Shown here piece after piece: positions 1-64,000 of a stretch of DNA of 64,000 nucleotides. A program made the translations under genes and the position numbers. The notes under the pieces were generated by a model, which was given only the letters and a program-made list of their open reading frames with translations, was not told where the DNA came from and searched no databases. The stretch is taken from the NCBI RefSeq assembly GCF_030295385.1, contig NZ_AP027079.1:372001-436000 (forward strand), given 5' to 3'. This DNA is from Geothrix oryzae. Lineage in GTDB: Bacteria > Acidobacteriota > Holophagae > Holophagales > Holophagaceae. How positions within the stretch are numbered: position 1 is the first letter of the stretch; each line of letters starts with the position of its first letter.

Positions 1-2162
1 CGGGTGAGGAACTCGTTGGCGGTGTAGACGCCCTTGTACTCCTCGCCGGGGATGCCCATCATCTTGGGCAGGCCGGCACCGGTGCCCATGAAGATGGCGT
101 CGTTCTCCTGGCGGAGATCCTCCAGCGTCATGCTGCGGCCCACCAGGGTGTTCATGACGAACTTCACGCCCAGGCGGCGGAGGGTGTCCACTTCCTGATC
201 CACGATCTTGTTGGGCAGGCGGAACTCGGGGATGCCGTAGAGCATCACGCCGCCGGGCTTGTGGAGGGCGTCGTAGACGGTGACCTGGTGGCCCTTCTTG
301 ATGAGTTCGCCCGCGACCGTGAGGCCCGCGGGCCCCGCGCCGATGACGGCGACCTTCTTGCCCGTGGCCGCCTCGACCGGGGGCAGCTCCTGGGAGCCCA
401 GCATGGAGTCCGAGGCGAAGCGCTCCAGGCGGCCGATGGAGACGGGCAGGCCCTTGATGCCGACCACGCACTTGATCTCGCACTGCTTCTCCTGCGGGCA
501 GACGCGGCCGCAGACGGAGCCCAGCGAGGAGCTCTCCTTGATGACGCGGGCCGCGGCCTGGGGATCGTCATTGACGATCTGCTGGAGGAAGGCCGGGATG
601 TTGATGCTCACCGGGCAGCCTTCGATGCAGGCGGGATGCTTGCACATGATGCAGCGGGCGGCTTCCAGCTTGGCCTGCTCGGGCGACAGGCCCAGGCTCA
701 CCTCATCGAAGTTGCACACGCGCAGCTCCGGCGGCTGGCAGGCCATCTCCTGGCGGGGGATCTTCATCTTCTGGCTGGGCTTGATGGCGCCCAGGTCCAG
801 GTTCTGCCAGTCCAGCTCCGTCACGGGCTCGTTGAGATACTGCGAGTAGTCCACGGGGCCGGTGGCGGCCACGCGGCCGATCTTGCACTCGGAGGGATCG
901 CAGATGTCCTTCTCCTCCTGCTTGTACCAGTCGGACCGCATGCGGAGCATGTTGAAGTCCACCTGGTGACCGTCGAAATCGGGGCCGTCGAAGCAGGCGA
1001 ACTTGGTCTGGCCGCCCACGCTGACGCGGCAGCCGCCGCACATGCCCGTGCCATCGACCATGAGGGCGTTGAGGCTCACGAGGGTGAAGATGCCGTGGGG
1101 CTTCGTCAGGTCGGACACGGCCCGCATCATGGGCAGGGGGCCCACCGCCACCACCTGGGCCACCTTCTCCCGGGCGATGATGTCCTTGAGGGCGTCGGTC
1201 ACCAGGCCCTGGCGGCCCAGGGTGCCGTCATCGGTGGTGATGATCAGTTCGGCGGAGGCCTTGCCCAGCTCGTCGGCCAGCAGCACGCGTTCCCGGCTGC
1301 GGCCGCCCAGGATGGTGATCACGCGGCGGCCCTTGGCGTGTAGCTCCTCGGCCGCGGGCAGGATGGCCGCGGACCCGTAGCCGCCGGCCATCAGGACGAT
1401 GGTGCCCTCCTCCACCAGCTCCGTGGGGGTGCCCATGGGGCCGGCCACGGCGTAGAGGCGGTCGCCCGCGCTGAGCCTGCCCATGGCCTGGGTCGTGGCG
1501 CCCACCTCCTGCATGATGAAGTGGATGTAGCCGCGGCGGGCATCGCCGCCGGCGAGGGTGAGGGGGATGCGCTCGCTCTCGGGGAAGGGGGCCACCATGA
1601 AGAACTGGCCGGGCTTGCGGCCCCGGGCCACCTGGGGGGCCTGCACGATGAAGGACCAGGTCTCGGGGGCGATGAGCTTCTTCTCGAGGATGAGGTAGCC
1701 GTCCTGGGTCTCGTCGTCGGACCAGTAGAGGGTCTTGCCCTTGAGCAGGGGGAGCATCAGGTGCTCCTCGGTCTCGATGTGCTCGCGGATCAGGTCCACC
1801 AGCCGCTGGCCCAGCAGGGTGAGGGAGCGGGGCGCGCGCACTTGGCCGTCGTTGATCTCGGCCAGCAGCTGCAGGTTCAGATCCCACATCTGGCGGTGGT
1901 CCTCGTGCAGGCGCTGGTGCAGGGATTCGGCGCCGATCTCCTCCAGGAGGGGGAACAGCTCCCGCTCCTCGGCCTCGTTGTGGACGCGCAGCACCTCGAA
2001 GATCCACCGGGCGCCCCGGTCCACGCCCTTCCAGTCGCCGGCGCCCAGGGCTTCGGACATGCGCGTGAGCTGGCCCTGGGCCTCCTCATGGGTGGCGTGC
2101 CAGTTCGGCGTGGGGAGATTCCCAGTGCTGATCAGGTTCGTGGCCGCTTCGGACTCAGACAT
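1..2162 (-). CDS. Hemerythrin-NfnA-NfnB fusion: ferredoxin/NAD(P)H transhydrogenase-like flavoprotein (3' end cut by window)
   Basis: The reverse frame stays open from an ATG at 2162 (GGAGG five bases upstream) to the window edge, about 720 codons. Residues 20-140 look like a hemerythrin HHE domain, with candidate ligands His61/Glu65, His86/His89 and His128/Glu132. Residues of roughly 160-430 match the NfnA/SudB ferredoxin-NADP reductase subunit, including a CGGC plus downstream Cys [2Fe-2S] site after VDGTGM. The rest matches the NfnB/GltD-like large subunit: CIMCKHPACIEGCP and CGRVCP cluster motifs and the GAGPAG dinucleotide-binding loop. NfnAB couples NADH, NADPH and ferredoxin by flavin electron bifurcation in the cytoplasm. 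NfnA and NfnB are usually separate proteins, and a hemerythrin head is unusual. An O2-, NO- or iron-sensing role for that head is inference. A simpler alternative is a glutamate synthase small-subunit paralogue. Confidence 0.88.
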   Translation of the reverse strand, partial: MSESEAATNLISTGNLPTPNWHATHEEAQGQLTRMSEALGAGDWKGVDRGARWIFEVLRVHNEAEERELFPLLEEIGAESLHQRLHEDHRQMWDLNLQLLAEINDGQVRAPRSLTLLGQRLVDLIREHIETEEHLMLPLLKGKTLYWSDDETQDGYLILEKKLIAPETWSFIVQAPQVARGRKPGQFFMVAPFPESERIPLTLAGGDARRGYIHFIMQEVGATTQAMGRLSAGDRLYAVAGPMGTPTELVEEGTIVLMAGGYGSAAILPAAEELHAKGRRVITILGGRSRERVLLADELGKASAELIITTDDGTLGRQGLVTDALKDIIAREKVAQVVAVGPLPMMRAVSDLTKPHGIFTLVSLNALMVDGTGMCGGCRVSVGGQTKFACFDGPDFDGHQVDFNMLRMRSDWYKQEEKDICDPSECKIGRVAATGPVDYSQYLNEPVTELDWQNLDLGAIKPSQKMKIPRQEMACQPPELRVCNFDEVSLGLSPEQAKLEAARCIMCKHPACIEGCPVSINIPAFLQQIVNDDPQAAARVIKESSSLGSVCGRVCPQEKQCEIKCVVGIKGLPVSIGRLERFASDSMLGSQELPPVEAATGKKVAVIGAGPAGLTVAGELIKKGHQVTVYDALHKPGGVMLYGIPEFRLPNKIVDQEVDTLRRLGVKFVMNTLVGRSMTLEDLRQENDAIFMGTGAGLPKMMGIPGEEYKGVYTANEFLT

Positions 2163-2316
2163 GGAGGCCTCCAGATCCGTTCAGCATGCGATGACGGGAG
2201 GGGGAATTCTGTGTCTAAAAACCTAATTGGGAACACTTGTGACCCATGCCACAGGGCGCTGGAATCGCAAGGACTTAGCTAACGAAAAAGGCATTCCGAA
2301 TGGATCATCCAGTCGT

Positions 2317-4953
2317 TCATCTCCGCGGTGGATCGGTGAGGATGTCCCGAATTTTCGCCACCAGCTCCCTCACCCGGAACGGTTTCTGGAGGAAGCCGTC
2401 CGGGGGGAAGTCCTCCAGGGACTCCAGGGACTCTTTCTGGGTGTACCCGCTGGTGAGGAGGACCCGCATGCCGGGAGCCAGTTCCCGGATCTTCCGGAAG
2501 GCCTCCGCCCCGCCCATGCGGGGCATGGTCATGTCGAGCAGCACCAGATCCACGGAGGCCCGGCCCGCCTGGATCACCTCCACGGCCTCCAGGCCGTCCC
2601 GGGCCTCCAGCACCTGGAAGCCCGCGTTCTCGAGGGCGGTGCGGGCGAGGTCGCGCAGGATGGCCTCGTCGTCCACCACCAGCACGGTCCCCGACACCGC
2701 GGGCCGGGGCTGGGCATCGGGGGGCGGGATGGTGACGGTGGCCTCGCCGGCGGGGAAGAGCAGGATGAAGGTCGTGCCTTCGCCCGGCGTGCTCTCCACC
2801 CGGATGCCCGCCCGGTGGCCGCGCACGATGCCGAGCATGGCGGAGAGGCCCAGGCCCCGGCCCGTGAACTTGGTGGTGAAGAAGGGGTCGAAGATGCGGC
2901 CGATGGTCTCCGCGTCCATTCCGCTACCGTCGTCTTCCACCTCCATGCGGACATAGAGGCCGGGGTCCAGCACCTGGCCCGGGAAGGCGGCGGAGAGCTG
3001 AGCCCGGGTGTACTCGGCCGCCCGCGTGCGGAGGGTGATCTTCCCCGGCCGGTCGCCGATGGCCTCGGAGGCGTTGATCACCAGGTTCATCACGACCTGC
3101 TGGAACTGCGCGCTGTCGGCTTCCACGGGCGGGAGGCCGGGCTGGAGGTCTCGGCGCAGGACCACCTTCTTGGAGATGGAGACCGACAGCAGGTCGCCCA
3201 TCTCGACGATGATGCCGTTCAGATCCAGGGGCTGGACCGAGAAGTGGGCCTTGCCCGCGTAGGCCAGCAGCTGGCGGGCCAGGTCGGCGCCGCGCTGGGT
3301 GGTGGCCTCGACGCGCTGGAGGGCGTGCAGGAGGCGGGGATTGCCCTTGGCGAGGTCCAGGGCCACTTCGGTATTGCCCAGGATGGCCGTGAGGAGGTTG
3401 TTGAAGTCGTGGGCGATGCCCCCGGCGAGGACACCCAGGCTCTCCAGCTTCTGGGCCTGGCGCAGGGCGCTCTCCGCCCGCCGGCGCTCCGTGACATCGT
3501 CGGCCATGAAGATGGCGCCGAGGAAGCGGCCCCGCTCGTCGCGCAGCGCCGTGTTGTACCAATCGCAGAGGATCCGCTGGCCGGTCCGGGTGAGGTTCTC
3601 CATGGTGGCCCGGATGCCATCCGTGCCGCTGAGCAGGGCTTCCCGGTGGGCGGCCACCCCCTCCTGCCCTTCCTTGGGAACGAGGTCCCGGGTGTCCTTG
3701 CCGAGGGCCTCCTCCCGGGTGTAGCCGAAGATCCGCTCCGCGGCCGGATTCCACTCGCGGATCCGGAAGGCGCCGTCGGTCTCGATCACGGCCAGGGGCG
3801 TGGATTCCAGGTGGCTGCGGTTCCGCTGAAGGGCCTCGAACAGCGTCGCGTTCATGTCGTGGGCCAGGGCGAGCGCCCGCACCCTCGTGCCGGCCAGGGA
3901 CCAGACCACGGCCGCCAGGGAGAGGCTGATGACGAGGCCGCCGATCAGCAGGTGCAGGGGTTGGTTCCGCCCTTCGGTGCGGTAGAAGCCAGGCTTGACC
4001 GCGTAGCGGAGCTGCCAGCCGCGGCCTCCGGCCTCCAGTTTCTGGACCGCATCAGGCGCCCCGCCCTGGGGCCAGCCCTCGCTGGCCATCAGCTGCTGGG
4101 GCCCCTGGGGAGCGAAGGCGTCCACGAGGCTCAGGGCCACGCCGGCGTCTTCGCCCAGGAGGAGATCTTCCATGAGGGGTTGGAGGAGGATCCCCGCGGA
4201 AACCCAACCCTTGAGGAGGCGATGGCGCTCCTCGGGCGAACCCGGCAAGCCGGGCCCCGAATAGATGGGCATGAACAGGGCCACGGCATCCTGGCGGCCC
4301 TCCTTGAGGGTGAAGTAGAGCAGCCCGGACAGCGTGGGCTGGCCCGTTTCGGCCGCGCGCTCGGCCGCGAGGCGCTGGGTGGGGCTGACGCCGACATCGA
4401 GTCCCAGGGCGGCCGCCCCCCGGGCGCCCGATTCGCAGAGCTCGATGATGAGGTGGTCCGCATCCTGGCCCGGGGGTCGAAGGGGCAGGGGATCCGAGAT
4501 CGGTCGATGGTAGCGGTCCCTCAGCTGGGGTCGGTCCCGCAGGAAGTCGTCCAGGTCGGCGGCGGGAACGCGGCGGATGAAGGCCAGGCTCGACAGGCCC
4601 GGGTGCCGTTCCTGGAGGGCCAGGGAACCCACGAAGGCCCGCCACTCCTCCACGCCGGGCTCGCCCCGGTCCGCGGCGAACATGCCCTGGGCCCCCCGCA
4701 CGATGTCCTCGTAGCGGCCCAGCCGGTTTTTCAGGCTCTGCTCGGTGCGACCCACGAACCGGTTGAGCCGGGCCAGGTCCCGCTGTTCCTGGTTGCGGCG
4801 GGCGACGCTCCAGGACAGCAGCGTGGCGCCCAGGCTCACCAGCAGGACGGCCAGGGCGAGCAGGGACGGGCCTCGCGGTGAGGTGAGCGGAGGGGGGGCT
4901 GGGAGCGTGGGCGCCGTCATGGGAGGGATGGAAACCGGCCCCATGGTAGCCAC
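2317..4953 (-). CDS. Membrane CHASE-PAS hybrid sensor histidine kinase with C-terminal receiver
   Basis: The 878-residue protein has a transmembrane helix near residues 30-48, an extracytoplasmic CHASE-like region, and a second helix near 325-345. A PAS domain follows (ESTPLAVIETDGAF, WNPAAERIFGY), then the phosphoacceptor motif GGIAHDFNNLL, an HATPase domain (DDGSGMD, GRGLGLS) and a receiver (VLVVDDE, phosphoacceptor in LVLLDMTMPRMGG). It should autophosphorylate on His in response to an external ligand and pass phosphate to its own receiver Asp. AHDFNN is typical of the NtrB-like HisKA subgroup. AGGTGG lies six bases before the chosen ATG; the internal Met at codon 12 has no ribosome site. 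No output partner is adjacent. The ligand cannot be inferred. Confidence 0.93.
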   Translation of the reverse strand: MATMGPVSIPPMTAPTLPAPPPLTSPRGPSLLALAVLLVSLGATLLSWSVARRNQEQRDLARLNRFVGRTEQSLKNRLGRYEDIVRGAQGMFAADRGEPGVEEWRAFVGSLALQERHPGLSSLAFIRRVPAADLDDFLRDRPQLRDRYHRPISDPLPLRPPGQDADHLIIELCESGARGAAALGLDVGVSPTQRLAAERAAETGQPTLSGLLYFTLKEGRQDAVALFMPIYSGPGLPGSPEERHRLLKGWVSAGILLQPLMEDLLLGEDAGVALSLVDAFAPQGPQQLMASEGWPQGGAPDAVQKLEAGGRGWQLRYAVKPGFYRTEGRNQPLHLLIGGLVISLSLAAVVWSLAGTRVRALALAHDMNATLFEALQRNRSHLESTPLAVIETDGAFRIREWNPAAERIFGYTREEALGKDTRDLVPKEGQEGVAAHREALLSGTDGIRATMENLTRTGQRILCDWYNTALRDERGRFLGAIFMADDVTERRRAESALRQAQKLESLGVLAGGIAHDFNNLLTAILGNTEVALDLAKGNPRLLHALQRVEATTQRGADLARQLLAYAGKAHFSVQPLDLNGIIVEMGDLLSVSISKKVVLRRDLQPGLPPVEADSAQFQQVVMNLVINASEAIGDRPGKITLRTRAAEYTRAQLSAAFPGQVLDPGLYVRMEVEDDGSGMDAETIGRIFDPFFTTKFTGRGLGLSAMLGIVRGHRAGIRVESTPGEGTTFILLFPAGEATVTIPPPDAQPRPAVSGTVLVVDDEAILRDLARTALENAGFQVLEARDGLEAVEVIQAGRASVDLVLLDMTMPRMGGAEAFRKIRELAPGMRVLLTSGYTQKESLESLEDFPPDGFLQKPFRVRELVAKIRDILTDPPRR

Positions 4954-5017
4954 CTGGGCCCGGTTGCACCCTCGGGATCTTCCATGCGGTAGGGTGGATG
5001 CTGCTGGAGAGTTGCCC

Positions 5018-5464
5018 GTGGACCTGCTCGATGAATTCCTGCCCTACGCCCAGAGCTGCCTGAAGCACCCTTCGGAGCGGGCCCGCCTGGGGCTCCTTCT
5101 CACCCACTGGGTGGGTAAGTGGCGCGGCAAGCACCGGGTGTTCGACTACTCCCGCAGCCACCACGGGGCCTTCCTGCACTTCAACCAGCTCATGGACGGG
5201 AAGTGGGTCCAGGCCTTCACCTTCGTGGCCACGCGGCGCGAGGGCGTCTGCCTCCGGGGGCCCGAGCCGGACCGGGCCCGGAAGTCCCACAAGTTCCGCC
5301 ACAACCCCCTGGACGCCGCCCCCCTGGACGCCCTGTTTGAGGCCTGGTCCCAGCATCCCGAGGCCCGTCCGGCGGGCCGCGCCGTGGAGTTCTTCCTGGA
5401 GGAGACCCCGGACGAGGTGTGGGCCGCCTGCCTGGCCGAGGTCCTCACCTATCTCGGCGCCTGA
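5018..5464 (+). CDS. Small protein of unknown function (148 aa)
   Basis: This frame starts at a GTG preceded by GGAGAG and ends with TGA, giving 148 residues. I do not recognise the family. The protein has no signal peptide or membrane segment. It contains a His/aromatic-rich stretch (KHRVFDYSRSHHGAFLHFNQ) followed by a basic patch (RKSHKFRHN) and an acidic C-terminal helix (LEETPDEVWAACLAEVL). Codon use resembles that of the neighbouring genes, so it is probably real. It lies divergent from the CHASE kinase, with only about 60 bases between the starts. An in-frame extension upstream runs into the opposite-strand kinase and is unlikely to be coding. Confidence 0.6.
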   Translation: MDLLDEFLPYAQSCLKHPSERARLGLLLTHWVGKWRGKHRVFDYSRSHHGAFLHFNQLMDGKWVQAFTFVATRREGVCLRGPEPDRARKSHKFRHNPLDAAPLDALFEAWSQHPEARPAGRAVEFFLEETPDEVWAACLAEVLTYLGA

Positions 5465-5510
5465 CGGCTTGCGGACCTGCCCGGCTTTCGGGCATGGTGT
5501 CAGGACCGTC

Positions 5511-5579
5511 ATGCCGACTCCCCGCAGCTTTTTCGCCTTCAGCTTTCGCACCCCGGGTGCGAGGGTGGGCGGCTTCTAG
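5511..5579 (+). CDS. pheL: Phenylalanine-rich leader peptide of pheA (PheL-like)
   Basis: A 22-codon frame with ATG at 5511, AGGA five bases upstream, and a TAG stop encodes MPTPRSFFAFSFRTPG plus six more residues. Five of 22 residues are Phe, four of them packed in FFAFSF, closely resembling the Phe run in the enterobacterial pheA leader peptide. It ends 22 bases before a strong GC hairpin and 69 bases before pheA. In known systems, ribosome stalling at Phe codons when charged tRNA-Phe is scarce prevents terminator formation. The peptide and its position are seen directly; the attenuation mechanism is inferred. Confidence 0.75.
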   Translation: MPTPRSFFAFSFRTPGARVGGF

Positions 5580-5601
5580 ACCTGAACCGCTTCCGCCATC
5601 G

Positions 5602-5629
5602 CCCCCGAGACCTCACGGCTCGGGGGTTT
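5602..5629 (+). terminator. Attenuator-type terminator hairpin before pheA
   Basis: CCCCCGAG (5602-5609) pairs perfectly with CTCGGGGG (5619-5626) around a 9-base loop and is followed by TTTC. It sits between the Phe-rich leader peptide and the pheA ribosome site. An earlier hairpin, CGCACC/GGTGCG with a 3-base loop (5547-5561), lies inside the leader frame just after the Phe codons. GGGCG at 5567-5571 could pair with CGCCC at 5600-5604, overlapping the terminator's 5' arm, and might act as an antiterminator. The T-tract is short, so efficiency is uncertain. Confidence 0.65.
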
Positions 5630-5648
5630 CTGCATTTCAGGAGCTCCC

Positions 5649-6746
5649 ATGATCCCGATGCCCTCCGATCCCCTCCAGGGCCTGCGCCAGGCCATCGACC
5701 GCGTGGACGACGAGCTGCTGTCGCTGCTGAACCGGCGGGCCGCCCTGGCCGCCGAGGTGGGCCACCTGAAGACGGCCGCCGGGCCCGAGGCGCTCTTCCA
5801 CGCCCCGAAGCGCGAGCGGGAAGTCCTCGCCCGCCTGGAGGCGGAGAACGGCGGGCCCTTTCCGGCTCCGGCCGTGCGCACGATCTTCCAGGAGATCATG
5901 AGCGCCTGCCTCAGCCTGGAGAAGCCGCTCCGGGTGGCCTTCCTGGGGCCCGAGGGCACCTTCACCCACCTGGCGGCCCGCCACCAGTTCGGCGGCTCCA
6001 GCCAGTCCCTGCCCCAGGGCACCATCCAGGCCGTGTTCCAGGCCGTGGAGCGGGCCCGGGCCGAGTACGGCGTGGTGCCCGTGGAGAACGCCACTGAAGG
6101 AGCGGTGGACTCCACGCTGGACGCCTTCCTCGACAGTCCTCTGCGGATCTGTGCGGAGATCCTGCTGCCCGTGGACCAGGCGCTGCTGCTGCGGCCCGAG
6201 CTCGATCTGGGGGCCGTGCGCCGGGTTTATTCCCATCCCCAGGCCCTGGGCCAGTGCCGCCGCTGGCTGGAGGCGCACCTGCCCCAGGCCGACCGCATCG
6301 AGGCGCCGTCCACCTCCGAAGCGGCGCGCCTGGCGCGGGAGGACGCAGAGGGCGCCGCCGTGGCCTCGGAGCTGGCCGCGGAGCTGTTCGGCCTCAAGGT
6401 GGCCGAGACGCGGATCCAGGATCTGGCCGCCAACGCCACCCGCTTCCTGGTGCTGGGGCCGAAGGCCGCCGAGCCCACCGGGCGCGACCGCACCACCCTG
6501 CTGGCCATGGCCCAGGATGGCCCCGGCGCCCTCCTCCACCTGCTGGAGCCCCTGGCCCGCCGCGGGCTGAACCTCAGCCGCATCCAGAGCCGTCCCACCC
6601 GCCGCAAGCTCTGGGAGTACGCCTTCTTCCTCGACATCGAAGGCCACGCCGCCGACGCCCCCATGGCCGAGGCCCTGGCCGAACTGAAGGGCGCCTGCGC
6701 CTCGATGAAGGTGCTGGGCAGCTATCCGAGGGCGGGGGAAATGTGA
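5649..6746 (+). CDS. pheA: Bifunctional chorismate mutase/prephenate dehydratase (P-protein)
   Basis: The 365-residue enzyme converts chorismate to prephenate and then to phenylpyruvate for Phe synthesis. Residues 8-90 form an AroQ-type chorismate mutase (IDRVDDELLSLLNRR). Residues 95-270 are the dehydratase (VAFLGPEGTFTHLAA, PVENATEGAV, and the TRF motif in ANATRFLVLG). The C-terminal ACT domain contains QSRPTRRKLWEY, matching the ESRP-like Phe-binding segment, so feedback inhibition by Phe is expected. AGGAG lies six bases before the ATG. It follows a Phe-rich leader and hairpin, which suggests transcriptional control as well. Confidence 0.96.
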   Translation: MIPMPSDPLQGLRQAIDRVDDELLSLLNRRAALAAEVGHLKTAAGPEALFHAPKREREVLARLEAENGGPFPAPAVRTIFQEIMSACLSLEKPLRVAFLGPEGTFTHLAARHQFGGSSQSLPQGTIQAVFQAVERARAEYGVVPVENATEGAVDSTLDAFLDSPLRICAEILLPVDQALLLRPELDLGAVRRVYSHPQALGQCRRWLEAHLPQADRIEAPSTSEAARLAREDAEGAAVASELAAELFGLKVAETRIQDLAANATRFLVLGPKAAEPTGRDRTTLLAMAQDGPGALLHLLEPLARRGLNLSRIQSRPTRRKLWEYAFFLDIEGHAADAPMAEALAELKGACASMKVLGSYPRAGEM

Positions 6747-6750
6747 GGGC

Positions 6751-7779
6751 CTACTGCGCCACGCTCCACGCCATCTGGTTCCGGTAGTCCGTCACGAACC
6801 GCTTCTTCTCGGCGGAGTAGTTGCAGCCGCCGCCCGTGCTGGCGGGGCCGATGGCGACGAGGCCCAGGTCGATGCGGGCAGGGAAGGCGGCGAGGGCGCG
6901 GTCCACCGCTTTTTGGGCGGTGAGGCCCTTGGCCAGCAGGTCGTAGGTGGTCTTGGCCACCAGGTGCCTGACGATGTCCTCGCCATTGCCGGTGCAGGCC
7001 ACAGCGCCCTTGGGGCCGGCGTAGATGCCCGCGCCGTACATGGGCACATCGCCCACGCGGCCGTAGAAGGTGATGGTGGTGCCTCCGGTGCTGATGGCGG
7101 CGGCGAAATGCCCCTGGGCGTCCCGGGTGACGCAGCCCACGGTATCGGGGGAGCCCAGGGCCTCTTTCAAGGGGGTGGGGAAGTTCCAGGCCTTCTTCCA
7201 GTCGTAGCGCTTCCAGGCCTCGATCTGGCGCGGATCCGAGCCCTGGAGGATGCTCTGCACGCGCTGGAAGCGGGCCCGGTTCTCGGCGCAGGTGGGGTCG
7301 TAGTCGGGAAATCCCATGGCCCGGGCGAAGCGCGTGGCGCCCTCGCCCACGATGAGGAGGTGGGGCGTGTCCATGACCTTGCGGGCCACCAGCACGGGGT
7401 TCTTCACCCGCTCGATGGCGGCCACGGCCCCGAAGCCGCCGGTGGCGCCGTCCATGCAGGCGGCGTCCATCTGGATGGTCTTGCCGTCGAGGCGGATGTT
7501 GGCGCCGGTGCCGGCGTTGAAGCGGGGATCATCTTCCAGCACCATCACGCCGGCCAGGGCCGCATCCAGGGCGGCGGCGCCGGTCTTCAGGGCGGCCAGG
7601 GCCTTCGCGGCGGCCGGGTCGGTGCCGTCCATGCGCGTGCGGGGACTGCCGGCCCCGCCGTGGACCACAGCCGCGGGAGGTGCGGCGGCAGGAGGCGTGG
7701 CGGCAGGAGGCGCGGCCGCGAGGGCGCCGGCGAGGGTCGCGGCCAGCAGCAGGGTGGCGAAGGGGAGTCGGGTGGTCAT
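6751..7779 (-). CDS. Secreted type 2 L-asparaginase/isoaspartyl peptidase (Ntn-hydrolase)
   Basis: The 342-residue protein begins with a signal peptide (ATLLLAATLAGALAAA) and a short Ala/Pro spacer. VVHGGAG follows, the typical N-terminus of the plant-type asparaginase fold. FNAGTGANIRLDG and the TVGCVTRDAQG segment, whose first Thr is the expected autocleavage nucleophile, complete the active site; STGGTT gives further pocket residues. It would hydrolyse isoaspartyl dipeptides or asparagine in the periplasm. It starts ten bases after the moaA stop on the same strand, so it is probably co-transcribed, although the functions look unrelated. The ribosome site is weak. Confidence 0.9.
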   Translation of the reverse strand: MTTRLPFATLLLAATLAGALAAAPPAATPPAAAPPAAVVHGGAGSPRTRMDGTDPAAAKALAALKTGAAALDAALAGVMVLEDDPRFNAGTGANIRLDGKTIQMDAACMDGATGGFGAVAAIERVKNPVLVARKVMDTPHLLIVGEGATRFARAMGFPDYDPTCAENRARFQRVQSILQGSDPRQIEAWKRYDWKKAWNFPTPLKEALGSPDTVGCVTRDAQGHFAAAISTGGTTITFYGRVGDVPMYGAGIYAGPKGAVACTGNGEDIVRHLVAKTTYDLLAKGLTAQKAVDRALAAFPARIDLGLVAIGPASTGGGCNYSAEKKRFVTDYRNQMAWSVAQ

Positions 7780-7789
7780 GGGGGTTCCG

Positions 7790-8794
7790 TCAGCCGCCGA
7801 TGCGGGACATCTCGACCTTGGGCAGGCCGGGAGTGGCGCCGTGCCGGAGCTCGGAGTAGTGGTCATCCCGCCGTTTCCAGTGGAAGGCCAGGAGGGAGGC
7901 GAGGTCCGCATCGCCGTGGCCGCTGCGGAGGAAGGCCTTGAGGTCGAGCCCCCCGCCCGCGAAGAGGCAGGTGTAGAGGTGGCCGTCGGCGGACAGGCGG
8001 GCCCGGTCGCAGCCCCGGCAGAAGGGGGCCGTGACGGAGGCGATGAGGCCCAACTCGCCCTGGCCGTCGCGGTAGCGCCATTCCCGGGCCACGGCGCCGC
8101 GGGGCGCATCCACGGGCTCCAGGGGCCAGCGCTCGTGGAGGCGGCGATGCACCTCGGCGGCGGGCACCACGGACTCCATTCGCCAGCCGTTGGTGGTGCC
8201 CACATCCATGAACTCGATGAAGCGGAGGGAATGGCCCTGCTCCCGGGCGAAGGCGGCGAGATCCAGGATCTCGTCCTCGTTCACGCCGCGCTGGAGCACG
8301 CAGTTGAGCTTGAGGCGGCTGAAGCCGGCCGCCTTGGCGGCGACGAGGCCCTCCAGCACCCGGGATAGGGGCAGGTCCGTGTCGCTGAGGGCGCGGAAGC
8401 GGTCCGGCCGGAGGGTGTCCAGGCTCACGGTGAGCCGCTTCAGGCCCGCGGCGCGCAGGGCCTCGGCCTGGTCCGGAAGCAGGACGCCGTTGGTGGTGAG
8501 CGCCAGATCCTCGATGCCGGGCACGGCGGCCAGCATCCGCACCAGGCTGGAGAGCTCCCGGCGCATGAGGGGTTCACCCCCGGTGAGCCGGAGCTTGGTG
8601 ACGCCGAGGCCCGCGAAGACCCGCACCAGCCGGGTGATCTCCTCGAAGCTGAGGAGGGCCTCCCGGGGCAGGAAGGGGTAGTCGGGTCCGAAGACCTCCT
8701 TGGGCATGCAATAGGTGCAACGGAAGTTGCACCGGTCGGTGACCGAGATGCGCAGTGCCCTCAGGGGGCGGCCCAGGGTGTCGAGGGGCTCCAT
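7790..8794 (-). CDS. moaA: GTP 3',8-cyclase MoaA (radical SAM)
   Basis: This 334-residue enzyme carries out the first step of molybdenum cofactor synthesis, rearranging GTP to the cyclic pyranopterin monophosphate precursor. The N-terminal radical-SAM cluster motif is CNFRCTYC near residue 22. A second [4Fe-4S] site is seen near the C-terminus (FCRGCDR and a downstream Cys in LYTCLF). LTGGEPLMR and VSLDTL are typical of MoaA, and the chain ends in the activating Gly-Gly. No other moa gene is nearby; a ThiF/MoeB-type E1 lies at 33958-34959. Divergent from the gene at 8854. Confidence 0.97.
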   Translation of the reverse strand: MEPLDTLGRPLRALRISVTDRCNFRCTYCMPKEVFGPDYPFLPREALLSFEEITRLVRVFAGLGVTKLRLTGGEPLMRRELSSLVRMLAAVPGIEDLALTTNGVLLPDQAEALRAAGLKRLTVSLDTLRPDRFRALSDTDLPLSRVLEGLVAAKAAGFSRLKLNCVLQRGVNEDEILDLAAFAREQGHSLRFIEFMDVGTTNGWRMESVVPAAEVHRRLHERWPLEPVDAPRGAVAREWRYRDGQGELGLIASVTAPFCRGCDRARLSADGHLYTCLFAGGGLDLKAFLRSGHGDADLASLLAFHWKRRDDHYSELRHGATPGLPKVEMSRIGG

Positions 8795-8853
8795 ATCCCA
8801 AGCATAAATTCCTTTCCTGCGTCAGAATGGACTGTTTGATTGGATCTCCAAAA

Positions 8854-10098
8854 ATGGGCTTTTTCGATCGATTCCGTTCTCGCGCCGAGGAGGCGCCCTT
8901 GCCTGGGCTGGCGGCCCTCCTGGAGGCGAGGGGCGTTCCGGCGTCCCTGCCCGGCCTGGAAGCGCTGGCGCCCGGGTTCGAGGCCCATCGGAAGCCGGAG
9001 GAACGGGAGGCCTGGGCGGATGCGGTGGCTGAGCTCCATCAGCAGGGCCTGCCGCTGCCCGAGCCCTGGATCGACGCCCAGGACCACCTTCTGCCCGAGC
9101 TGGTTCCCGCCTGGCAGGCGGAGCGGGAGGGCCGCTGGAGCCGCGGGTTCATCGATGGCCTGCGCCAGCGCATCCGCGTGGGCGAGATGGTGATGCCCAG
9201 CGCCTGGCTGAAGCTCTGGGACCAGCCCGCCGATGATGTGCTGGAGCTGGCCCTGGACCACCTGCGCCACCGCAGCAGCGGCGCCTTCGAGCGCCTGCCC
9301 TCCGGCATCTACCGCGGCCCCTGGCGCGACGGGTTCGATGCGGCCCGCCTGTTGCTGCCGGAGATCTGGCACGGGCTCTTCAAGGACCAGCATCCCTTTC
9401 TCGCCATCCCCGCCGCCGACACCCTGCTGGCTACGCCGCAGATCCTGCTGCCCAAGCTCATGGACGAGGTGGGCCGCATGATCCAGGCGGGGCGGCCGGC
9501 GCTTCAGCTGGCCGTGCTTGAGCGCATCGACGACAAGCTCATGACCGCCCGCCTCCAGGATCCGCACCCCATGTCCGCGCCCCAGCGGGAACTGAAGCAC
9601 CTGGACCTCATTGAGGCGCTGCGCATCCAGGAGAAGGATCTGGATCCGACGCTGGGCCGTCCCGCCTCCGTCGCCATCGTGAAGACCACCCAGGGCAAGC
9701 CGCTGACGCTGGCATCCTGGGAGGCCGGCACGCCCGTGCTGCTGCCCGAGACGGACCTCATCGCCTTCTCCGCGGCGAATGGCGAGCCGCTGGCCATCTG
9801 CTGGCGCCAGACCCTGCCGCGCATCCAGGAACTCCGGGGCGAAGCCGTGGCCATCTGGGGGCCCCGCCGGGTCCGCTATGAAGGCTTCCCCACCGAAGAA
9901 CAGCTCTCCCGCCTGGAGCGCTTCGCCACGGCCGAGCAGATGCGGGCCATGCTGGCCCAGGGCGGCAGCCGCCCCGCGGCCCCAGCGCCGCGGCCCGCCA
10001 CGGGTGGGGCCGGCGGCAACGCCCTGAGCAGCCCCGGCGCCACGACCCTTCCCCGCCACCTGCAGGGGGCCGGGCTCGGCGTGCAAGACCCGGAATGA
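8854..10098 (+). CDS. Protein of unknown function (414 aa)
   Basis: I do not recognise this 414-residue protein. It starts MGFFDRFR and is soluble, with no signal peptide or membrane helix. It has a helical first half rich in Trp and Leu and a more beta-like second half (SVAIVKTTQGKPLTL, GTPVLLPETDLIAFS). A Pro/Ala/Gly-rich linker covers the last 45 residues. The second half is faintly reminiscent of immunity or secretion-chaperone-like folds, but I would not assign it. The ATG at 8854 follows GGATCT; an upstream ATG at 8827 is possible. The stop overlaps the next gene's start (ATGA), implying translation coupled to the protease-TPR protein. Confidence 0.75.
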   Translation: MGFFDRFRSRAEEAPLPGLAALLEARGVPASLPGLEALAPGFEAHRKPEEREAWADAVAELHQQGLPLPEPWIDAQDHLLPELVPAWQAEREGRWSRGFIDGLRQRIRVGEMVMPSAWLKLWDQPADDVLELALDHLRHRSSGAFERLPSGIYRGPWRDGFDAARLLLPEIWHGLFKDQHPFLAIPAADTLLATPQILLPKLMDEVGRMIQAGRPALQLAVLERIDDKLMTARLQDPHPMSAPQRELKHLDLIEALRIQEKDLDPTLGRPASVAIVKTTQGKPLTLASWEAGTPVLLPETDLIAFSAANGEPLAICWRQTLPRIQELRGEAVAIWGPRRVRYEGFPTEEQLSRLERFATAEQMRAMLAQGGSRPAAPAPRPATGGAGGNALSSPGATTLPRHLQGAGLGVQDPE

Positions 10099-11474
10099 TC
10101 CTCCCCGGGGCGGCGCTGCCGGCGGTTCAGGAAGCCGCGCCTCCCTCGGCCACCGCTCTGCTGCGCCGGGCCCAGGAGTCCGTGCTGCTGGTGCGCAGCC
10201 CCCTCGGGGGGATCCAGGCGCACCAGGGCAGCGGCGTGGTCATCGCGCCCGGCCTCGTGGCGACCAATGCCCATGTGGCGGAGGGGGGGCATGGGCTCGT
10301 GGTGTACCGGGGCTCCGAGGCCTGGCGGGTGACCCGGGTGCGGATGGACCGGGCCCGGGATCTCTGCCTGCTCACGGTGCCGGGATTGACCGCGCCCGCG
10401 GTGACACTGGCCCCCGCGCCCGCTGAAGTGGGGCAGGCCGTGGTGGCCATGGGGTATCCGGGCGGGCAGGACCTCGTGGTATCCCGGGGGCGGCTGCGGG
10501 GCATCTGGCACTACGAAGAGGGCCGCCTGCTGCAGAGCGATGCCGTGGCGCTGCCCGGCAACAGCGGCGGCGGCCTGTTCGATGCGGAGGGGCGCCTGCT
10601 GGGGCTCACCAGCTTCACCTTCGCGGCCAGCCCCCGGCTGAGCTTCGCCGTGCCTGTGGACTGGATAAGGGAGCTGGTGGCGCGGCCGGATCTGACCGAT
10701 GCTGGCCGTCCGGAGGCGAGCCGTCCGGGGGCGGGGCCCGGGGTCCAGGATGCGGATCTCCTGGGGGCGCTCGCGGCGGACCCCCGCAACTGGCCCGCCT
10801 GGGAGACGGCCGCGCGCCAGTGGGTCCACGATCTGCCGATGGATCCCAATGCCTGGCTGGCCCTGGGGCTGGCTCTGGACCGCTCGGCCCGGGCCTCGGC
10901 GGAGGCCGGCGAGGGCGTGCCGCCCGCGGTGCTCCAGGAGAGTGCCGGGGCCTACCGCCGTTCCCTGGAACTGCAGCAGAAGCCCCGCGCCTGGAACAAC
11001 CTCGGGGCGACCCTGGATCAACTCAACCGGTTCGACGAGGCCGAGCGGGCCTTCCTGGAAGCCCTGGCCCTGGAGCCCGGCTACGCCCTGGCCTGGATGA
11101 ACCTGGGCTGCGCCCGGATCAACGCCCGGCGGTTCGCCGCCGGGGCGGAGGCCTTCCGGAAGGGTCTGGCCCTCCGTCCCGACGACGCGGAGGCCTGGAT
11201 GCGCCTGGCCCACTGCCAGCAGATGCTGGGTCAGCGGGAAGCGGCCGTGGGCACCCTCGAGATCGCCCTCCGCTACCGCCCGCTGGCGGCGGAGCTGTGG
11301 CTGGATCTGGGGCTGCTCCTGGTGGACCTCGGGCGGCGGGAGGAGGCTCTGGCAGTGCAGGCTCGGTTGGCCGACCTGGATCCCCAGGGGGCGGCCCGCC
11401 TCCAGGGCGCCCTCAAGCGGGTCAGATCAACCCGATCTCCCGCAGGCGCTGCAACAGGAATGCGTGGGCGGTGA
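10095..11474 (+). CDS. Trypsin-like serine protease with TPR repeats
   Basis: Residues 20-200 have the trypsin/HtrA fold, with the catalytic triad visible as TNAHVAE (His), RARDLCLL (Asp) and LPGNSGGGLF (Ser). No PDZ domain follows. Instead the second half holds at least three tetratricopeptide repeats (RAWNNLGATLDQLNRFDEAERAF, then ALAWMNLGCARI, EAWMRLAHCQQM and ELWLDLGLLLVD units), which would bind partner proteins. There is no clear signal peptide, so its location is uncertain. It is translationally coupled to the unknown protein upstream. Its last 53 bases overlap the 3' end of the convergent oxygenase gene. Confidence 0.88.
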   Translation: MILPGAALPAVQEAAPPSATALLRRAQESVLLVRSPLGGIQAHQGSGVVIAPGLVATNAHVAEGGHGLVVYRGSEAWRVTRVRMDRARDLCLLTVPGLTAPAVTLAPAPAEVGQAVVAMGYPGGQDLVVSRGRLRGIWHYEEGRLLQSDAVALPGNSGGGLFDAEGRLLGLTSFTFAASPRLSFAVPVDWIRELVARPDLTDAGRPEASRPGAGPGVQDADLLGALAADPRNWPAWETAARQWVHDLPMDPNAWLALGLALDRSARASAEAGEGVPPAVLQESAGAYRRSLELQQKPRAWNNLGATLDQLNRFDEAERAFLEALALEPGYALAWMNLGCARINARRFAAGAEAFRKGLALRPDDAEAWMRLAHCQQMLGQREAAVGTLEIALRYRPLAAELWLDLGLLLVDLGRREEALAVQARLADLDPQGAARLQGALKRVRSTRSPAGAATGMRGR

Positions 11475-12378
11475 TGGGCTCGAAGCGCTTGGCCTCGCCC
11501 GGCTCCAGGAGGGATTCGGGGCAGTCGAGGAGCACCTCGGGCCGCGGGTGGCAGAAGAAGGGCATGGAGTAGCGCACGGCCTCCGGGCTGTCGGGGTTGA
11601 CCACCCGGTGCGTGGTGCTGGGGATCTTCAGGTTCACATGGCGGCTCAGCATGTCGCCCGCATCGGCCACGATCTCGCCGGCCAGGCCATCCACGGCGCG
11701 CCAGGTCCCGTCGCGGCCCAGCAGCTGCAGGCCCGAATCCGTGGCGGCAGGCAGCAGGGTGATGAGGTTGATGTCTTCGTGGGCGGAACTCCGCACGCCG
11801 CCTTCAAGGTAGCGGTCCCGCAGGGCCGGGTAGTGGATGATGCGCAGGATGGAGTTCCCGTCCACGATCATGTCCGCCAGGCTGCGTTCGGGCAGGCCCA
11901 GGTAGAGGGCGAGGGCTTCCAGCAGGGTGCCCGCGCAGTCCTCCAGGGCCCGGTAGAGGGCCAGGGTGTGGCCCTTGAAGCCGGGAACTTCGACCTCGGG
12001 CCAGAGGTTGTCGCCGTAGAGGGCCTTGAGGGGATGGTCCGCCGGCAGCTCCTGGCCCACATGCCAGAACTCCTTGAGGTCGCCCACGGGGTTGTCCTTG
12101 GCGTGCTCGCTGCCGAAGGGCGTGAAGCCCCGGGCGCCGCCGGAGCCCGGCACGAGGTAGCGGCGCTTGACCTCTTCGGGCAGGGCGAAGAAGGCCTTGG
12201 CCGCCTCGTAGGCGCCCTCCACATCGGCCTGACGGACCTGGTGTCCGGCCACTTTCACGAAGCCGGTGTGCCGGAAGCTGTCGCCCAGCACCCGGATGAA
12301 GTCAGCACGATCCCGGGCGTTGCCCTCGCGGAACTGGGACAGGTGGACGGTTTCGACCTGGAAGGTGGAACGGGGCAT
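11422..12378 (-). CDS. 2-oxoglutarate/Fe(II) oxygenase, isopenicillin N synthase family
   Basis: The 318-residue protein has the N-terminal DIOX_N region (FIRVLGDSFRHTGFVKV) and the catalytic 2OG-Fe(II) domain. The metal triad is seen as SAHEDIN (His and Asp) and STTHRVV (His), with RYSMPFF providing the Arg-x-Ser 2-oxoglutarate anchor. Such enzymes hydroxylate or otherwise oxidise small molecules; the substrate cannot be told. It is a single-gene unit downstream of recA on the same strand, beyond recA's terminator. It converges on the protease-TPR gene, with 53 bases shared. Confidence 0.92.
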   Translation of the reverse strand: MPRSTFQVETVHLSQFREGNARDRADFIRVLGDSFRHTGFVKVAGHQVRQADVEGAYEAAKAFFALPEEVKRRYLVPGSGGARGFTPFGSEHAKDNPVGDLKEFWHVGQELPADHPLKALYGDNLWPEVEVPGFKGHTLALYRALEDCAGTLLEALALYLGLPERSLADMIVDGNSILRIIHYPALRDRYLEGGVRSSAHEDINLITLLPAATDSGLQLLGRDGTWRAVDGLAGEIVADAGDMLSRHVNLKIPSTTHRVVNPDSPEAVRYSMPFFCHPRPEVLLDCPESLLEPGEAKRFEPITAHAFLLQRLREIGLI

Positions 12379-12453
12379 GGGGCCTCCGGGGACCGGCCAT
12401 GATAGCTGGCATGACAGGAATCTCCAGCGGCCGGTCGGTCCGGGCGGAAGCCC

Positions 12454-12488
12454 AAAAAAACGGCGGCAGCCTGGGGGGCCACCGCCGT
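12454..12488 (-). terminator. Rho-independent terminator of recA
   Basis: On the reverse strand ACGGCGG pairs with CCGCCGT around a 15-base loop and is followed by a run of seven T. It lies 38 bases past the recA stop. Confidence 0.9.
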
Positions 12489-12525
12489 CTGCCGACCCCT
12501 TCCAAGGGCGCGCAGTCGAGGATCT

Positions 12526-13584
<1,059 letters not shown>

Positions 13585-13685
13585 GGAGTCCTCCAAGGGG
13601 ATGCTTTCCAGGATGGGGCAAAAAGCGAAAAAAACAAGAAATCTTTTTTCACGCTCCGGCCCAGGTCCGCCGAAGAGGGAGGGGC

Positions 13686-16139
<2,454 letters not shown>

Positions 16140-16140
16140 C

Positions 16141-17325
16141 ATGGCCAAGGCAGCCGTGCTGCTCGAGGACGACACCCTGATCCGCATGGCGCTGCAGCGC
16201 CTCTGCCTGGCCGGAGCCCGGCTGGAGGTGGCCTACAAGGATCAGCGCGCCGCGTTCCCCATCCTCACGGAGGACGGTGAGCGTCTGGCCTTCCGGATGC
16301 CCTTCGAGGACATCGCCGCCTGGGGCCTCAGGCCCGGCGAGAACTTGGCCATCAAGCTGAAGGACCGCGGCCTGGAGTACGAGTGCGTGGTCGCCCAGGC
16401 CGGGCAGGAGATCCTGGAGGGCGTGGAAGCCTGCTACACCACCATTCCGCGGGTGCTGCGCCGGTCCGACCTGCACCGCCTGGCGGACTTCATCCCCGAT
16501 CGCGCCCACGGGCCGGCCCACGCGGCGACTTTCACCAACACCCGCAACGCCCTGCTCGACGGGACCGTCCAGAGCTTCGGCGAGGAGGGTCTGGAGCTCG
16601 TCCTCCGCAACACCAAGCAGGACATCCGCGAGCTGCTGCGCATGGGGGAGGAGTCGCTGCTGGATGTGCCTCTGGACGGCAACCTGCGCCTGCGGACCCC
16701 CACGACCGTCGCCTACTTCGGCGAGAACCTGGTGGGCCTCCGCTTCACCAAGCAGGCGGACGGCCCGATGCTGGAGCGGTACCGGACCTGGATCCAGGAT
16801 CAGCAGGTTCTCCAGGCCCAGCAGGACAAGGACGACTTCGCGCCCCGGGGCTTTCTGGAGGCCACGGCGCGCATCAACCGGGCGGCCACCATGCCCACCG
16901 TGAAGGTGCTGGTGGACCGGGATCCCATCCTCCTGCTGCTCACGGAGAAGGAGGACTTCGCCCGGCGGCTGGCCGAGGCCCTGAGCCGCAAATTCGGCCT
17001 GGCCGTGCTCGACCACATCAAGGGGCCGGTGAAGACCCAGCTCCTGGATCTGGGGGGCGGCGAATCCGGCTGGGGCCGCATCCGCATGGTCCTCGTCCAC
17101 AACCAGCTGCGCCTCGCCAGCCCGCTGGAGCTCTGCCGCCAGCTGGTGTCCCAGGAGGGGTGCCCGGTGCCCGTCCTCCTGGCCGGCACCGAGGAGGACG
17201 AGGCCCTGAAGCGCCATCGCGCGGTCTCGGCCGGGGCGGTGGACTACCTCGCCGTGGAGCCCTTCCGCATCCTCTCCATCCTGCGCAAGCTCGACGATAC
17301 CCTCAAGCTCTTCGAAGGCGCCTGA
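16141..17325 (+). CDS. PilZ-like protein with degenerate receiver domain
   Basis: The start lies one base after the kinase stop, so the two are almost certainly co-expressed. Residues 1-120 resemble a YcgR-type N-terminal module, and 120-220 resemble a PilZ domain (RVLRRSD Arg cluster, then DGTVQSFGEEGLEL in place of the usual D/NxSxxG), which binds cyclic-di-GMP in other proteins. Residues 255-390 have receiver-like spacing (VKVLVDRDPILLLLT, MVLVHNQLRLASP, VPVLLAGTEE, GAVDYLAVEPF), but an Asn replaces the expected phosphoacceptor Asp and the late Lys is absent. It may be a non-phosphorylated partner of the kinase. The domain assignments are by eye and moderate. Confidence 0.7.
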   Translation: MAKAAVLLEDDTLIRMALQRLCLAGARLEVAYKDQRAAFPILTEDGERLAFRMPFEDIAAWGLRPGENLAIKLKDRGLEYECVVAQAGQEILEGVEACYTTIPRVLRRSDLHRLADFIPDRAHGPAHAATFTNTRNALLDGTVQSFGEEGLELVLRNTKQDIRELLRMGEESLLDVPLDGNLRLRTPTTVAYFGENLVGLRFTKQADGPMLERYRTWIQDQQVLQAQQDKDDFAPRGFLEATARINRAATMPTVKVLVDRDPILLLLTEKEDFARRLAEALSRKFGLAVLDHIKGPVKTQLLDLGGGESGWGRIRMVLVHNQLRLASPLELCRQLVSQEGCPVPVLLAGTEEDEALKRHRAVSAGAVDYLAVEPFRILSILRKLDDTLKLFEGA

Positions 17326-17342
17326 GCGGGCCCCTTCCTGAA

Positions 17343-18476
17343 TCAGCGCAGCTTCACATCCCGTCCCCGCCAGTGGTTCACGCCCCGCAGGCGGTCGGAG
17401 AAGGCCCACGCCGTGCCCGCGGCGAAGACCAGCGCATTCAAGGGCCACAGGGCCCACAGGAGGTCCATGGGCCGCCCCGTCAGGCGCTGCTGCACATCGC
17501 CCGCCAGCGCGGGGACGAGCAGCCAGAGCAGGAGCGCGAGCCCGGGGTGACCGGCGAAGGGCAGCCAGATCGGCGCCAGGCCGATCAGCAGGGCGGGCGG
17601 CAGGGCCAGGGGCAGCAGCCACCAGGCGGGCAGGGCGGCGGCATTCTTCCGCATGGCGCAGACCAGTTCGTGCAGGCCGTGGTACATCCGCAGGTGCAGG
17701 TCCGGACCGCCCCTCGCCACCCGGTTGACGAAACCCGCCGCCTTCATCCGCCGGGCGAGCATCATGTCGTCGATGGCCTCCAGGGGAGCGGCCGCATGGC
17801 CGCCCACCGCATCGTAGGCCTGGCGCCGCACCAGGGTGAAGGCGCCCACACCGCAGAAGGCGGGATGGCGCGGCAGAGGCACCCGGTGGGGCGGTATCAG
17901 GGCCAGAAAGGCGGAGGCGGCCAGGGGCAGGACGGCGCGTTCCGCCCAGCCCACGGTATCCACGCCGGGGAGCAGTGCGAGGATGTCCGCGGGGTGCGTG
18001 GGATGGGCGACGGTGAAGGCGAGGGCCCGCCGGAGCAGGTCGGGGGCGGCCTGGACATCGGCATCCGCGAAGAGCAGCCAGTCCGCGGCCCGCGCCTCAG
18101 GCTGCTGACTGGCCAGGTACAGGGCGTGGTTCTTCCCCAGCCAACCGGGAGGGAGATCGTCGTTGCGGAGCACGCGCAGGCGATCCGGATGGGCTTGTTC
18201 CCGGGCCCGGAGCACCGCGGTGCTGCCGTCCGTGGAGCCATCGTCCACCACCACGATGCGCAGCGCCGGGTGGTCCTGCGCCAGCCAGGTGTCCAAGGCC
18301 GCCGCCACCTCGAGGACCTCGTTCCGGACGGGGATGCAGAGGCACACCGAAACCGCGGGCTGCGGTGGCGGGTCGGTCTCCAGGACCGGCAGCCGCGCCC
18401 AGTGGCGGCGCAGCAGCACCAGGCCCGCGACCAGCAGCGCGGTGGCGGTCCAGGCGATGAGGTCGATCCAGAGCAT
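17343..18476 (-). CDS. Family 2 glycosyltransferase (HpnB/CrtQ-like), membrane-bound
   Basis: The 377-residue protein has an N-terminal membrane helix and a GT2 catalytic core: CIPVRNE, VVVDDGSTDGS, DLPPGWLGKNHA, FADADV and IDDMMLARRMK. Several C-terminal hydrophobic helices follow. PPGWLGKNHA is characteristic of the carotenoid/hopanoid-associated branch of GT2 (CrtQ, HpnB). No squalene, hopanoid or carotenoid gene is adjacent, so the acceptor is unknown. It is transcribed alone, convergent with the PilZ-like gene and divergent from the acetyltransferase. Confidence 0.85.
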   Translation of the reverse strand: MLWIDLIAWTATALLVAGLVLLRRHWARLPVLETDPPPQPAVSVCLCIPVRNEVLEVAAALDTWLAQDHPALRIVVVDDGSTDGSTAVLRAREQAHPDRLRVLRNDDLPPGWLGKNHALYLASQQPEARAADWLLFADADVQAAPDLLRRALAFTVAHPTHPADILALLPGVDTVGWAERAVLPLAASAFLALIPPHRVPLPRHPAFCGVGAFTLVRRQAYDAVGGHAAAPLEAIDDMMLARRMKAAGFVNRVARGGPDLHLRMYHGLHELVCAMRKNAAALPAWWLLPLALPPALLIGLAPIWLPFAGHPGLALLLWLLVPALAGDVQQRLTGRPMDLLWALWPLNALVFAAGTAWAFSDRLRGVNHWRGRDVKLR

Positions 18477-18551
18477 GAGCCCAGGCTAGCCCGAAGGACC
18501 GATCTGGTGGCGTGGGATACCCTGGACGCTGGTGCTTTTCGAGGGGGGGCC

Positions 18552-19181
18552 ATGGACGGATTCGCCTCAGACAAGCCAATCCTGCGCCTCCGCCGGCCCG
18601 ATGATGTGGGGGAGATCCGCGACCTGATGGCCCGGGTCTATCCGGCGCCCCACGGGCCCGAGGCCATCTGGTCCGCCGAGAATCTCGTGCGGCACATGGC
18701 GTGCTTTCCTGAGGGCCAGATGGTGGTGGAGGCGGGAGCACGCCTTGTGGGTACGGCCACGGCCCACCGCGTACCCATTGTCTCGGCCCTGGCGCCCCAT
18801 ACCTGGTCCCAGATCACCGGCCGAGGCACCCTGTCCACCCACGATCCCGAGGGCGAGGCGCTCTACGGGGTGAACATCGCCGTGGATCCAGACTGGCAGG
18901 GGGTGGGCATCGGAAGCCTCCTCTACCGGGCGCGGGTGGACTTGGCCCGGCGCCTGGGCTGCCGAGCGTTCGTGGCCGGGGCACGGATTCCCGGGTATCA
19001 CCGCGTCGCCTCCGAGATGGATCCCGAGGCCTATGTGGAGGCTGTGGTTGCGGGGCGGATCTTCGATCCCACCCTCTCCAAACAACTCCGTGTGGGCTTC
19101 CAGGTCCGCGGGGTCCTCCGGGATTACGCGCCCGATGTGGAAACCCTGGGCCACGCGGCCCTCATCGTGCTGGAACTCTGA
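18552..19181 (+). CDS. GNAT-family N-acetyltransferase
   Basis: The 209-residue protein has the acetyl-CoA binding signature VDPDWQGVGIGSLLYRAR (motif A, R/Q-x-x-G-x-G/A) after YGVNIA. It lies 22 bases upstream of a nitrilase-superfamily gene. In many bacteria these two families are fused as one bifunctional chain, so these are likely the split form acting together. The acyl acceptor is unknown. Start chosen at ATG after a run of G residues (GGGGGGGC). Confidence 0.88.
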   Translation: MDGFASDKPILRLRRPDDVGEIRDLMARVYPAPHGPEAIWSAENLVRHMACFPEGQMVVEAGARLVGTATAHRVPIVSALAPHTWSQITGRGTLSTHDPEGEALYGVNIAVDPDWQGVGIGSLLYRARVDLARRLGCRAFVAGARIPGYHRVASEMDPEAYVEAVVAGRIFDPTLSKQLRVGFQVRGVLRDYAPDVETLGHAALIVLEL

Positions 19182-19203
19182 CGGTCCCCGTCCAGGAGGC
19201 GAC

Positions 19204-20169
19204 ATGCGTTTCACGGCCCCCACCCCTTTTCTCTCCCGCCCCGTGCGCGTCTGCGGCATCCAGTACGGCCTGCGTCCCGTGGCTGACTTCTCCGCCTTCG
19301 CCGAACAGGTGGAGAACTATGTGGATGTCGGCGATGACTACGATTCCGATGTCATCGTGTTCCCGGAGCTGTTGGCCGTGCAGCTGCTCAGCTGCATCAC
19401 CCGGGATTTCGCCCCCGCCGAGGCCATGAGGCGCCTGGCCGAGCAGTTCACCGACGGGTTCGAGGATCTCTTCCTCCGCCTCTCCATCAAGTACGACCGC
19501 ATCCTGGTGGCCGGCACGCACCCCCGCTTCGTGGACGGCAAGCTTCAGAATGTGGCGTCCATCTTCGTGCCGGGGCACGGGCCCGTGCACCAGCCCAAGC
19601 TGCACCTTACGCCCACGGAGCGGAATGTCTGGCACTTCGAGCCCGGCCACGAGATCCACATCATCGACACGGACTTCGGAAAGATGGGCGTATCCATTTG
19701 CTACGATGTGCAGTTCCCGGAGGTGGCCCGCATCCAGGCCGAGCAGGGCGTCCAGCTGCTCGTGGTGCCCTACCTCACGGATGACCGGCGCGGCTACAGC
19801 CGGGTGACCACCTGCGCCCGGGCCCGGGCCGTGGAGAACCAGATCTATGTGGTCACCGCGGGCATGGTGGGCAGCCTGCCCCTGATCACCGATCTCACGG
19901 CCCAGTACGCCCAGAGCGGCGTCTACACGCCCTCGGACTTTCCCTTTCCCATGGACGGCATCGCCACCGAAGCGGCCCCCAACTCCGAGATGGTGCTGGT
20001 GGGGGACATCGACCTGGCGGTCCTCGATCAGACCCGCGCCAAGGGGTCGGTGCTCAACCACCAGGATGCCGCCCAGGACGGCCTGCATGTGACCTTCGAT
20101 GGGCGGATCTGCGTGCACCGCCTGCCCTGGCTCAAGCAGACGGACGAGCCCACGGTCCCTCCGGGCTGA
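19204..20169 (+). CDS. Carbon-nitrogen hydrolase (nitrilase superfamily)
   Basis: The 321-residue protein carries the Glu-Lys-Cys triad of the superfamily: VIVFPELL (Glu), HQPKLHLT (Lys) and GVSICYDVQFPE (Cys). RARAVENQIYVVTAG is also typical. It would hydrolyse an amide or carbamoyl C-N bond in the cytosol. It is paired with the upstream GNAT gene, and the pair is known elsewhere as a fusion. Substrate unknown. Confidence 0.92.
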   Translation: MRFTAPTPFLSRPVRVCGIQYGLRPVADFSAFAEQVENYVDVGDDYDSDVIVFPELLAVQLLSCITRDFAPAEAMRRLAEQFTDGFEDLFLRLSIKYDRILVAGTHPRFVDGKLQNVASIFVPGHGPVHQPKLHLTPTERNVWHFEPGHEIHIIDTDFGKMGVSICYDVQFPEVARIQAEQGVQLLVVPYLTDDRRGYSRVTTCARARAVENQIYVVTAGMVGSLPLITDLTAQYAQSGVYTPSDFPFPMDGIATEAAPNSEMVLVGDIDLAVLDQTRAKGSVLNHQDAAQDGLHVTFDGRICVHRLPWLKQTDEPTVPPG

Positions 20170-20181
20170 GGGTGGGCGCTC

Positions 20182-21507
20182 TCATTCAGGCCCTGAGGCC
20201 TGATAGGCGGCGACGGTCGCCACCAGGGCCGGCACCACCAGGGCCGCCTGGCCCGTGGTTTCCGCCAGGAAGACCACTGGGGTGAGCAGGCTGCGGTGGA
20301 CGGCCCCGGTGAAGGCGCTGGCGCCGACGAGCACGAAGAGGCCGGGCTGGCCGAGGCCCGCCCAGGCTTCGAAGGCCGCGCCCAGGGCGGCGCCCATGGT
20401 GACGGAGGGCAGCCAGGTGCCGCCCACGCCGCCCCCGGCGAAGGTGAGGGCCGTGGCCGCCAGCTTCAGGGCCAGGAAGGCCAGGGCGCGGGAAGGCAGG
20501 GTGCCGCCGCGGAGCAGGTGGGTCACCAGCTCGATGCCGCCGCCCTGGGTCACGGGCAGGCCGGGCCAGAGCCAGGCACCGGGCAGGGCGAGGACCATCA
20601 GACCCAGACCCGCCAGCCCGGCGCGCACCGGGAGCGGCAGGCGGCCGAGGTGGTGGCGCCCGAATCGCAACAGGCGCCGGTAGAAGGAGGCAGCCACCGC
20701 GCAGCCGAGCCCCAGGGGCAGGGCCCACAGGATCTCCCGGGCCACCAGGTGGTACGAGCCCGCCGTGCCGAGGAGAGGCGTGGCGCCCCGGAAGGCGATG
20801 AAGGCCAGGAAACCGGAGGCCGAGGCTGCCAGGGCCGGTGCCATGCGGTCCGTGCTGAGGTCGCCATCGTGCTCCGTGGCGAGCAGGGCCCCGGCAATGG
20901 GGGCGCGGAAGACTGCGGCCAGGGCCGCCGCCGAGCCCGCCATCACCACCACGCCCGGTTGGGCCAATAGACGCCTGGCCCAGCGGAACCGCCGGGCCAG
21001 GCGGCGGAAGAGCCGGTGAAACTGCGCGCCCACGGCGGCGCCCAGCCATCGGGCGGGCCCCTCCACCCCCGCGCTGCCGCCGAAACCGATGGTCAGTGCG
21101 CACGCCGCGGCCTTGCCAAGGCTGGGGAGGAATCGGAAGGTGCCCAGGGGATGATGGCGAGCCTCCGCCAGATCCCGCCCCAGCGAGACCTCCCCCAGCC
21201 CCGAGAACTGGAGCCACAGGCCGGTGAGCAGCAGGCCGACCAGGGGCGTGGCGACCATCGCCGCGTTGCGCAGGCCCTGCCCCTGGAGCAGTGCTTCGAA
21301 CCGTTCGATCCCCGTCAGGGCGAGGGCGGCCACGACACCCATGCAGGCCCCCAGGGGCAGCACCGCCAGCGCCAGCCGTCGCGCATGGGCCAGCACACGA
21401 AGGCTCCGCACGCGGGTTGGCAGGGTTAAAGGTGAAGGCGAGGGTAAAGGCGAGGGTGAAGCGGAGCGTTTCTCGTCGCCGGGTTCCGTCTCGATCTCGG
21501 GGGCCAT
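20182..21507 (-). CDS. ClC-family chloride channel or H+/Cl- antiporter
   Basis: The 441-residue membrane protein has about ten hydrophobic helices. FGGSAGVEGPARWLG corresponds to the GREGP motif with the gating Glu kept, and GGVGGTWLPS corresponds to GxFxP with Trp for Phe. The usual GSGIP selectivity loop reads SGLGEVSL, so anion selectivity may differ. The first 30 residues are a Pro/Ser repeat (PSPLPSPSPLTLP) encoded by short tandem GC repeats. No CBS domains. It is convergent with the nitrilase gene. Confidence 0.85.
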   Translation of the reverse strand: MAPEIETEPGDEKRSASPSPLPSPSPLTLPTRVRSLRVLAHARRLALAVLPLGACMGVVAALALTGIERFEALLQGQGLRNAAMVATPLVGLLLTGLWLQFSGLGEVSLGRDLAEARHHPLGTFRFLPSLGKAAACALTIGFGGSAGVEGPARWLGAAVGAQFHRLFRRLARRFRWARRLLAQPGVVVMAGSAAALAAVFRAPIAGALLATEHDGDLSTDRMAPALAASASGFLAFIAFRGATPLLGTAGSYHLVAREILWALPLGLGCAVAASFYRRLLRFGRHHLGRLPLPVRAGLAGLGLMVLALPGAWLWPGLPVTQGGGIELVTHLLRGGTLPSRALAFLALKLAATALTFAGGGVGGTWLPSVTMGAALGAAFEAWAGLGQPGLFVLVGASAFTGAVHRSLLTPVVFLAETTGQAALVVPALVATVAAYQASGPE

Positions 21508-21639
21508 GAGGCAGTGTGCCCCCGGGCCTCGGGGCGTGTCCAGGACGCGGCCGGCCCCCGCGAGCGGCCCCACGGGTGGCCCCGTGGGTGGCCGGGGATG
21601 CTTGAATGGAGGTCGCGTCTGCGGTTTTGCGAGGCTTCC

Positions 21640-22905
21640 ATGTTCCTGGCCTTCCTGGTCCACGATCCCCTGGCGGGCACGCTGATGCTGCTGGCCCTGC
21701 TGTGGCTGTCGGCGAAGCTGGGCGGAGAGCTGGCGGTGCGGCTGAAGCTGCCCGCCGTCACGGGGGAGCTGGCCGTGGGCCTGGCCCTCACGGCCCTGCA
21801 CCGGGCCTGGCCCCTGTTTCCGGAAGTGGCGGCTTCGCCGGCCGCGGAGCTGCTGGGAGGCCTGGGCGTGGTGGTGCTGATGTTCGCCGTGGGGCTGGAA
21901 TCGACGGTGCCGCAGATGCTGAAGGTGGGCGTGGCCTCCCTGCGGGTGGCCCTCATCGGCGTGGGAGTGCCCATGGCCGCAGGCCTGGCGGGCGCCTGGC
22001 TGCTGCTGCCGAAGGGCTCGCCCTTCGTGCTCGACCTCTTCATCGGCGCCTGCCTCTGCGCGACCAGCATCGGCATCTCCGCCCAGGTGCTGCGGGAGAA
22101 GGGAGCCTCCGATTCCATGGAAGGCCGCATCATCGTGGGAGCGGCCGTGGTGGACGATGTGCTGGGCCTGCTGGTGCTGGTGGCCGTCTCGGGCATGGTG
22201 GCCAGTGCCGCCCCCAGCGTCGGGCCAGGCGCCGGGCCAGGCGCCGCCGGCGATGCCATGGGATCCAACCTGGCCTGGACACTGCTCCTGGCCCTGGGCT
22301 TCCTCGCCGCCGCGCTGACGCTGGGCCGGCTGGTCACCCCGCGCCTCTTCCAGCTGGCCAGCCGGTTCCGCGGCGAGCAGGTGCTGCTGCCCCTGGGCCT
22401 CGGGTTCGCCTTCCTGCTGGCCTGGCTGGGCAGCCTCGCCGGGCTGGCCTCCATCGTGGGGGCCTACGCCGCGGGGCTCATCCTGGAGCCCGCCCACATC
22501 GAGGATCTGGAACGCCGCGAGCGGCACACGCTCGAAGAGCTGGTGCATCCCCTGGTGACGGTGCTGTCGCCCCTCTTCTTCGTGTTGATGGGCGCGAAGG
22601 TGGATCCGTCCGCGCTCTTCAAGCCCGCCACCCTGGGCTTCGCCGCCGTGTTGGCCCTGCTCGGCGTGGCCGGGAAATACATCGCGGGCTTCGGCGGCGG
22701 GGCCGGCACCCGCGCGGCCGTGGTGGGGTGGGGCATGGTGCCCCGCGGCGAGGTGGGCCTCATTTTCGTGGCCGCCGGTGCCCAGCTCCAACTGAATGGG
22801 GTGCCCTTGCTGAGCCCCGAGATCCAGGCCGGCATCATCGGCGCCCTGCTGCTCACCACCGTGGCGGGGCCGGTGGGGCTGGGCTGGGTGCTGAGGAAGG
22901 GCTAA
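21640..22905 (+). CDS. CPA2-family cation/proton antiporter (KefB/NapA-like)
   Basis: The 421-residue protein has about twelve membrane helices. Typical CPA2 features include LKLPAVTGELAVGL near the N-terminus, ATSIGISAQVL, the paired acidic site AAVVDDVLGLLVLV, and PRGEVGLIFVA near the C-terminus. It exchanges Na+ or K+ for H+ across the inner membrane. There is no regulatory TrkA domain. GAGG lies five bases before the ATG at 21640; an upstream ATG at 21598 lacks a ribosome site. Its stop overlaps the convergent cobalamin operon end by three bases. Confidence 0.93.
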   Translation: MFLAFLVHDPLAGTLMLLALLWLSAKLGGELAVRLKLPAVTGELAVGLALTALHRAWPLFPEVAASPAAELLGGLGVVVLMFAVGLESTVPQMLKVGVASLRVALIGVGVPMAAGLAGAWLLLPKGSPFVLDLFIGACLCATSIGISAQVLREKGASDSMEGRIIVGAAVVDDVLGLLVLVAVSGMVASAAPSVGPGAGPGAAGDAMGSNLAWTLLLALGFLAAALTLGRLVTPRLFQLASRFRGEQVLLPLGLGFAFLLAWLGSLAGLASIVGAYAAGLILEPAHIEDLERRERHTLEELVHPLVTVLSPLFFVLMGAKVDPSALFKPATLGFAAVLALLGVAGKYIAGFGGGAGTRAAVVGWGMVPRGEVGLIFVAAGAQLQLNGVPLLSPEIQAGIIGALLLTTVAGPVGLGWVLRKG

Positions 22906-23696
22906 CCGGAGAGCTGCCTCCGCAGCCAGCGCGCCGTCTCCAGGTAGCTCGGCCCGTCGTGGATGATGTTCCGCCCCTTGGCGATGCCGGAATCGATGAG
23001 GCGCGGGCCCCAGGTCCAGCCGCGCTCGGCGAGGAGGGTGGCGCCGTCCACGGGATGCTCGGGTTCCTGGAACAGGATGATCGCATCCGGGCGAGCCGCG
23101 GCCACGGCCTCGAGATCGGGCCGGGGGTAGGCTTCGGAGGTCGGCGTGGGCACGGGTTCTCCGCCCGCCAGCTCCAGCAGGTCGTGGATGAAGGAGAGGC
23201 CGCCGATGGCCCGAAGGTGGCGGCCGCACCACATCTCGATGAAGGTCTTCGGGCGGCGCTTCGGAACCGATGCCATCAGCTCGGCGAACCCCGCTTCCAT
23301 GCGGCTGGAGAGGGCCCGCGCGACGCCCACGCGATGCATGAGGCCACCGATCGCAACCTGGTTTTCCAGGATGCCGAAGCGGCTGGCGGGCAGGGGCAGG
23401 GCGTAGACCGGCAGACCTGCTTCCGCCAGGCGTCTGCCCAGCGCGGCCTGGATGCCGGAGGTCACGAGGATGAGGTCGGGCTCCAGGGCGCGCAGGGCCT
23501 CGGCATCGGCGTGCAGGTAGTCCCCGACGACCGGTGCCGCAAGACCTTCCACATAGCGCCCGCAGTAGGGCGTCACGCCAATCACCGAATCGCCGCAGCC
23601 GAGCTCGAAGAGCACTTCCGTGGCGCTGGAGACGAGGCTGATCACGCGGCGGGGCGGAGCGGCCAGATCCCAGGGCGTCCCGTGGGCGCCGGTCAC
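22902..23696 (-). CDS. BtuF-like cobalamin-binding protein without signal peptide
   Basis: The 264-residue protein has the helical-backbone metal receptor fold: RRVISLVSSATEVLFELG, then PDLILVTSG and the C-lobe FIHDLLELAGGEPV. It is the last gene of the riboswitch-controlled operon, and its GTG start overlaps the btuD stop (GTGA). No signal peptide is visible: the chain begins VTGAHGTPWDLAAPPRR. It may therefore act in the cytoplasm, or the true start may lie elsewhere, but upstream codons belong to btuD. A second binding protein with a signal peptide is encoded in the same operon. Confidence 0.85.
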   Translation of the reverse strand: MTGAHGTPWDLAAPPRRVISLVSSATEVLFELGCGDSVIGVTPYCGRYVEGLAAPVVGDYLHADAEALRALEPDLILVTSGIQAALGRRLAEAGLPVYALPLPASRFGILENQVAIGGLMHRVGVARALSSRMEAGFAELMASVPKRRPKTFIEMWCGRHLRAIGGLSFIHDLLELAGGEPVPTPTSEAYPRPDLEAVAAARPDAIILFQEPEHPVDGATLLAERGWTWGPRLIDSGIAKGRNIIHDGPSYLETARWLRRQLSG

Positions 23697-24423
23697 TCGC
23701 ACGGCAGCTCCGGCACCAGGCTCTCCACGAAGGTCGCCTCCACGCGGAAGACCTCGCGGATGAGGGCGGCGGTCAGCACATCGTGGGGCTTCCCGTTGCC
23801 CACGAGGCGGCCCCGGTCGAGCACGAGGACGCGGTCGAAGCGGTAGGCGGTGCGGAGGTCGTGGAGGCTCACCACCACAGTGCTGCCCGCATCCGTCAGG
23901 CGCCGGGCCAAGCGCATCACCTCGAGGGCATGGCGGACATCCAGCTGGGCCACGGGCTCGTCCCACAGTTGGATGGGCGCCTCGGTGGCCAGGGCCCGGG
24001 CCAGGCCCACGCGGTGGCGCTCGCCCCCGGACAGGCGCGTGGCGGGGCGGTCGGTGAGGTGCGTGAGGTCCAGCTCCGCCAGGGCCTCGGCCACGCCCGT
24101 GAGGTCGTCGCCCCAGGCGTAGCGGCCCTGGGCCACCACTTCGCGGACGGGGAAGGCGAATTCGAAATGGGCTTCCTGGCTCACCCAGGCCAGGCGACGG
24201 CCCCGCTCGGCGGTGGGGATCCGCGACAGCGGTTGTCCATTCCAGTGGACAACGCCATCGGCGGGTAGCAGCCCCGCTAGGGCCTGGATCAGCGTGGACT
24301 TGCCCGCGCCGTTCGGTCCCACCACGGCCACCAGCTCGCCGGGCCCCAGCTCCGCCGACACGGCCTCCAGGCGGCCGGGCACCGTCAAGCCGGCGGCCCG
24401 CAAGGCGGGACCCATCGCACCCG

Positions 24424-24427
<4 letters not shown>
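23693..24427 (-). CDS. btuD: Cobalamin ABC transporter ATP-binding protein
   Basis: The 244-residue ATPase shows Walker A GPNGAGKST, signature RLSGGERHRVGLARAL, Walker B IQLWDEP and the switch His in VVSLHDL. It powers import through BtuC. Its ATG overlaps the btuC stop (ATGA) and its stop overlaps the next gene. Assigned to cobalamin from the riboswitch and TonB receptor upstream; the sequence alone would also fit a siderophore importer. Confidence 0.93.
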
Positions 24428-25406
<979 letters not shown>

Positions 25407-25410
<4 letters not shown>

Positions 25411-26258
25411 CGGAACCGCTCGGGATGCAGCGCCCTGGCCAACCGTTCATAGGCGTCGATGCGGTGGTGGGACACGGAGGACATGAGGGCTCCGGGGATC
25501 ACTGCGAAGCGCCCGGCCCGGAAGGCGGCCAGGGCCCGGTAGTGGGGGATCTCCGCGAGGCGCGCACGGATGTCGGCTCCGTCCGGCCGGTCGCCGGAAA
25601 CGACCAGGACCTCGGGATTCCAGGTGAGCAGCTTTTCGGAAGGCGTCGGCGCGTGTCCCTTGAGTCCGGCCTCCGCCGCCACATTCAAGGCGCCGGCGTG
25701 ATCGCAGAAATCCTGGAAGGTGGTGCCGGCACCCGAGGTGAAGGGATAGGCCCCGGCGGTGAGCACGCGCACGGGACGGACGCCCTTCAACCGGGCGGCC
25801 AGGGCCTCGACGCGCCCGCGGCAGCTGGCGATGAGGGCCTCGGCGCGGGCCTGCTGGCCCAGCTCGCGGCCCAGGATCCGCAGGCTGGCGTAGACATCCT
25901 CCAGTGTGTCGAAGCGGTCCAGGACCACCAGCCGGACCCCGGCCCGCCGGAGCAGGGCCAGGGTCTCGGGGCGGGTGAAGCTGGCGGCCAGCACGAGGTC
26001 GGGACGGAAGCGCAGCACGCTTTCCGCATCGCTGTCCTTCAGCGACGGGAACCGCTTCGCCTCGTCGGCCACGACGCTGAACCGGCCATCCCGGCCGATG
26101 TGGCTCAGGGCGGCGATCTGGCCGGGATCCGCCAGGGCCAGCAGCAGCTCGTCCGTGCCCACGGCCTGGCTCACCACCCTCTGGGGGCGCGCCGCCAGCA
26201 GCGGCAGGACGAGCAGCAGCAGGAGGGCGAACAGACGCGGGGCGGACGAGCGGGACAT
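25407..26258 (-). CDS. Periplasmic cobalamin/metal-chelate binding protein
   Basis: The 283-residue protein has a signal peptide (LFALLLLLVLPLLAA) followed by a helical-backbone metal receptor fold (QRVVSQAVGTDELLLAL, FRPDLVLAASF, VVLDRFDTLEDVYASLRILG). It should deliver substrate to BtuC. Its start overlaps the btuB stop (TGATG on the coding strand), so the two genes are translationally coupled. A second related protein without a signal peptide closes the operon. Confidence 0.9.
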
Positions 26259-28312
26259 CACCACCTCCAGGTCGCGGCCAGGGTCCAGCGGGGGCCCGGG
26301 GCCGGGAAGCCGTAGACCAGCGCGGCATCCCCTTCCTGATCGTAGCGACCGCTGAGCCAATCCTGGGTGGTCTGCCTCTTCTGGAGCAGGTGCTCGCCCC
26401 GCAGGGCCAGGGTGAGGTTCTTCAGCGGTTCATGGGCCAGGCCCACGCTGAGATCGCGGTAGGGCTTTCCGGTGGAGATGACCTGGTAGGTGGTGTCGCT
26501 CAGGTCGTAGCGGGGTCCCACGCGATCCAGGCGAAAGCTGGCGCGCCAGCGCTTCGACTGGGCGAAGGCCGAGACGGCGGCGGTGAAGAAGGGGTGCCGC
26601 AGGATGGCCGTGTTCTGCTGGCCGAAGCGGTCGGCCCCGGTGTTGTGGTCCAGGTCGCGCGTCTCCTGGCTGCGGAGGATCAGGTCCCAGCCGCAGGCCA
26701 CCTCCGTGCCGCCCCGCCACCCGAGGGCGCCTTCGAGGCTCTGGGCGCGGATGGCGCCCTGGTTCGCATAGTGGGAGGTGAACAGGGCGGGCCAGGCGAA
26801 ACTGGTGTCATAGACATAGGCCAGCAGGTCGGAGATGCGGGTGCGCTGGGCCTCCAGGCGGTACTCCCAGTGGCTGGCGAACTGCCCTGTGGCACCGACC
26901 TGGAAGGTGCGGCTGCGCTCGGGAAGGATGGCGTAGGTCCTCCCGTCCTGGCTTTCGGCCTGGGCGTTGAGGGCAAACTCCGTGGTGCTGGGCATGCGGA
27001 AGCCCTGACCCGCGCTGGCATAGAGCCGCAGCTCCGGGGCGAGGGTCCAGTTGAGGCCCGTGCGCCAGGTACCGGCCTCGGCGCTGCCGGCCCGGCTGCG
27101 GAGCAGGGAGTCGTAGCGGGTGAGGTCGCGGTGGCCTGCATCGCGCCGCAGGCCCGCCACCCAGTCGAGGCCTTCCGCGATCGTCCAGCGGGATTCGAGG
27201 GCCCCGGCCAGGTCCCGCCCTTCGCCCCGGTATCGCACGGCGGCGTAGGTGGAGGGGTCGTAGTAGTTCTTGGCATGGCTGGTGTCTTCGCGGCCCTCGA
27301 GGCGGCCGGAGAGGCGGAAGGCGCTCGAGGGGGTCCAGTGCAGGGTGAGCTGGTCCTCCACGCGCCGGAAGTCGCGGTCCGTCTGCTGGCGCAGGGGGCC
27401 GTTGGGATCGCCCGTGCTGCCCGACAGGACCTGGAGGGTGTTCTCCAGCAGGAGGGTCGGCGCCAGGCTCCAGCGGAGGCTGGCGCCCCAGCTTTCCTGG
27501 CGGGCCCGGGTCTCGCGGCCCGGCTCGTAGCTGCGCGCGGCGGGATAGCCCGCGGTGGTGAAGGGCACGGAAGCGGTCTGCCCGCCGTTGCGGTAGAAGC
27601 CCGTGAGCTCCATCGCGCCGAGGCCCGTCTGGAGCTTCGTCCCCAGGCGCAGGAAGCCCCCGGCCTGACGGAAGGCATCGTTCGGAAAGCTGCTTTCCTG
27701 CTTCTGGGCCTCGGCACCGGCGGCGATCCAGCCCCGGTCGCCGGTCATTTGAACCTGGGCGGTACCGCCCAGCTGTCCGTCCGTGCCGGTTTTCAGGCCT
27801 GCCTGACCGTGGAAGCCGCTGGCGCCGCGGCCCAGGCTGGTCAGGGCGATGACGCCGCCGATGGCGTCGCTGCCGTAGAGCACGGAGGCGGGCCCCAGCA
27901 CCAGCTCCACGCGGGCGATGCCCACCAGGCTGAGGGCGCCCAGGTCCGGGCTGGTGGCCGTGGGATCGTTCACCCGCAGGCCGTCCAGCAGCACCACCAC
28001 ATTCCGGCTGAGGGTGCCGTTGAGGAAGGCGGAGCCCTGATTGCCGGGGCCGCCGCTGGTCATCACCGCGCCGGGCTGGAGGATCTCCAGCAGCTCGGCC
28101 AGGGTGCGGCTGCCCAGGCGGGCCAGCTCTTCGGCCTCCAGGATGCGCACGGGGGCCGGGGTGCGGGTGACCTCCACGGGCTGGGCCTCGGCGCTGACGG
28201 TGACCGTCGCTTCCGCCGGCTTCCGGTCGGCCTCGGCGAGACCGGCGCGGGCCGCTGCAGGGAAAAGGGCGGACATCGCCGCCAGGGAGAAGAGAACTCG
28301 GGCAGAACCCAT
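26258..28312 (-). CDS. btuB: TonB-dependent vitamin B12 outer-membrane receptor
   Basis: The 684-residue receptor has a signal peptide (VLFSLAAMSALFPAAARA), a plug domain (RTLAELLEILQPGAVMTSGG, FLNGTLSRNVVVLLDGLRVND, ASVLYGSDAIGGVIAL) and a beta-barrel ending in an aromatic residue (TLAATWRW). It imports cobalamin using TonB energy. Three clustered ATGs (28326, 28315, 28312) are possible. GGAGG sits four bases before 28312 and only one before 28315, so 28312 is preferred. A cobalamin riboswitch lies about 90 bases upstream. Confidence 0.93.
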   Translation of the reverse strand: MGSARVLFSLAAMSALFPAAARAGLAEADRKPAEATVTVSAEAQPVEVTRTPAPVRILEAEELARLGSRTLAELLEILQPGAVMTSGGPGNQGSAFLNGTLSRNVVVLLDGLRVNDPTATSPDLGALSLVGIARVELVLGPASVLYGSDAIGGVIALTSLGRGASGFHGQAGLKTGTDGQLGGTAQVQMTGDRGWIAAGAEAQKQESSFPNDAFRQAGGFLRLGTKLQTGLGAMELTGFYRNGGQTASVPFTTAGYPAARSYEPGRETRARQESWGASLRWSLAPTLLLENTLQVLSGSTGDPNGPLRQQTDRDFRRVEDQLTLHWTPSSAFRLSGRLEGREDTSHAKNYYDPSTYAAVRYRGEGRDLAGALESRWTIAEGLDWVAGLRRDAGHRDLTRYDSLLRSRAGSAEAGTWRTGLNWTLAPELRLYASAGQGFRMPSTTEFALNAQAESQDGRTYAILPERSRTFQVGATGQFASHWEYRLEAQRTRISDLLAYVYDTSFAWPALFTSHYANQGAIRAQSLEGALGWRGGTEVACGWDLILRSQETRDLDHNTGADRFGQQNTAILRHPFFTAAVSAFAQSKRWRASFRLDRVGPRYDLSDTTYQVISTGKPYRDLSVGLAHEPLKNLTLALRGEHLLQKRQTTQDWLSGRYDQEGDAALVYGFPAPGPRWTLAATWRW

Positions 28313-28404
28313 CATGCCTCCACGCATGGTGCCGCGGCGGCTGGGCGGATCCCCGCAAAGGTGGGAGACCATGGCCCAACCCGGTCCCGCGACGGGGGGT
28401 GAGG

Positions 28405-28590
28405 TGCAGGACCGGTCTCCGGGCTCGCACGCGACAGGAACCTTTCGGCGCCCTCCGAGCCTTCCCGGGACGATTCCCAGTGACTCGGACTTGAGGTCTC
28501 ACATGCCCAAGGGGCTGGCCATGTGGTGCATACCGTTGCGGGGCAGCGCAGGATTCGCACCTGCTTCCCGTGCATCCAGCACGAATTGTC
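28405..28590 (-). promoter_or_regulatory. Cobalamin riboswitch
   Basis: On the reverse strand the conserved core GGTGCGAATCCTGC followed by GCTGCCCCGCAACGGTA (28531-28561) matches the B12 box. CCGAGTCACTGGGAA (28474-28488), CCGAAAGGTTCC and GCCCGGAGACCGGTCCTGC (28407-28425) give the remaining conserved parts in the right order. Bound adenosylcobalamin normally switches off the downstream transport operon. The boundaries are approximate; the expression platform should lie between 28313 and 28405, and I could not decide between termination and ribosome-site masking. Confidence 0.92.
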
Positions 28591-28642
28591 AGAACCTCAA
28601 GGGAAGCACGGCGCCCGGCGGGACCGCAAGTACAATGGGGGC

Positions 28643-29515
28643 ATGAACGCACCCATCGGCATCATCGGCGGCAGTGGTCTCTACCGGATGGAGGGCCTGG
28701 CCCTGGACCGGGCGGAGGTGGTGGACACCCCCTTCGGCGCGCCCTCCGGGCCTGTGCATCTCGGCACGCTGGATGGCGCTCCGGTGGCCTTCCTGGCCCG
28801 TCACGGCGAAGGCCACCGCTTCACGCCCAGCGAGGTCAACTACCGCGCCAACCTCTGGGCCCTGAAGTTCCTGGGCGTGGAGCGCCTGATCTCCGTGTCC
28901 GCCGTGGGCAGCCTCCAGGCCCGCCACCGGCCCGGCGACCTGCGGCTGGTGGGCCAGTTCATCGACAAGACCAGGCACCGGCAGGACACCTTCTTCGGTG
29001 GGGGACTGGTGGCTCATGTGAGCTTCGCGGAACCCACCTGCGGCCATGTCTCGAAAGCGCTCCTGGCCGCCGGACGGGAGCTGGCCCTGCCTCTGGAGGA
29101 GGACGCGCTGTATGTCTGCATGGAGGGACCGGCCTTCTCCACCCGCGCTGAAAGCCGCCTGCACCAGAGCTGGGGCGCCGACCTCATCGGCATGACCCAG
29201 GTGACCGAGGCACGCCTGGCCCGCGAGGCCGAGCTATGCTACGCCTGCATCGCCCTGGTGACGGACTACGACGCCTGGCGGGAGGAGGAAGAGGGCGTGG
29301 ACGCGGCCTCCGTGTTGGAAGTCATGCACGCCAATGTGGACAAGGCCCAGCGCCTGCTCCGCGCCGCCGTGCCCGGCCTCGCCGCCGCCGCGCGAACCTG
29401 TGCCTGCGGGGAAGCCCTGAAGGCCGCGCTCTACACCGCGCCGGAGCAGGTTCCCAGCGATGCCCTGCAGCGGCTGGGCCTGCTGGTGGCCAAGTACGGC
29501 TACGGGACGCCCTGA
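28643..29515 (+). CDS. mtnP: S-methyl-5'-thioadenosine phosphorylase
   Basis: The 290-residue enzyme cleaves methylthioadenosine with phosphate to adenine and methylthioribose-1-phosphate, in methionine salvage. The start IGIIGGSGLY, the GEGHRFTPSEVNYRAN segment, CMEGPAFSTRAES and GMTQVTEARLAREAELCY are family hallmarks. MTQ rather than MTN at the purine site, and STRAES, fit MTAP rather than purine nucleoside phosphorylase. A G-rich ribosome site precedes the ATG at 28643. It is divergent from the cobalamin operon, and its promoter must overlap the riboswitch region. Confidence 0.94.
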   Translation: MNAPIGIIGGSGLYRMEGLALDRAEVVDTPFGAPSGPVHLGTLDGAPVAFLARHGEGHRFTPSEVNYRANLWALKFLGVERLISVSAVGSLQARHRPGDLRLVGQFIDKTRHRQDTFFGGGLVAHVSFAEPTCGHVSKALLAAGRELALPLEEDALYVCMEGPAFSTRAESRLHQSWGADLIGMTQVTEARLAREAELCYACIALVTDYDAWREEEEGVDAASVLEVMHANVDKAQRLLRAAVPGLAAAARTCACGEALKAALYTAPEQVPSDALQRLGLLVAKYGYGTP

Positions 29516-30036
29516 TGGCCCTGGCCGCCCCCAGCGCCAAGCTCCAGGCCCTGCTGAAGGACTTCCAGCAGATCGCCAGCATGTCGGGGTACCTGAACCA
29601 TTCCTTCGATCCGCCGCAGCTGCGGCTGTTCTTCACCCTCTACGGCCGGGTGATGGTGACCTCCCCCGCGGAGGGCCTGGCCCACACCCCGAAGCTGCAG
29701 GCCTGGTGCGAGGCCCTGTCCGTGCGCCTTCGCGAGGGCAGTTCGTCGGCCATCATGCCGCCCCAGGTCCAGGTGAGCGCTCCCCAGACCCTGCCCGACG
29801 GCCGCGATTACCTCGTGGCCACGCTCACCTTCAACACCAAGGTCACCGAGACTTCCTACCTCCGCATCCGCACCGCCGTGCTGGCCGCCTATCAGGACGC
29901 CGTGAAGATGCGGGAGGCGGGGATGGGTCCGGAGGTCCCGGGCGCCGCGCCCGCATCCACGCCTGAATCCATGCCTGAAACCGCGCCTGAAACAGCAGAG
30001 CCCTCTCCCGAGGGCGAGACTTCCCGCCCCGCGTAA
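29515..30036 (+). CDS. Protein of unknown function (173 aa)
   Basis: The start overlaps the mtnP stop (TGATG), so translation is coupled. I do not recognise the protein. It is soluble; a central mixed alpha/beta region (LRLFFTLYGRVMVTS, DYLVATLTFNTKVTETSY) is followed by an acidic, Pro/Thr/Glu-rich tail with the repeat TPESMPETAPETAEP. Nothing links it to methionine salvage except position. Confidence 0.7.
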   Translation: MALAAPSAKLQALLKDFQQIASMSGYLNHSFDPPQLRLFFTLYGRVMVTSPAEGLAHTPKLQAWCEALSVRLREGSSSAIMPPQVQVSAPQTLPDGRDYLVATLTFNTKVTETSYLRIRTAVLAAYQDAVKMREAGMGPEVPGAAPASTPESMPETAPETAEPSPEGETSRPA

Positions 30037-30097
30037 GGGCCTGAAGCGCATCGGCCGGTCCCGGTATCCTGGGACCCCCGTTCGAGAGGATTCCCGG

Positions 30098-30922
30098 ATG
30101 TCTTCTGCTCCTTCCTTGGCCCGGTGTTCCGCGGCCCTGATCCTCACCGTCCTGTCCGGGGGCTCTCTCCGCGCGGAGGCCCTGGCCCTTCCATTCCACC
30201 CCTCCCCCGTCCCCGGCGGCGTGGCGGTCGTTCTCCTCCCCGGGAAGGCCTCGCCCCGGGCGACCTACCACGGCGAGCCGGTGCTGGTGCGGCGGAGCGG
30301 CCAGGGGTGGGTGGCGGTGGTGGGGATCCGACTGAGCGCGAAGCCCGGCGTGGACCATGTCGAGGTGGAGGGCCGCGAGGTGCCGTTCACCATCAAGCCC
30401 AAGCGCTACCCCGAGCAGCGGGTCCAGCTGAAGGACTCGCGCAAGGTGACCCCCGACGCCGAGGACGAGGCCCGGATCGAGAAGGAGCAGGCCCTCATCG
30501 GACCGGCCTGGAAGGCCCGCCCGGAAGGCTCCGTCCCCTCTCTGGCGTTCCAGCGTCCGGTGCCCGGCGCGTTGACGGCCTCCTTCGGCATGCGCCGGAT
30601 CTTCAACGGCATTCCCCGTTCGCCCCATGCGGGCCTCGATATCCGGGCGCCCCAGGGCCAGCCCGTGCGGGCGCCCGCCGCCGGTACCATCGTGCTGACG
30701 GGCGACTTCTTCTTCAGCGGCAAGGCGGTGTTCATCGCCCATGGCGAAGGCGTGGTCAGCCTGCTCTGCCACTTGTCCAAGATCACCGTGACGCAGGGCC
30801 AGACCGTGAAGGCCGGGGATCTGGTGGGCGAGGTGGGGATGACGGGCCGGGCCTCGGGCCCTCACCTGCACTGGTCCCTCAGCCTCAACGACGCCCGGGT
30901 CGATCCGCGCCTCTTCCTGTAG
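30098..30922 (+). CDS. Secreted M23-family metallopeptidase (LytM/peptidoglycan hydrolase type)
   Basis: The 274-residue protein has a signal peptide (CSAALILTVLSGGSLRAEA), an N-terminal beta domain and a C-terminal M23 domain. Zinc-site motifs are seen: HAGLDIRAP (HxxxD), then HLSK and GPHLHWSL (HxH). FNGIPRSPHAGLDI and GVVSLLCHL are typical of enzymes that cleave peptidoglycan cross-links in the periplasm. GAGAGGA lies upstream of the ATG. Confidence 0.93.
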   Translation: MSSAPSLARCSAALILTVLSGGSLRAEALALPFHPSPVPGGVAVVLLPGKASPRATYHGEPVLVRRSGQGWVAVVGIRLSAKPGVDHVEVEGREVPFTIKPKRYPEQRVQLKDSRKVTPDAEDEARIEKEQALIGPAWKARPEGSVPSLAFQRPVPGALTASFGMRRIFNGIPRSPHAGLDIRAPQGQPVRAPAAGTIVLTGDFFFSGKAVFIAHGEGVVSLLCHLSKITVTQGQTVKAGDLVGEVGMTGRASGPHLHWSLSLNDARVDPRLFL

Positions 30923-30949
30923 CCTGCCGCCGTCTCGGGCCGTCCTGCC

Positions 30950-31798
30950 CTAGTGGGTGGCCCTGGCGAGCAGCCCTTCCCCGATCTGCTTGAGCTCCGA
31001 GACCATGGCGTTGATGGCCTCGGTGGCCCGCCCCTGGTCCTGGGCCGCGAGCATGGACCGCTCGGAGAAGGCGATGACCTGGGCCATGGAGTCGTGCAGA
31101 CGGCCGTGGGAGGCCTGGATGTCGTCCGCGGAGCTGCTGCTCTGGTCGGCGAGCTTCCGCACCGCCTCCGCCACGATGGTGAAGCCCCGGCCGTGCTCCC
31201 CGGCGTGGGCGGCCTCGATGGCCGCGTTCAGCCCCAGCATGTTCGTCTGGTCGGCCATGGCCTGGATGGTGGCGATCATGTTGCCGGTGCCCTCCACATC
31301 CTTCGAGGAGGCCTCCAGGAGGGTGACGACCTGCCGCATGGTTTCGGTGAGCTCCCCCTGGGAAGCGAGGAGCTTCTCCACGGAGCCGGCGATGACCGCG
31401 ATGGATCGCTCCAGCTGCGAGGCCTGCTCCACCAGGTGGGCGTCGTTCTCCGCCTCCTGCAGTTCCTTCCCGATGATGCCGGCGGCGATCTTCGCGATGG
31501 GAGCGGTGTTGCCCAGATCCCCGCTGATGCCGAAGGTGCCGATCCAGTCGCCCTTGTAGATGATGGGCAGGGTGGTGCCCATCTTGACCAGGCCGCCGGA
31601 ACGCTCTTCCTCCTCGGCCGTGATGGTGATCTGCGGGAGCTTCTCCGCCAGCATCCGCTGGGCGCCGGCATGGGGATTCCCCACCCTGGAGGCCACCTTG
31701 GCCGCCACGATGATTCCCCGGTCATCGCAAACGATGGTGTAGAGCCCCGTCTCGGCAAAGATGAAATTGACGATCCTGTCGGCGATGACGGCATCCAT
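30950..31798 (-). CDS. Soluble chemoreceptor-like protein with sugar-diacid-recognition-type sensor
   Basis: The 282-residue protein has no membrane helix. Its first 110 residues ([37 protein letters not shown]) resemble the CdaR-type sugar-diacid recognition domain. The rest is a short methyl-accepting signalling hairpin, with the conserved tip [21 protein letters not shown] and [12 protein letters not shown]. It would signal to CheA from the cytoplasm. No che gene is adjacent. Divergent from the cupin gene. Confidence 0.85.
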
Positions 31799-31936
31799 GG
31801 CTCACCTGTGGGTCCGGGTTGATCCAAGGTAACGGATGAATCAATGATCGGGAGCCGGGAAAGAAAGGGCGAGCCCCGGCGGCCCTGGGCCGCCGATCCG
31901 GGAACTCAGGTACCCTGCTGAAGGAGGGGGCCGTTC

Positions 31937-32293
31937 ATGATCCGGAGACGATCCGAGCTGGTGGAGGAAACCAAGGTCGGCATCCGCGGCGGCCTGGGTT
32001 CGGGCCGGGGCGTTGAGTTCCTGAAGGCCGGCGAGATGGCGGGCGTGCTCAGCGTCGGCCGCACCACCCTGGAACCCGGCGCCACCATCGGGGAGCACGC
32101 CCATCCCAACACGGAGGACCTCTACCTGATCCTGGAGGGACGGGGGACCGGAATCCTCGACGGCGAGCGATTCCCCGTGGCGGAGGGCGACCTGTTCCTG
32201 GTCAAGGCGGGGGGCACCCACGGCCTGATCAACGACTCGGATGCCCCCCTCACCTTCCTGGGGCTGCTCACGCGGAAGGACGAGACCGCCTAG
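31937..32293 (+). CDS. Small cupin-domain protein
   Basis: The 118-residue protein is a single cupin barrel. Cupin motif 1 appears as GATIGEHAHPNTEDLYLILEG and motif 2 as VAEGDLFLVKAGGTHGL, giving His and Glu metal ligands. Function unknown; such proteins are sugar isomerases, dioxygenases or small-molecule binders. AAGGAGG precedes the ATG. A 7-bp hairpin (31878-31894) lies in the upstream gap. Confidence 0.88.
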   Translation: MIRRRSELVEETKVGIRGGLGSGRGVEFLKAGEMAGVLSVGRTTLEPGATIGEHAHPNTEDLYLILEGRGTGILDGERFPVAEGDLFLVKAGGTHGLINDSDAPLTFLGLLTRKDETA

Positions 32294-32300
32294 CGGCCAC

Positions 32301-33215
32301 CTAGCCTTGTCCGCGGGCGTGGCCCCGGGTCTGCACCACGATGACGCCGGCGATGGCGATGCCACCCCCGAGGACCGTGAGCGGAGTGGGTACTTCCCGG
32401 AGCCACACCCAGGCGATGAGGCTGGCGATCACGGGCGAGAGGTAGAGGAAGCTCGAGAGCAGCCCGGCGGGCATCCGGGCCAGGGCGTAGTTCCACAGGA
32501 CATAGGCGATGGCGGCGGGGAAGATGCCCAGGTAGACCACGGCCAGGGTGGCGGCCGGAGCGGCCTGGGGGGCCTGCCGGACGAGCCCGGGCAGGAAGAC
32601 CAGCATGGGCAGCGTGCCGGCCCAGATGGCGTAGCTGGTGAACTCGATGGCCGCATAACGCCGGAGATCCTGCTTCGACAGGATGGAGAACACCGCCGCG
32701 ACGGCGGCGGAGAGCAGGATGAGCAGGGCGCCGGGCGTGAACCGCAGTCCCTTGCCGCCGCTCAGGGCGATGAGCGACACGCCGGCGAAGGCCAGCAGGA
32801 TGCCGCCCCACCCGATCCGCGTGAGGCGCTCGTGCAGGAACATCGCCGACAACAGCGCCGTGAACACGGGCGCCGCGGAGATGAGCAGCGAAGCGGCCCC
32901 GGCCTGGACCGTCACTTCGCCGAAGTTCAGGGCCACATGGTAGATGCTGATGCCCAGAAACCCGGCGAGGCCGATCCGGGGAAGGTCTGCGCGCGCCGGC
33001 AGTCGCATCCGCGTCGCCAGGGCGTACAGGGCCAGGACGGTGGAAGCGGTGCCGAACCGCAGCAGCGCCAACTCTCCGGGGCCGTAGCCGTCGAGGCCGG
33101 GGGCCCCCGCCGGGGTCAGCCGCAGCCCCGCGCGAATGCCCGCAAAGGCCGAGGCCCAGAGCAGCAGTACGCCCGCGATGGCGGTCCAGGTCCGGGGTTC
33201 GCGCTTCCAAGTCAT
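32301..33215 (-). CDS. EamA/DMT-family transporter
   Basis: The 304-residue protein has ten membrane helices in two EamA repeats ([52 protein letters not shown], and the second repeat [21 protein letters not shown]). The family exports metabolites or amino acids. Substrate unknown. GGAAGG is just before the ATG. Its end is seven bases from the convergent cupin stop. Confidence 0.92.
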
Positions 33216-33251
33216 CCTTCCACCCTATCGGAGAACCCGGGTGGCGCGCGG

Positions 33252-33875
33252 CTACCGGCTCACTCCGAGCCGCTCGAGCAGGGCCGCGCAGGCCCGCGCC
33301 CGGTGGCTGAGCGTGTGCTTGAGCTCCGCGGGCAGCTCGCCGAAGGTGCGGTCGTGGCCATCCGGGATGAAGATGGGATCGTAGCCGAAGCCGCCGTCGC
33401 CGCGGTGGGTGTAGGCAAGCTCGCCCTCCACGGCGCCGCTGACGGTGAAGGGCCCACCGCGGGCGTGTCCGGGCATGGGCGCGAAGGCCAGCACGCACAC
33501 GAACCGGGCCGTGCGGTCGGCGCCCTCGGGCAGCATGGCCAGGAGACGGCGGTTCTTGCCGCGGTAGGCGGGCAGGTCCGGTGCAAAGCGGGCGGAGAGC
33601 ACGCCCGGCCCGCCCCACAGGGCATCCACGCAGAGGCCGGAATCATCCGCCAGCACGCCGTCCACGGATTCCGTGCCGTGTTCCAACCACCAGGCGAGCG
33701 CCCCCTCCGCCTTCTGCAGCGCGTTGTCCTGGAAGAAGGCACCCGTCTCGGGAAGCTCCGGCGCCCCCGCGGGCCACGGCACGAAGTGGACCTCCGGGAG
33801 AAGCTCCGAGAATTCCCGCAGCTTGCCGACATTGCGGGAGGCGAGAACGACCTTGAGGGGAGAAAGGACGGTCAA
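33252..33875 (-). CDS. rdgB: XTP/dITP diphosphatase (RdgB/HAM1)
   Basis: The 207-residue enzyme removes non-canonical purine triphosphates. Family motifs: VVLASRNVGKLREF at the start, TGAFFQDNALQKA, ADDSGLCVDAL, and GDGGFGYDPIFIPDG near the C-terminus, then SHRARA. The start is a TTG with AGGTGA four bases upstream; no better ATG exists. It is upstream of EamA on the same strand with a 36-base gap. Confidence 0.95.
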   Translation of the reverse strand: MTVLSPLKVVLASRNVGKLREFSELLPEVHFVPWPAGAPELPETGAFFQDNALQKAEGALAWWLEHGTESVDGVLADDSGLCVDALWGGPGVLSARFAPDLPAYRGKNRRLLAMLPEGADRTARFVCVLAFAPMPGHARGGPFTVSGAVEGELAYTHRGDGGFGYDPIFIPDGHDRTFGELPAELKHTLSHRARACAALLERLGVSR

Positions 33876-33957
33876 GAAGTCACCTGAATGAGCGCGGAAT
33901 CACGGGTGGGTGGGGAGGTCCTGCGTATCACCGCAAGCGGTACCGGATGGGGGAGTG

Positions 33958-34959
33958 TCAGCACCCCACCACCTCGGTGTACCAGCTCCGCGCCCGCTCG
34001 GGGGTCATGGGGCCATGGACGAGGGCACGGCCGTCGGCGAAGAGGGTGATCTCGTCGGCGCCTTCGTGACCCTTGAGCATCAGTCCGGTCTGCTTCCAGG
34101 GGCTGCGGGTGCGGGCCTCGAGCCGCGTCCGCAGGGCCGCCAGATCCAGCTTCCCCGGGGGGTTCACGCGGATCTGCACGCCTTCCAGGCCGCAGAGGGC
34201 GCTGGCCTTCAGGCTCCAGCGGGCATCCAGGAACTCGGTCACCCGGCCGGTGCAGTAGCGGCAGCGGGTTTTCGGCGGCTTCAGGAACTGGCGCTCGTCA
34301 TGCCAGAAATCAAAGCGGACCAGGTCGGCGTGGGGCGTCCTGCCGGTGAGCACCTTGAGGGCTTCCAGGGCCGCCCAGCTGGCGATGACGCCCACGGCGG
34401 GGCCCAGCACGCCGGCGCTGTCGCAGGTGTCCACATCGCCGCCCGCGGGGGGCTCCTCGATCAGGCAGCGCAGGCAGGGGGTGTGCGGCGGATTCAGGGG
34501 CCAGACGACGCCTTCGCCGCCGATGGCGCCGGCGTAGATCCAGGGTGTGCCCGTGAGGATGGCCACATCGTTGATGAGGAAGCGGGCCTCGAAGTTGTCG
34601 GTGCCGTCGCAGATGAGGTCGAAGCCCGACAGCAGCTCCCGGGCGTTGCCGCTGGTCAGGTCGGCCACCACGGGGTCCAGCTCGAGGGTGGAATTGGCCT
34701 CCGCCAGGCGTTCCGCGGCCACCTCGGCTTTGGGCCGGCCCAGGTCGGCTTCCCCATAGAGCAGCTGCCGCTGCAGGTTCGAGGCCTCCACCAGGTCGCG
34801 GTCGATGAGCGTGAGGTGGCCCACGCCGGCCCGGGCCAACCAGGGCGCGATGACCGATCCGAGGGCCCCGAGCCCCAGGACGGCCACGCGCTTGGTGCGC
34901 AGGGCCTCGTCCGCCTCGCGGCCGAGAAAAATGCGCTGCTTGGCGTAGCGGTCCGACAA
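33958..34959 (-). CDS. ThiF/MoeB-family E1-like adenylyltransferase
   Basis: The 333-residue protein has the E1 nucleotide loop VLGLGALGSVIAPWLARAGVG, DRDLVEASNLQRQ, and CDGTDNFEARFLIND. Paired CxxC zinc motifs (CLRCLIEE and CRYC) are present, and a catalytic Cys lies in VDTCDSAG. It would adenylate the C-terminal Gly of a sulfur carrier such as MoaD or ThiS. An extra C-terminal domain of about 80 residues ends the chain. moaA and thiC in the window fit either pathway, but neither MoaD nor ThiS is present. Start is TTG with GGGGA upstream. Confidence 0.9.
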   Translation of the reverse strand: MSDRYAKQRIFLGREADEALRTKRVAVLGLGALGSVIAPWLARAGVGHLTLIDRDLVEASNLQRQLLYGEADLGRPKAEVAAERLAEANSTLELDPVVADLTSGNARELLSGFDLICDGTDNFEARFLINDVAILTGTPWIYAGAIGGEGVVWPLNPPHTPCLRCLIEEPPAGGDVDTCDSAGVLGPAVGVIASWAALEALKVLTGRTPHADLVRFDFWHDERQFLKPPKTRCRYCTGRVTEFLDARWSLKASALCGLEGVQIRVNPPGKLDLAALRTRLEARTRSPWKQTGLMLKGHEGADEITLFADGRALVHGPMTPERARSWYTEVVGC

Positions 34960-34990
34960 GGGAAGTCCCCAGGATTCAGTTTTCAGTCTA

Positions 34991-35019
34991 AAAGCAACGG
35001 CGCCCCACCGGGGCGCCGT
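34991..35019 (-). terminator. Strong hairpin terminator after the DUF6941-like gene
   Basis: ACGGCGCCCC (34997-35006) and GGGGCGCCGT (35010-35019) form a perfect 10-bp stem with a 3-base loop. On the reverse strand TGCTTTT follows. It lies 28 bases past the stop of the gene at 35048-35512. Confidence 0.85.
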
Positions 35020-35047
35020 ACTGAAGACTCAGGGCTGAAGACTCGAC

Positions 35048-35512
35048 TCAGTTCCCGGCCTGCGCGCCCTCGGCCATGGCCTTTTCGTACTCGGCCTGGA
35101 GGCGGCTGGCGTCGGAGATGGCGAACTTGTAGACATACTCGAAGCGGTCGGCGCCCTTGGTCAGGGAGATGATCACTTCGTAGACGCCCTCGCCGCTCAC
35201 CTCGAAGGGGCTCGCGATGACATTGAAGGTGCCTTCCTTGGCGCCGTCGGGGATCTGCACATCGCTGTCGCGGATCACATCCTTGCGCTCGCCGGTGGGG
35301 CTCACGATGGAGAAGCCGAACTTGAACTGGCCGTCCATGCGGGAGAAGCGGGTGTAGAAGCACACCTTGGGCAGGGTGAAGGGCACCTGGGGCACCACGA
35401 TGTGGTGGTCGTACAGACCCATCAGCGAGGTCTTGCCGCCCATTTCCTGGCGGATGTCGTCGCAGAGCAGCGTGAATTCGTGCTTGGGGGCCTTGATCTG
35501 GACTTCTTGCAT
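35048..35512 (-). CDS. DUF6941-like small protein
   Basis: The 154-residue cytosolic protein has an N-terminal beta-rich region (EFTLLCDDIRQEMGGKTSLMGLYDHHIVVPQ) and a pattern of beta strands around KEGTFNVIASPFEVSGEGVYEVI. I take it for the DUF6941 family, which has no assigned role. It is transcribed alone with its own terminator, divergent from the nucleotidase gene. GGAG lies before the ATG. Confidence 0.75.
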   Translation of the reverse strand: MQEVQIKAPKHEFTLLCDDIRQEMGGKTSLMGLYDHHIVVPQVPFTLPKVCFYTRFSRMDGQFKFGFSIVSPTGERKDVIRDSDVQIPDGAKEGTFNVIASPFEVSGEGVYEVIISLTKGADRFEYVYKFAISDASRLQAEYEKAMAEGAQAGN

Positions 35513-35611
35513 GAGGGCTCCGAAAGAGGGGGCATCCTTGGGTGAAGGGAAAGTTTACCCTTGAAGACGGTCCCTTCCAATCACAGGTTGGCGGGCGGCC
35601 CCGGAGGCTGC

Positions 35612-37219
35612 ATGAAGCATTGGTTCTGGATCCTGTTGATCGCCCTGGGCGTCCAGGCCCAAGAGGCCCGGATTCAGATTCTTGGCACCACGGACCTGCA
35701 TGGTCGCGTGATGGCCGAAGAGACCTTCAGCCTCCAGCCCGCGAACCTGGGCTGGGCGAAGATCGCCTCCCTGATCCACCGCCAGCGGGCCCTGAACCCG
35801 AACACGGTGCTGGTGGACTGCGGGGACACCATCCAGGGCGAGCCCCTGAACTATGTGCGGAATGTGCTCCGCCGCGACCTGCCCGAGCCCAGCATGGCCA
35901 TCATGAACGCCCTGGGCTATTCGGCCATGGCCGTGGGCAACCACGAATACGACTTCGGCCTGGAGGCGCTCCGCGAGATCGAGAAACAGGCCGGTTTCTC
36001 CTTTCTGTCCGCCAACACGGTCGATGCCAAAGGGAAGCGGCCCTTCCCGGCCCAGGTCCTGCTGACGGTGGCGGGGGTGCGGGTGGCCCTGGTGGGCTTC
36101 ACCACCCCCAGGATCCCGGCCATGACGGAGCCGGCCAACTATGCGGGCCTGCACTTCCAGGACATCGTGGCCTCCGCCCGGGAGCTGGTGCCGCGGCTCC
36201 GCGAGAAGGAGAAGGTGGATGTGGTGGTGGCCCTGGTCCACTCGGGCCTGGGGGCCGTGGATGGCCGCGAGGGCGATGAGAACGCCGCCCTCCGGCTCGC
36301 GGATCAGGTTCCGGGGATCGACGCCATCCTGACGGGCCACACCCACCAGGCGGTGCAGGTCGAGCACAAGGGCATCCCCATCCTCCAGGCCATGTCCCAG
36401 GGGCGCGCCCTGGCGGTGGTGGACCTGAACCTCCGGATGGAGAAGGGCCGCTGGCGCGTGGTCGCCACCACCGGCCGGCTCCTCCGCCCCGATTCGGACA
36501 CCCCGGTGGATGCCGAGGTGCTGAGCCTGACCGCGCCCCTGCGCGCCGCCACGGATCGCTACCTGGATACGGCCGCGACCAACCTGCTGGTGGATCTGGA
36601 CAGCCGCTGGTCCCGCATGGAGGACACCCCGATCATGCAGCTCCTCCATCAGGTGCAGCGGCAGGCCACGGGAGCCCAGCTGTCGGCCGCCGCGGTGCCC
36701 GGGACCCGGCTGTTCATTCCCAAGGGGCCCACGAGTGTGCGGCAGTTCTACGCGCTGCTGCCCTACGAGAACCAGGTGGCGCGCATCCGCATCACCGGGG
36801 CCCAGCTCAAGGCCTACCTGGAGCACGCCGCCCGCCACTACACCTACAGCTGGGAACCGGAGCTCTACGACCGCGATGTCCCGTTCTACAACTTCGACAC
36901 GGTGGACGGCGTGACCTATGCGCTGGACCTGGGCAAGCCCGTGGGCAGCCGGGTCGTGAACCTCGGCTTCCAGGGGCAGCCGGTGAAGCCCACCCAGACC
37001 TTCACCCTCGCGCTGAGCACCTACCGGCTGCGCGGCGGGGGCGGCTACATGGCGGCGATCGGCTTCACCGGGACGCCCGAGCTCGTGACGACGGCCTCCC
37101 AGCGCAACCTGCTGCTGGAGCATGTCCTGGCCCGCCCCAGCCTCAGTCCCGCGGCCACCAACGCATGGCGCACCATCCCCTACCTGGACCGCGAGCGGGT
37201 GTTGAACCTGGCGCGTTGA
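35612..37219 (+). CDS. Secreted 5'-nucleotidase/2',3'-cyclic phosphodiesterase (UshA/CpdB family)
   Basis: The 535-residue protein has a signal peptide (FWILLIALGVQAQ). Its metallophosphatase domain shows GTTDLHGRV, DCGDTIQGEP, GNHEYDFG, ALVHSG and TGHTHQA, the expected di-metal ligands. A 5'-nucleotidase C-terminal domain follows (VRQFYALLPYENQVARI, LSTYRLRGGGGYMAA). It would release phosphate or nucleosides in the periplasm. GGAGG lies five bases before the chosen ATG; an upstream extension lacks a ribosome site. Confidence 0.94.
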   Translation: MKHWFWILLIALGVQAQEARIQILGTTDLHGRVMAEETFSLQPANLGWAKIASLIHRQRALNPNTVLVDCGDTIQGEPLNYVRNVLRRDLPEPSMAIMNALGYSAMAVGNHEYDFGLEALREIEKQAGFSFLSANTVDAKGKRPFPAQVLLTVAGVRVALVGFTTPRIPAMTEPANYAGLHFQDIVASARELVPRLREKEKVDVVVALVHSGLGAVDGREGDENAALRLADQVPGIDAILTGHTHQAVQVEHKGIPILQAMSQGRALAVVDLNLRMEKGRWRVVATTGRLLRPDSDTPVDAEVLSLTAPLRAATDRYLDTAATNLLVDLDSRWSRMEDTPIMQLLHQVQRQATGAQLSAAAVPGTRLFIPKGPTSVRQFYALLPYENQVARIRITGAQLKAYLEHAARHYTYSWEPELYDRDVPFYNFDTVDGVTYALDLGKPVGSRVVNLGFQGQPVKPTQTFTLALSTYRLRGGGGYMAAIGFTGTPELVTTASQRNLLLEHVLARPSLSPAATNAWRTIPYLDRERVLNLAR

Positions 37220-37236
37220 CGGGCGATTCCCCCGGG

Positions 37237-38136
37237 CTACTTGATCTTGACCAGCATGAGGCCGCCCTTCGGGCCGGCGAAGACGGCATCCGCGTCCAGC
37301 ACGCCCACCAGCAGGTAGCTCTCATCGAGCCCGGTGGGCAGGAATTCGAGGCGGGACTGGGCGAGGTCGAGGCGGGCCAGCGTGAGGCCCTGCAGGGTGC
37401 CGCGCTGCGAAGCGGGCACCTGGGCGGCGGGCACGGCCGCGAAGGCCACGCTCTTGCCGGGCCACAGGGCGAGGGGGCCCCGCTCGGCGGCGTTGCCCTC
37501 GAGGGCCGGAACCGGCGCGCCGCCGAGGGTCAGGTTGGTCTCGGACAGTTTCCGGCCGGTGGTTCCGTCGAGGATGCTGAGGTTGAGGCTGTTCCCATCC
37601 GCCAGCAGCACATTCCCGCTGTCGTCCGACACGATGGGCCGGCGGTTCAAGGGGGCGGGACCCTCCCGCTTGGGGGGCTTGGCGCCGAAGGACCACAGCA
37701 CCTCGGTGCCCTTGAAATCCCGCTTCTCGAGGTAGGGTTCCACGGTGCGGTACGAGATCACGAAGCCCTTGGCGTCCCAGCAGACATCGCCCACTTCGGC
37801 CGGCAGTTTGACCGAGGTGGTGAGCCGCCCGCTCCGGTCCACGAGCGTGAGCGTGGTGCCGTGGGCCACCCAGGCGTTGTTGCGCGGGTCCACGACCCAG
37901 CGGTCAGGCTCGGCTTCCAGCTTGGCGAGGGAGATGCTCCGCATCAGCCCGCCGTCCCGCACCCAGGTGTGGAGGAACCGGCCCTGCGCATCGTAGAAGG
38001 TGAAGGAATCGTCCTTGTCCTGCTTCGCCCAGCTGGCGGCCCGGCCCGCGGCATCCCAGGCCTGGGCGGACGCAGGCATGGAAAGGGTCCAGGCGAGGGC
38101 GCACAGAAGGAACGCACAGATGCGGGATGACTTCAC
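37237..38136 (-). CDS. Secreted beta-propeller-like protein of unknown function
   Basis: The 299-residue protein has a signal peptide (RICAFLLCALAWTLSMPASAQA). Repeated beta strands of NHL/propeller character follow (SFTFYDAQGRFLHTWV, RWVVDPRNNAWVAHG, PIVSDDSGNVLLADG). No catalytic motif is seen. GAGG lies six bases before the GTG start. It is convergent with the nucleotidase gene (17-base gap). Confidence 0.75.
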   Translation of the reverse strand: MKSSRICAFLLCALAWTLSMPASAQAWDAAGRAASWAKQDKDDSFTFYDAQGRFLHTWVRDGGLMRSISLAKLEAEPDRWVVDPRNNAWVAHGTTLTLVDRSGRLTTSVKLPAEVGDVCWDAKGFVISYRTVEPYLEKRDFKGTEVLWSFGAKPPKREGPAPLNRRPIVSDDSGNVLLADGNSLNLSILDGTTGRKLSETNLTLGGAPVPALEGNAAERGPLALWPGKSVAFAAVPAAQVPASQRGTLQGLTLARLDLAQSRLEFLPTGLDESYLLVGVLDADAVFAGPKGGLMLVKIK

Positions 38137-38217
38137 GGATGCCTCGGAAAAGGTGTCTCGACCAGGGTGGGTTGGGACCAACCTTAGGAATTTCCGGGGA
38201 CTTTCGCAAGGTTTTAC

Positions 38218-40143
38218 TTAGATCTGGTGGACGAAAGTCCGGATCCTGGCTTCCAGGATGCTCGGGCTGAGGCCCTCTTCTTCCAGCAAGCGCTTGGGAT
38301 CGCCGTGGTGGACCAAGTGGTCAGGTACGGCGCAGCGGAGCAGGGGACGGACCAGGCCCGCATCGGCCATGGACTCGGCCACGGCGCCGCTGAACCCGCC
38401 CGGGGCGCAGCCCTCCTCCAGGGTGACGACGCCGCGGCAGCGGCGGGCCCAGGTGTGGAGGAGCGTTTCGTCCAGGGGCTTGATGAATCGGGCGTTGATG
38501 ACGGCGCAGTCGATGCCTTCCGCCGCCAGGGATTCCGCGATCCGCAGGGCCGGCTCCACCAGGGCGCCCAGGGCGCAGAGTACCAGGTCGCCGCCCTCGC
38601 GGAGCAGCTCGCCCTTGCCGATGGGCAGGGCGGCGATGGGTTCCTCCAGCGCCACGCCGAGGCCGTTGCCCCGGGGGTAGCGGAGGGCGGCCGGATGTCC
38701 GCAGTAGACGGCCGTCATGAGCATCCGGCGCAGTTCGTTCTCGTCCTTGGGGGCCATGAGGATGATGTTGGGGAGGCAGCGCAGGTAGGCCAGGTCGTAG
38801 AGCCCGTGGTGTGTGGGGCCGTCCGCCCCCACGATGCCGGCGCGGTCGAGGGCGAAGGTCACGGGCAGGTCCTGGATGCAGACATCGTGCGCCACCTGGT
38901 CGAAGCCGCGCTGCAGGAAGGTGCTGTAGATGGCGGCCACCGGGCGCATGCCCTGGGCGGCGAGGCCTGCGGCGAAGGTGACGGCGTGCTGCTCGGCGAT
39001 GCCCACATCGAAGCACCGATCCGGGAAGGCCTTCTGGAGGAAGTTCAGGCCCGTGCCATCCAGCATGGCGGCGGTGATGCCGACGATCTTGTCGTCCTTC
39101 TTCGCCAGGTCCACCAGGGCCTTGCCGAAGACGCTGGTGTAGCTGGGGGGCGCGGGCTTGGCGGGGTCCGCCTGGACCTTGATGATCTCGCCGGACTCGG
39201 CGTCGAAGGCGGTGACGCCGTGCCACTTCAGCGGGTCCTGCACGGCGGGTTCGTAGCCGTAGCCCTTCTTGGTCTGCACATGCAGCAGCACCGGGCCGTC
39301 CTTCATCTTCTCCTTGGCCTCGGCCAGGGCCTTGGAGGTGGCGTTCACATCGTGGCCGTTCACGGGGCCCAGGTAGCGGAAGCCCAGATCCTCGAAGAGC
39401 AGCCCGGGCACCATCAGGCGCTTGAAGCTCTCCTCGCTCCACTTGGCCGCCTTGGCCACGCCTTTGCTCAGGCCTTCGAGGGGGATGGACTTGATGGCGT
39501 GCTCGATGCGGTCGCGCCAGCGCTGGTAGTACTGGCCCGACATGATCTGGTTGAGGTAGCCCTGCAGCGATCCGACATTGGGATTGATGCTCATGTCGTT
39601 GTCGTTGAGGATCACCAGGAAGTTCTTGGCCTCCAGGTAGCCGGCCTGGTTGAGGCCCTCGAAGGCCATGCCCGCGGTCATGGAGCCGTCGCCGATGACG
39701 GCGATGCAGGTGTGGTTCTGCTTCTGGAGGTCCCGGGCCTTGGCCATGCCCAGCGCCGCGGAGATGCTGGTGCTGGCGTGGCCCGCGCCGAAGTGGTCGT
39801 AGGGGCTCTCGTCCCGCTTGAGGAAGCCCGAGAGGCCGTGGTGCTGGCGCAGGGTGGGGAAGCGGTCCATGCGGCCCGTGAGGATCTTGTGGGGGTAGGC
39901 CTGGTGGCCCACATCCCACACGATGCGATCCTGGAGGAAGTCGAAGTGGTGGAAGAGGGCGACGGTCAGTTCCACGGTGCCGAGGTTGGAGCTGAAGTGC
40001 CCTCCCGTTTCCGACACGGAGGCGATGACGAAGGCCCGCACCTCGGCCGCGAGCCGTTCGAGCTGACCCGGGGTGAAATGACGGATCTGCTGGGGGGCGG
40101 CCAGGGAATCGAGCAGGGGATACGGGTGGGCGGAAGAATCCAC
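38218..40143 (-). CDS. dxs: 1-deoxy-D-xylulose-5-phosphate synthase
   Basis: The 641-residue thiamine-diphosphate enzyme condenses pyruvate and glyceraldehyde-3-phosphate, the first step of the MEP isoprenoid pathway. Motifs: SETGGHFSSNLGTVELTVALH-like start (GGHFSSNLGTVEL), GHQAYPHKILTGR, the ThDP motif GDGSMTAGMAFEGLN through NDNDMSI, DVGIAEQHAVTFAAGLA and DRAGIVGADGPTHHG. Start taken as GTG at 40143, eight bases after the ispA stop; upstream codons overlap ispA. Operon xseB-ispA-dxs, an arrangement seen in many bacteria. Confidence 0.97.
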   Translation of the reverse strand: MDSSAHPYPLLDSLAAPQQIRHFTPGQLERLAAEVRAFVIASVSETGGHFSSNLGTVELTVALFHHFDFLQDRIVWDVGHQAYPHKILTGRMDRFPTLRQHHGLSGFLKRDESPYDHFGAGHASTSISAALGMAKARDLQKQNHTCIAVIGDGSMTAGMAFEGLNQAGYLEAKNFLVILNDNDMSINPNVGSLQGYLNQIMSGQYYQRWRDRIEHAIKSIPLEGLSKGVAKAAKWSEESFKRLMVPGLLFEDLGFRYLGPVNGHDVNATSKALAEAKEKMKDGPVLLHVQTKKGYGYEPAVQDPLKWHGVTAFDAESGEIIKVQADPAKPAPPSYTSVFGKALVDLAKKDDKIVGITAAMLDGTGLNFLQKAFPDRCFDVGIAEQHAVTFAAGLAAQGMRPVAAIYSTFLQRGFDQVAHDVCIQDLPVTFALDRAGIVGADGPTHHGLYDLAYLRCLPNIILMAPKDENELRRMLMTAVYCGHPAALRYPRGNGLGVALEEPIAALPIGKGELLREGGDLVLCALGALVEPALRIAESLAAEGIDCAVINARFIKPLDETLLHTWARRCRGVVTLEEGCAPGGFSGAVAESMADAGLVRPLLRCAVPDHLVHHGDPKRLLEEEGLSPSILEARIRTFVHQI

Positions 40144-40151
40144 GCGGGTCC

Positions 40152-41036
40152 CTATTTCGCCCGCTGGGCCAGATAACGGGCCCAGGCTGCCAAGGAACTG
40201 CGATTGGGAAGGGAGGCTAGGTGACATAGGGCGGTCTCGGTGGCTTCACTCAGGGCGTTGCGGGCGCCGTCCAGGCCCAGGAGCGAAGGGTAGGTGATCT
40301 TACCCCTGCCCGCATCCTTTCCGGCGCGCTTGCCCAGATCCGCCTCGGTGGCGGTGGCGTCCAGGATGTCGTCCTGGATCTGGAACGCCAGGCCGATGGC
40401 CTCGCCATAGGCCCGCAGGGCGGCCTGCTCCTCGGGGGCGGCGCCCCCGAGCACGGCGCCGATCTCCAGGGAGGTCCGCAGCAGGGCGCCGGTCTTCAGG
40501 CGGTGGATGAGGCGGAGGTGGTCCAGGTCGTAGGCCGCGAGCGTTTCGCCTTCCAGATCCAGGGCCTGCCCCCCGACCATGCCGCGCCAGCCCGCGCCCT
40601 CGGCCAGCAGCGCCAGGGCCTGGGCCCGGCGGACGGGATCCAGGTCCGCGGTCGCCAGCACGCCGAAGGCCTCGGTCAGCAGGCCGTCGCCCGCCAGGAT
40701 GGCGTGGCCCTCGCCATAGACCTTGTGGTTGGTGGGCCGGCCGCGACGGAGGTCGTCGTCGTCCATGGCCGGCAGGTCGTCGTGGATCAGCGAATAGGTA
40801 TGGATGTATTCCAGGGCCAAGGCGCCGGGCAGAGCCTGGGCCGCGGTGCCGCCCACGGCCTCGGCGGCCAGCAGGCAGAGGATGGGCCGCACCCGCTTGC
40901 CGCCGGCTTCCAGGCTGTAGCGCATGGCCTCGCCCAGGCGGGCGGCCTCGCCCTCCCGGAAGGGCGTGGTGAGGAGGGCGTCCAGCAGGGGCAGCAGGCG
41001 GTCCAGGTCGGCCTGGACCTGCGCGGCGGCGCTCAC
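40152..41036 (-). CDS. ispA: Polyprenyl/farnesyl diphosphate synthase
   Basis: The 294-residue prenyltransferase has the first Asp-rich motif LIHDDLPAMDDDDLRRG and the second FQIQDDILD. LEAGGKRVRPILC binds the substrate diphosphate. It elongates IPP/DMAPP to geranyl or farnesyl diphosphate. The GTG start overlaps the xseB stop (GTGA), and dxs follows after eight bases. Confidence 0.95.
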   Translation of the reverse strand: MSAAAQVQADLDRLLPLLDALLTTPFREGEAARLGEAMRYSLEAGGKRVRPILCLLAAEAVGGTAAQALPGALALEYIHTYSLIHDDLPAMDDDDLRRGRPTNHKVYGEGHAILAGDGLLTEAFGVLATADLDPVRRAQALALLAEGAGWRGMVGGQALDLEGETLAAYDLDHLRLIHRLKTGALLRTSLEIGAVLGGAAPEEQAALRAYGEAIGLAFQIQDDILDATATEADLGKRAGKDAGRGKITYPSLLGLDGARNALSEATETALCHLASLPNRSSLAAWARYLAQRAK

Positions 41037-41272
41037 CGGGATTCCTTCGCGTCGTCGAGGGGGTCGGCCCGGTATTCGCCGCCGAGGCCGGCCTTCAGGA
41101 CCTCGACCCGGCGCTGGGCCTCGGACAGCTGCTTTTGCAGGGCCTGGCTCAGCTGCACTCCCTCCTCGAAGCGCGTGAGCGCGTCCTCCAGGCTGAGGTT
41201 GCCCGATTCCAGCTGTTGCACCAGGGCCTCCAGCCGGTCCAGGCCATCGTCGAAGGAGGGTTGGGTGCTCAT
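41033..41272 (-). CDS. xseB: Exodeoxyribonuclease VII small subunit
   Basis: The 79-residue protein matches XseB: FDDGLDRLEALVQQLESGNLSLEDAL followed by FEEGVQLSQALQKQL, a two-helix coiled hairpin that binds XseA. It heads the xseB-ispA-dxs operon. XseA is not in the window. Confidence 0.94.
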   Translation of the reverse strand: MSTQPSFDDGLDRLEALVQQLESGNLSLEDALTRFEEGVQLSQALQKQLSEAQRRVEVLKAGLGGEYRADPLDDAKESR

Positions 41273-41326
41273 GGGGTGTCCGAAGGAAGGGGGCCCCCAT
41301 CTGAACAGCCGGGACCCCCGCCCAGT

Positions 41327-42061
41327 CTACCGCTTCCCCTTCAGGCTTTCCTTCATCTCCTTGCCGCCGTCCTTCAGCGCGTAGCCGGCGGGCAGGGCCC
41401 AAATGCTGTCGGGGATGGGCGTCGAGGCGATGGCGGTAGCCTCGGTGGTCACATCCATGCCCATGAGTCCCGTAATGCGGGTGCGCAGGGGCACGCCCTT
41501 GAGCTTGGCCGTCTCCTGGTAGACGCGCTTGAAGAGCGCGCCCATGGGGCCGGGCGCCCGGTTCAGCATGGCCATGGATTTCGCGTAGTCCTTGATCGGG
41601 AACTGGAGGGAGGGATCCACGCTGAGGTCCTCCACCATCTTGCCGAGGGTGATGCGCACCTTCTTGCAGGGGCGGCCCATGACCGTGTCGGGGCCAAGCT
41701 GCTCGACCTTCACCTCGGAGACATCGCCGAACATCATCTTCGTCACCATCTCGGGCATGCCGGCCATCTGGTCCTCCAGGGCCTGCATGGTCTCCTGCAT
41801 GTCCTTGAAGGTGAACTTGGTGGTGACCTTCTTGCCGTGGTCGATGCTGTAGATGACCTCCTGGCCGTAGTCCACCAGGCTGTCGGTCTTCGACCCGGCG
41901 TGGTTCACGCGCATCCGGGTGGCGCTCAGGTACTGCACCTGGGAGCCATCCTTGGCGAGGGCCCCCTTGCCCGTGACCTGGGAGGTGATGGTGAGGTCGC
42001 CTGCGAGGAGCCCGGCTGCAGACAGAATCATCCCGAGGGCAAGCACCAGAAGCTTCGGCAT
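41327..42061 (-). CDS. Secreted DUF4412-like protein
   Basis: The 244-residue protein has a signal peptide (LLVLALGMILSAAGLLAG). It then shows beta-rich segments (LTITSQVTGKGALAKDG, ATRMRVNHAG, EVIYSIDHGKKVTTKFTF) resembling the DUF4412 periplasmic family. Role unknown. GGAGA precedes the ATG. It sits upstream of xseB on the same strand with a 54-base gap, divergent from the sigma-54 activator. Confidence 0.7.
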   Translation of the reverse strand: MPKLLVLALGMILSAAGLLAGDLTITSQVTGKGALAKDGSQVQYLSATRMRVNHAGSKTDSLVDYGQEVIYSIDHGKKVTTKFTFKDMQETMQALEDQMAGMPEMVTKMMFGDVSEVKVEQLGPDTVMGRPCKKVRITLGKMVEDLSVDPSLQFPIKDYAKSMAMLNRAPGPMGALFKRVYQETAKLKGVPLRTRITGLMGMDVTTEATAIASTPIPDSIWALPAGYALKDGGKEMKESLKGKR

Positions 42062-42151
42062 GGGAATTCTCCGTGGAAGGGTGGCCCGAGCATACGCCCA
42101 GTCCCTGTTCGCGACCAGGGCAGTCTGGGATACCTTCAGATGGGGGTACCC

Positions 42152-43522
42152 ATGGCCCGTGTGCTCGTGGTGGACGACAGCAAGGAGACCTGCGAGTTCC
42201 TGGAGGAGCTCCTGGGCACCATGGGCTTGGAGGTCGCCAAGGCCACCCATCCCGACAAGGCCATCGACCTGCTGCACAAGGAAGCCTTCGACCTGCTGCT
42301 CTCCGACATCAACCTGGAGGCCAAGAAGGACGGCCTGGATCTCCTGCGGGAGGCCAAGCCCCTGGGCGTGGACACCATCCTGCTGTCGGGCTTCGGCACC
42401 CTGGAGACCGCCATCGAGGCCGTGCGCGAAGGGGCCTTCGACTTCCTGAGCAAGCCCTGGAACAACGAGGAGTTGAAGGCCCTGGTGTCGCGGGCCCTGG
42501 CCCGCCGCCAGTCCAGCGGCCAGGGCGCGGTCCAGAGCGCCTCGCCCAAGGGCAAGCGCAGCCTCATGATCGGCTCGAGCCCCAAGATGATGACGGTCTA
42601 CAAGACCATCGCGAGCCTGCAGAACAGCCGGGCGACGGTGCTCATCACGGGGGAGAGCGGCACGGGCAAGGAGTTGGTGGCCCGGAGCATCCACCTGTCC
42701 AGCGACCGGCGGGACCGGGCCTTCGTGGCCGTGAACTGCGGGGCCCTGACGGAAACCCTGCTGGAATCCGAGCTCTTCGGGCATGTGAAAGGCTCCTTCA
42801 CCGGCGCCGTCGGGGAGAAGCCGGGCCTGTTCGAGGAGGCCTCGGGGGGGACCATCTTCCTGGACGAGATCGGAGAGACCAGCCCGAGCTTCCAGGTGCG
42901 GCTCCTCCGGGTGCTCCAGGAGCAGGAGATCCGCCGGGTGGGGGGCAACAAGACCATCAAGGTGGATTCCCGCGTCATCGCGGCCACCAACCGCGACCTC
43001 CAGCAGATGGTGAAGGCGGGGACCTTCCGCGAGGATCTCTACTATCGTCTCGGCGTGGTGGAACTGGCCGTACCGCCCCTGCGGGAGCGCCGTGAGGACA
43101 TCGGGCCGCTGCTGGATCACTTCCTGGCGGAGTTCGGGCAGAAGGATCAGCAGGCCTATCAGCTGCACCCCGAGGCCCGGCGGGTGCTCGAGAGCTACTC
43201 CTGGCCCGGCAATGTGCGTGAGCTCAGCAATGCCGTGGAGAATCTCACCCAGCTGAGCCGGGGCCGGGAGATCACCGTGGACGACCTGCCGGCCAAAATC
43301 CAGGCCGACGCGCTCAAGAAGGCCCTGCGCCGGCCGGAAACGGGTGAGGGGGTCCCCTCCCTGATCGAGGATTGGCCCTCGCTGGACGAGCTGGAGCGCC
43401 GGTACATCCAGATCCTGGTTGGAAAGCACAAGGAAAAACAGCGCATTGCCGAGATTCTGGGGGTGGATCGGACCACCCTCTACCGCAAACTCAAGAGCTA
43501 CGGGCTTCACGAGGGCGAGTAG
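42152..43522 (+). CDS. Sigma-54-dependent response regulator (NtrC family)
   Basis: The 456-residue protein has a receiver (VLVVDDSKET, phosphoacceptor in LLLSDINLEAKKDGLDLL), an AAA+ domain with Walker A GESGTGKELVARSIH, the sigma-54 contact loop as GSFTGA rather than GAFTGA, Walker B GGTIFLDEIGE, and a Fis-type helix-turn-helix (RIAEILGVDRTTLYRKLKSYGL). It activates RpoN promoters when phosphorylated. The ATG at 42152 is preceded by GGGGG; an upstream ATG at 42140 is less likely. No cognate kinase is adjacent. Confidence 0.95.
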   Translation: MARVLVVDDSKETCEFLEELLGTMGLEVAKATHPDKAIDLLHKEAFDLLLSDINLEAKKDGLDLLREAKPLGVDTILLSGFGTLETAIEAVREGAFDFLSKPWNNEELKALVSRALARRQSSGQGAVQSASPKGKRSLMIGSSPKMMTVYKTIASLQNSRATVLITGESGTGKELVARSIHLSSDRRDRAFVAVNCGALTETLLESELFGHVKGSFTGAVGEKPGLFEEASGGTIFLDEIGETSPSFQVRLLRVLQEQEIRRVGGNKTIKVDSRVIAATNRDLQQMVKAGTFREDLYYRLGVVELAVPPLRERREDIGPLLDHFLAEFGQKDQQAYQLHPEARRVLESYSWPGNVRELSNAVENLTQLSRGREITVDDLPAKIQADALKKALRRPETGEGVPSLIEDWPSLDELERRYIQILVGKHKEKQRIAEILGVDRTTLYRKLKSYGLHEGE

Positions 43523-43687
43523 CGAACCGGCGACCGTCGCAGGCTGCCACGGGTTGCAGTTTGCAACAGGTTTGAGCGATTTCGCTGTTTGTTATTTGTT
43601 GTTTTAGCTGTAGTTGCTTGTTGGCCCAAATGCTGCTTTCTTCCTGCCAACTTCCGGCCGTGCCGGATCACCCCAGGGAGAACCCCC

Positions 43688-44578
43688 ATGAAGAAGCTTG
43701 CTGCGCTGCTCGTCGCCGCCGCTCTGATCAGCCCCGTGTTCGCGGAAGAGGTCAAGAAGCCTGAAGCGAAGAAGGTCGAGACCAAGAAGGCCGAGAAGAA
43801 GGCCGAGAAGAAGGTCGAGCCCAAGAAGGAAGAGAAGAAGGCTCTGAACGCCGAAGAGAAGAAGGCCGAGCCCAAGAAGGCCGAGAAGAAGGCTGAGAAG
43901 AAGGCCGAGCCCAAGAAGGAAGAGAAGAAGGCCCTGAACGCGGAAGAGAAGAAGGCTGAGAAGAAGGCTGAGAAGAAGGCTGAGAAGAAGGCCGAGCCCA
44001 AGAAGGAAGAGAAGAAGGCTCTGAACGCGGAAGAGAAGAAGGCCGAGAAGAAGGCTGAGCCCAAGAAGGCCGAGAAGAAGGCCGAGCCCAAGAAGGAAGA
44101 GAAGAAGGCCGAGAAGAAGGCCATGACCGCCGAGGAGAAGAAGGCTGAGGCCGCTCCCAAGGCTGAGAAGAAGGCCAAGAAGGCTGCCAAGAAGGCCGAG
44201 AAGAAGGCCGAGGCCGCTCCCGCCGCCGAGAAGAAGGCCATGACCGCCGAGGAGAAGAAGGCTGAGGCCGCTCCCAAGGCTGAGAAGAAGGCCAAGAAGG
44301 CTGCCAAGAAGGCTGCCAAGAAGGCCGAGGCTGCTCCTGCCGCCGAGAAGAAGGCCATGACCGCCGAGGAGAAGAAGGCTGAGGCCGCTCCCAAGGCTGA
44401 GAAGAAGGCCAAGAAGCACGCCAAGAAGGCTGCCAAGAAGGCCGAGGCTGCTCCCGCCGCCGAGAAGAAGGCCATGACCGCCGAGGAGAAGAAGGCTGAG
44501 GCCGCTCCCAAGGCTGAGAAGAAGGCCGCCAAGAAGGCCGAGAAGAAGGCTGAGAAGAAGGAAGAAGCCAAGAAGTAA
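43688..44578 (+). CDS. Secreted Lys/Ala/Glu-repeat protein
   Basis: The 296-residue protein has a signal peptide (MKKLAALLVAAALISPVFA) followed almost entirely by KKAE-type low-complexity sequence. The first half is made of units around EEKKALNAEEKKAE, spaced 30 and 29 codons apart. The second half is four 39-codon units starting MTAEEKKAEAAPKAEKKAKK. It should form a long, highly charged helix in the periplasm or be exported. No enzymatic domain. GGGAGA precedes the ATG. Histone-H1-like or TolA-like helical proteins have similar composition, but no domain links it to either. Confidence 0.85.
   Translation: MKKLAALLVAAALISPVFAEEVKKPEAKKVETKKAEKKAEKKVEPKKEEKKALNAEEKKAEPKKAEKKAEKKAEPKKEEKKALNAEEKKAEKKAEKKAEKKAEPKKEEKKALNAEEKKAEKKAEPKKAEKKAEPKKEEKKAEKKAMTAEEKKAEAAPKAEKKAKKAAKKAEKKAEAAPAAEKKAMTAEEKKAEAAPKAEKKAKKAAKKAAKKAEAAPAAEKKAMTAEEKKAEAAPKAEKKAKKHAKKAAKKAEAAPAAEKKAMTAEEKKAEAAPKAEKKAAKKAEKKAEKKEEAKK
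43841..44560 (+). repeat. In-frame tandem repeats inside the KKAE protein gene
   Basis: The codons for MTAEEKK begin at 44123, 44240, 44357 and 44474, a spacing of exactly 117 bases (39 codons) each time. Upstream, ALNAEEKK begins at 43841, 43931 and 44018 (90- and 87-base spacing). The nucleotide sequence of the 117-base units is nearly identical, so recent unit gain or loss by slippage or recombination is likely. Confidence 0.92.
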
Positions 44579-44600
44579 TCAGGCTTCCAACGGAACGATC

Positions 44601-44626
44601 GGAAAGCGGGCTTCGGCCCGCTTTCC
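44601..44626 (+). terminator. UUCG-loop hairpin after the KKAE protein gene
   Basis: GGAAAGCGGGC and GCCCGCTTTCC form a perfect 11-bp stem closed by a TTCG tetraloop, 22 bases after the stop. No T-run follows, so it may protect the 3' end rather than terminate by itself. Confidence 0.7.
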
Positions 44627-44659
44627 GCGTACGGCTTTCCCGCGCTCGGCGCAGCGGCC

Positions 44660-45508
44660 ATGATGGAAGGCATGATCGATCCCCTCCTCGACCTCACCGC
44701 TGAACTCCGGGCCCGCCTTCAGCCCCTGGCGGGCGATGCCAGGCCCCAGCTCCTGGGGTGCGTGGAAGAGATGTGCCTTTTCCGCGACGGTTCGGGCCAG
44801 CACCACCGGACGGCCGCCCAGGTGGCTCCCCCCGCCGGGCCCTGGGACCTGTCGCCCCTCATCGACCACACTCTCCTGAAGGCGGACGCCACGGGCGCCC
44901 AGGTGGAGGTCCTCTGCGCGGAAGCCCGGAAGCACGGCTTCGCCTCGGTCTGCGTGAACCCGCTGTGGGTGCCCCTGGCCGCCTCCGTGCTGAAGGGCAG
45001 CGCCGTCCGGACCTGCACGGTGGTGGGCTTCCCCCTGGGGGCCTCGGCCCTCCGGGCCAAGGCCCGGGAAGCCGAGCAGGCTCTGCACGACGGGGCCCAG
45101 GAAGTGGACATGGTGCTGGCCATCGGCGCGGCCAAGGGCGGCGACTGGGATACCGTGCGGCGGGATCTGGAAGGCCTGAGGGCTGCGGTTCCGGCTCCGG
45201 CGGTCCTGAAGGTGATCCTTGAGACCTGCCTGCTCTCCGAGGAGGAGAAGACGCGTGCCTGCGCCCTGGCGCTGGAGGCCGGCCTCGACTTCGTGAAGAC
45301 CTCCACCGGGTTCTCCACCGGCGGGGCCACCGAGGCCGATGTGGCGCTCATGCGGCGGACCGTGGGCACCGCCATGGGCGTGAAGGCCTCCGGCGGGATC
45401 CGCACCTACGAGGGCGCCCTGCGCATGGTCCTGGCCGGCGCCACGCGCCTGGGCCTGTCCGCCTCCGTGGCCGTGGTCCAGGGCGAGGTCGGCTCGGGAT
45501 CCTACTGA
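44660..45508 (+). CDS. deoC: Deoxyribose-phosphate aldolase
   Basis: The class I aldolase cleaves 2-deoxyribose-5-phosphate to acetaldehyde and glyceraldehyde-3-phosphate. The core begins at LIDHTLLKADATGAQV (about residue 67). It shows CTVVGFPLGA, EVDMVLAIGA, FVKTSTGFSTGGAT (Schiff-base Lys) and GVKASGGIRTYEGA. The first 65 residues are an N-terminal extension of unknown role. Three in-frame ATGs at 44660, 44663 and 44672 are possible; none has a well-placed ribosome site. Confidence 0.93.
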   Translation: MMEGMIDPLLDLTAELRARLQPLAGDARPQLLGCVEEMCLFRDGSGQHHRTAAQVAPPAGPWDLSPLIDHTLLKADATGAQVEVLCAEARKHGFASVCVNPLWVPLAASVLKGSAVRTCTVVGFPLGASALRAKAREAEQALHDGAQEVDMVLAIGAAKGGDWDTVRRDLEGLRAAVPAPAVLKVILETCLLSEEEKTRACALALEAGLDFVKTSTGFSTGGATEADVALMRRTVGTAMGVKASGGIRTYEGALRMVLAGATRLGLSASVAVVQGEVGSGSY

Positions 45509-45593
45509 GGAGCGCCTGACGGCACCCCCGCGCGGCGCCATGAGGGGCTCTAAAGTGCGGTATCCTCCAGGAAGCAGTCCCCCGGAGGTTGTT

Positions 45594-46091
45594 GTGGCCA
45601 AGCTGGATCTCATCATGTTTGAGGAGGAGTACAAGCTCCTCCAGGAGATCATCGGCCGCCTCCAGAAAGATGCTTCCGCCAAGGTGGTGTTCCTGGTGGA
45701 CAAGAACGGCCAGCAGATCGCGGCCGCGGGTGATGTGAAGAGCATCGATGCCACCAGCCTCGCCTCCCTGACCGCCGGCAATGTGGCCGCCACCGACGGC
45801 TTGGCCAAACTCATCGGCGAGAAGGAATTCAGCCTGTTGTTCCACGAAGGCGAGAAGGACAACCTCCACATCTCCATCGTGGGCAAGCGCGGGATCCTGG
45901 TGGTGATCTTCGACCAGAACTCCAGCCTCGCCCTGGTGCGCCTGCGGGTGAAGAAGGCCAGCAAGGAGCTCCAGGAGATCTTCGATCAGGTGGAGCAGCG
46001 CGCGCAGAAGGAGTCCGACAACGGCGGCCGCTTCGAGAGCCCCTTCTCGGAGATCACAGATGAAGACATCGATCGCCTGTTCGGCGACTGA
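45594..46091 (+). CDS. Roadblock/LC7-domain protein (MglB-like)
   Basis: The 165-residue protein has a roadblock fold (AKVVFLVDKNGQQIAAAGD, SLASLTAGNVAATDGLAKLIG, LHISIVGKRGILVVIFD), followed by a helical tail. MglB proteins are GTPase activators and polarity partners of MglA. It lies 14 bases before an MglA-type GTPase. The start is GTG with GGAGG upstream. Confidence 0.92.
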   Translation: MAKLDLIMFEEEYKLLQEIIGRLQKDASAKVVFLVDKNGQQIAAAGDVKSIDATSLASLTAGNVAATDGLAKLIGEKEFSLLFHEGEKDNLHISIVGKRGILVVIFDQNSSLALVRLRVKKASKELQEIFDQVEQRAQKESDNGGRFESPFSEITDEDIDRLFGD

Positions 46092-46105
46092 GGCCGGGCG
46101 GCGAC

Positions 46106-46690
46106 ATGACCTTCATCAACTACGCGTCGCGCGAGATCAACTGCAAGATCGTCTACTACGGTCCCGGGCTCTGCGGGAAGACGACGAACATCCAGTGGAT
46201 CTACGAGCAGGCGAACCCGGACAAGCGGGGCAAGCTGGTCAGCCTCGCCACTGAGACCGACCGGACCCTGTTCTTCGACTTCCTGCCCCTCGACATGGGC
46301 ATGGTCAAGGGCTTCAAGGTCCGCTTCCACCTCTACACCGTGCCCGGCCAGGTCTTCTACGACGCCAGCCGCAAGCTCATCCTCCGCGGCTGCGACGGCA
46401 TCATCTTCGTGGCCGACAGCCAGAAGGCGCGGATGGAGGCCAACATCGAGTCCATCGCGAACCTGGCCACGAACCTGAAGGAGAACGGCTTCGACATCCG
46501 GTCGATCCCGTATGTGCTCCAGCTGAACAAGCGGGACATGCCCTCCGCCGCGACGGTGTCCGAGATGGAGCGTCTGCTCCGGTTCCGCGGCGAGCCCATG
46601 ATCGAGGCCGTGGCCAGCAAGGGCACCGGCGTCATCGAGACCCTCAAGGCCGCCGCCCGCCAGATCCTCATGGAACTGCAGCGGAATTAG
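46106..46690 (+). CDS. mglA: MglA-type small GTPase
   Basis: The 194-residue GTPase has the P-loop YYGPGLCGKTTN, the switch segment HLYTVPGQVFYDASRKLILRG (TVPGQ instead of the Ras DxxGQ), and LNKRDMP for guanine binding. MglA sets cell polarity and motility direction with MglB. It forms an operon with the roadblock gene. Confidence 0.95.
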   Translation: MTFINYASREINCKIVYYGPGLCGKTTNIQWIYEQANPDKRGKLVSLATETDRTLFFDFLPLDMGMVKGFKVRFHLYTVPGQVFYDASRKLILRGCDGIIFVADSQKARMEANIESIANLATNLKENGFDIRSIPYVLQLNKRDMPSAATVSEMERLLRFRGEPMIEAVASKGTGVIETLKAAARQILMELQRN

Positions 46691-46729
46691 CCCAGGGCGA
46701 CGCGGATCACAGGTCCCGCAGCCCCACGC

Positions 46730-46757
46730 TTGAATCTCCGCCCACCTCCGGTAGAAT
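46730..46757 (+). promoter_or_regulatory. Candidate promoter of the left tRNA-Asn
   Basis: TTGAAT (46730-46735) and TAGAAT (46752-46757) are 16 bases apart, with the tRNA start 15 bases beyond. The -10 lies inside the 101-bp repeat but the -35 lies outside it. The right tRNA copy keeps only the -10. Confidence 0.55.
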
Positions 46758-46847
46758 GGACCCTTGCCCTTTCCGGAGTAGCTCAGGGGTCAGAGCGGGT
46801 GACTGTTAATCACTAGGTCGGGGGTTCAAATCCCTCCTCCGGAGCCA
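46747..46847 (+). repeat. Left 101-bp direct repeat (attachment site with tRNA-Asn)
   Basis: This segment is identical to 56399-56499, offset 9652 bases. Identity starts at TCCGGTAGAATGG and ends with the tRNA CCA, after which the flanks differ. It covers the tRNA -10 region and the complete tRNA. Confidence 0.93.
46772..46847 (+). tRNA. tRNA-Asn (GTT), left copy
   Basis: TCCGGAG pairs with CTCCGGA in the acceptor stem. The anticodon loop reads CTGTTAA with GTT. GGTTCAAAT is the T-loop, and CCA is encoded. The D-arm and variable loop fit a type I tRNA of 76 bases including CCA. Confidence 0.96.
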
Positions 46848-46856
46848 GAAAGAATG

Positions 46857-46885
46857 CCCTGGAACCCAACGGTTCCGGGGCTTTT
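46857..46885 (+). terminator. Hairpin terminator after left tRNA-Asn
   Basis: CCCTGGAACC and GGTTCCGGGG form a 10-bp stem (one G-T pair) around CAAC, followed by CTTTT. It lies inside the element. Confidence 0.85.
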
Positions 46886-46950
46886 CGCATGTACCAAAGA
46901 TCTCCACCCGGCTCGCTCACGAGGGGTTGTTGGACCTCTTCAAGGTAGGT

Positions 46951-46970
46951 CAGGTGCAATAGAGGTGCAA
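46951..46970 (+). repeat. Integrase arm-site candidate, left end
   Basis: The 20-mer CAGGTGCAATAGAGGTGCAA contains AGGTGCAA twice and recurs exactly at 56293-56312 near the other end. A further GAGGTGCAAT lies at 47029-47038. Paired short repeats inside both ends are typical of tyrosine integrase arm sites. Confidence 0.65.
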
Positions 46971-47206
46971 GTCGATTCGCCTCGAATCCCGCGTGATTCC
47001 TGGGTTTCCAGCCGCATCGCACCTGCATGAGGTGCAATCGCCTGAAGTGATGGAATGAACCTCGCCTCTCTACTCCATTTCTGTCATGCCAGCCCCGAGC
47101 AGTTCCCTTCGACTTGTGGCTTGGCGGGGTAGGGGTGGGGTTTTCCTACACCCTGCCAAATCCGGCGAATACCCCACGGGTGCCCAACCTATGAACTGGA
47201 GGGTTC

Positions 47207-47235
47207 TGAGGCGGATTTAGGGTTAACCAAGGGAT
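47207..47235 (+). repeat. Imperfect 29-nt direct repeat, left copy
   Basis: TGAGGCGG, TTT, GGGTTAACCAA and GGAT blocks match 53777-53805 at 26 of 29 positions. A GTTAAC palindrome sits in the centre. It lies upstream of the helix-turn-helix gene. Confidence 0.7.
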
Positions 47236-47333
47236 CTGCTGACCGATTCGCCAGACCCAACAGAAGGAGCGGCGGAGCGCCAGATCGGGAGAAAAGATAC
47301 TGTCTCCTACGAATAGGTGAAGGAGGGTCCAAG

Positions 47334-47567
47334 ATGACCTTTGAAGACCTACTCGACCTCAACGACATGGGCGACCGCCCGCTCTACCCAGTCTCGGCAG
47401 TGTGCCGATTGCTGAATGCCACCCCACGAGCCGTAGCCACCTGGGTTCGGCAGGGTCGGCTTGACGCGGTGAAAGCCTGTGGACGCATCCGGTGGATCAG
47501 CCGGGAGTCTCTGGCAGCCCTGGTGTTTGAGGATAGCCACGCGGAAGAACTGGCAGAGACACTCTGA
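47334..47567 (+). CDS. Small helix-turn-helix protein (excisionase/AlpA-like)
   Basis: The 77-residue protein reads YPVSAVCRLLNATPRAVATWV and GRIRWISRESLAAL, a MerR/excisionase-type winged helix in which the recognition helix is followed by a wing. GGAGG lies six bases before the ATG. In integrating elements such proteins direct excision or activate early genes. It could be the excisionase for the integrase at the far end. Confidence 0.75.
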   Translation: MTFEDLLDLNDMGDRPLYPVSAVCRLLNATPRAVATWVRQGRLDAVKACGRIRWISRESLAALVFEDSHAEELAETL

Positions 47568-48172
47568 AGCCATCCAGTGGCTTGCCAGGGGCTCCAGCCG
47601 GTGGCTAGCGGCATGACTACAGAACTGCATCCAGGATTACATCCGGGATTACATCGTTGGCAGGCTGAAGGGCTGAACCAGAGGGAACACGATGAGAGGC
47701 AACCCAGCCGATTCGATTATCTTTCAGCCTGCCTCCAATCCTCGTAGCAGGCGAGTCTACCTAGACCCAAGAGAATTCGAGCATCAATCAACGATCAGCC
47801 AGCCAGCCTTCCAGGCGGGCTGGATCTGAGGTAGACGAGACTGCATCAATATTTAAGGAAGTAATTACTTCTTTAATTTTCACAAATCAACTTACTGGCG
47901 GGTGGTAGTCCAAGCCAAGGAGCTATCCACCATGCCGTGCTATCAGGCAGCCTTCCCTCACTCCAGCCGACCGCCGCCTTATCAATAGGCTGCTCTTGCT
48001 CCACCCCATCTCTAGATCCCTAACAAGTTAGGTCGATGTCCAGGGCTCTCTGACGGACGCCCCAAAGCACGACACCCCTTCCCACCCCCAGGCGGAACCC
48101 TTCCCAGCGAGGGCAACGGTCCGCCATTCCCAACCAGCTTTGCGGTCTTCGATGACCGCCCAAGGAGGCTCT
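47568..48172. other. Non-coding region with an AT-rich palindrome, candidate origin or operator
   Basis: No gene is supported in these 605 bases. GAAGTAATTACTTC (47858-47871) is a perfect 14-bp palindrome inside the most AT-rich stretch of the window (about 47848-47892). GGATTACATC occurs twice at 47634-47655. It lies just upstream of the primase-polymerase genes, where a replication origin could sit. Function not shown. Confidence 0.5.
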
Positions 48173-48517
48173 ATGTGCCTTTCTGAAACCCTCACCCTTC
48201 CCGTCTCTTCCTCTCCCTTCGAGTTTGAGGAGGACATGCGGCTCCCCGAACCTCCCGATCCGTACGCGGAAGCCTACTGGTCCATCCGCCACCTGATTGA
48301 AGGTGATCTGAACTGGCTGGAGGAAGAGCCCCGTCACGAAGGCAATCTCCTGCTTCGTTACTTCGGGAACCATGTGCCCCGTATGAAGGATGTCCTCGAA
48401 TACCGTGGGCTCCTCCGTGAATGTCTCGCCGCTGTTCCTGGGCGGTATGTGGTCCTTCCCATGCCCGATTTCACGCCCAGCTATGGGCTCGATCAGGCAG
48501 AAGAGCATGACGCCTGA
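48173..48517 (+). CDS. Small protein of unknown function in the element (114 aa)
   Basis: The ATG at 48173 is preceded by AGGAGG. The protein is acidic and soluble, with aromatic residues (DPYAEAYWSIRHLIEGDLNWL). No known domain is recognised. The last 11 bases overlap the primase-polymerase start, implying coupling. Confidence 0.65.
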   Translation: MCLSETLTLPVSSSPFEFEEDMRLPEPPDPYAEAYWSIRHLIEGDLNWLEEEPRHEGNLLLRYFGNHVPRMKDVLEYRGLLRECLAAVPGRYVVLPMPDFTPSYGLDQAEEHDA

Positions 48518-49841
48518 TTACCCGACCAACTGGTACGGCACTGCCATCCAGGCTGGGATACGCCCGCTTCGTCTCATCTCAGGGACGAAGCGGTGCCCCA
48601 GTGGAACCTGGGAGGACCACATTCTTCGTTCTCCCGAGGATGTACGGGTTGCCTTCGATCAGGGCTTCAATGTCGGCTTCCTTCTCCAGGGGAAGGGCGG
48701 GATCTTTCCGAACTCCCCTGGTGTATGGGTGAATGACATAGATTCCCAGGCAGCGTACGACCGCTTCGGAGATGCAGCCTTCAATCTGATGGTTGCCCGG
48801 GATCACCCCGCGAAGCGGCACCTGTACGCCCGCTTACCTGACCCCTCCCGTCCCAGAGCCTCGCGGCTGATCCGCCAGTCCCACGATGTGAAGCTCACGG
48901 GCATCGTCGTGGGACCGGGGAGCCGTTATGAGGACGGGAGCTTGTACGAGGCGTTCCAGCGGAGCCCCGTTAGCGGCTTATGGGAGCCCTGGGATGGAAG
49001 CCCGGTCGATTGGTCGGCGCTGTCAGTAGTAGATCACAGCCCGTATCTGCCACCACCAAGGCTCATCCCGCTATCGAAGCTCCAAGCCCAGGCGCTCATG
49101 AAGTTCATCGATACGGAATGGGTGATCCAGGATGAGAGCCACGACGCGAACGAAGTCACACCCGCATTCACCACAGCAAAAGGTGAGCTTCAGGATCGGA
49201 TCTACCGAGGCGAGGCTTACATCCGTAACCGAATTACGCTCGGCATCGTCAGCAAATCCGGGAATGGAGGAAGGGCAACGCTGCTCGTCATTGTGACGCA
49301 CCTGCTTCGATACCTCTGCCTCCCACCGGGGAAGGTTCTCGAACTGCTTGCCCTTCCCGTCCATCTCCAAATGCGCTCTTGGAATGCCCACTGCATCGAC
49401 GCCAGAACCAAGCAGCCTTATCCCTGGAGCCGAGAGGAACTCATCTCTGCCATCAAGGCAGCGCAGTTCTACAGTCCTGCCTACGGGGTGCAGGAGTATC
49501 AGCGCCTTGCCAAGATTGCCGCTGCCAATGACCGGATGATTGATCTCTGGACCTTGATCAACAGCATCCCACCTCAGCCAGAGCCCATTCCTGCCATGAG
49601 TGCTGAGGCTCTGTACAAGGTCTTCATGGAGCTGTACAGCGTGGAGCCAGAAGGATGTTCCTATCGGCGCTTCACCCTAGCGATCCAGAAGGCGAGACGA
49701 GCCGGATTGGTTCGCATAGGGAATGCCCGAGGTGGTGGACGCCGAAAACTGCGCTACTACCAAGGCGTCACACCCGATCTGCTGGAGCTAGCCCTGGAGC
49801 TTCGAGGTGACGAACAAGGCGATCAGGATGAGGCGGCTTGA
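48507..49841 (+). CDS. Bifunctional primase-polymerase (Prim-Pol) protein
   Basis: The 444-residue protein matches the Prim-Pol N-terminal domain: IRPLRLISGTKRC, FNVGFLLQG, the catalytic Asp pair VNDIDSQ (residues 77 and 79) and KRHLYARL (His105). The middle is helical, and the C-terminus resembles a winged helix (SYRRFTLAIQKARRAGLVRI). Such proteins prime replication of plasmids, phages and satellites. With the helix-turn-helix gene and AT-rich region it forms a likely replication module. Confidence 0.78.
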   Translation: MTPDYPTNWYGTAIQAGIRPLRLISGTKRCPSGTWEDHILRSPEDVRVAFDQGFNVGFLLQGKGGIFPNSPGVWVNDIDSQAAYDRFGDAAFNLMVARDHPAKRHLYARLPDPSRPRASRLIRQSHDVKLTGIVVGPGSRYEDGSLYEAFQRSPVSGLWEPWDGSPVDWSALSVVDHSPYLPPPRLIPLSKLQAQALMKFIDTEWVIQDESHDANEVTPAFTTAKGELQDRIYRGEAYIRNRITLGIVSKSGNGGRATLLVIVTHLLRYLCLPPGKVLELLALPVHLQMRSWNAHCIDARTKQPYPWSREELISAIKAAQFYSPAYGVQEYQRLAKIAAANDRMIDLWTLINSIPPQPEPIPAMSAEALYKVFMELYSVEPEGCSYRRFTLAIQKARRAGLVRIGNARGGGRRKLRYYQGVTPDLLELALELRGDEQGDQDEAA

Positions 49842-49850
49842 GGGTGCGGT

Positions 49851-49930
49851 GCGGGGGGAGCAAGAGCACTCTGTTAACTAGTAAGAGAGATAGACAGTAG
49901 TAAACAATAAGAAGCCTCTCGCTCCCCCGC
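49851..49930. repeat. Long inverted repeat between convergent genes
   Basis: GCGGGGGGAGCAAGAG (49851-49866) pairs with CTCTCGCTCCCCCGC (49916-49930), with one bulge and one mismatch, across a 49-base AT-rich loop containing GTTAAC. It lies between the 3' ends of the Prim-Pol and RHH-type genes and could be a bidirectional terminator or a recombination or replication structure. Confidence 0.7.
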
Positions 49931-49932
49931 CA

Positions 49933-50373
49933 TCAACGCTTAAACCACTCGAAGTCCTTCAAGAATTTCAGCCTGAATAGCGATAGCTCCCAGTCTCCAC
50001 TAGAGAGCACCACTGCCATCACCCACTTCCACGGCTGCGGAATCCGACCATCTCTTGCCCATCCACTAGCCAAACGCGTCAGGGCTGCCGGGGTAAGCGG
50101 TCGATCCAAAGGCATCCTTTCCCGCTTGAAGGCAGCCATAATCGCAGCCGCGAACTCGGCTGGATCAGGATTCTCCTTGACCGCCTTGAGCACATCGCTC
50201 GCCAACATTTTGTCCATCAGTTCAGGGATAAGGGCATGATCCCGGATTGTCTGATCCACGAAGGTGCCCATCTCAATGCCAAGCTCGGCGGAGCGAACCC
50301 GGATCTCTTTGGCGACCTTCTCGGAGACGGTGATGGTGATCTTCGACCAGCCTGGGCGTTTTGGGCGTGCCAT
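49933..50373 (-). CDS. RHH-type DNA-binding-like protein (146 aa)
   Basis: The N-terminus (GWSKITITVSEKVAKEIRVRSAELGIEMGTFVDQTIRDH) looks like a ribbon-helix-helix DNA-binding unit, with a beta strand and two helices. The remaining 100 residues are helical and unknown. A palindrome lies 13 bases upstream of its start, suggesting autoregulation. The start is ATG at 50373; a TTG two codons earlier is possible. It may be a partition or copy-control protein. Confidence 0.7.
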   Translation of the reverse strand: MARPKRPGWSKITITVSEKVAKEIRVRSAELGIEMGTFVDQTIRDHALIPELMDKMLASDVLKAVKENPDPAEFAAAIMAAFKRERMPLDRPLTPAALTRLASGWARDGRIPQPWKWVMAVVLSSGDWELSLFRLKFLKDFEWFKR

Positions 50374-50385
50374 GGGCAACCTTTG

Positions 50386-50410
50386 GTTAGAGGTGTAGCT
50401 ACATCCTAAC
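50386..50410. promoter_or_regulatory. Candidate operator palindrome upstream of the RHH-type gene
   Basis: TGTAGCTACA (50394-50403) is a perfect palindrome flanked by GTTAG and CTAAC arms that are one base out of register. It lies 13 bases upstream of the gene start at 50373, in the right place for binding by the encoded protein. Confidence 0.6.
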
Positions 50411-50786
50411 GGGCACTCAGTGAAGAGGAGTCGGTAGGCAGACGACAGCTGCTACAACTTTTTGGAAACAGCAAATGGAGGCTATCTCCTCTCTGCCCTT
50501 CCTCATTGAGTTTCTGGTGGCACCGCCTTGCCCGAATCACCTGTCGGCATTCAGGGAATCTCTGTGCCAATCTCAGAGTGGTACAGCAAATTTTCGGTGG
50601 GCGCTTCGGATTAGAGTCAGCTGGGGTCGGTCAATGACCTGGAAGCACTTTCTTTCGAGCTTGCGGGAGCCCAGACGTAACCCCACCACATCTAGAAGGG
50701 GCGAAAGACAACATATTCTACGAGCATGGTTGCTAAGATTGCCTCTGGACGATTCCTACCCAAAGCCGAATGCCCTGGGAGAGCTA
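50411..50786. other. Upstream region of the restriction-modification gene
   Basis: I see no supported gene here. The restriction gene's frame stays open back to 50475, but the codons look unlike the gene itself, and a ribosome site marks the start at 50787. It probably holds the promoter; no clear motif was found. Confidence 0.5.
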
Positions 50787-53555
50787 ATGCCCAAGAAAAA
50801 AGACCCAATAGTGCAAGAAAAAACTAAGTTTAAAGCGCCATCACTTGATGAACTCCGATCGGAGGAAGATGTAAAAATAAAATTTTTATTGCCATATCTT
50901 GAGGCAAAAGGATATACCAGCAAGTGCATCAACTTTAATGTCCCTATTGAGGTTCAGGAGGGACGAAAGCAGAAGACGATTTTTGCAGACGCCGTTGTCT
51001 ACTCTACGCCCTCGAAAACAGCCCCGTTAATCGTATGCGAAACCAAGCCTCCTACGGAGGTTCTCTCTAAAACCGTCAAAGAACAGGCAATTTCCTATGC
51101 ACGGCTTTTGCCCCGCATAGCCCCATTAGCTTTGATTACGAATGGGGGGCAAACCCAGCTTTTCCAGACACTCAGCAAGAATCGTATCGGGGAGCTTCCT
51201 GATCGGAAGGACCTTAAGGATGACTTTGTTTCCTTTGTTGTTAGCGCCGAACTTCAAGAGTCCCTTAAAACTGAAGCGAAGCACGATCTTTTCGTCATTG
51301 ATGATGTTCAATCCTTCAAGACGGTCTTGAGGGCTTGTCACGAAGCAATTCGAAACAACGAAGGTTTTGATGCAACAAGAGCTTTCGATGAAATGTCCAA
51401 GGTACTGTTTTGCAAGATGTACGAAGAGCGTAACCACCCTGGTGATAACAATCGTTTCAGAATGTCGATTTATGACGACACCCTGAAACGGCTTGGGGTG
51501 AATGTCGTCAACCAAATCTGGAATGAGACCAAGGTTGATCCTAGGTATGCCAGCCTTTTTGAGTCCAATGCAGACGTCGGTCTAAAGCCTATGACTATTA
51601 GAAAGATCGTTGAGCAGTTTGAAAACTTTGATCTCTCTCTCACTGCATTCGATGTAAAAGGTGAAGCTTTTGAGTATTTTCTAGGCGAAACCTTCACTGG
51701 TGGATTGGGAGAGTATTTCACTCCCCGGAATGTCGTTGAATTCATGGTTGACGCACTTGACCCAAAGATTGGTCAGAAGATTGTTGACCCGTTCTGTGGC
51801 ACGGGCGGATTCCTGATCTACGCATTTGAGGTTGTGGGCGAAAAAATCCGGCTCCAGGATTTTGGAGACGAGGAAAAAGCTCGCTGGAAAGAAGAACTTT
51901 CAAACAGGTGCATTTATGGTACCGACTGGAAAGAGCGCACCGCCCTCGCCTGCAAAATGAACATGACCGTTCACGGTGACGGGAGCGCTGGAATCTTCCT
52001 TCATCATGGGTTCATTGACGTTCCGGGAATGATTGAGGAGGGGCTTTTCAACCTTTGCCTAACCAACCCGCCATTTGGTTCGTTCGAAAACGACCCTGAG
52101 ATATTGAGCCGATACGAGCTTGGAGCAGGTCGCAACTCTCAAGATCGCGTCACCCTTGCCATCGAGCGTGTGCTTCGTCTCGTCAAACCTGGTGGAAGGG
52201 TAGGAATCGTTGTTATCGATGGGCTATTAAACAATGATTCCACAAGGTACGTCCGAGAATATATCAAGAAAACCGCCTTTGTTCGTGGAATCATTAGTCT
52301 TCCAGCCGTAACATTTCAAGGCTACCACGCCCGAGCAAAGACTAGCATTTTGTTCCTGGAGAAGAGGGCGAACCCAGACGATAGCGGCATCCAAGAGGAT
52401 ACGTTTTTCTGCGTAATTGGTAATAGCGGATACGCGCCAAACGGCAACCCCGTCCCGGGAAACGAACTCCCTGAAGCTCTCCTTGATTGGCGTGCATTCG
52501 AATCTTCCAAGCCTATCGGTGCTCATAAAGAAGCCTGGATCGGGAAGATAGAGGATCGGATGGACGCCGAGTTTTATCGAAAGCGTAAAGTTCATGTCCG
52601 CCCAGAGGAAGAGCAAGTCGTCTCTGCCGGGCAAGACATGCTAGCCATGCTTGCTATGATTTCGGAGGAATTAGCGGCTGTCTCCTCGGACATCAAGACA
52701 ACCTTTTCGAGCATCGAAACTGTCTCGGTCCCGCTGTCAGCCATCTTCGAGCCATGCGAGGAGGTCATTAAGGTCGGCTCAACCACCGTATATAAGCTGC
52801 TTGGTGTTAAGTGGTGGGGTGCTGGAACTTTTTTGCGCGAAGAGAAAACCGGAAAAGAAATCAAAGCCACCCGCCTTTTCAGGGTTCACCAGGGCTGGCT
52901 TGTCTACAACCGCTTGTTTGCATTTCGAGGGTCATTTGCTCTAATCCCGCCCGAGCATGAGAACTGCTACGTTTCGAGCGAATTCCCCACTTTCAAAGTC
53001 AGGGAGAATACGAAAGAACCTGAACTACTTGCCAACTATGTCATTCACTGCCTGAACAGCCCTCAATACCTCCTGGAGGTTGATCGAGATTCAACCGGAT
53101 CAACGAAGACCAGTCGCAATCGCTTCAAAGAAGATCGTTTTCTTCGGATGCGTGTCGAAATTCCCAGGAAAATCGCACATCTTCGCCAGCTTGTTGACCT
53201 TCTGAACAAAGCGAATGTCCTTCGAGCCTGCCAAGTTGAGGTCGCTGAGCGCTTCAAACGGTTCAATGAAGATCTTTCTCGCTTACTACCCCATGAACCT
53301 GATGCTCTTACTGTTGATACTAGCGATGTCGAAGTTTTTTCGAATCGAACATCGGAGGAGCATGAGCCAAAACCGGCGAAAATAACATCACGAAAAAAGG
53401 GTAACCGGAAACCGATCAGCGCTAAGAAGCCTGCCGCTAAAACCCTGCCTGCCAAGAAGAGTCTTTCTCCGAAGCGCTCTGTGGAGAAACCCAAGCCCAA
53501 GACACCCAGAGCCGCGAAACCAACGACAAGGAAGAAGCCGGGACCAAAGAAATAA
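50787..53555 (+). CDS. Single-chain restriction-modification enzyme (type IIG-like, nuclease-methyltransferase-specificity)
   Basis: The 922-residue protein joins an HsdR_N-like PD-(D/E)xK nuclease (Asp68 in FADAVVY, Glu85-x-Lys87 in CETK, and Gln100/Tyr104 in QAISY) to an N6-adenine methyltransferase (DPFCGTGG at 334-341, NPPFG at 427-431). A target-recognition region follows at about 640-860 (KVGSTTVYKLLGVKWW, LLANYVIHCLNSPQYL). The last 60 residues are Lys/Pro-rich (AKKPAAK, RKKPGPKK). It would cut and methylate the same site without partners. Start is the ATG after GGGAGAG. The gene is clearly less GC-rich than the host. Confidence 0.88.
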   Translation: MPKKKDPIVQEKTKFKAPSLDELRSEEDVKIKFLLPYLEAKGYTSKCINFNVPIEVQEGRKQKTIFADAVVYSTPSKTAPLIVCETKPPTEVLSKTVKEQAISYARLLPRIAPLALITNGGQTQLFQTLSKNRIGELPDRKDLKDDFVSFVVSAELQESLKTEAKHDLFVIDDVQSFKTVLRACHEAIRNNEGFDATRAFDEMSKVLFCKMYEERNHPGDNNRFRMSIYDDTLKRLGVNVVNQIWNETKVDPRYASLFESNADVGLKPMTIRKIVEQFENFDLSLTAFDVKGEAFEYFLGETFTGGLGEYFTPRNVVEFMVDALDPKIGQKIVDPFCGTGGFLIYAFEVVGEKIRLQDFGDEEKARWKEELSNRCIYGTDWKERTALACKMNMTVHGDGSAGIFLHHGFIDVPGMIEEGLFNLCLTNPPFGSFENDPEILSRYELGAGRNSQDRVTLAIERVLRLVKPGGRVGIVVIDGLLNNDSTRYVREYIKKTAFVRGIISLPAVTFQGYHARAKTSILFLEKRANPDDSGIQEDTFFCVIGNSGYAPNGNPVPGNELPEALLDWRAFESSKPIGAHKEAWIGKIEDRMDAEFYRKRKVHVRPEEEQVVSAGQDMLAMLAMISEELAAVSSDIKTTFSSIETVSVPLSAIFEPCEEVIKVGSTTVYKLLGVKWWGAGTFLREEKTGKEIKATRLFRVHQGWLVYNRLFAFRGSFALIPPEHENCYVSSEFPTFKVRENTKEPELLANYVIHCLNSPQYLLEVDRDSTGSTKTSRNRFKEDRFLRMRVEIPRKIAHLRQLVDLLNKANVLRACQVEVAERFKRFNEDLSRLLPHEPDALTVDTSDVEVFSNRTSEEHEPKPAKITSRKKGNRKPISAKKPAAKTLPAKKSLSPKRSVEKPKPKTPRAAKPTTRKKPGPKK

Positions 53556-53873
53556 CGTCGCAAAACAAACAACTGACTTCTTTGCATTCCCATTAAACGG
53601 CTAATAGGCGAATCATCGGCAAACGCCTCTCCACAACGCCCGCCGAGGCAATGTCATCACGCTATGCGATTGTCAGAGATCTGATGAGCCCGGATGAAGC
53701 CAAGGGCTGCCCGGACACAGGGCTACGCCCGCATCTATGGCAGAGGCTTGACCTCAGACAGCATCCAAACTGAAGATGAGGCGGGTTTGGGGTTAACCAA
53801 AGGATTGTTATTGGAGGCTGCAAACTAGGGATGGCAGCAAGAGGCGAGAGATGAGTGCAGCCTGAAGGGGCTT
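53556..53873. other. Gap after the restriction gene
   Basis: No gene is supported in these 318 bases. It contains the right copy of the 29-nt imperfect repeat at 53777-53805. Confidence 0.5.
53777..53805 (+). repeat. Imperfect 29-nt direct repeat, right copy
   Basis: TGAGGCGG, TTT, GGGTTAACCAA and GGAT blocks match 47207-47235 at 26 of 29 positions, in the same orientation. The two copies flank the replication and restriction genes. Confidence 0.7.
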
Positions 53874-54458
53874 TTACTTAGGCTGCTCAGAGGGTGTCTC
53901 GGCTTCCATCTTCTTCTGCAAGTCCTCCAAGCGATTGACCGCAGAGTTACAAGTCTTCACAGCCTCTTGGTTGTCGTAAATCTCGTCCTTCACCTGATCA
54001 ATTTTTTGATTTACTGCGCTGACCAGCTTGTTTCTTCTGGTTTGCTGACCGTCGTACAAGCCCACATATACATCGACATCCCCAGGGACATTGCCGTCGT
54101 ACAGGCACTTTTTGTAGTAGTCGATCCTGCCATTGAGATAGCTGATTCTCCCATTGATCTGCCCTCGCACTTGATTGTGCATGGCGATCAGCAGCTTTGC
54201 CGTAAGCAGGGGCGTCTGTGCATTTTCAAGCATCAGCACTTCCTGAGGGCTCAGATTCGTGAGCACGCTTTCTGCCATGACTTGCTGCTTCGTGATGCGT
54301 GGTTTGGGCGGCTCCGGTGCTGGCATGGCAGGCGGGGCTGGATCGGCATCCTTCTCAACCACGGGAGTCGGCTTCGCCTTCTTGGCGGGCTTCTTCGCAG
54401 GTGGGGCAGCCGTCAGAGACACGCCTAGAAGCAGTGTGAGCGCGGGTATTAGGTTCAA
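53874..54458 (-). CDS. Secreted coiled-coil protein of unknown function
   Basis: The 194-residue protein has a signal peptide (LIPALTLLLGVSLTAA), a Lys/Pro-rich spacer (KKPAKKAKP, then PAPEPPKP) and long helices (VRGQINGRISYLNGRIDYY, NQKIDQVKDEIYDNQEAVK). It is probably periplasmic. The start is TTG at 54458 with AAGGAG six bases upstream; a longer GTG reading exists at 54503. Nothing indicates its job in the element. Confidence 0.65.
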   Translation of the reverse strand: MNLIPALTLLLGVSLTAAPPAKKPAKKAKPTPVVEKDADPAPPAMPAPEPPKPRITKQQVMAESVLTNLSPQEVLMLENAQTPLLTAKLLIAMHNQVRGQINGRISYLNGRIDYYKKCLYDGNVPGDVDVYVGLYDGQQTRRNKLVSAVNQKIDQVKDEIYDNQEAVKTCNSAVNRLEDLQKKMEAETPSEQPK

Positions 54459-54503
54459 GGGGTGCTCCTTAATTAGGCTTCGCTTTGGCATGACGCAATT
54501 CAC

Positions 54504-55064
54504 TTATGGCTCCGTAAATTGGGTGAGAAATAGGTGGAGCAGCCCCGCAAGAACCTTTGCCCTCGACATGCCGCGCACCGATGCCAGCGCCTTCTCAATT
54601 TCTTGGATTCGCTCCAGGGTGACGAGGTAGACGCGACCGTTCGCCGTCCGAATGGGATCAGTGCTTGCCCGCAGCTTCCGCTGCTTCACGAAGAGGACGG
54701 CGGCTTCCACCAGGGCGGGCAGATTCCCGTCAAATCCATTCACGGCGTCTTCATAACAACCGCTGATGCTGCCGGGATGCTTCTGCATCCTGAAGAACAC
54801 AGATTCAGGAACCGTGGTGCCCACCAAACGGCGACGAGTCTCTACGAAGGCGAGTTCCAAGCCCTTGATGTCTCCATGGAGCTTCGGTGGCATCGTGCCC
54901 GTGCCAGCCTTCTTCGGCTGGGCGGGGCGGCAGAGCGAGGGATCGGCTCCCGGCAGTGGTGCAGGTTTTCGGGGCACTGAGGGATTCCGTGGGATGGCTG
55001 GCGATGACTGATGATCTACGGGTGATGTTCGATGAATCATTCTGGAAGACCCCGCCAAAGCCAT
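54504..55064 (-). CDS. Protein of unknown function in the element (186 aa)
   Basis: I do not recognise it. The C-terminal 130 residues are helical (LELAFVETRRRLVG, LERIQEIEKALASVRGM, RAKVLAGLLHLFLTQF) and end just before the next gene. The first 60 residues are Pro/Ser-rich, and the start is uncertain (55064 or an internal Met at 55040 or 54893). It sits upstream of the coiled-coil protein. Confidence 0.5.
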   Translation of the reverse strand: MALAGSSRMIHRTSPVDHQSSPAIPRNPSVPRKPAPLPGADPSLCRPAQPKKAGTGTMPPKLHGDIKGLELAFVETRRRLVGTTVPESVFFRMQKHPGSISGCYEDAVNGFDGNLPALVEAAVLFVKQRKLRASTDPIRTANGRVYLVTLERIQEIEKALASVRGMSRAKVLAGLLHLFLTQFTEP

Positions 55065-55200
55065 TCAAGTGCCAATAGATAGAACATATGGAAGCCGTAA
55101 CACATTACGGAACACGACTCATAATCCGTAACAGAACACGGTGACAAAGGCTCTTGAGAAGCCCCATGAGGGATGAAGGAAAGCGTGGCTTCGGCTCCCA

Positions 55201-56238
55201 TCACGCCAACCCCAGCTTCAGTCCGAGGGCGTCCTGGGCTCGGCGCTTCGCGTCGCTGCTCTGCTGGATGTAGAGGAGGGTAAGGATAGGTGAGGTGTGA
55301 CCCATCATGCCTTGCAGGTCGGACAAGGCGGTTCCCTCCTGAGCGTGGAGGGTCGCAAAAGTGCGGCGGAGTGAATGGGGAGTGATTCCCTCAATGCCTA
55401 GATCCTTTGCAGCACGAGCCAGGGTCTTCTTCGTGAACTGCCCCCGGTGGGCGGTCCCGTCAGAACATGGGCAGATGAACTCACTGAGGGTCTTGGGCAT
55501 CTCCAGGAGGTGCGACCAAAGCCAAGCTGGAACAGGGATGGTCCGAGGGGTCCGGGTCTTTGACCTCCCCACGGTGTAGGTGTGTTGGGTCAGATCCAAC
55601 CACTTCCACCGTGCTTCCAGCGCCTCCGACTCACGCAACCCCAAACCCACCATGAGGCGAATCAAGGTCGCTGCCTGCGGACTCGTCGCGTGCTTATCTA
55701 CGGCGCTCAGGAACTCCTTCATCCGGTGCGGAGGAATGGTTGGGCGAGGAGGCTTCTGGGTTTTGATCTGCTGGACTTTGAAGGGGACTTTCTCGATCAG
55801 GTCAAGGCGGATGGCGAAGTTGAGCAGGAGCTTCACCACCCGGAGAACAAGGTTCGCGGTAGCGGGAGAGCGCCCCTTTTCTAAGATCTGACGGCGAAGG
55901 TCCAGCACCGCCTGGGTGTTGATGCGGTTGATCCGAACATCCCCAACTGCGGGGATGATCCAGTTGCGGGTCAGGTGCTCAACGCTCTTGAGGTGCTGGA
56001 GGCTATGAGTAGGACGATGGGTCTCCATCCAGTTGGCGATCAGGTCTTTCATCATAGGGATGACGACCTTCGGCTCTGGCGGACCGAACAGCGCCTCCTT
56101 GCGCTTCTCCTGGAGAACTTTTTCGGCAGACGCGCGATCCGTTGCACGGGTGCTGCCCTTGAACTGCTGCCCATTAATTCGGAAGCAGTAGTGATAGACC
56201 TTCCCCTCCCGGGAAAGACCGTTTCGGAACTTCGACAT
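55201..56238 (-). CDS. Tyrosine integrase of the tRNA-Asn element
   Basis: The 345-residue recombinase has an N-terminal arm-binding region, a SAM-like core-binding domain (residues 60-165) and a catalytic domain. Visible residues: Arg202 in GLGLRESEAL, His288/Arg291 in HSLRRTFAT, His314 in MMGHTS and Tyr323 in LLYIQQ. AGGAGG lies five bases before the ATG. It reads away from the right tRNA-Asn, which lies 186 bases upstream, the usual placement for an integrase that recombines at the tRNA. Confidence 0.94.
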   Translation of the reverse strand: MSKFRNGLSREGKVYHYCFRINGQQFKGSTRATDRASAEKVLQEKRKEALFGPPEPKVVIPMMKDLIANWMETHRPTHSLQHLKSVEHLTRNWIIPAVGDVRINRINTQAVLDLRRQILEKGRSPATANLVLRVVKLLLNFAIRLDLIEKVPFKVQQIKTQKPPRPTIPPHRMKEFLSAVDKHATSPQAATLIRLMVGLGLRESEALEARWKWLDLTQHTYTVGRSKTRTPRTIPVPAWLWSHLLEMPKTLSEFICPCSDGTAHRGQFTKKTLARAAKDLGIEGITPHSLRRTFATLHAQEGTALSDLQGMMGHTSPILTLLYIQQSSDAKRRAQDALGLKLGLA

Positions 56239-56292
56239 GCTCGCCTCCTGGGTAGGTGGCAAGCGGGTGGATCAAAGGCGGGAACTCCTCAG

Positions 56293-56312
56293 CAGGTGCA
56301 ATAGAGGTGCAA
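56293..56312 (+). repeat. Integrase arm-site candidate, right end
   Basis: CAGGTGCAATAGAGGTGCAA matches 46951-46970 exactly. It lies between the integrase start and the right tRNA repeat. Confidence 0.65.
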
Positions 56313-56398
56313 ATCCTGGTTGATGAGGAATTCGAGTCGCGGTTCTATCTGGGGAACAACCTGGGAGTTTCGCCGTAAGTGGTGATCCCAATGACCCA

Positions 56399-56499
56399 TC
56401 CGGTAGAATGGACCCTTGCCCTTTCCGGAGTAGCTCAGGGGTCAGAGCGGGTGACTGTTAATCACTAGGTCGGGGGTTCAAATCCCTCCTCCGGAGCCA
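56399..56499 (+). repeat. Right 101-bp direct repeat (attachment site with tRNA-Asn)
   Basis: This segment is identical to 46747-46847 and bounds the element on the right. The bases before TCCGGTAGAATGG and after CCA differ from the left copy. Confidence 0.93.
56424..56499 (+). tRNA. tRNA-Asn (GTT), right copy
   Basis: Sequence identical to the left copy. It keeps TAGAAT upstream but lacks a recognisable -35, so the level of transcription is unclear. Its CCA is part of the following terminator stem. Confidence 0.96.
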
Positions 56500-56538
56500 A
56501 AACAAGAAGAGGTCCTGCGGGACCTCTTCTTGTTTTGG
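56497..56538. terminator. 19-bp bidirectional terminator overlapping the tRNA CCA end
   Basis: CCAAAACAAGAAGAGGTCC (56497-56515) and GGACCTCTTCTTGTTTTGG (56520-56538) form a perfect 19-bp stem around TGCG. The 5' arm starts with the tRNA's own CCA. It is probably the original host terminator of the tRNA. Confidence 0.88.
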
Positions 56539-56821
56539 TTGAGGCCTTGGGAGTTGAACCACGGGGGGGGGTGCCGGCAATGGGTTCAAATCTCCCCGCA
56601 ATAATAAAAAGCCGATCAATGTCTCGGGATGCGAACCCCTCATGGTTTTTTGAGACGGAATCCAAAAAAAGGCGTCACGCCCAAGGGGGTCGCTGCACCC
56701 CACTGGCTGACGACCTGACCACCCTGTGTTCCCGCCCGATCGTCGGGCCGGACGGGTCATGTCTGATGATCGGGGCTGCCCTGCGGCCCCCTGGCGCGGC
56801 TCTGGCCGCCAGGAGGATTCC
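56539..56821. other. Gap before the EGxCG peptide operon
   Basis: No gene is supported. GGGTTCAAATCTCCCC near 56583-56598 resembles a tRNA T-arm and may be a decayed tRNA remnant. AGGAGG at the end is the ribosome site of the next gene. A promoter for the operon should be here, but I found no clear motif. Confidence 0.45.
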
Positions 56822-57145
56822 ATGATCACGAAACTCGTCGGTGCCGCCACGCTCTTCGCCGCAGGCTCTTTGATGGCGGGCGGATCCACCACCCTTGGCG
56901 CCACTCCCGTCGCCCCCTTCGGTGGGGATGCGGCCCTGACCCAGGCCGGGGAGTGCGGCTCGAAGGATCCGAAGGAGGGCGATAAGGCCCCTGCGAAGAC
57001 CAAGGAGGCCAAGGGAGCCAAAGGCGCCAAGGACAAGGCCAAGGAGGGCGGCTGCGGCGGAGGCGGTGGCTGTGGCAGCCACGACATGAAGAAGGACAAG
57101 AAGGAAGGCAGCTGCGGGAAGGACAAGAAGGAAGAAAAGAAGTAG
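56822..57145 (+). CDS. Precursor of a Cys-modified RiPP (bufferin/HvfA-like)
   Basis: The 107-residue peptide has a signal-type N-terminus (KLVGAATLFAAGSLMAGG), a Lys/Ala linker (KTKEAKGAKGAKDKAK) and four Cys at 45, 78, 84 and 98. They sit in GECG, EGGCGGGGGCG and EGSCG, resembling the EGKCG motifs of bufferin/HvfA peptides. In that family Cys becomes a thiooxazole or oxazolone/thioamide, giving copper or metal binding in the periplasm. AGGAGG precedes the ATG. A DUF692 maturase follows 13 bases later. Confidence 0.85.
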   Translation: MITKLVGAATLFAAGSLMAGGSTTLGATPVAPFGGDAALTQAGECGSKDPKEGDKAPAKTKEAKGAKGAKDKAKEGGCGGGGGCGSHDMKKDKKEGSCGKDKKEEKK

Positions 57146-57158
57146 GCCGGAGGTCGCC

Positions 57159-58034
57159 ATGGCGCAGGGCCGGTTCCCGGGCCAGGAGCGATTCGCGGGC
57201 GTGGGCTTGGGCCTCCGCCGCCCCCATCTGGAGGCGGTGGCGGCCCGGCCGGAGCATGGTGTGCCTTTCTGGGAGACCTGCCCCGAGAATGTGATCGGGG
57301 ACGGCGGGCGGCCCCATCGGGACGCCTGCGCCATCCTGGATCGGGATCCCGTCCTCACCCACGGCCTGGCCATCTCTGTGGGTGGCTTCGATCCCTGGGA
57401 TGGGGACTACCTGCGGGAGCTGGGGCGTTTCCTGATCCGTACGGAGACGCCCTGGCACTCCGAGCATCTCTGCTTCACGAGCGTGGACGGCAGCTGCCTC
57501 CACGAGCTGCTGCCGATTCCCTTCACGCGGGAGGCCGTCCGGCACACGGTGGCGCGGGCCCGGGACCTCCAGGCCCGCCTGCCGGTGCCGCTCCTCCTGG
57601 AGAACATCACCTACTACGCCGAGCTGGGGCGGGCCGAGATGGACGAGGCGACCTTCATCACGGAGGTGCTGGAGGGGGCGGAGGTGGGCTGGCTGCTGGA
57701 TGTGAACAATGTCTATGTCAACGCCCTCAACTTCGGCTTCGATCCCAAGGCCTGGCTGGCGCGCATGCCCCTGGACCGCGTGGCGCAGCTGCACATCGCA
57801 GGGCACAAGCGTTTCGGGGCGCTCACGGTTGATACCCACGGCACCGCGGTCATCGACCCGGTGATCGAGCTGATGCAATGGGTCCTCGCGCGCCTGGGGA
57901 GGCCCGTGCCCGTGCTGCTCGAGCGCGACAACCACATCCCGGACCTGGAAGAGCTGCTTTCGGAGCGGGCCCGCATCCAGGCGGCCTATGACCAGGTGCT
58001 GGCGGTGCCCGTACGGGAGGCGGAGCATGCCTGA
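57159..58034 (+). CDS. bufB: DUF692 multinuclear iron oxidase (BufB/HvfB maturase)
   Basis: The 291-residue TIM-barrel enzyme shows MNIO features: GLGLRRPHLEAV, CPENVIG, LTHGLAISVGG, TPWHSEHLCF, LLENITYYAE, LLDVNNVYVNA, HIAGHKR, DTHG and LLERDNHIP, supplying His/Asp/Glu ligands for two or three irons. It oxidises precursor Cys residues. The start follows GGAGG. The next gene's start overlaps its stop. Confidence 0.93.
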   Translation: MAQGRFPGQERFAGVGLGLRRPHLEAVAARPEHGVPFWETCPENVIGDGGRPHRDACAILDRDPVLTHGLAISVGGFDPWDGDYLRELGRFLIRTETPWHSEHLCFTSVDGSCLHELLPIPFTREAVRHTVARARDLQARLPVPLLLENITYYAELGRAEMDEATFITEVLEGAEVGWLLDVNNVYVNALNFGFDPKAWLARMPLDRVAQLHIAGHKRFGALTVDTHGTAVIDPVIELMQWVLARLGRPVPVLLERDNHIPDLEELLSERARIQAAYDQVLAVPVREAEHA

Positions 58035-58860
58035 AACCCTTGCCGGGCCCGAGTCCCGCACCCTCGCGCTGCAACGGGCCCTGGCGGGCCTGGTGCTCGA
58101 CGCGGAAGGCGAGGCCTTCGGGGGGAATGCTTCGGGTTTCGCCCGACGGCGGGGGCTGGGGGAACCGGACCAGCAGGCTTTCCTAGCCTTCCGCGATGGC
58201 CTGTCGGCCTATCGGGAGCTGGCCCGCCTCAGCCTCATGGATCCCATCGAGACCATGTTCCCGATCACCCGGGCGCTGCTGGAGCGGGAGGGAGCCTGGG
58301 AGCCCTGCCTCCAGGCGTTCCTGGAGGCCCGTTGCGTGCGGAGCCCCCACTACCGCGACATCGCGCCGGCCTTCCTGGGCTGGCTGGTGGCGAGCGGGTG
58401 GGGCCGGAGCCGCTGGCCCTTCTTGCCGGAGCTGGCCCACGCCGAAATCCTGGAAGTGCTGGTGAGCCGGTTCCCCGAGACGGGGCTGCCTGCGGGCCTG
58501 CGGCCCGAGCCCCGGATGGGAGACCGCATCGTCCTCCATCCCGCGACCCAGGTGGTGGCTTACGGACATGCCGTCCACCGGGTGAGCGAGGACGGGCCCG
58601 TGCCCGAGGCGAGACCCACGCACCTGCTGGCGTTCCAGGGGCGGGAAGGGGCCTTCCAGCTGCTCGAACTGACGCCCGTCACGGCGACGCTGCTGGTCCG
58701 GGCCCAGTCGGAGCCACTGGCCGAGGCCGCTCGGGAACTCGGCGTGTCGGACCTTCCGGCCCTGTGGGTGTTGCTACAGGATCTCCGGGCCCAGGGCGCC
58801 ATTGGTGGATTCCAGGCCGCCCCTGATCCACGGGGTGCCCCGCGCACGCCCTTGGCGTAG
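58027..58860 (+). CDS. bufC: DUF2063 RiPP maturation partner (BufC/HvfC)
   Basis: The 277-residue protein has the DUF2063 N-terminal helical domain (LALQRALAGLVLDAEGEAF, YRELARLSLMDPIETMFPITRALL, SPHYRDIAPAFLGWL) and a C-terminal region (LLAFQGREGAFQLLELTPV, EAARELGV) of winged-helix character. It delivers the precursor to the DUF692 enzyme. Its ATG overlaps the bufB stop by eight bases. Confidence 0.9.
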   Translation: MPETLAGPESRTLALQRALAGLVLDAEGEAFGGNASGFARRRGLGEPDQQAFLAFRDGLSAYRELARLSLMDPIETMFPITRALLEREGAWEPCLQAFLEARCVRSPHYRDIAPAFLGWLVASGWGRSRWPFLPELAHAEILEVLVSRFPETGLPAGLRPEPRMGDRIVLHPATQVVAYGHAVHRVSEDGPVPEARPTHLLAFQGREGAFQLLELTPVTATLLVRAQSEPLAEAARELGVSDLPALWVLLQDLRAQGAIGGFQAAPDPRGAPRTPLA

Positions 58861-58881
58861 ACTCGGAAGCCAGGAGGCATC

Positions 58882-59352
58882 ATGAACCGCAGATCCCTCG
58901 CCTTGGCCGCGCTCGTGCTGGTGGGGCCCCTTGCCGCCCAGAAAGCGCCCGAAAAGCCGAGCCCGAAACCGAGCAAGACCTCCAAAGCGAAGGCGCCCGC
59001 CATGATCACGACCGCCACCGGCCTGCAGTATCTCGATGTCCAGGTGGGCACTGGACCCGCCCCCGTGCGCGGCCAGCGCTGCCTCGTCCACTACACGGGC
59101 TGGCTGTCGGACAAGGGGCAGAAGGGCAAGAAGTTCGACAGCTCCCTGGATCGCGGCGAGCCCCTGGCCATCCCCATCGGCGTGGGCCGCGTCATCAAGG
59201 GCTGGGACGAGGGGCTGATGAGCATGAAGGTGGGCGGCAAGCGCACCCTGCACATCCCGGCCCACCTGGGCTACGGCGTCCGCGGCGCCGGCGGCGACAT
59301 CCCACCCAATGCCGACCTGATCTTCGAAGTGGAGTTGCTGGGCGTCCAGTAG
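58882..59352 (+). CDS. Secreted FKBP-type peptidyl-prolyl isomerase
   Basis: The 156-residue protein has a signal peptide (SLALAALVLVGPLAAQ), a Lys/Pro spacer and an FKBP domain (GLQYLDVQVGTGPAPVRGQ, VHYTGWL, FDSSLDRGEPL, IGVGRVIKGWDEGL, GGDIPPNADLIFEVELL). It aids periplasmic folding and closes the RiPP gene cluster. Confidence 0.95.
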   Translation: MNRRSLALAALVLVGPLAAQKAPEKPSPKPSKTSKAKAPAMITTATGLQYLDVQVGTGPAPVRGQRCLVHYTGWLSDKGQKGKKFDSSLDRGEPLAIPIGVGRVIKGWDEGLMSMKVGGKRTLHIPAHLGYGVRGAGGDIPPNADLIFEVELLGVQ

Positions 59353-59367
59353 GTCGTTCCATCGGCG

Positions 59368-59397
59368 AAGCGGCCCCACCGGGTGGCGGGGCCGCTT
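59368..59397. terminator. Hairpin between convergent genes
   Basis: AAGCGGCCCC and GGGGCCGCTT form a 10-bp stem with a 10-base loop. No T-run follows on the plus strand; it may serve either strand. Confidence 0.6.
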
Positions 59398-59412
59398 GGT
59401 CAGTCCCGTGAT

Positions 59413-59994
59413 CTATAGCGTGATGCGGGTTCCGAGCACCTGCAGGAACTGGGCGAGCCAGGCAGGGTGGGCGGGCCAGGCCGGCGCGGTGACGAGGTTG
59501 CCGTCGGTGACGGCGCCATCGATGGCGATGTCGGCGTATTTGCCCTTGGCGATCTCCACCTCGGCCCGGCAGGCGGGGTAGGCCGAGCAGGTGCGGCCCT
59601 CCAGCACACCCGCGGCGGACAGGATCTGGGCGCCATGGCAGATGGCCGCCACGGGCTTCTTCGTGGTGAAGAAGTGGCGCACGATCTCCAGCACCTTCGG
59701 GTTGAGGCGCAGATACTCGGGAGCGCGGCCGCCGGGCACCACCAGGGCGTCGTACTGGTCCGGCTTGATGTCCGCGAAGGTGGCATTGAGGGCGAACCGG
59801 TGGCCGGGCTTCTCGGAGTAGGTCTGATGGCCTTCGAAGTCGTGGATGGCCGTGGCGACGGACTCGCCAGCCTTCTTGTCGGGGCACACGGCGTGGACCG
59901 TGTGGCCCACGGCCAGCAGGGCCTGGAAGGGCACCATGATTTCGTAGTCCTCTCCGAAATCGCCCACGAGCATGAGGATCTTCTTCGCAGCCAT
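59413..59994 (-). CDS. DJ-1/PfpI-family protein
   Basis: The 193-residue protein has the class I glutaminase-like fold. [15 protein letters not shown] and the nucleophile elbow [10 protein letters not shown] (Cys) are typical; [12 protein letters not shown] supplies the Glu. Members are deglycases, chaperones or stress proteins. AAGGAGG precedes the ATG. Convergent with the FKBP gene. Confidence 0.92.
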
Positions 59995-60046
59995 GACGGC
60001 CTCCTTGGGGTGGTGAGAACGCTCCGATGATACGCGCCCGCCTTTG

Positions 60047-60075
60047 AAAAAGCCCCGCCGGCGGCGGGGCTTTTT
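60047..60075. terminator. Bidirectional terminator between thiC and the DJ-1-like gene
   Basis: AAAAAGCCCCGCC and GGCGGGGCTTTTT form a perfect 13-bp stem with loop GGC. It lies 19 bases past the thiC stop. Confidence 0.93.
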
Positions 60076-60093
60076 CGTAACACCTGGCGGGGG

Positions 60094-61998
<1,905 letters not shown>

Positions 61999-62083
61999 TT
62001 AGAAAGTTTATCGCGGGGGGGCTGGGGCGACGAATTCAAAGATTTGCGGGGCCTGGCCGATAGGACAATCACGGAGTCCGCCC

Positions 62084-62608
62084 ATGCAGGACAAACCCAA
62101 GGAAAATCAGGCCATTCCCGATCAGCTCATGCAGATCCTCCAAGAGCAGGAGGGCGGGGCGGACCGGGTGCTTGGCCAGATCGAAGTCGTCCAGCACAGC
62201 TTCGAGGAGATCCAGGCCCTGGCCCGGGACTGCCAGGAGGTCCTGCGGGGCCTGATGCCGCCCTCGGAAGAGCTGGCCTCCCTCACGGCCAAGCTGGAGG
62301 CCATCGGGTTCCACGCGGACAACGGCGCCTACAACATCCAGGGCGCCTTCGACCTGTACCAGTACCAGGATGTGGTGCGGCAGAAGTTGGAGCGCGTGGG
62401 GCGCAGCCTCATCGAGGTCTCGCACTATGTCCTGTCCCGCCTGCAGCCCACCGAGGACCATGTGCCCAAGATGGCCCCGGCCGGGCGCGACATCCTGCAC
62501 CGGGAGCCCCAGATGGCCGACATGACCAAGGCCGATGCCGATTCGGTGGTGGCCGAGTTCTTCGCCAAGGCCATGAAGGAGAAGGCGGCCAAGAAGCAGG
62601 AGGGCTGA
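62084..62608 (+). CDS. CheZ-like phosphatase family protein
   Basis: The 174-residue helical protein carries LYQYQDVVRQKLERV, in which Asp-x-x-x-Gln matches the CheZ active-site spacing. It ends in an amphipathic helix (DADSVVAEFFAKAM) like the CheY-binding tail. The first half is helical with LTAKLEAIGFHADNGAYNIQGAFD. No che genes are adjacent. The match is by motif only. Confidence 0.6.
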   Translation: MQDKPKENQAIPDQLMQILQEQEGGADRVLGQIEVVQHSFEEIQALARDCQEVLRGLMPPSEELASLTAKLEAIGFHADNGAYNIQGAFDLYQYQDVVRQKLERVGRSLIEVSHYVLSRLQPTEDHVPKMAPAGRDILHREPQMADMTKADADSVVAEFFAKAMKEKAAKKQEG

Positions 62609-62648
62609 TCCTGGACGGATGCGCGATAATCGATTCCCCGGAGGGATC

Positions 62649-62960
62649 ATGCCGCGACGCGTCCTGTTCATCAGCAGCCTGGCCCTGAGCCTGGTGGCCG
62701 CGGGGCGGCCTCAGGAAGATCCCGTCATGCGGGCCCGGGCCCAGCGCGCCTCGGCCCAGGGAATCTCCGAGGGGGACCTGCCGCCGGTGCCCCGGGGCAT
62801 TGTGGAACCCCCCCCGCTGCCTCCGCCGGAAGCCCATGTGAAGGACACCCGGAAGGGGAAGAAGGCCAAGGGCAAGGTCACCCGGAAGAAGGGCAAGGCC
62901 ACAGCGAAGAAGGCAGCCTCTCCCCGGGCGAAGGCCCCTGCCAAGCGGAAGGCGAAATGA
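62649..62960 (+). CDS. Small secreted Lys/Ala/Pro-rich protein
   Basis: The 103-residue protein has a signal peptide (LFISSLALSLVAAG), a Pro-rich middle and a basic tail (GKKAKGKVTRKKGKATAKKA). No domain is recognised. Its stop overlaps the pfkA start (ATGA), so both are coupled. GGAGG lies before the ATG. Confidence 0.65.
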   Translation: MPRRVLFISSLALSLVAAGRPQEDPVMRARAQRASAQGISEGDLPPVPRGIVEPPPLPPPEAHVKDTRKGKKAKGKVTRKKGKATAKKAASPRAKAPAKRKAK

Positions 62961-63925
62961 GGCTGGGCGTCCTCACCTCAGGCGGGGACGCACCAGGCAT
63001 GAATGCCGCAATCCGGGCGGTGGTGCGTCAGGCCGACGCCCTGGGGCATGAGACCTGGGGCATCCGGCACGGCTATCAGGGGCTGCTGGACAAGGACTGG
63101 GCCCCCATGCCCACCCGGGCCTGCGCCAACATCCTGCAGCGGGGCGGCACGGTGCTGCACACGGCCCGGTGCCCCGAGTTCCTGCTTCCGAACCGTCGCG
63201 CCGAGGCCGCCGAGAACCTCCGGGCCGAGGGCATCCAGGGCCTGGTGGTGATCGGGGGGGACGGCAGCTTCCGGGCGGCCGAAGCGCTTCAGCGGGAGCA
63301 CGGCGTCCCCTGCGCCGGCATCCCGGGCACCATCGACAACGACCTGCCGGGCACCGAGCGGACCCTGGGGTTCGACACGGCCCTGAACACGGCCGTGGAA
63401 GCCATCGACCGCATCCGGGACACGGCCTCCAGCCATGGGCGCCTGTTCCTGGTGGAAGTCATGGGGCGGAGCTCCGGCATGCTGGCGGTCCACACCGCGC
63501 TGGCCTGCGGCGCCGAGGCGGTGCTCTATCCCGAATCGCCCGATGACTCCTATGAGACGCTCGTGGCGCGCCTCTACGCCAACTGGCTCCGCGGGAAGCG
63601 CAGCTCCATCGTGGTGGTGGCCGAGGGGGATGGCCTTGGCAGCGCCGTGGCCGTGGGCGACCGCCTGCGCCGGGACCACGGGCTGGACCTGCGGGTGGTG
63701 GTGCTCGGGCACATCCAGCGAGGCGGGAGCCCCTCGGCTCTGGACCGCATCTGGGGCAGCCGCTGGGGCGCCGAGGCGGTGCGCCGCCTGGATGCCGGCG
63801 AGTCGGGCTTCTACCTCGGCGAGGTGGCGGGGGCCCTGGCCCTCCTGCCCCTGGCCCAGGTCCTGGATCCGCACCCTTCACCGCCCGGCGACCTGAGCGA
63901 GCTGGTGGGCATCCTCTCCCGCTAG
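62957..63925 (+). CDS. pfkA: ATP-dependent 6-phosphofructokinase
   Basis: The 322-residue enzyme phosphorylates fructose-6-phosphate. LTSGGDAPGMNAAIRAVVR opens the chain; GGDGSFRAAEAL is the ATP loop (GGDGS rather than GGDDT fits ATP over pyrophosphate); GIPGTIDNDLPGTE holds the catalytic Asp; MGRSSGMLA and LGHIQRGGSPSALDR bind the substrate. Confidence 0.95.
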   Translation: MRLGVLTSGGDAPGMNAAIRAVVRQADALGHETWGIRHGYQGLLDKDWAPMPTRACANILQRGGTVLHTARCPEFLLPNRRAEAAENLRAEGIQGLVVIGGDGSFRAAEALQREHGVPCAGIPGTIDNDLPGTERTLGFDTALNTAVEAIDRIRDTASSHGRLFLVEVMGRSSGMLAVHTALACGAEAVLYPESPDDSYETLVARLYANWLRGKRSSIVVVAEGDGLGSAVAVGDRLRRDHGLDLRVVVLGHIQRGGSPSALDRIWGSRWGAEAVRRLDAGESGFYLGEVAGALALLPLAQVLDPHPSPPGDLSELVGILSR

Positions 63926-63960
63926 ATCCGGCCCCGCGGCTTGTGAGGGACGCGGAGGCC

Positions 63961-64000
63961 ATGTTTTCCTGGAGCAGCCGCAGAACGGCAGGAGGTCGGC
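63961..64000 (+). CDS. Possible gene start at the window edge
   Basis: An ATG at 63961 follows GGAGG with a short spacer and stays open to the edge (MFSWSSRRTAGGR). Too short to assign. Confidence 0.3.
   Translation, partial: MFSWSSRRTAGGR

Follow-up and report, generated by a model that had tools for sequence, protein, structure and literature searches.

The operon and its surroundings

Does the small gene for a Cys-containing peptide that precedes a DUF692 gene in Geothrix belong to the class of operons making copper-holding 5-thiooxazole peptides, and if so, is it one of the known types or a variant? We addressed this question in a window of 64,000 nucleotides from the complete, 3.27 Mb genome of a Geothrix species, an iron reducer of soil (Holophagaceae, Acidobacteriota). 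Three genes lie there on the forward strand: a bufA/hvfA-like precursor gene at 56822..57145, whose 107-aa product has a putative Sec-type N-terminus, four Cys in GxCG motifs and Lys/Ala/Asp/Glu linkers; the gene of an MNIO (DUF692) maturase at 57159..58034 (291 aa; PF05114, E 3e-87); and, sharing 8 bp with the latter, the gene of a DUF2063 + NGO1945_C partner at 58027..58860 (277 aa), which is HvfC/PME1-like by Pfam, 3DEE profile and fold. An operon of precursor, DUF692 and DUF2063 genes had been proposed by a sequence-only reading, and it is real, with all three genes at the place given and its coordinates correct. When a second MNIO was looked for, the host genome held only the one, and no orphan precursor was found elsewhere in it.

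The MNIO is encoded by 29 of 60 relatives, including 26 among 36 Geothrix genomes, and a collection search yielded 69 loci from Holophagaceae, Myxococcota, Bacteroidota, Pseudomonadota and a chlamydia. The order precursor-MNIO-DUF2063 is conserved throughout the family. In comparison with five close relatives, all three genes are under purifying selection, with dN/dS of about 0.10-0.39 (0.11-0.23 for the precursor).

An FKBP gene (58882-59352; PF00254) follows the operon and had been listed after the DUF2063 gene. Besides the window's species, five others have an FKBP gene 3' of the operon, and all of these are of one clade defined by a GGGGGCG core; in the seventh member, G. fermentans, the contig ends before this position, and no FKBP gene adjoins the operon in the remaining Holophagaceae loci examined. 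Since the adjacency is confined to the window's seven-species clade, FKBP was rejected as an operon partner and left out of the system. No copper gene, DoxX gene or sigma/anti-sigma pair stands beside the operon. DoxX was not found near MNIO in any of the Geothrix genomes searched for both, and the host's copy lies about 2.5 Mb away.

Upstream, a 101-bp perfect direct repeat with tRNA-Asn(gtt) (76 bp of tRNA plus 25 bp) flanks about 9.7 kb at 46747-56499, which contains a tyrosine integrase gene (55201-56238, reverse strand) and a DNA-methylase-like gene (50475-53555, forward strand). This segment is an integrated genomic island with its attachment repeats. The operon was considered as cargo of the island and rejected as such, since the island stops at 56499, about 320 bp before the precursor start.

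The maturase and its partner protein

The iron-site motifs of the MNIO (E39, H68, H103, E148, D181, N183/N184, H212, D225, H227 and E255) are each kept by 76 or more of 79 homologues, as is D257, the proposed catalytic base. Loss of the iron ligands, which had been named beforehand as an observation that would speak against the RiPP assignment, was not seen in the window protein. The best solved relative of the MNIO is 3BWW (E 4e-49), reported to share 72% identity with HvfB, whose site-3 ligands N175, D242 and H244 are essential (PMC13419390). We equate these residues with Asn183/184, Asp225 and His227 of the window protein, which would be their counterparts.

In FonB, Asp249 is the catalytic base and Arg15/Arg16 and Phe250 are substrate-reading residues, the Arg pair reading Glu1 of the substrate (PMC12668002). 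Their putative counterparts in the window protein, placed by motif, are D257, R20/R21 and N258. The presence of Asn258 at the position of FonB Phe250 suggests that substrate reading may differ. The residue that follows the ERD motif (position 258) is Asn, Gln or His in Holophagaceae and Myxococcota, where cores are mostly SCG or GCG; it is Phe or Tyr where cores are KCG, and Asp or Gly where they contain Cys-Lys. Strict co-variation of this residue with the one before Cys (Lys versus Ser/Gly) was rejected: the trend is strong but has exceptions, with Asn accompanying KCG at loci L059, L060 and L062, and Tyr (L090) or Phe (L113) accompanying SCG. Few independent changes of the residue occurred on the tree. 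The relation between the post-ERD residue and the core thus appears to be a lineage trend only.

The third protein matches PF09836 (DUF2063) and PF22106 (NGO1945_C) above the Pfam cut-offs, with E 7e-9 and 8e-8, respectively. A profile built from 52 homologues found 3DEE at E 1.6e-14. In addition, its AlphaFold2 model (pLDDT 94.6) gave 3DEE as the top Foldseek match (E 2.7e-6), followed by TglHI structures. By profile and by predicted fold, the protein is of the MNIO partner fold and matches the gonococcal partner protein 3DEE.

The precursor peptide

The four Cys of the precursor, at residues 45, 78, 84 and 98, stand in the contexts GECG, EGGCG, GGGCG and EGSCG, each followed by Gly. The body of the peptide is of low complexity (Lys/Ala/Gly/Asp/Glu), and four GxCG motifs were obtained in none of 200,000 shuffles of its mature part. 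The N-terminus was judged signal-like by eye only (Lys, a hydrophobic run, Ala sites) and is conserved in the Holophagaceae alignment. A Cys-Gly precursor lies directly 5' of MNIO in nearly all Holophagaceae loci having upstream sequence, and a GxCG-type ORF likewise precedes MNIO in Bacteroidota, Myxococcota and Pseudomonadota relatives. Within the mature region, the Cys-Gly motifs are the best-conserved part. The window precursor had no match in NCBIfam or Pfam at E 1; NF050188 was touched by 7 of 34 precursors of relatives, at best with E 1.8e-6.

Among Holophagaceae precursors, GSCG is the commonest Cys context (100 cases), followed by GGCG, ASCG, GDCG and GTCG, and Lys-Cys is rare. The EGGCGGGGGCG core occurs in only seven Geothrix species, which form one clade in the MNIO tree (support 99/99), indicating that this core is a clade-specific variant; other Geothrix have DGSCGKGSCG and one to several C-terminal KEGSCGKDK units. 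The view of the Gly-rich core as a distinct variant was thus upheld by the family-wide alignment as to distinctness, within the bounds of these seven species. The Lys/Ala linker had further been described as unusually long. It does exist, but its 32 residues from the first Cys to the next fall within the 19-33 of most relatives and are ordinary for the genus, and Lys/Ala linkers are present in Bacteroidota and Pseudomonadota precursors as well.

Conservation of Cys45 is not strict, and in the GGGGGCG clade Asp or Glu stands before it. FonBC tolerates Ala in front of Cys, requires that a small residue follow and handles Glu before Cys poorly (PMC12668002). Since Ala is tolerated and a small residue is what must follow, GGCG and GSCG cores are plausible substrates, and since Glu is handled poorly, we expect by analogy that Cys78, Cys84 and Cys98 would be modified, whereas Cys45 (GECG) may stay unmodified.

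At two Myxococcota loci (L065 and L074), a tandem pair of precursor genes lies 5' of MNIO; their products have lipoprotein-like N-termini and end in EASCGEGSCG-like sequence, possibly a lipid-anchored double-precursor form.

A promoter-like element and a structured leader

A bipartite element, GTCAC-N16-GCACC, lies at 56674..56699 on the forward strand, with an A-rich run in front of it that starts at 56664. Situated 112-150 bp 5' of the precursor start, it is exact in 28 of 34 Holophagaceae loci and carries one mismatch in four more. In the alignment of upstream DNA its spacing is fixed at 16 bp while the spacer sequence has diverged, and the element is present also in subfamilies whose MNIO is only about 64% identical. 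Five exact sites exist in the host genome, and across 37 Geothrix genomes the element amounts mostly to the precursor-upstream copy plus a background similar to that of the reversed pattern. A regulon was therefore rejected, the other sites being few and near the reversed-pattern background; one of them (L105), checked by eye, has no recognisable partner downstream. Judged from this conservation, the element looks like a private promoter of the Holophagaceae precursor operons.

The promoter consensus of ECF41 is TGTCACA-N16-CGTC (PMC3426412). In most Geothrix the left box resembles its -35 box TGTCACA, and the right box is GCACC instead. No gene in the host genome reaches the cut-off of TIGR02957, which we took as a proxy model for ECF41 sigma factors. 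Control by ECF41 was rejected on both counts, the differing right-hand box and the lack of a gene above this cut-off.

Two hairpins follow on the forward strand. Hairpin 1 (GGGGCTGC-CCT-GCGGCCCC; 56772..56790) is paired in 93% of cells of a 28-leader alignment and has two compensatory pairs. Hairpin 2 (56790..56813) ends inside the Shine-Dalgarno sequence AGGAGG (56811-56816); its core stem GCGG/CCGC is invariant in 28 of 28 sequences, and the flanking pair is compensatory in two. Over both hairpins 94% of cells pair, and three pairs are changed on both sides, a number reached by 28 of 500 shuffles; one-sided changes in the stems are G-U. The single-sequence fold of the leader is unexceptional (z -1.2). 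A covariance model of the leader found one strong site in the genome, at 69 bits versus 22 for the next, and no known RNA family was found for the leader in Rfam. These alignments argue with moderate strength for tandem GC hairpins conserved between the promoter-like element and the start codon. The conserved promoter-like element and these hairpins at the Shine-Dalgarno sequence are what is new at this locus.

Relation to known MNIO systems

Judged by its gene features, namely an MNIO with an intact iron site, a DUF2063 partner with an RRE and an upstream Cys precursor, the operon belongs to the MNIO-PME1 class (captophorins: bufferin/oxazolin). The description of the locus as an MNIO operon of metal-buffering RiPP type was right as to type, with the iron ligands kept and the partner having the known MNIO partner fold. 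Its further assignment to the HvfABC type holds for the mode of action and fails for strict membership. The curated NCBIfam models were all missed, with HvfB at 263 bits against a cut-off of 360, BufB at 251 against 310 and HvfC at 92 against 142. An HvfABC equivalog was rejected on these cut-offs together with the lack of EGKCG or Lys-Cys motifs, of an HvfA model match and of DoxX in the cluster.

With the oxazolin, fontiphorin and gonophorin systems (HvfABC, FonABC and NgoABC; Buf_EGKCG), the operon shares a precursor with repeated xGxCG, whose signal peptide is putative in Geothrix, an MNIO, a DUF2063-RRE partner of 3DEE fold and the order A-B-C; fon has the same minimal three-gene layout. 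In contrast to these systems, the Geothrix operon has Ser or Gly where they have Lys before Cys, irregularly spaced motifs joined by Lys/Ala linkers in place of tandem EGKCG, Asn258 for Phe at the FonB Phe250 site, and a putative private GTCAC-N16-GCACC promoter with a structured 5'UTR; it also lacks DoxX, which is common but not universal in HvfABC and bufferin clusters. The bufferins Buf1 (DUF2282) and Buf2 (6 or 12 Cys, Cys-Lys) likewise combine MNIO and DUF2063 with a Sec-type precursor, putatively so in Geothrix, and Cys targets, but the low-complexity Geothrix precursor is unrelated to theirs in sequence, and the Buf2-like MNIOs examined, unlike that of the window, mostly have Asp or Gly after ERD, with Cys-Lys motifs. 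Among plasmid relatives, the one closest to the window's MNIO is that of P. aeruginosa plasmid pPALO11 (L113, CP075839.1). It is 46% identical and is accompanied by an EGSCG/EGNCG precursor with Lys/Ala linkers and by DUF2063; this operon differs in having Phe after ERD and DoxX, ECF sigma and zf-HC2 genes in the cluster.

According to a survey of MNIO substrates, Buf_EGKCG is found mostly in Pseudomonadota, and hundreds of small Cys ORFs beside such MNIOs are unclassified (PMC12452194); the Geothrix precursor type may be among them. None of the papers searched was found to describe a Geothrix-type operon, or thiooxazole-metallophore-type operons in Acidobacteriota. The Geothrix operon is a variant, specific to its clade, of a family described only recently, not a new kind of system. 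Such operons are thereby extended firmly into Acidobacteriota, where EGKCG-based models miss precursors of the Geothrix type.

Proposed function and alternatives

In characterised relatives, MNIO-PME1 pairs turn the Cys of such motifs into 5-thiooxazole; the reaction uses O2 and a diiron site of mixed valence, and the resulting peptides bind Cu(I) (PMC12668002, PMC13419390, PMC12452194). We put at roughly three in four the probability that the Geothrix locus is a captophorin-class (bufferin/oxazolin-like) RiPP operon in which Cys are converted to 5-thiooxazoles and a Sec-exported peptide holds Cu(I), expressed from a dedicated promoter. For the Acidobacteriota members this reading draws on sequence and models, and on characterised relatives for the chemistry and Cu binding. 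Transcription would start from the GTCAC-N16-GCACC promoter, probably through an ECF-type sigma factor, and the ribosome site would be preceded by a short, structured 5'UTR. The DUF2063-RRE protein would recognise the precursor through its N-terminal signal/leader region, and the MNIO, with its Fe(II)/Fe(III) site and O2, would turn Cys78, Cys84 and Cys98, possibly also Cys45, into 5-thiooxazoles, at -4 Da each. The peptide would then be exported by Sec and hold Cu(I), perhaps also other soft metals, in the periplasm.

The same 5-thiooxazole chemistry could serve another job than copper homeostasis, such as handling a different soft metal or oxidative/redox stress at oxic-anoxic boundaries. 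That Geothrix is a dissimilatory metal reducer, that neither copper genes nor copper regulators adjoin the operon and that related plasmid operons have ECF sigma, MerR or various other metal genes in their vicinity would fit such a role, but copper is what those 5-thiooxazole peptides generally bind that have been characterised so far (PMC12668002), and a Cu-amended enrichment was dominated by Geothrix (PMC10946571), which is consistent with a copper role and proves nothing; we consider another job unlikely. Less probable still is a reading that a 5-thiooxazole product would contradict. So far, 5-thiooxazole has been the product of each characterised MNIO that has a DUF2063 (PME1) partner, and FonB variants at Phe250 still formed it (PMC12668002), which weighs against the hint given by Asn, Gln or His replacing Phe or Tyr in the Holophagaceae-Myxococcota group, with its mostly SCG/GCG cores, and by the several chemistries of the MNIO superfamily (PMC12452194).

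It is hardly credible that the small ORF encodes a secreted protein, rich in Lys and Cys, that stays unmodified, and that the MNIO has another substrate. The sole support for this reading is the missing model match of the window ORF; against it stand the position of the ORF 5' of MNIO in nearly all Holophagaceae loci, the same GxCG pattern in three other phyla (Bacteroidota, Myxococcota and Pseudomonadota), the conservation of the Cys-Gly motifs above the rest of the mature region and the failure to find another precursor in the genome.

Beyond the captophorin-class reading, we tentatively propose, as an idea that is itself more doubtful than not, that Holophagaceae with their Myxococcota relatives have a 'Ser/Gly-Cys' captophorin subfamily to themselves, set apart by the substrate-reading residue of its MNIO, by a structured leader and by a bipartite promoter private to it, and serving metal-respiring bacteria in O2-gated metal buffering. 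If this were true, the peptide would be matured only when O2 is present, that is, as soft-metal toxicity and oxidative stress rise together. As a compact natural case, the Geothrix operon lends itself to testing how the pre-Cys residue (Gly/Ser versus Lys) is read by MNIOs, and its putative promoter, private and deeply conserved, gives a handle on what controls operons of this kind, both the sigma factor and the signal, be it a metal or a stress.

G. fermentans has been described as strictly anaerobic (PMC10946571), and an O2-dependent maturase in a genus with such members makes one ask when the peptide is produced, which can be tested. Since the host genome has COX1 and CydA homologues, O2 can be available in principle, and a paradox of an O2-dependent maturase in an anaerobe was rejected; two of the three COX1 matches are long and could be NO reductases. 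G. fermentans DSM 14018 also carries a second MNIO cluster (L061, 2560-5624; also L031), in which a GSCGAGSCGG precursor and the MNIO are separated by a radical SAM/SPASM gene. This gene scores 106 bits against the model of the thio(seleno)oxazole maturase SbtM (cut-off 350), with AhbD, NirJ2 and ACGX scoring alike, and at E<1e-20 its type was found in only that genome among the Geothrix searched. The cluster could combine an O2-independent with an O2-dependent route to the same heterocycle.
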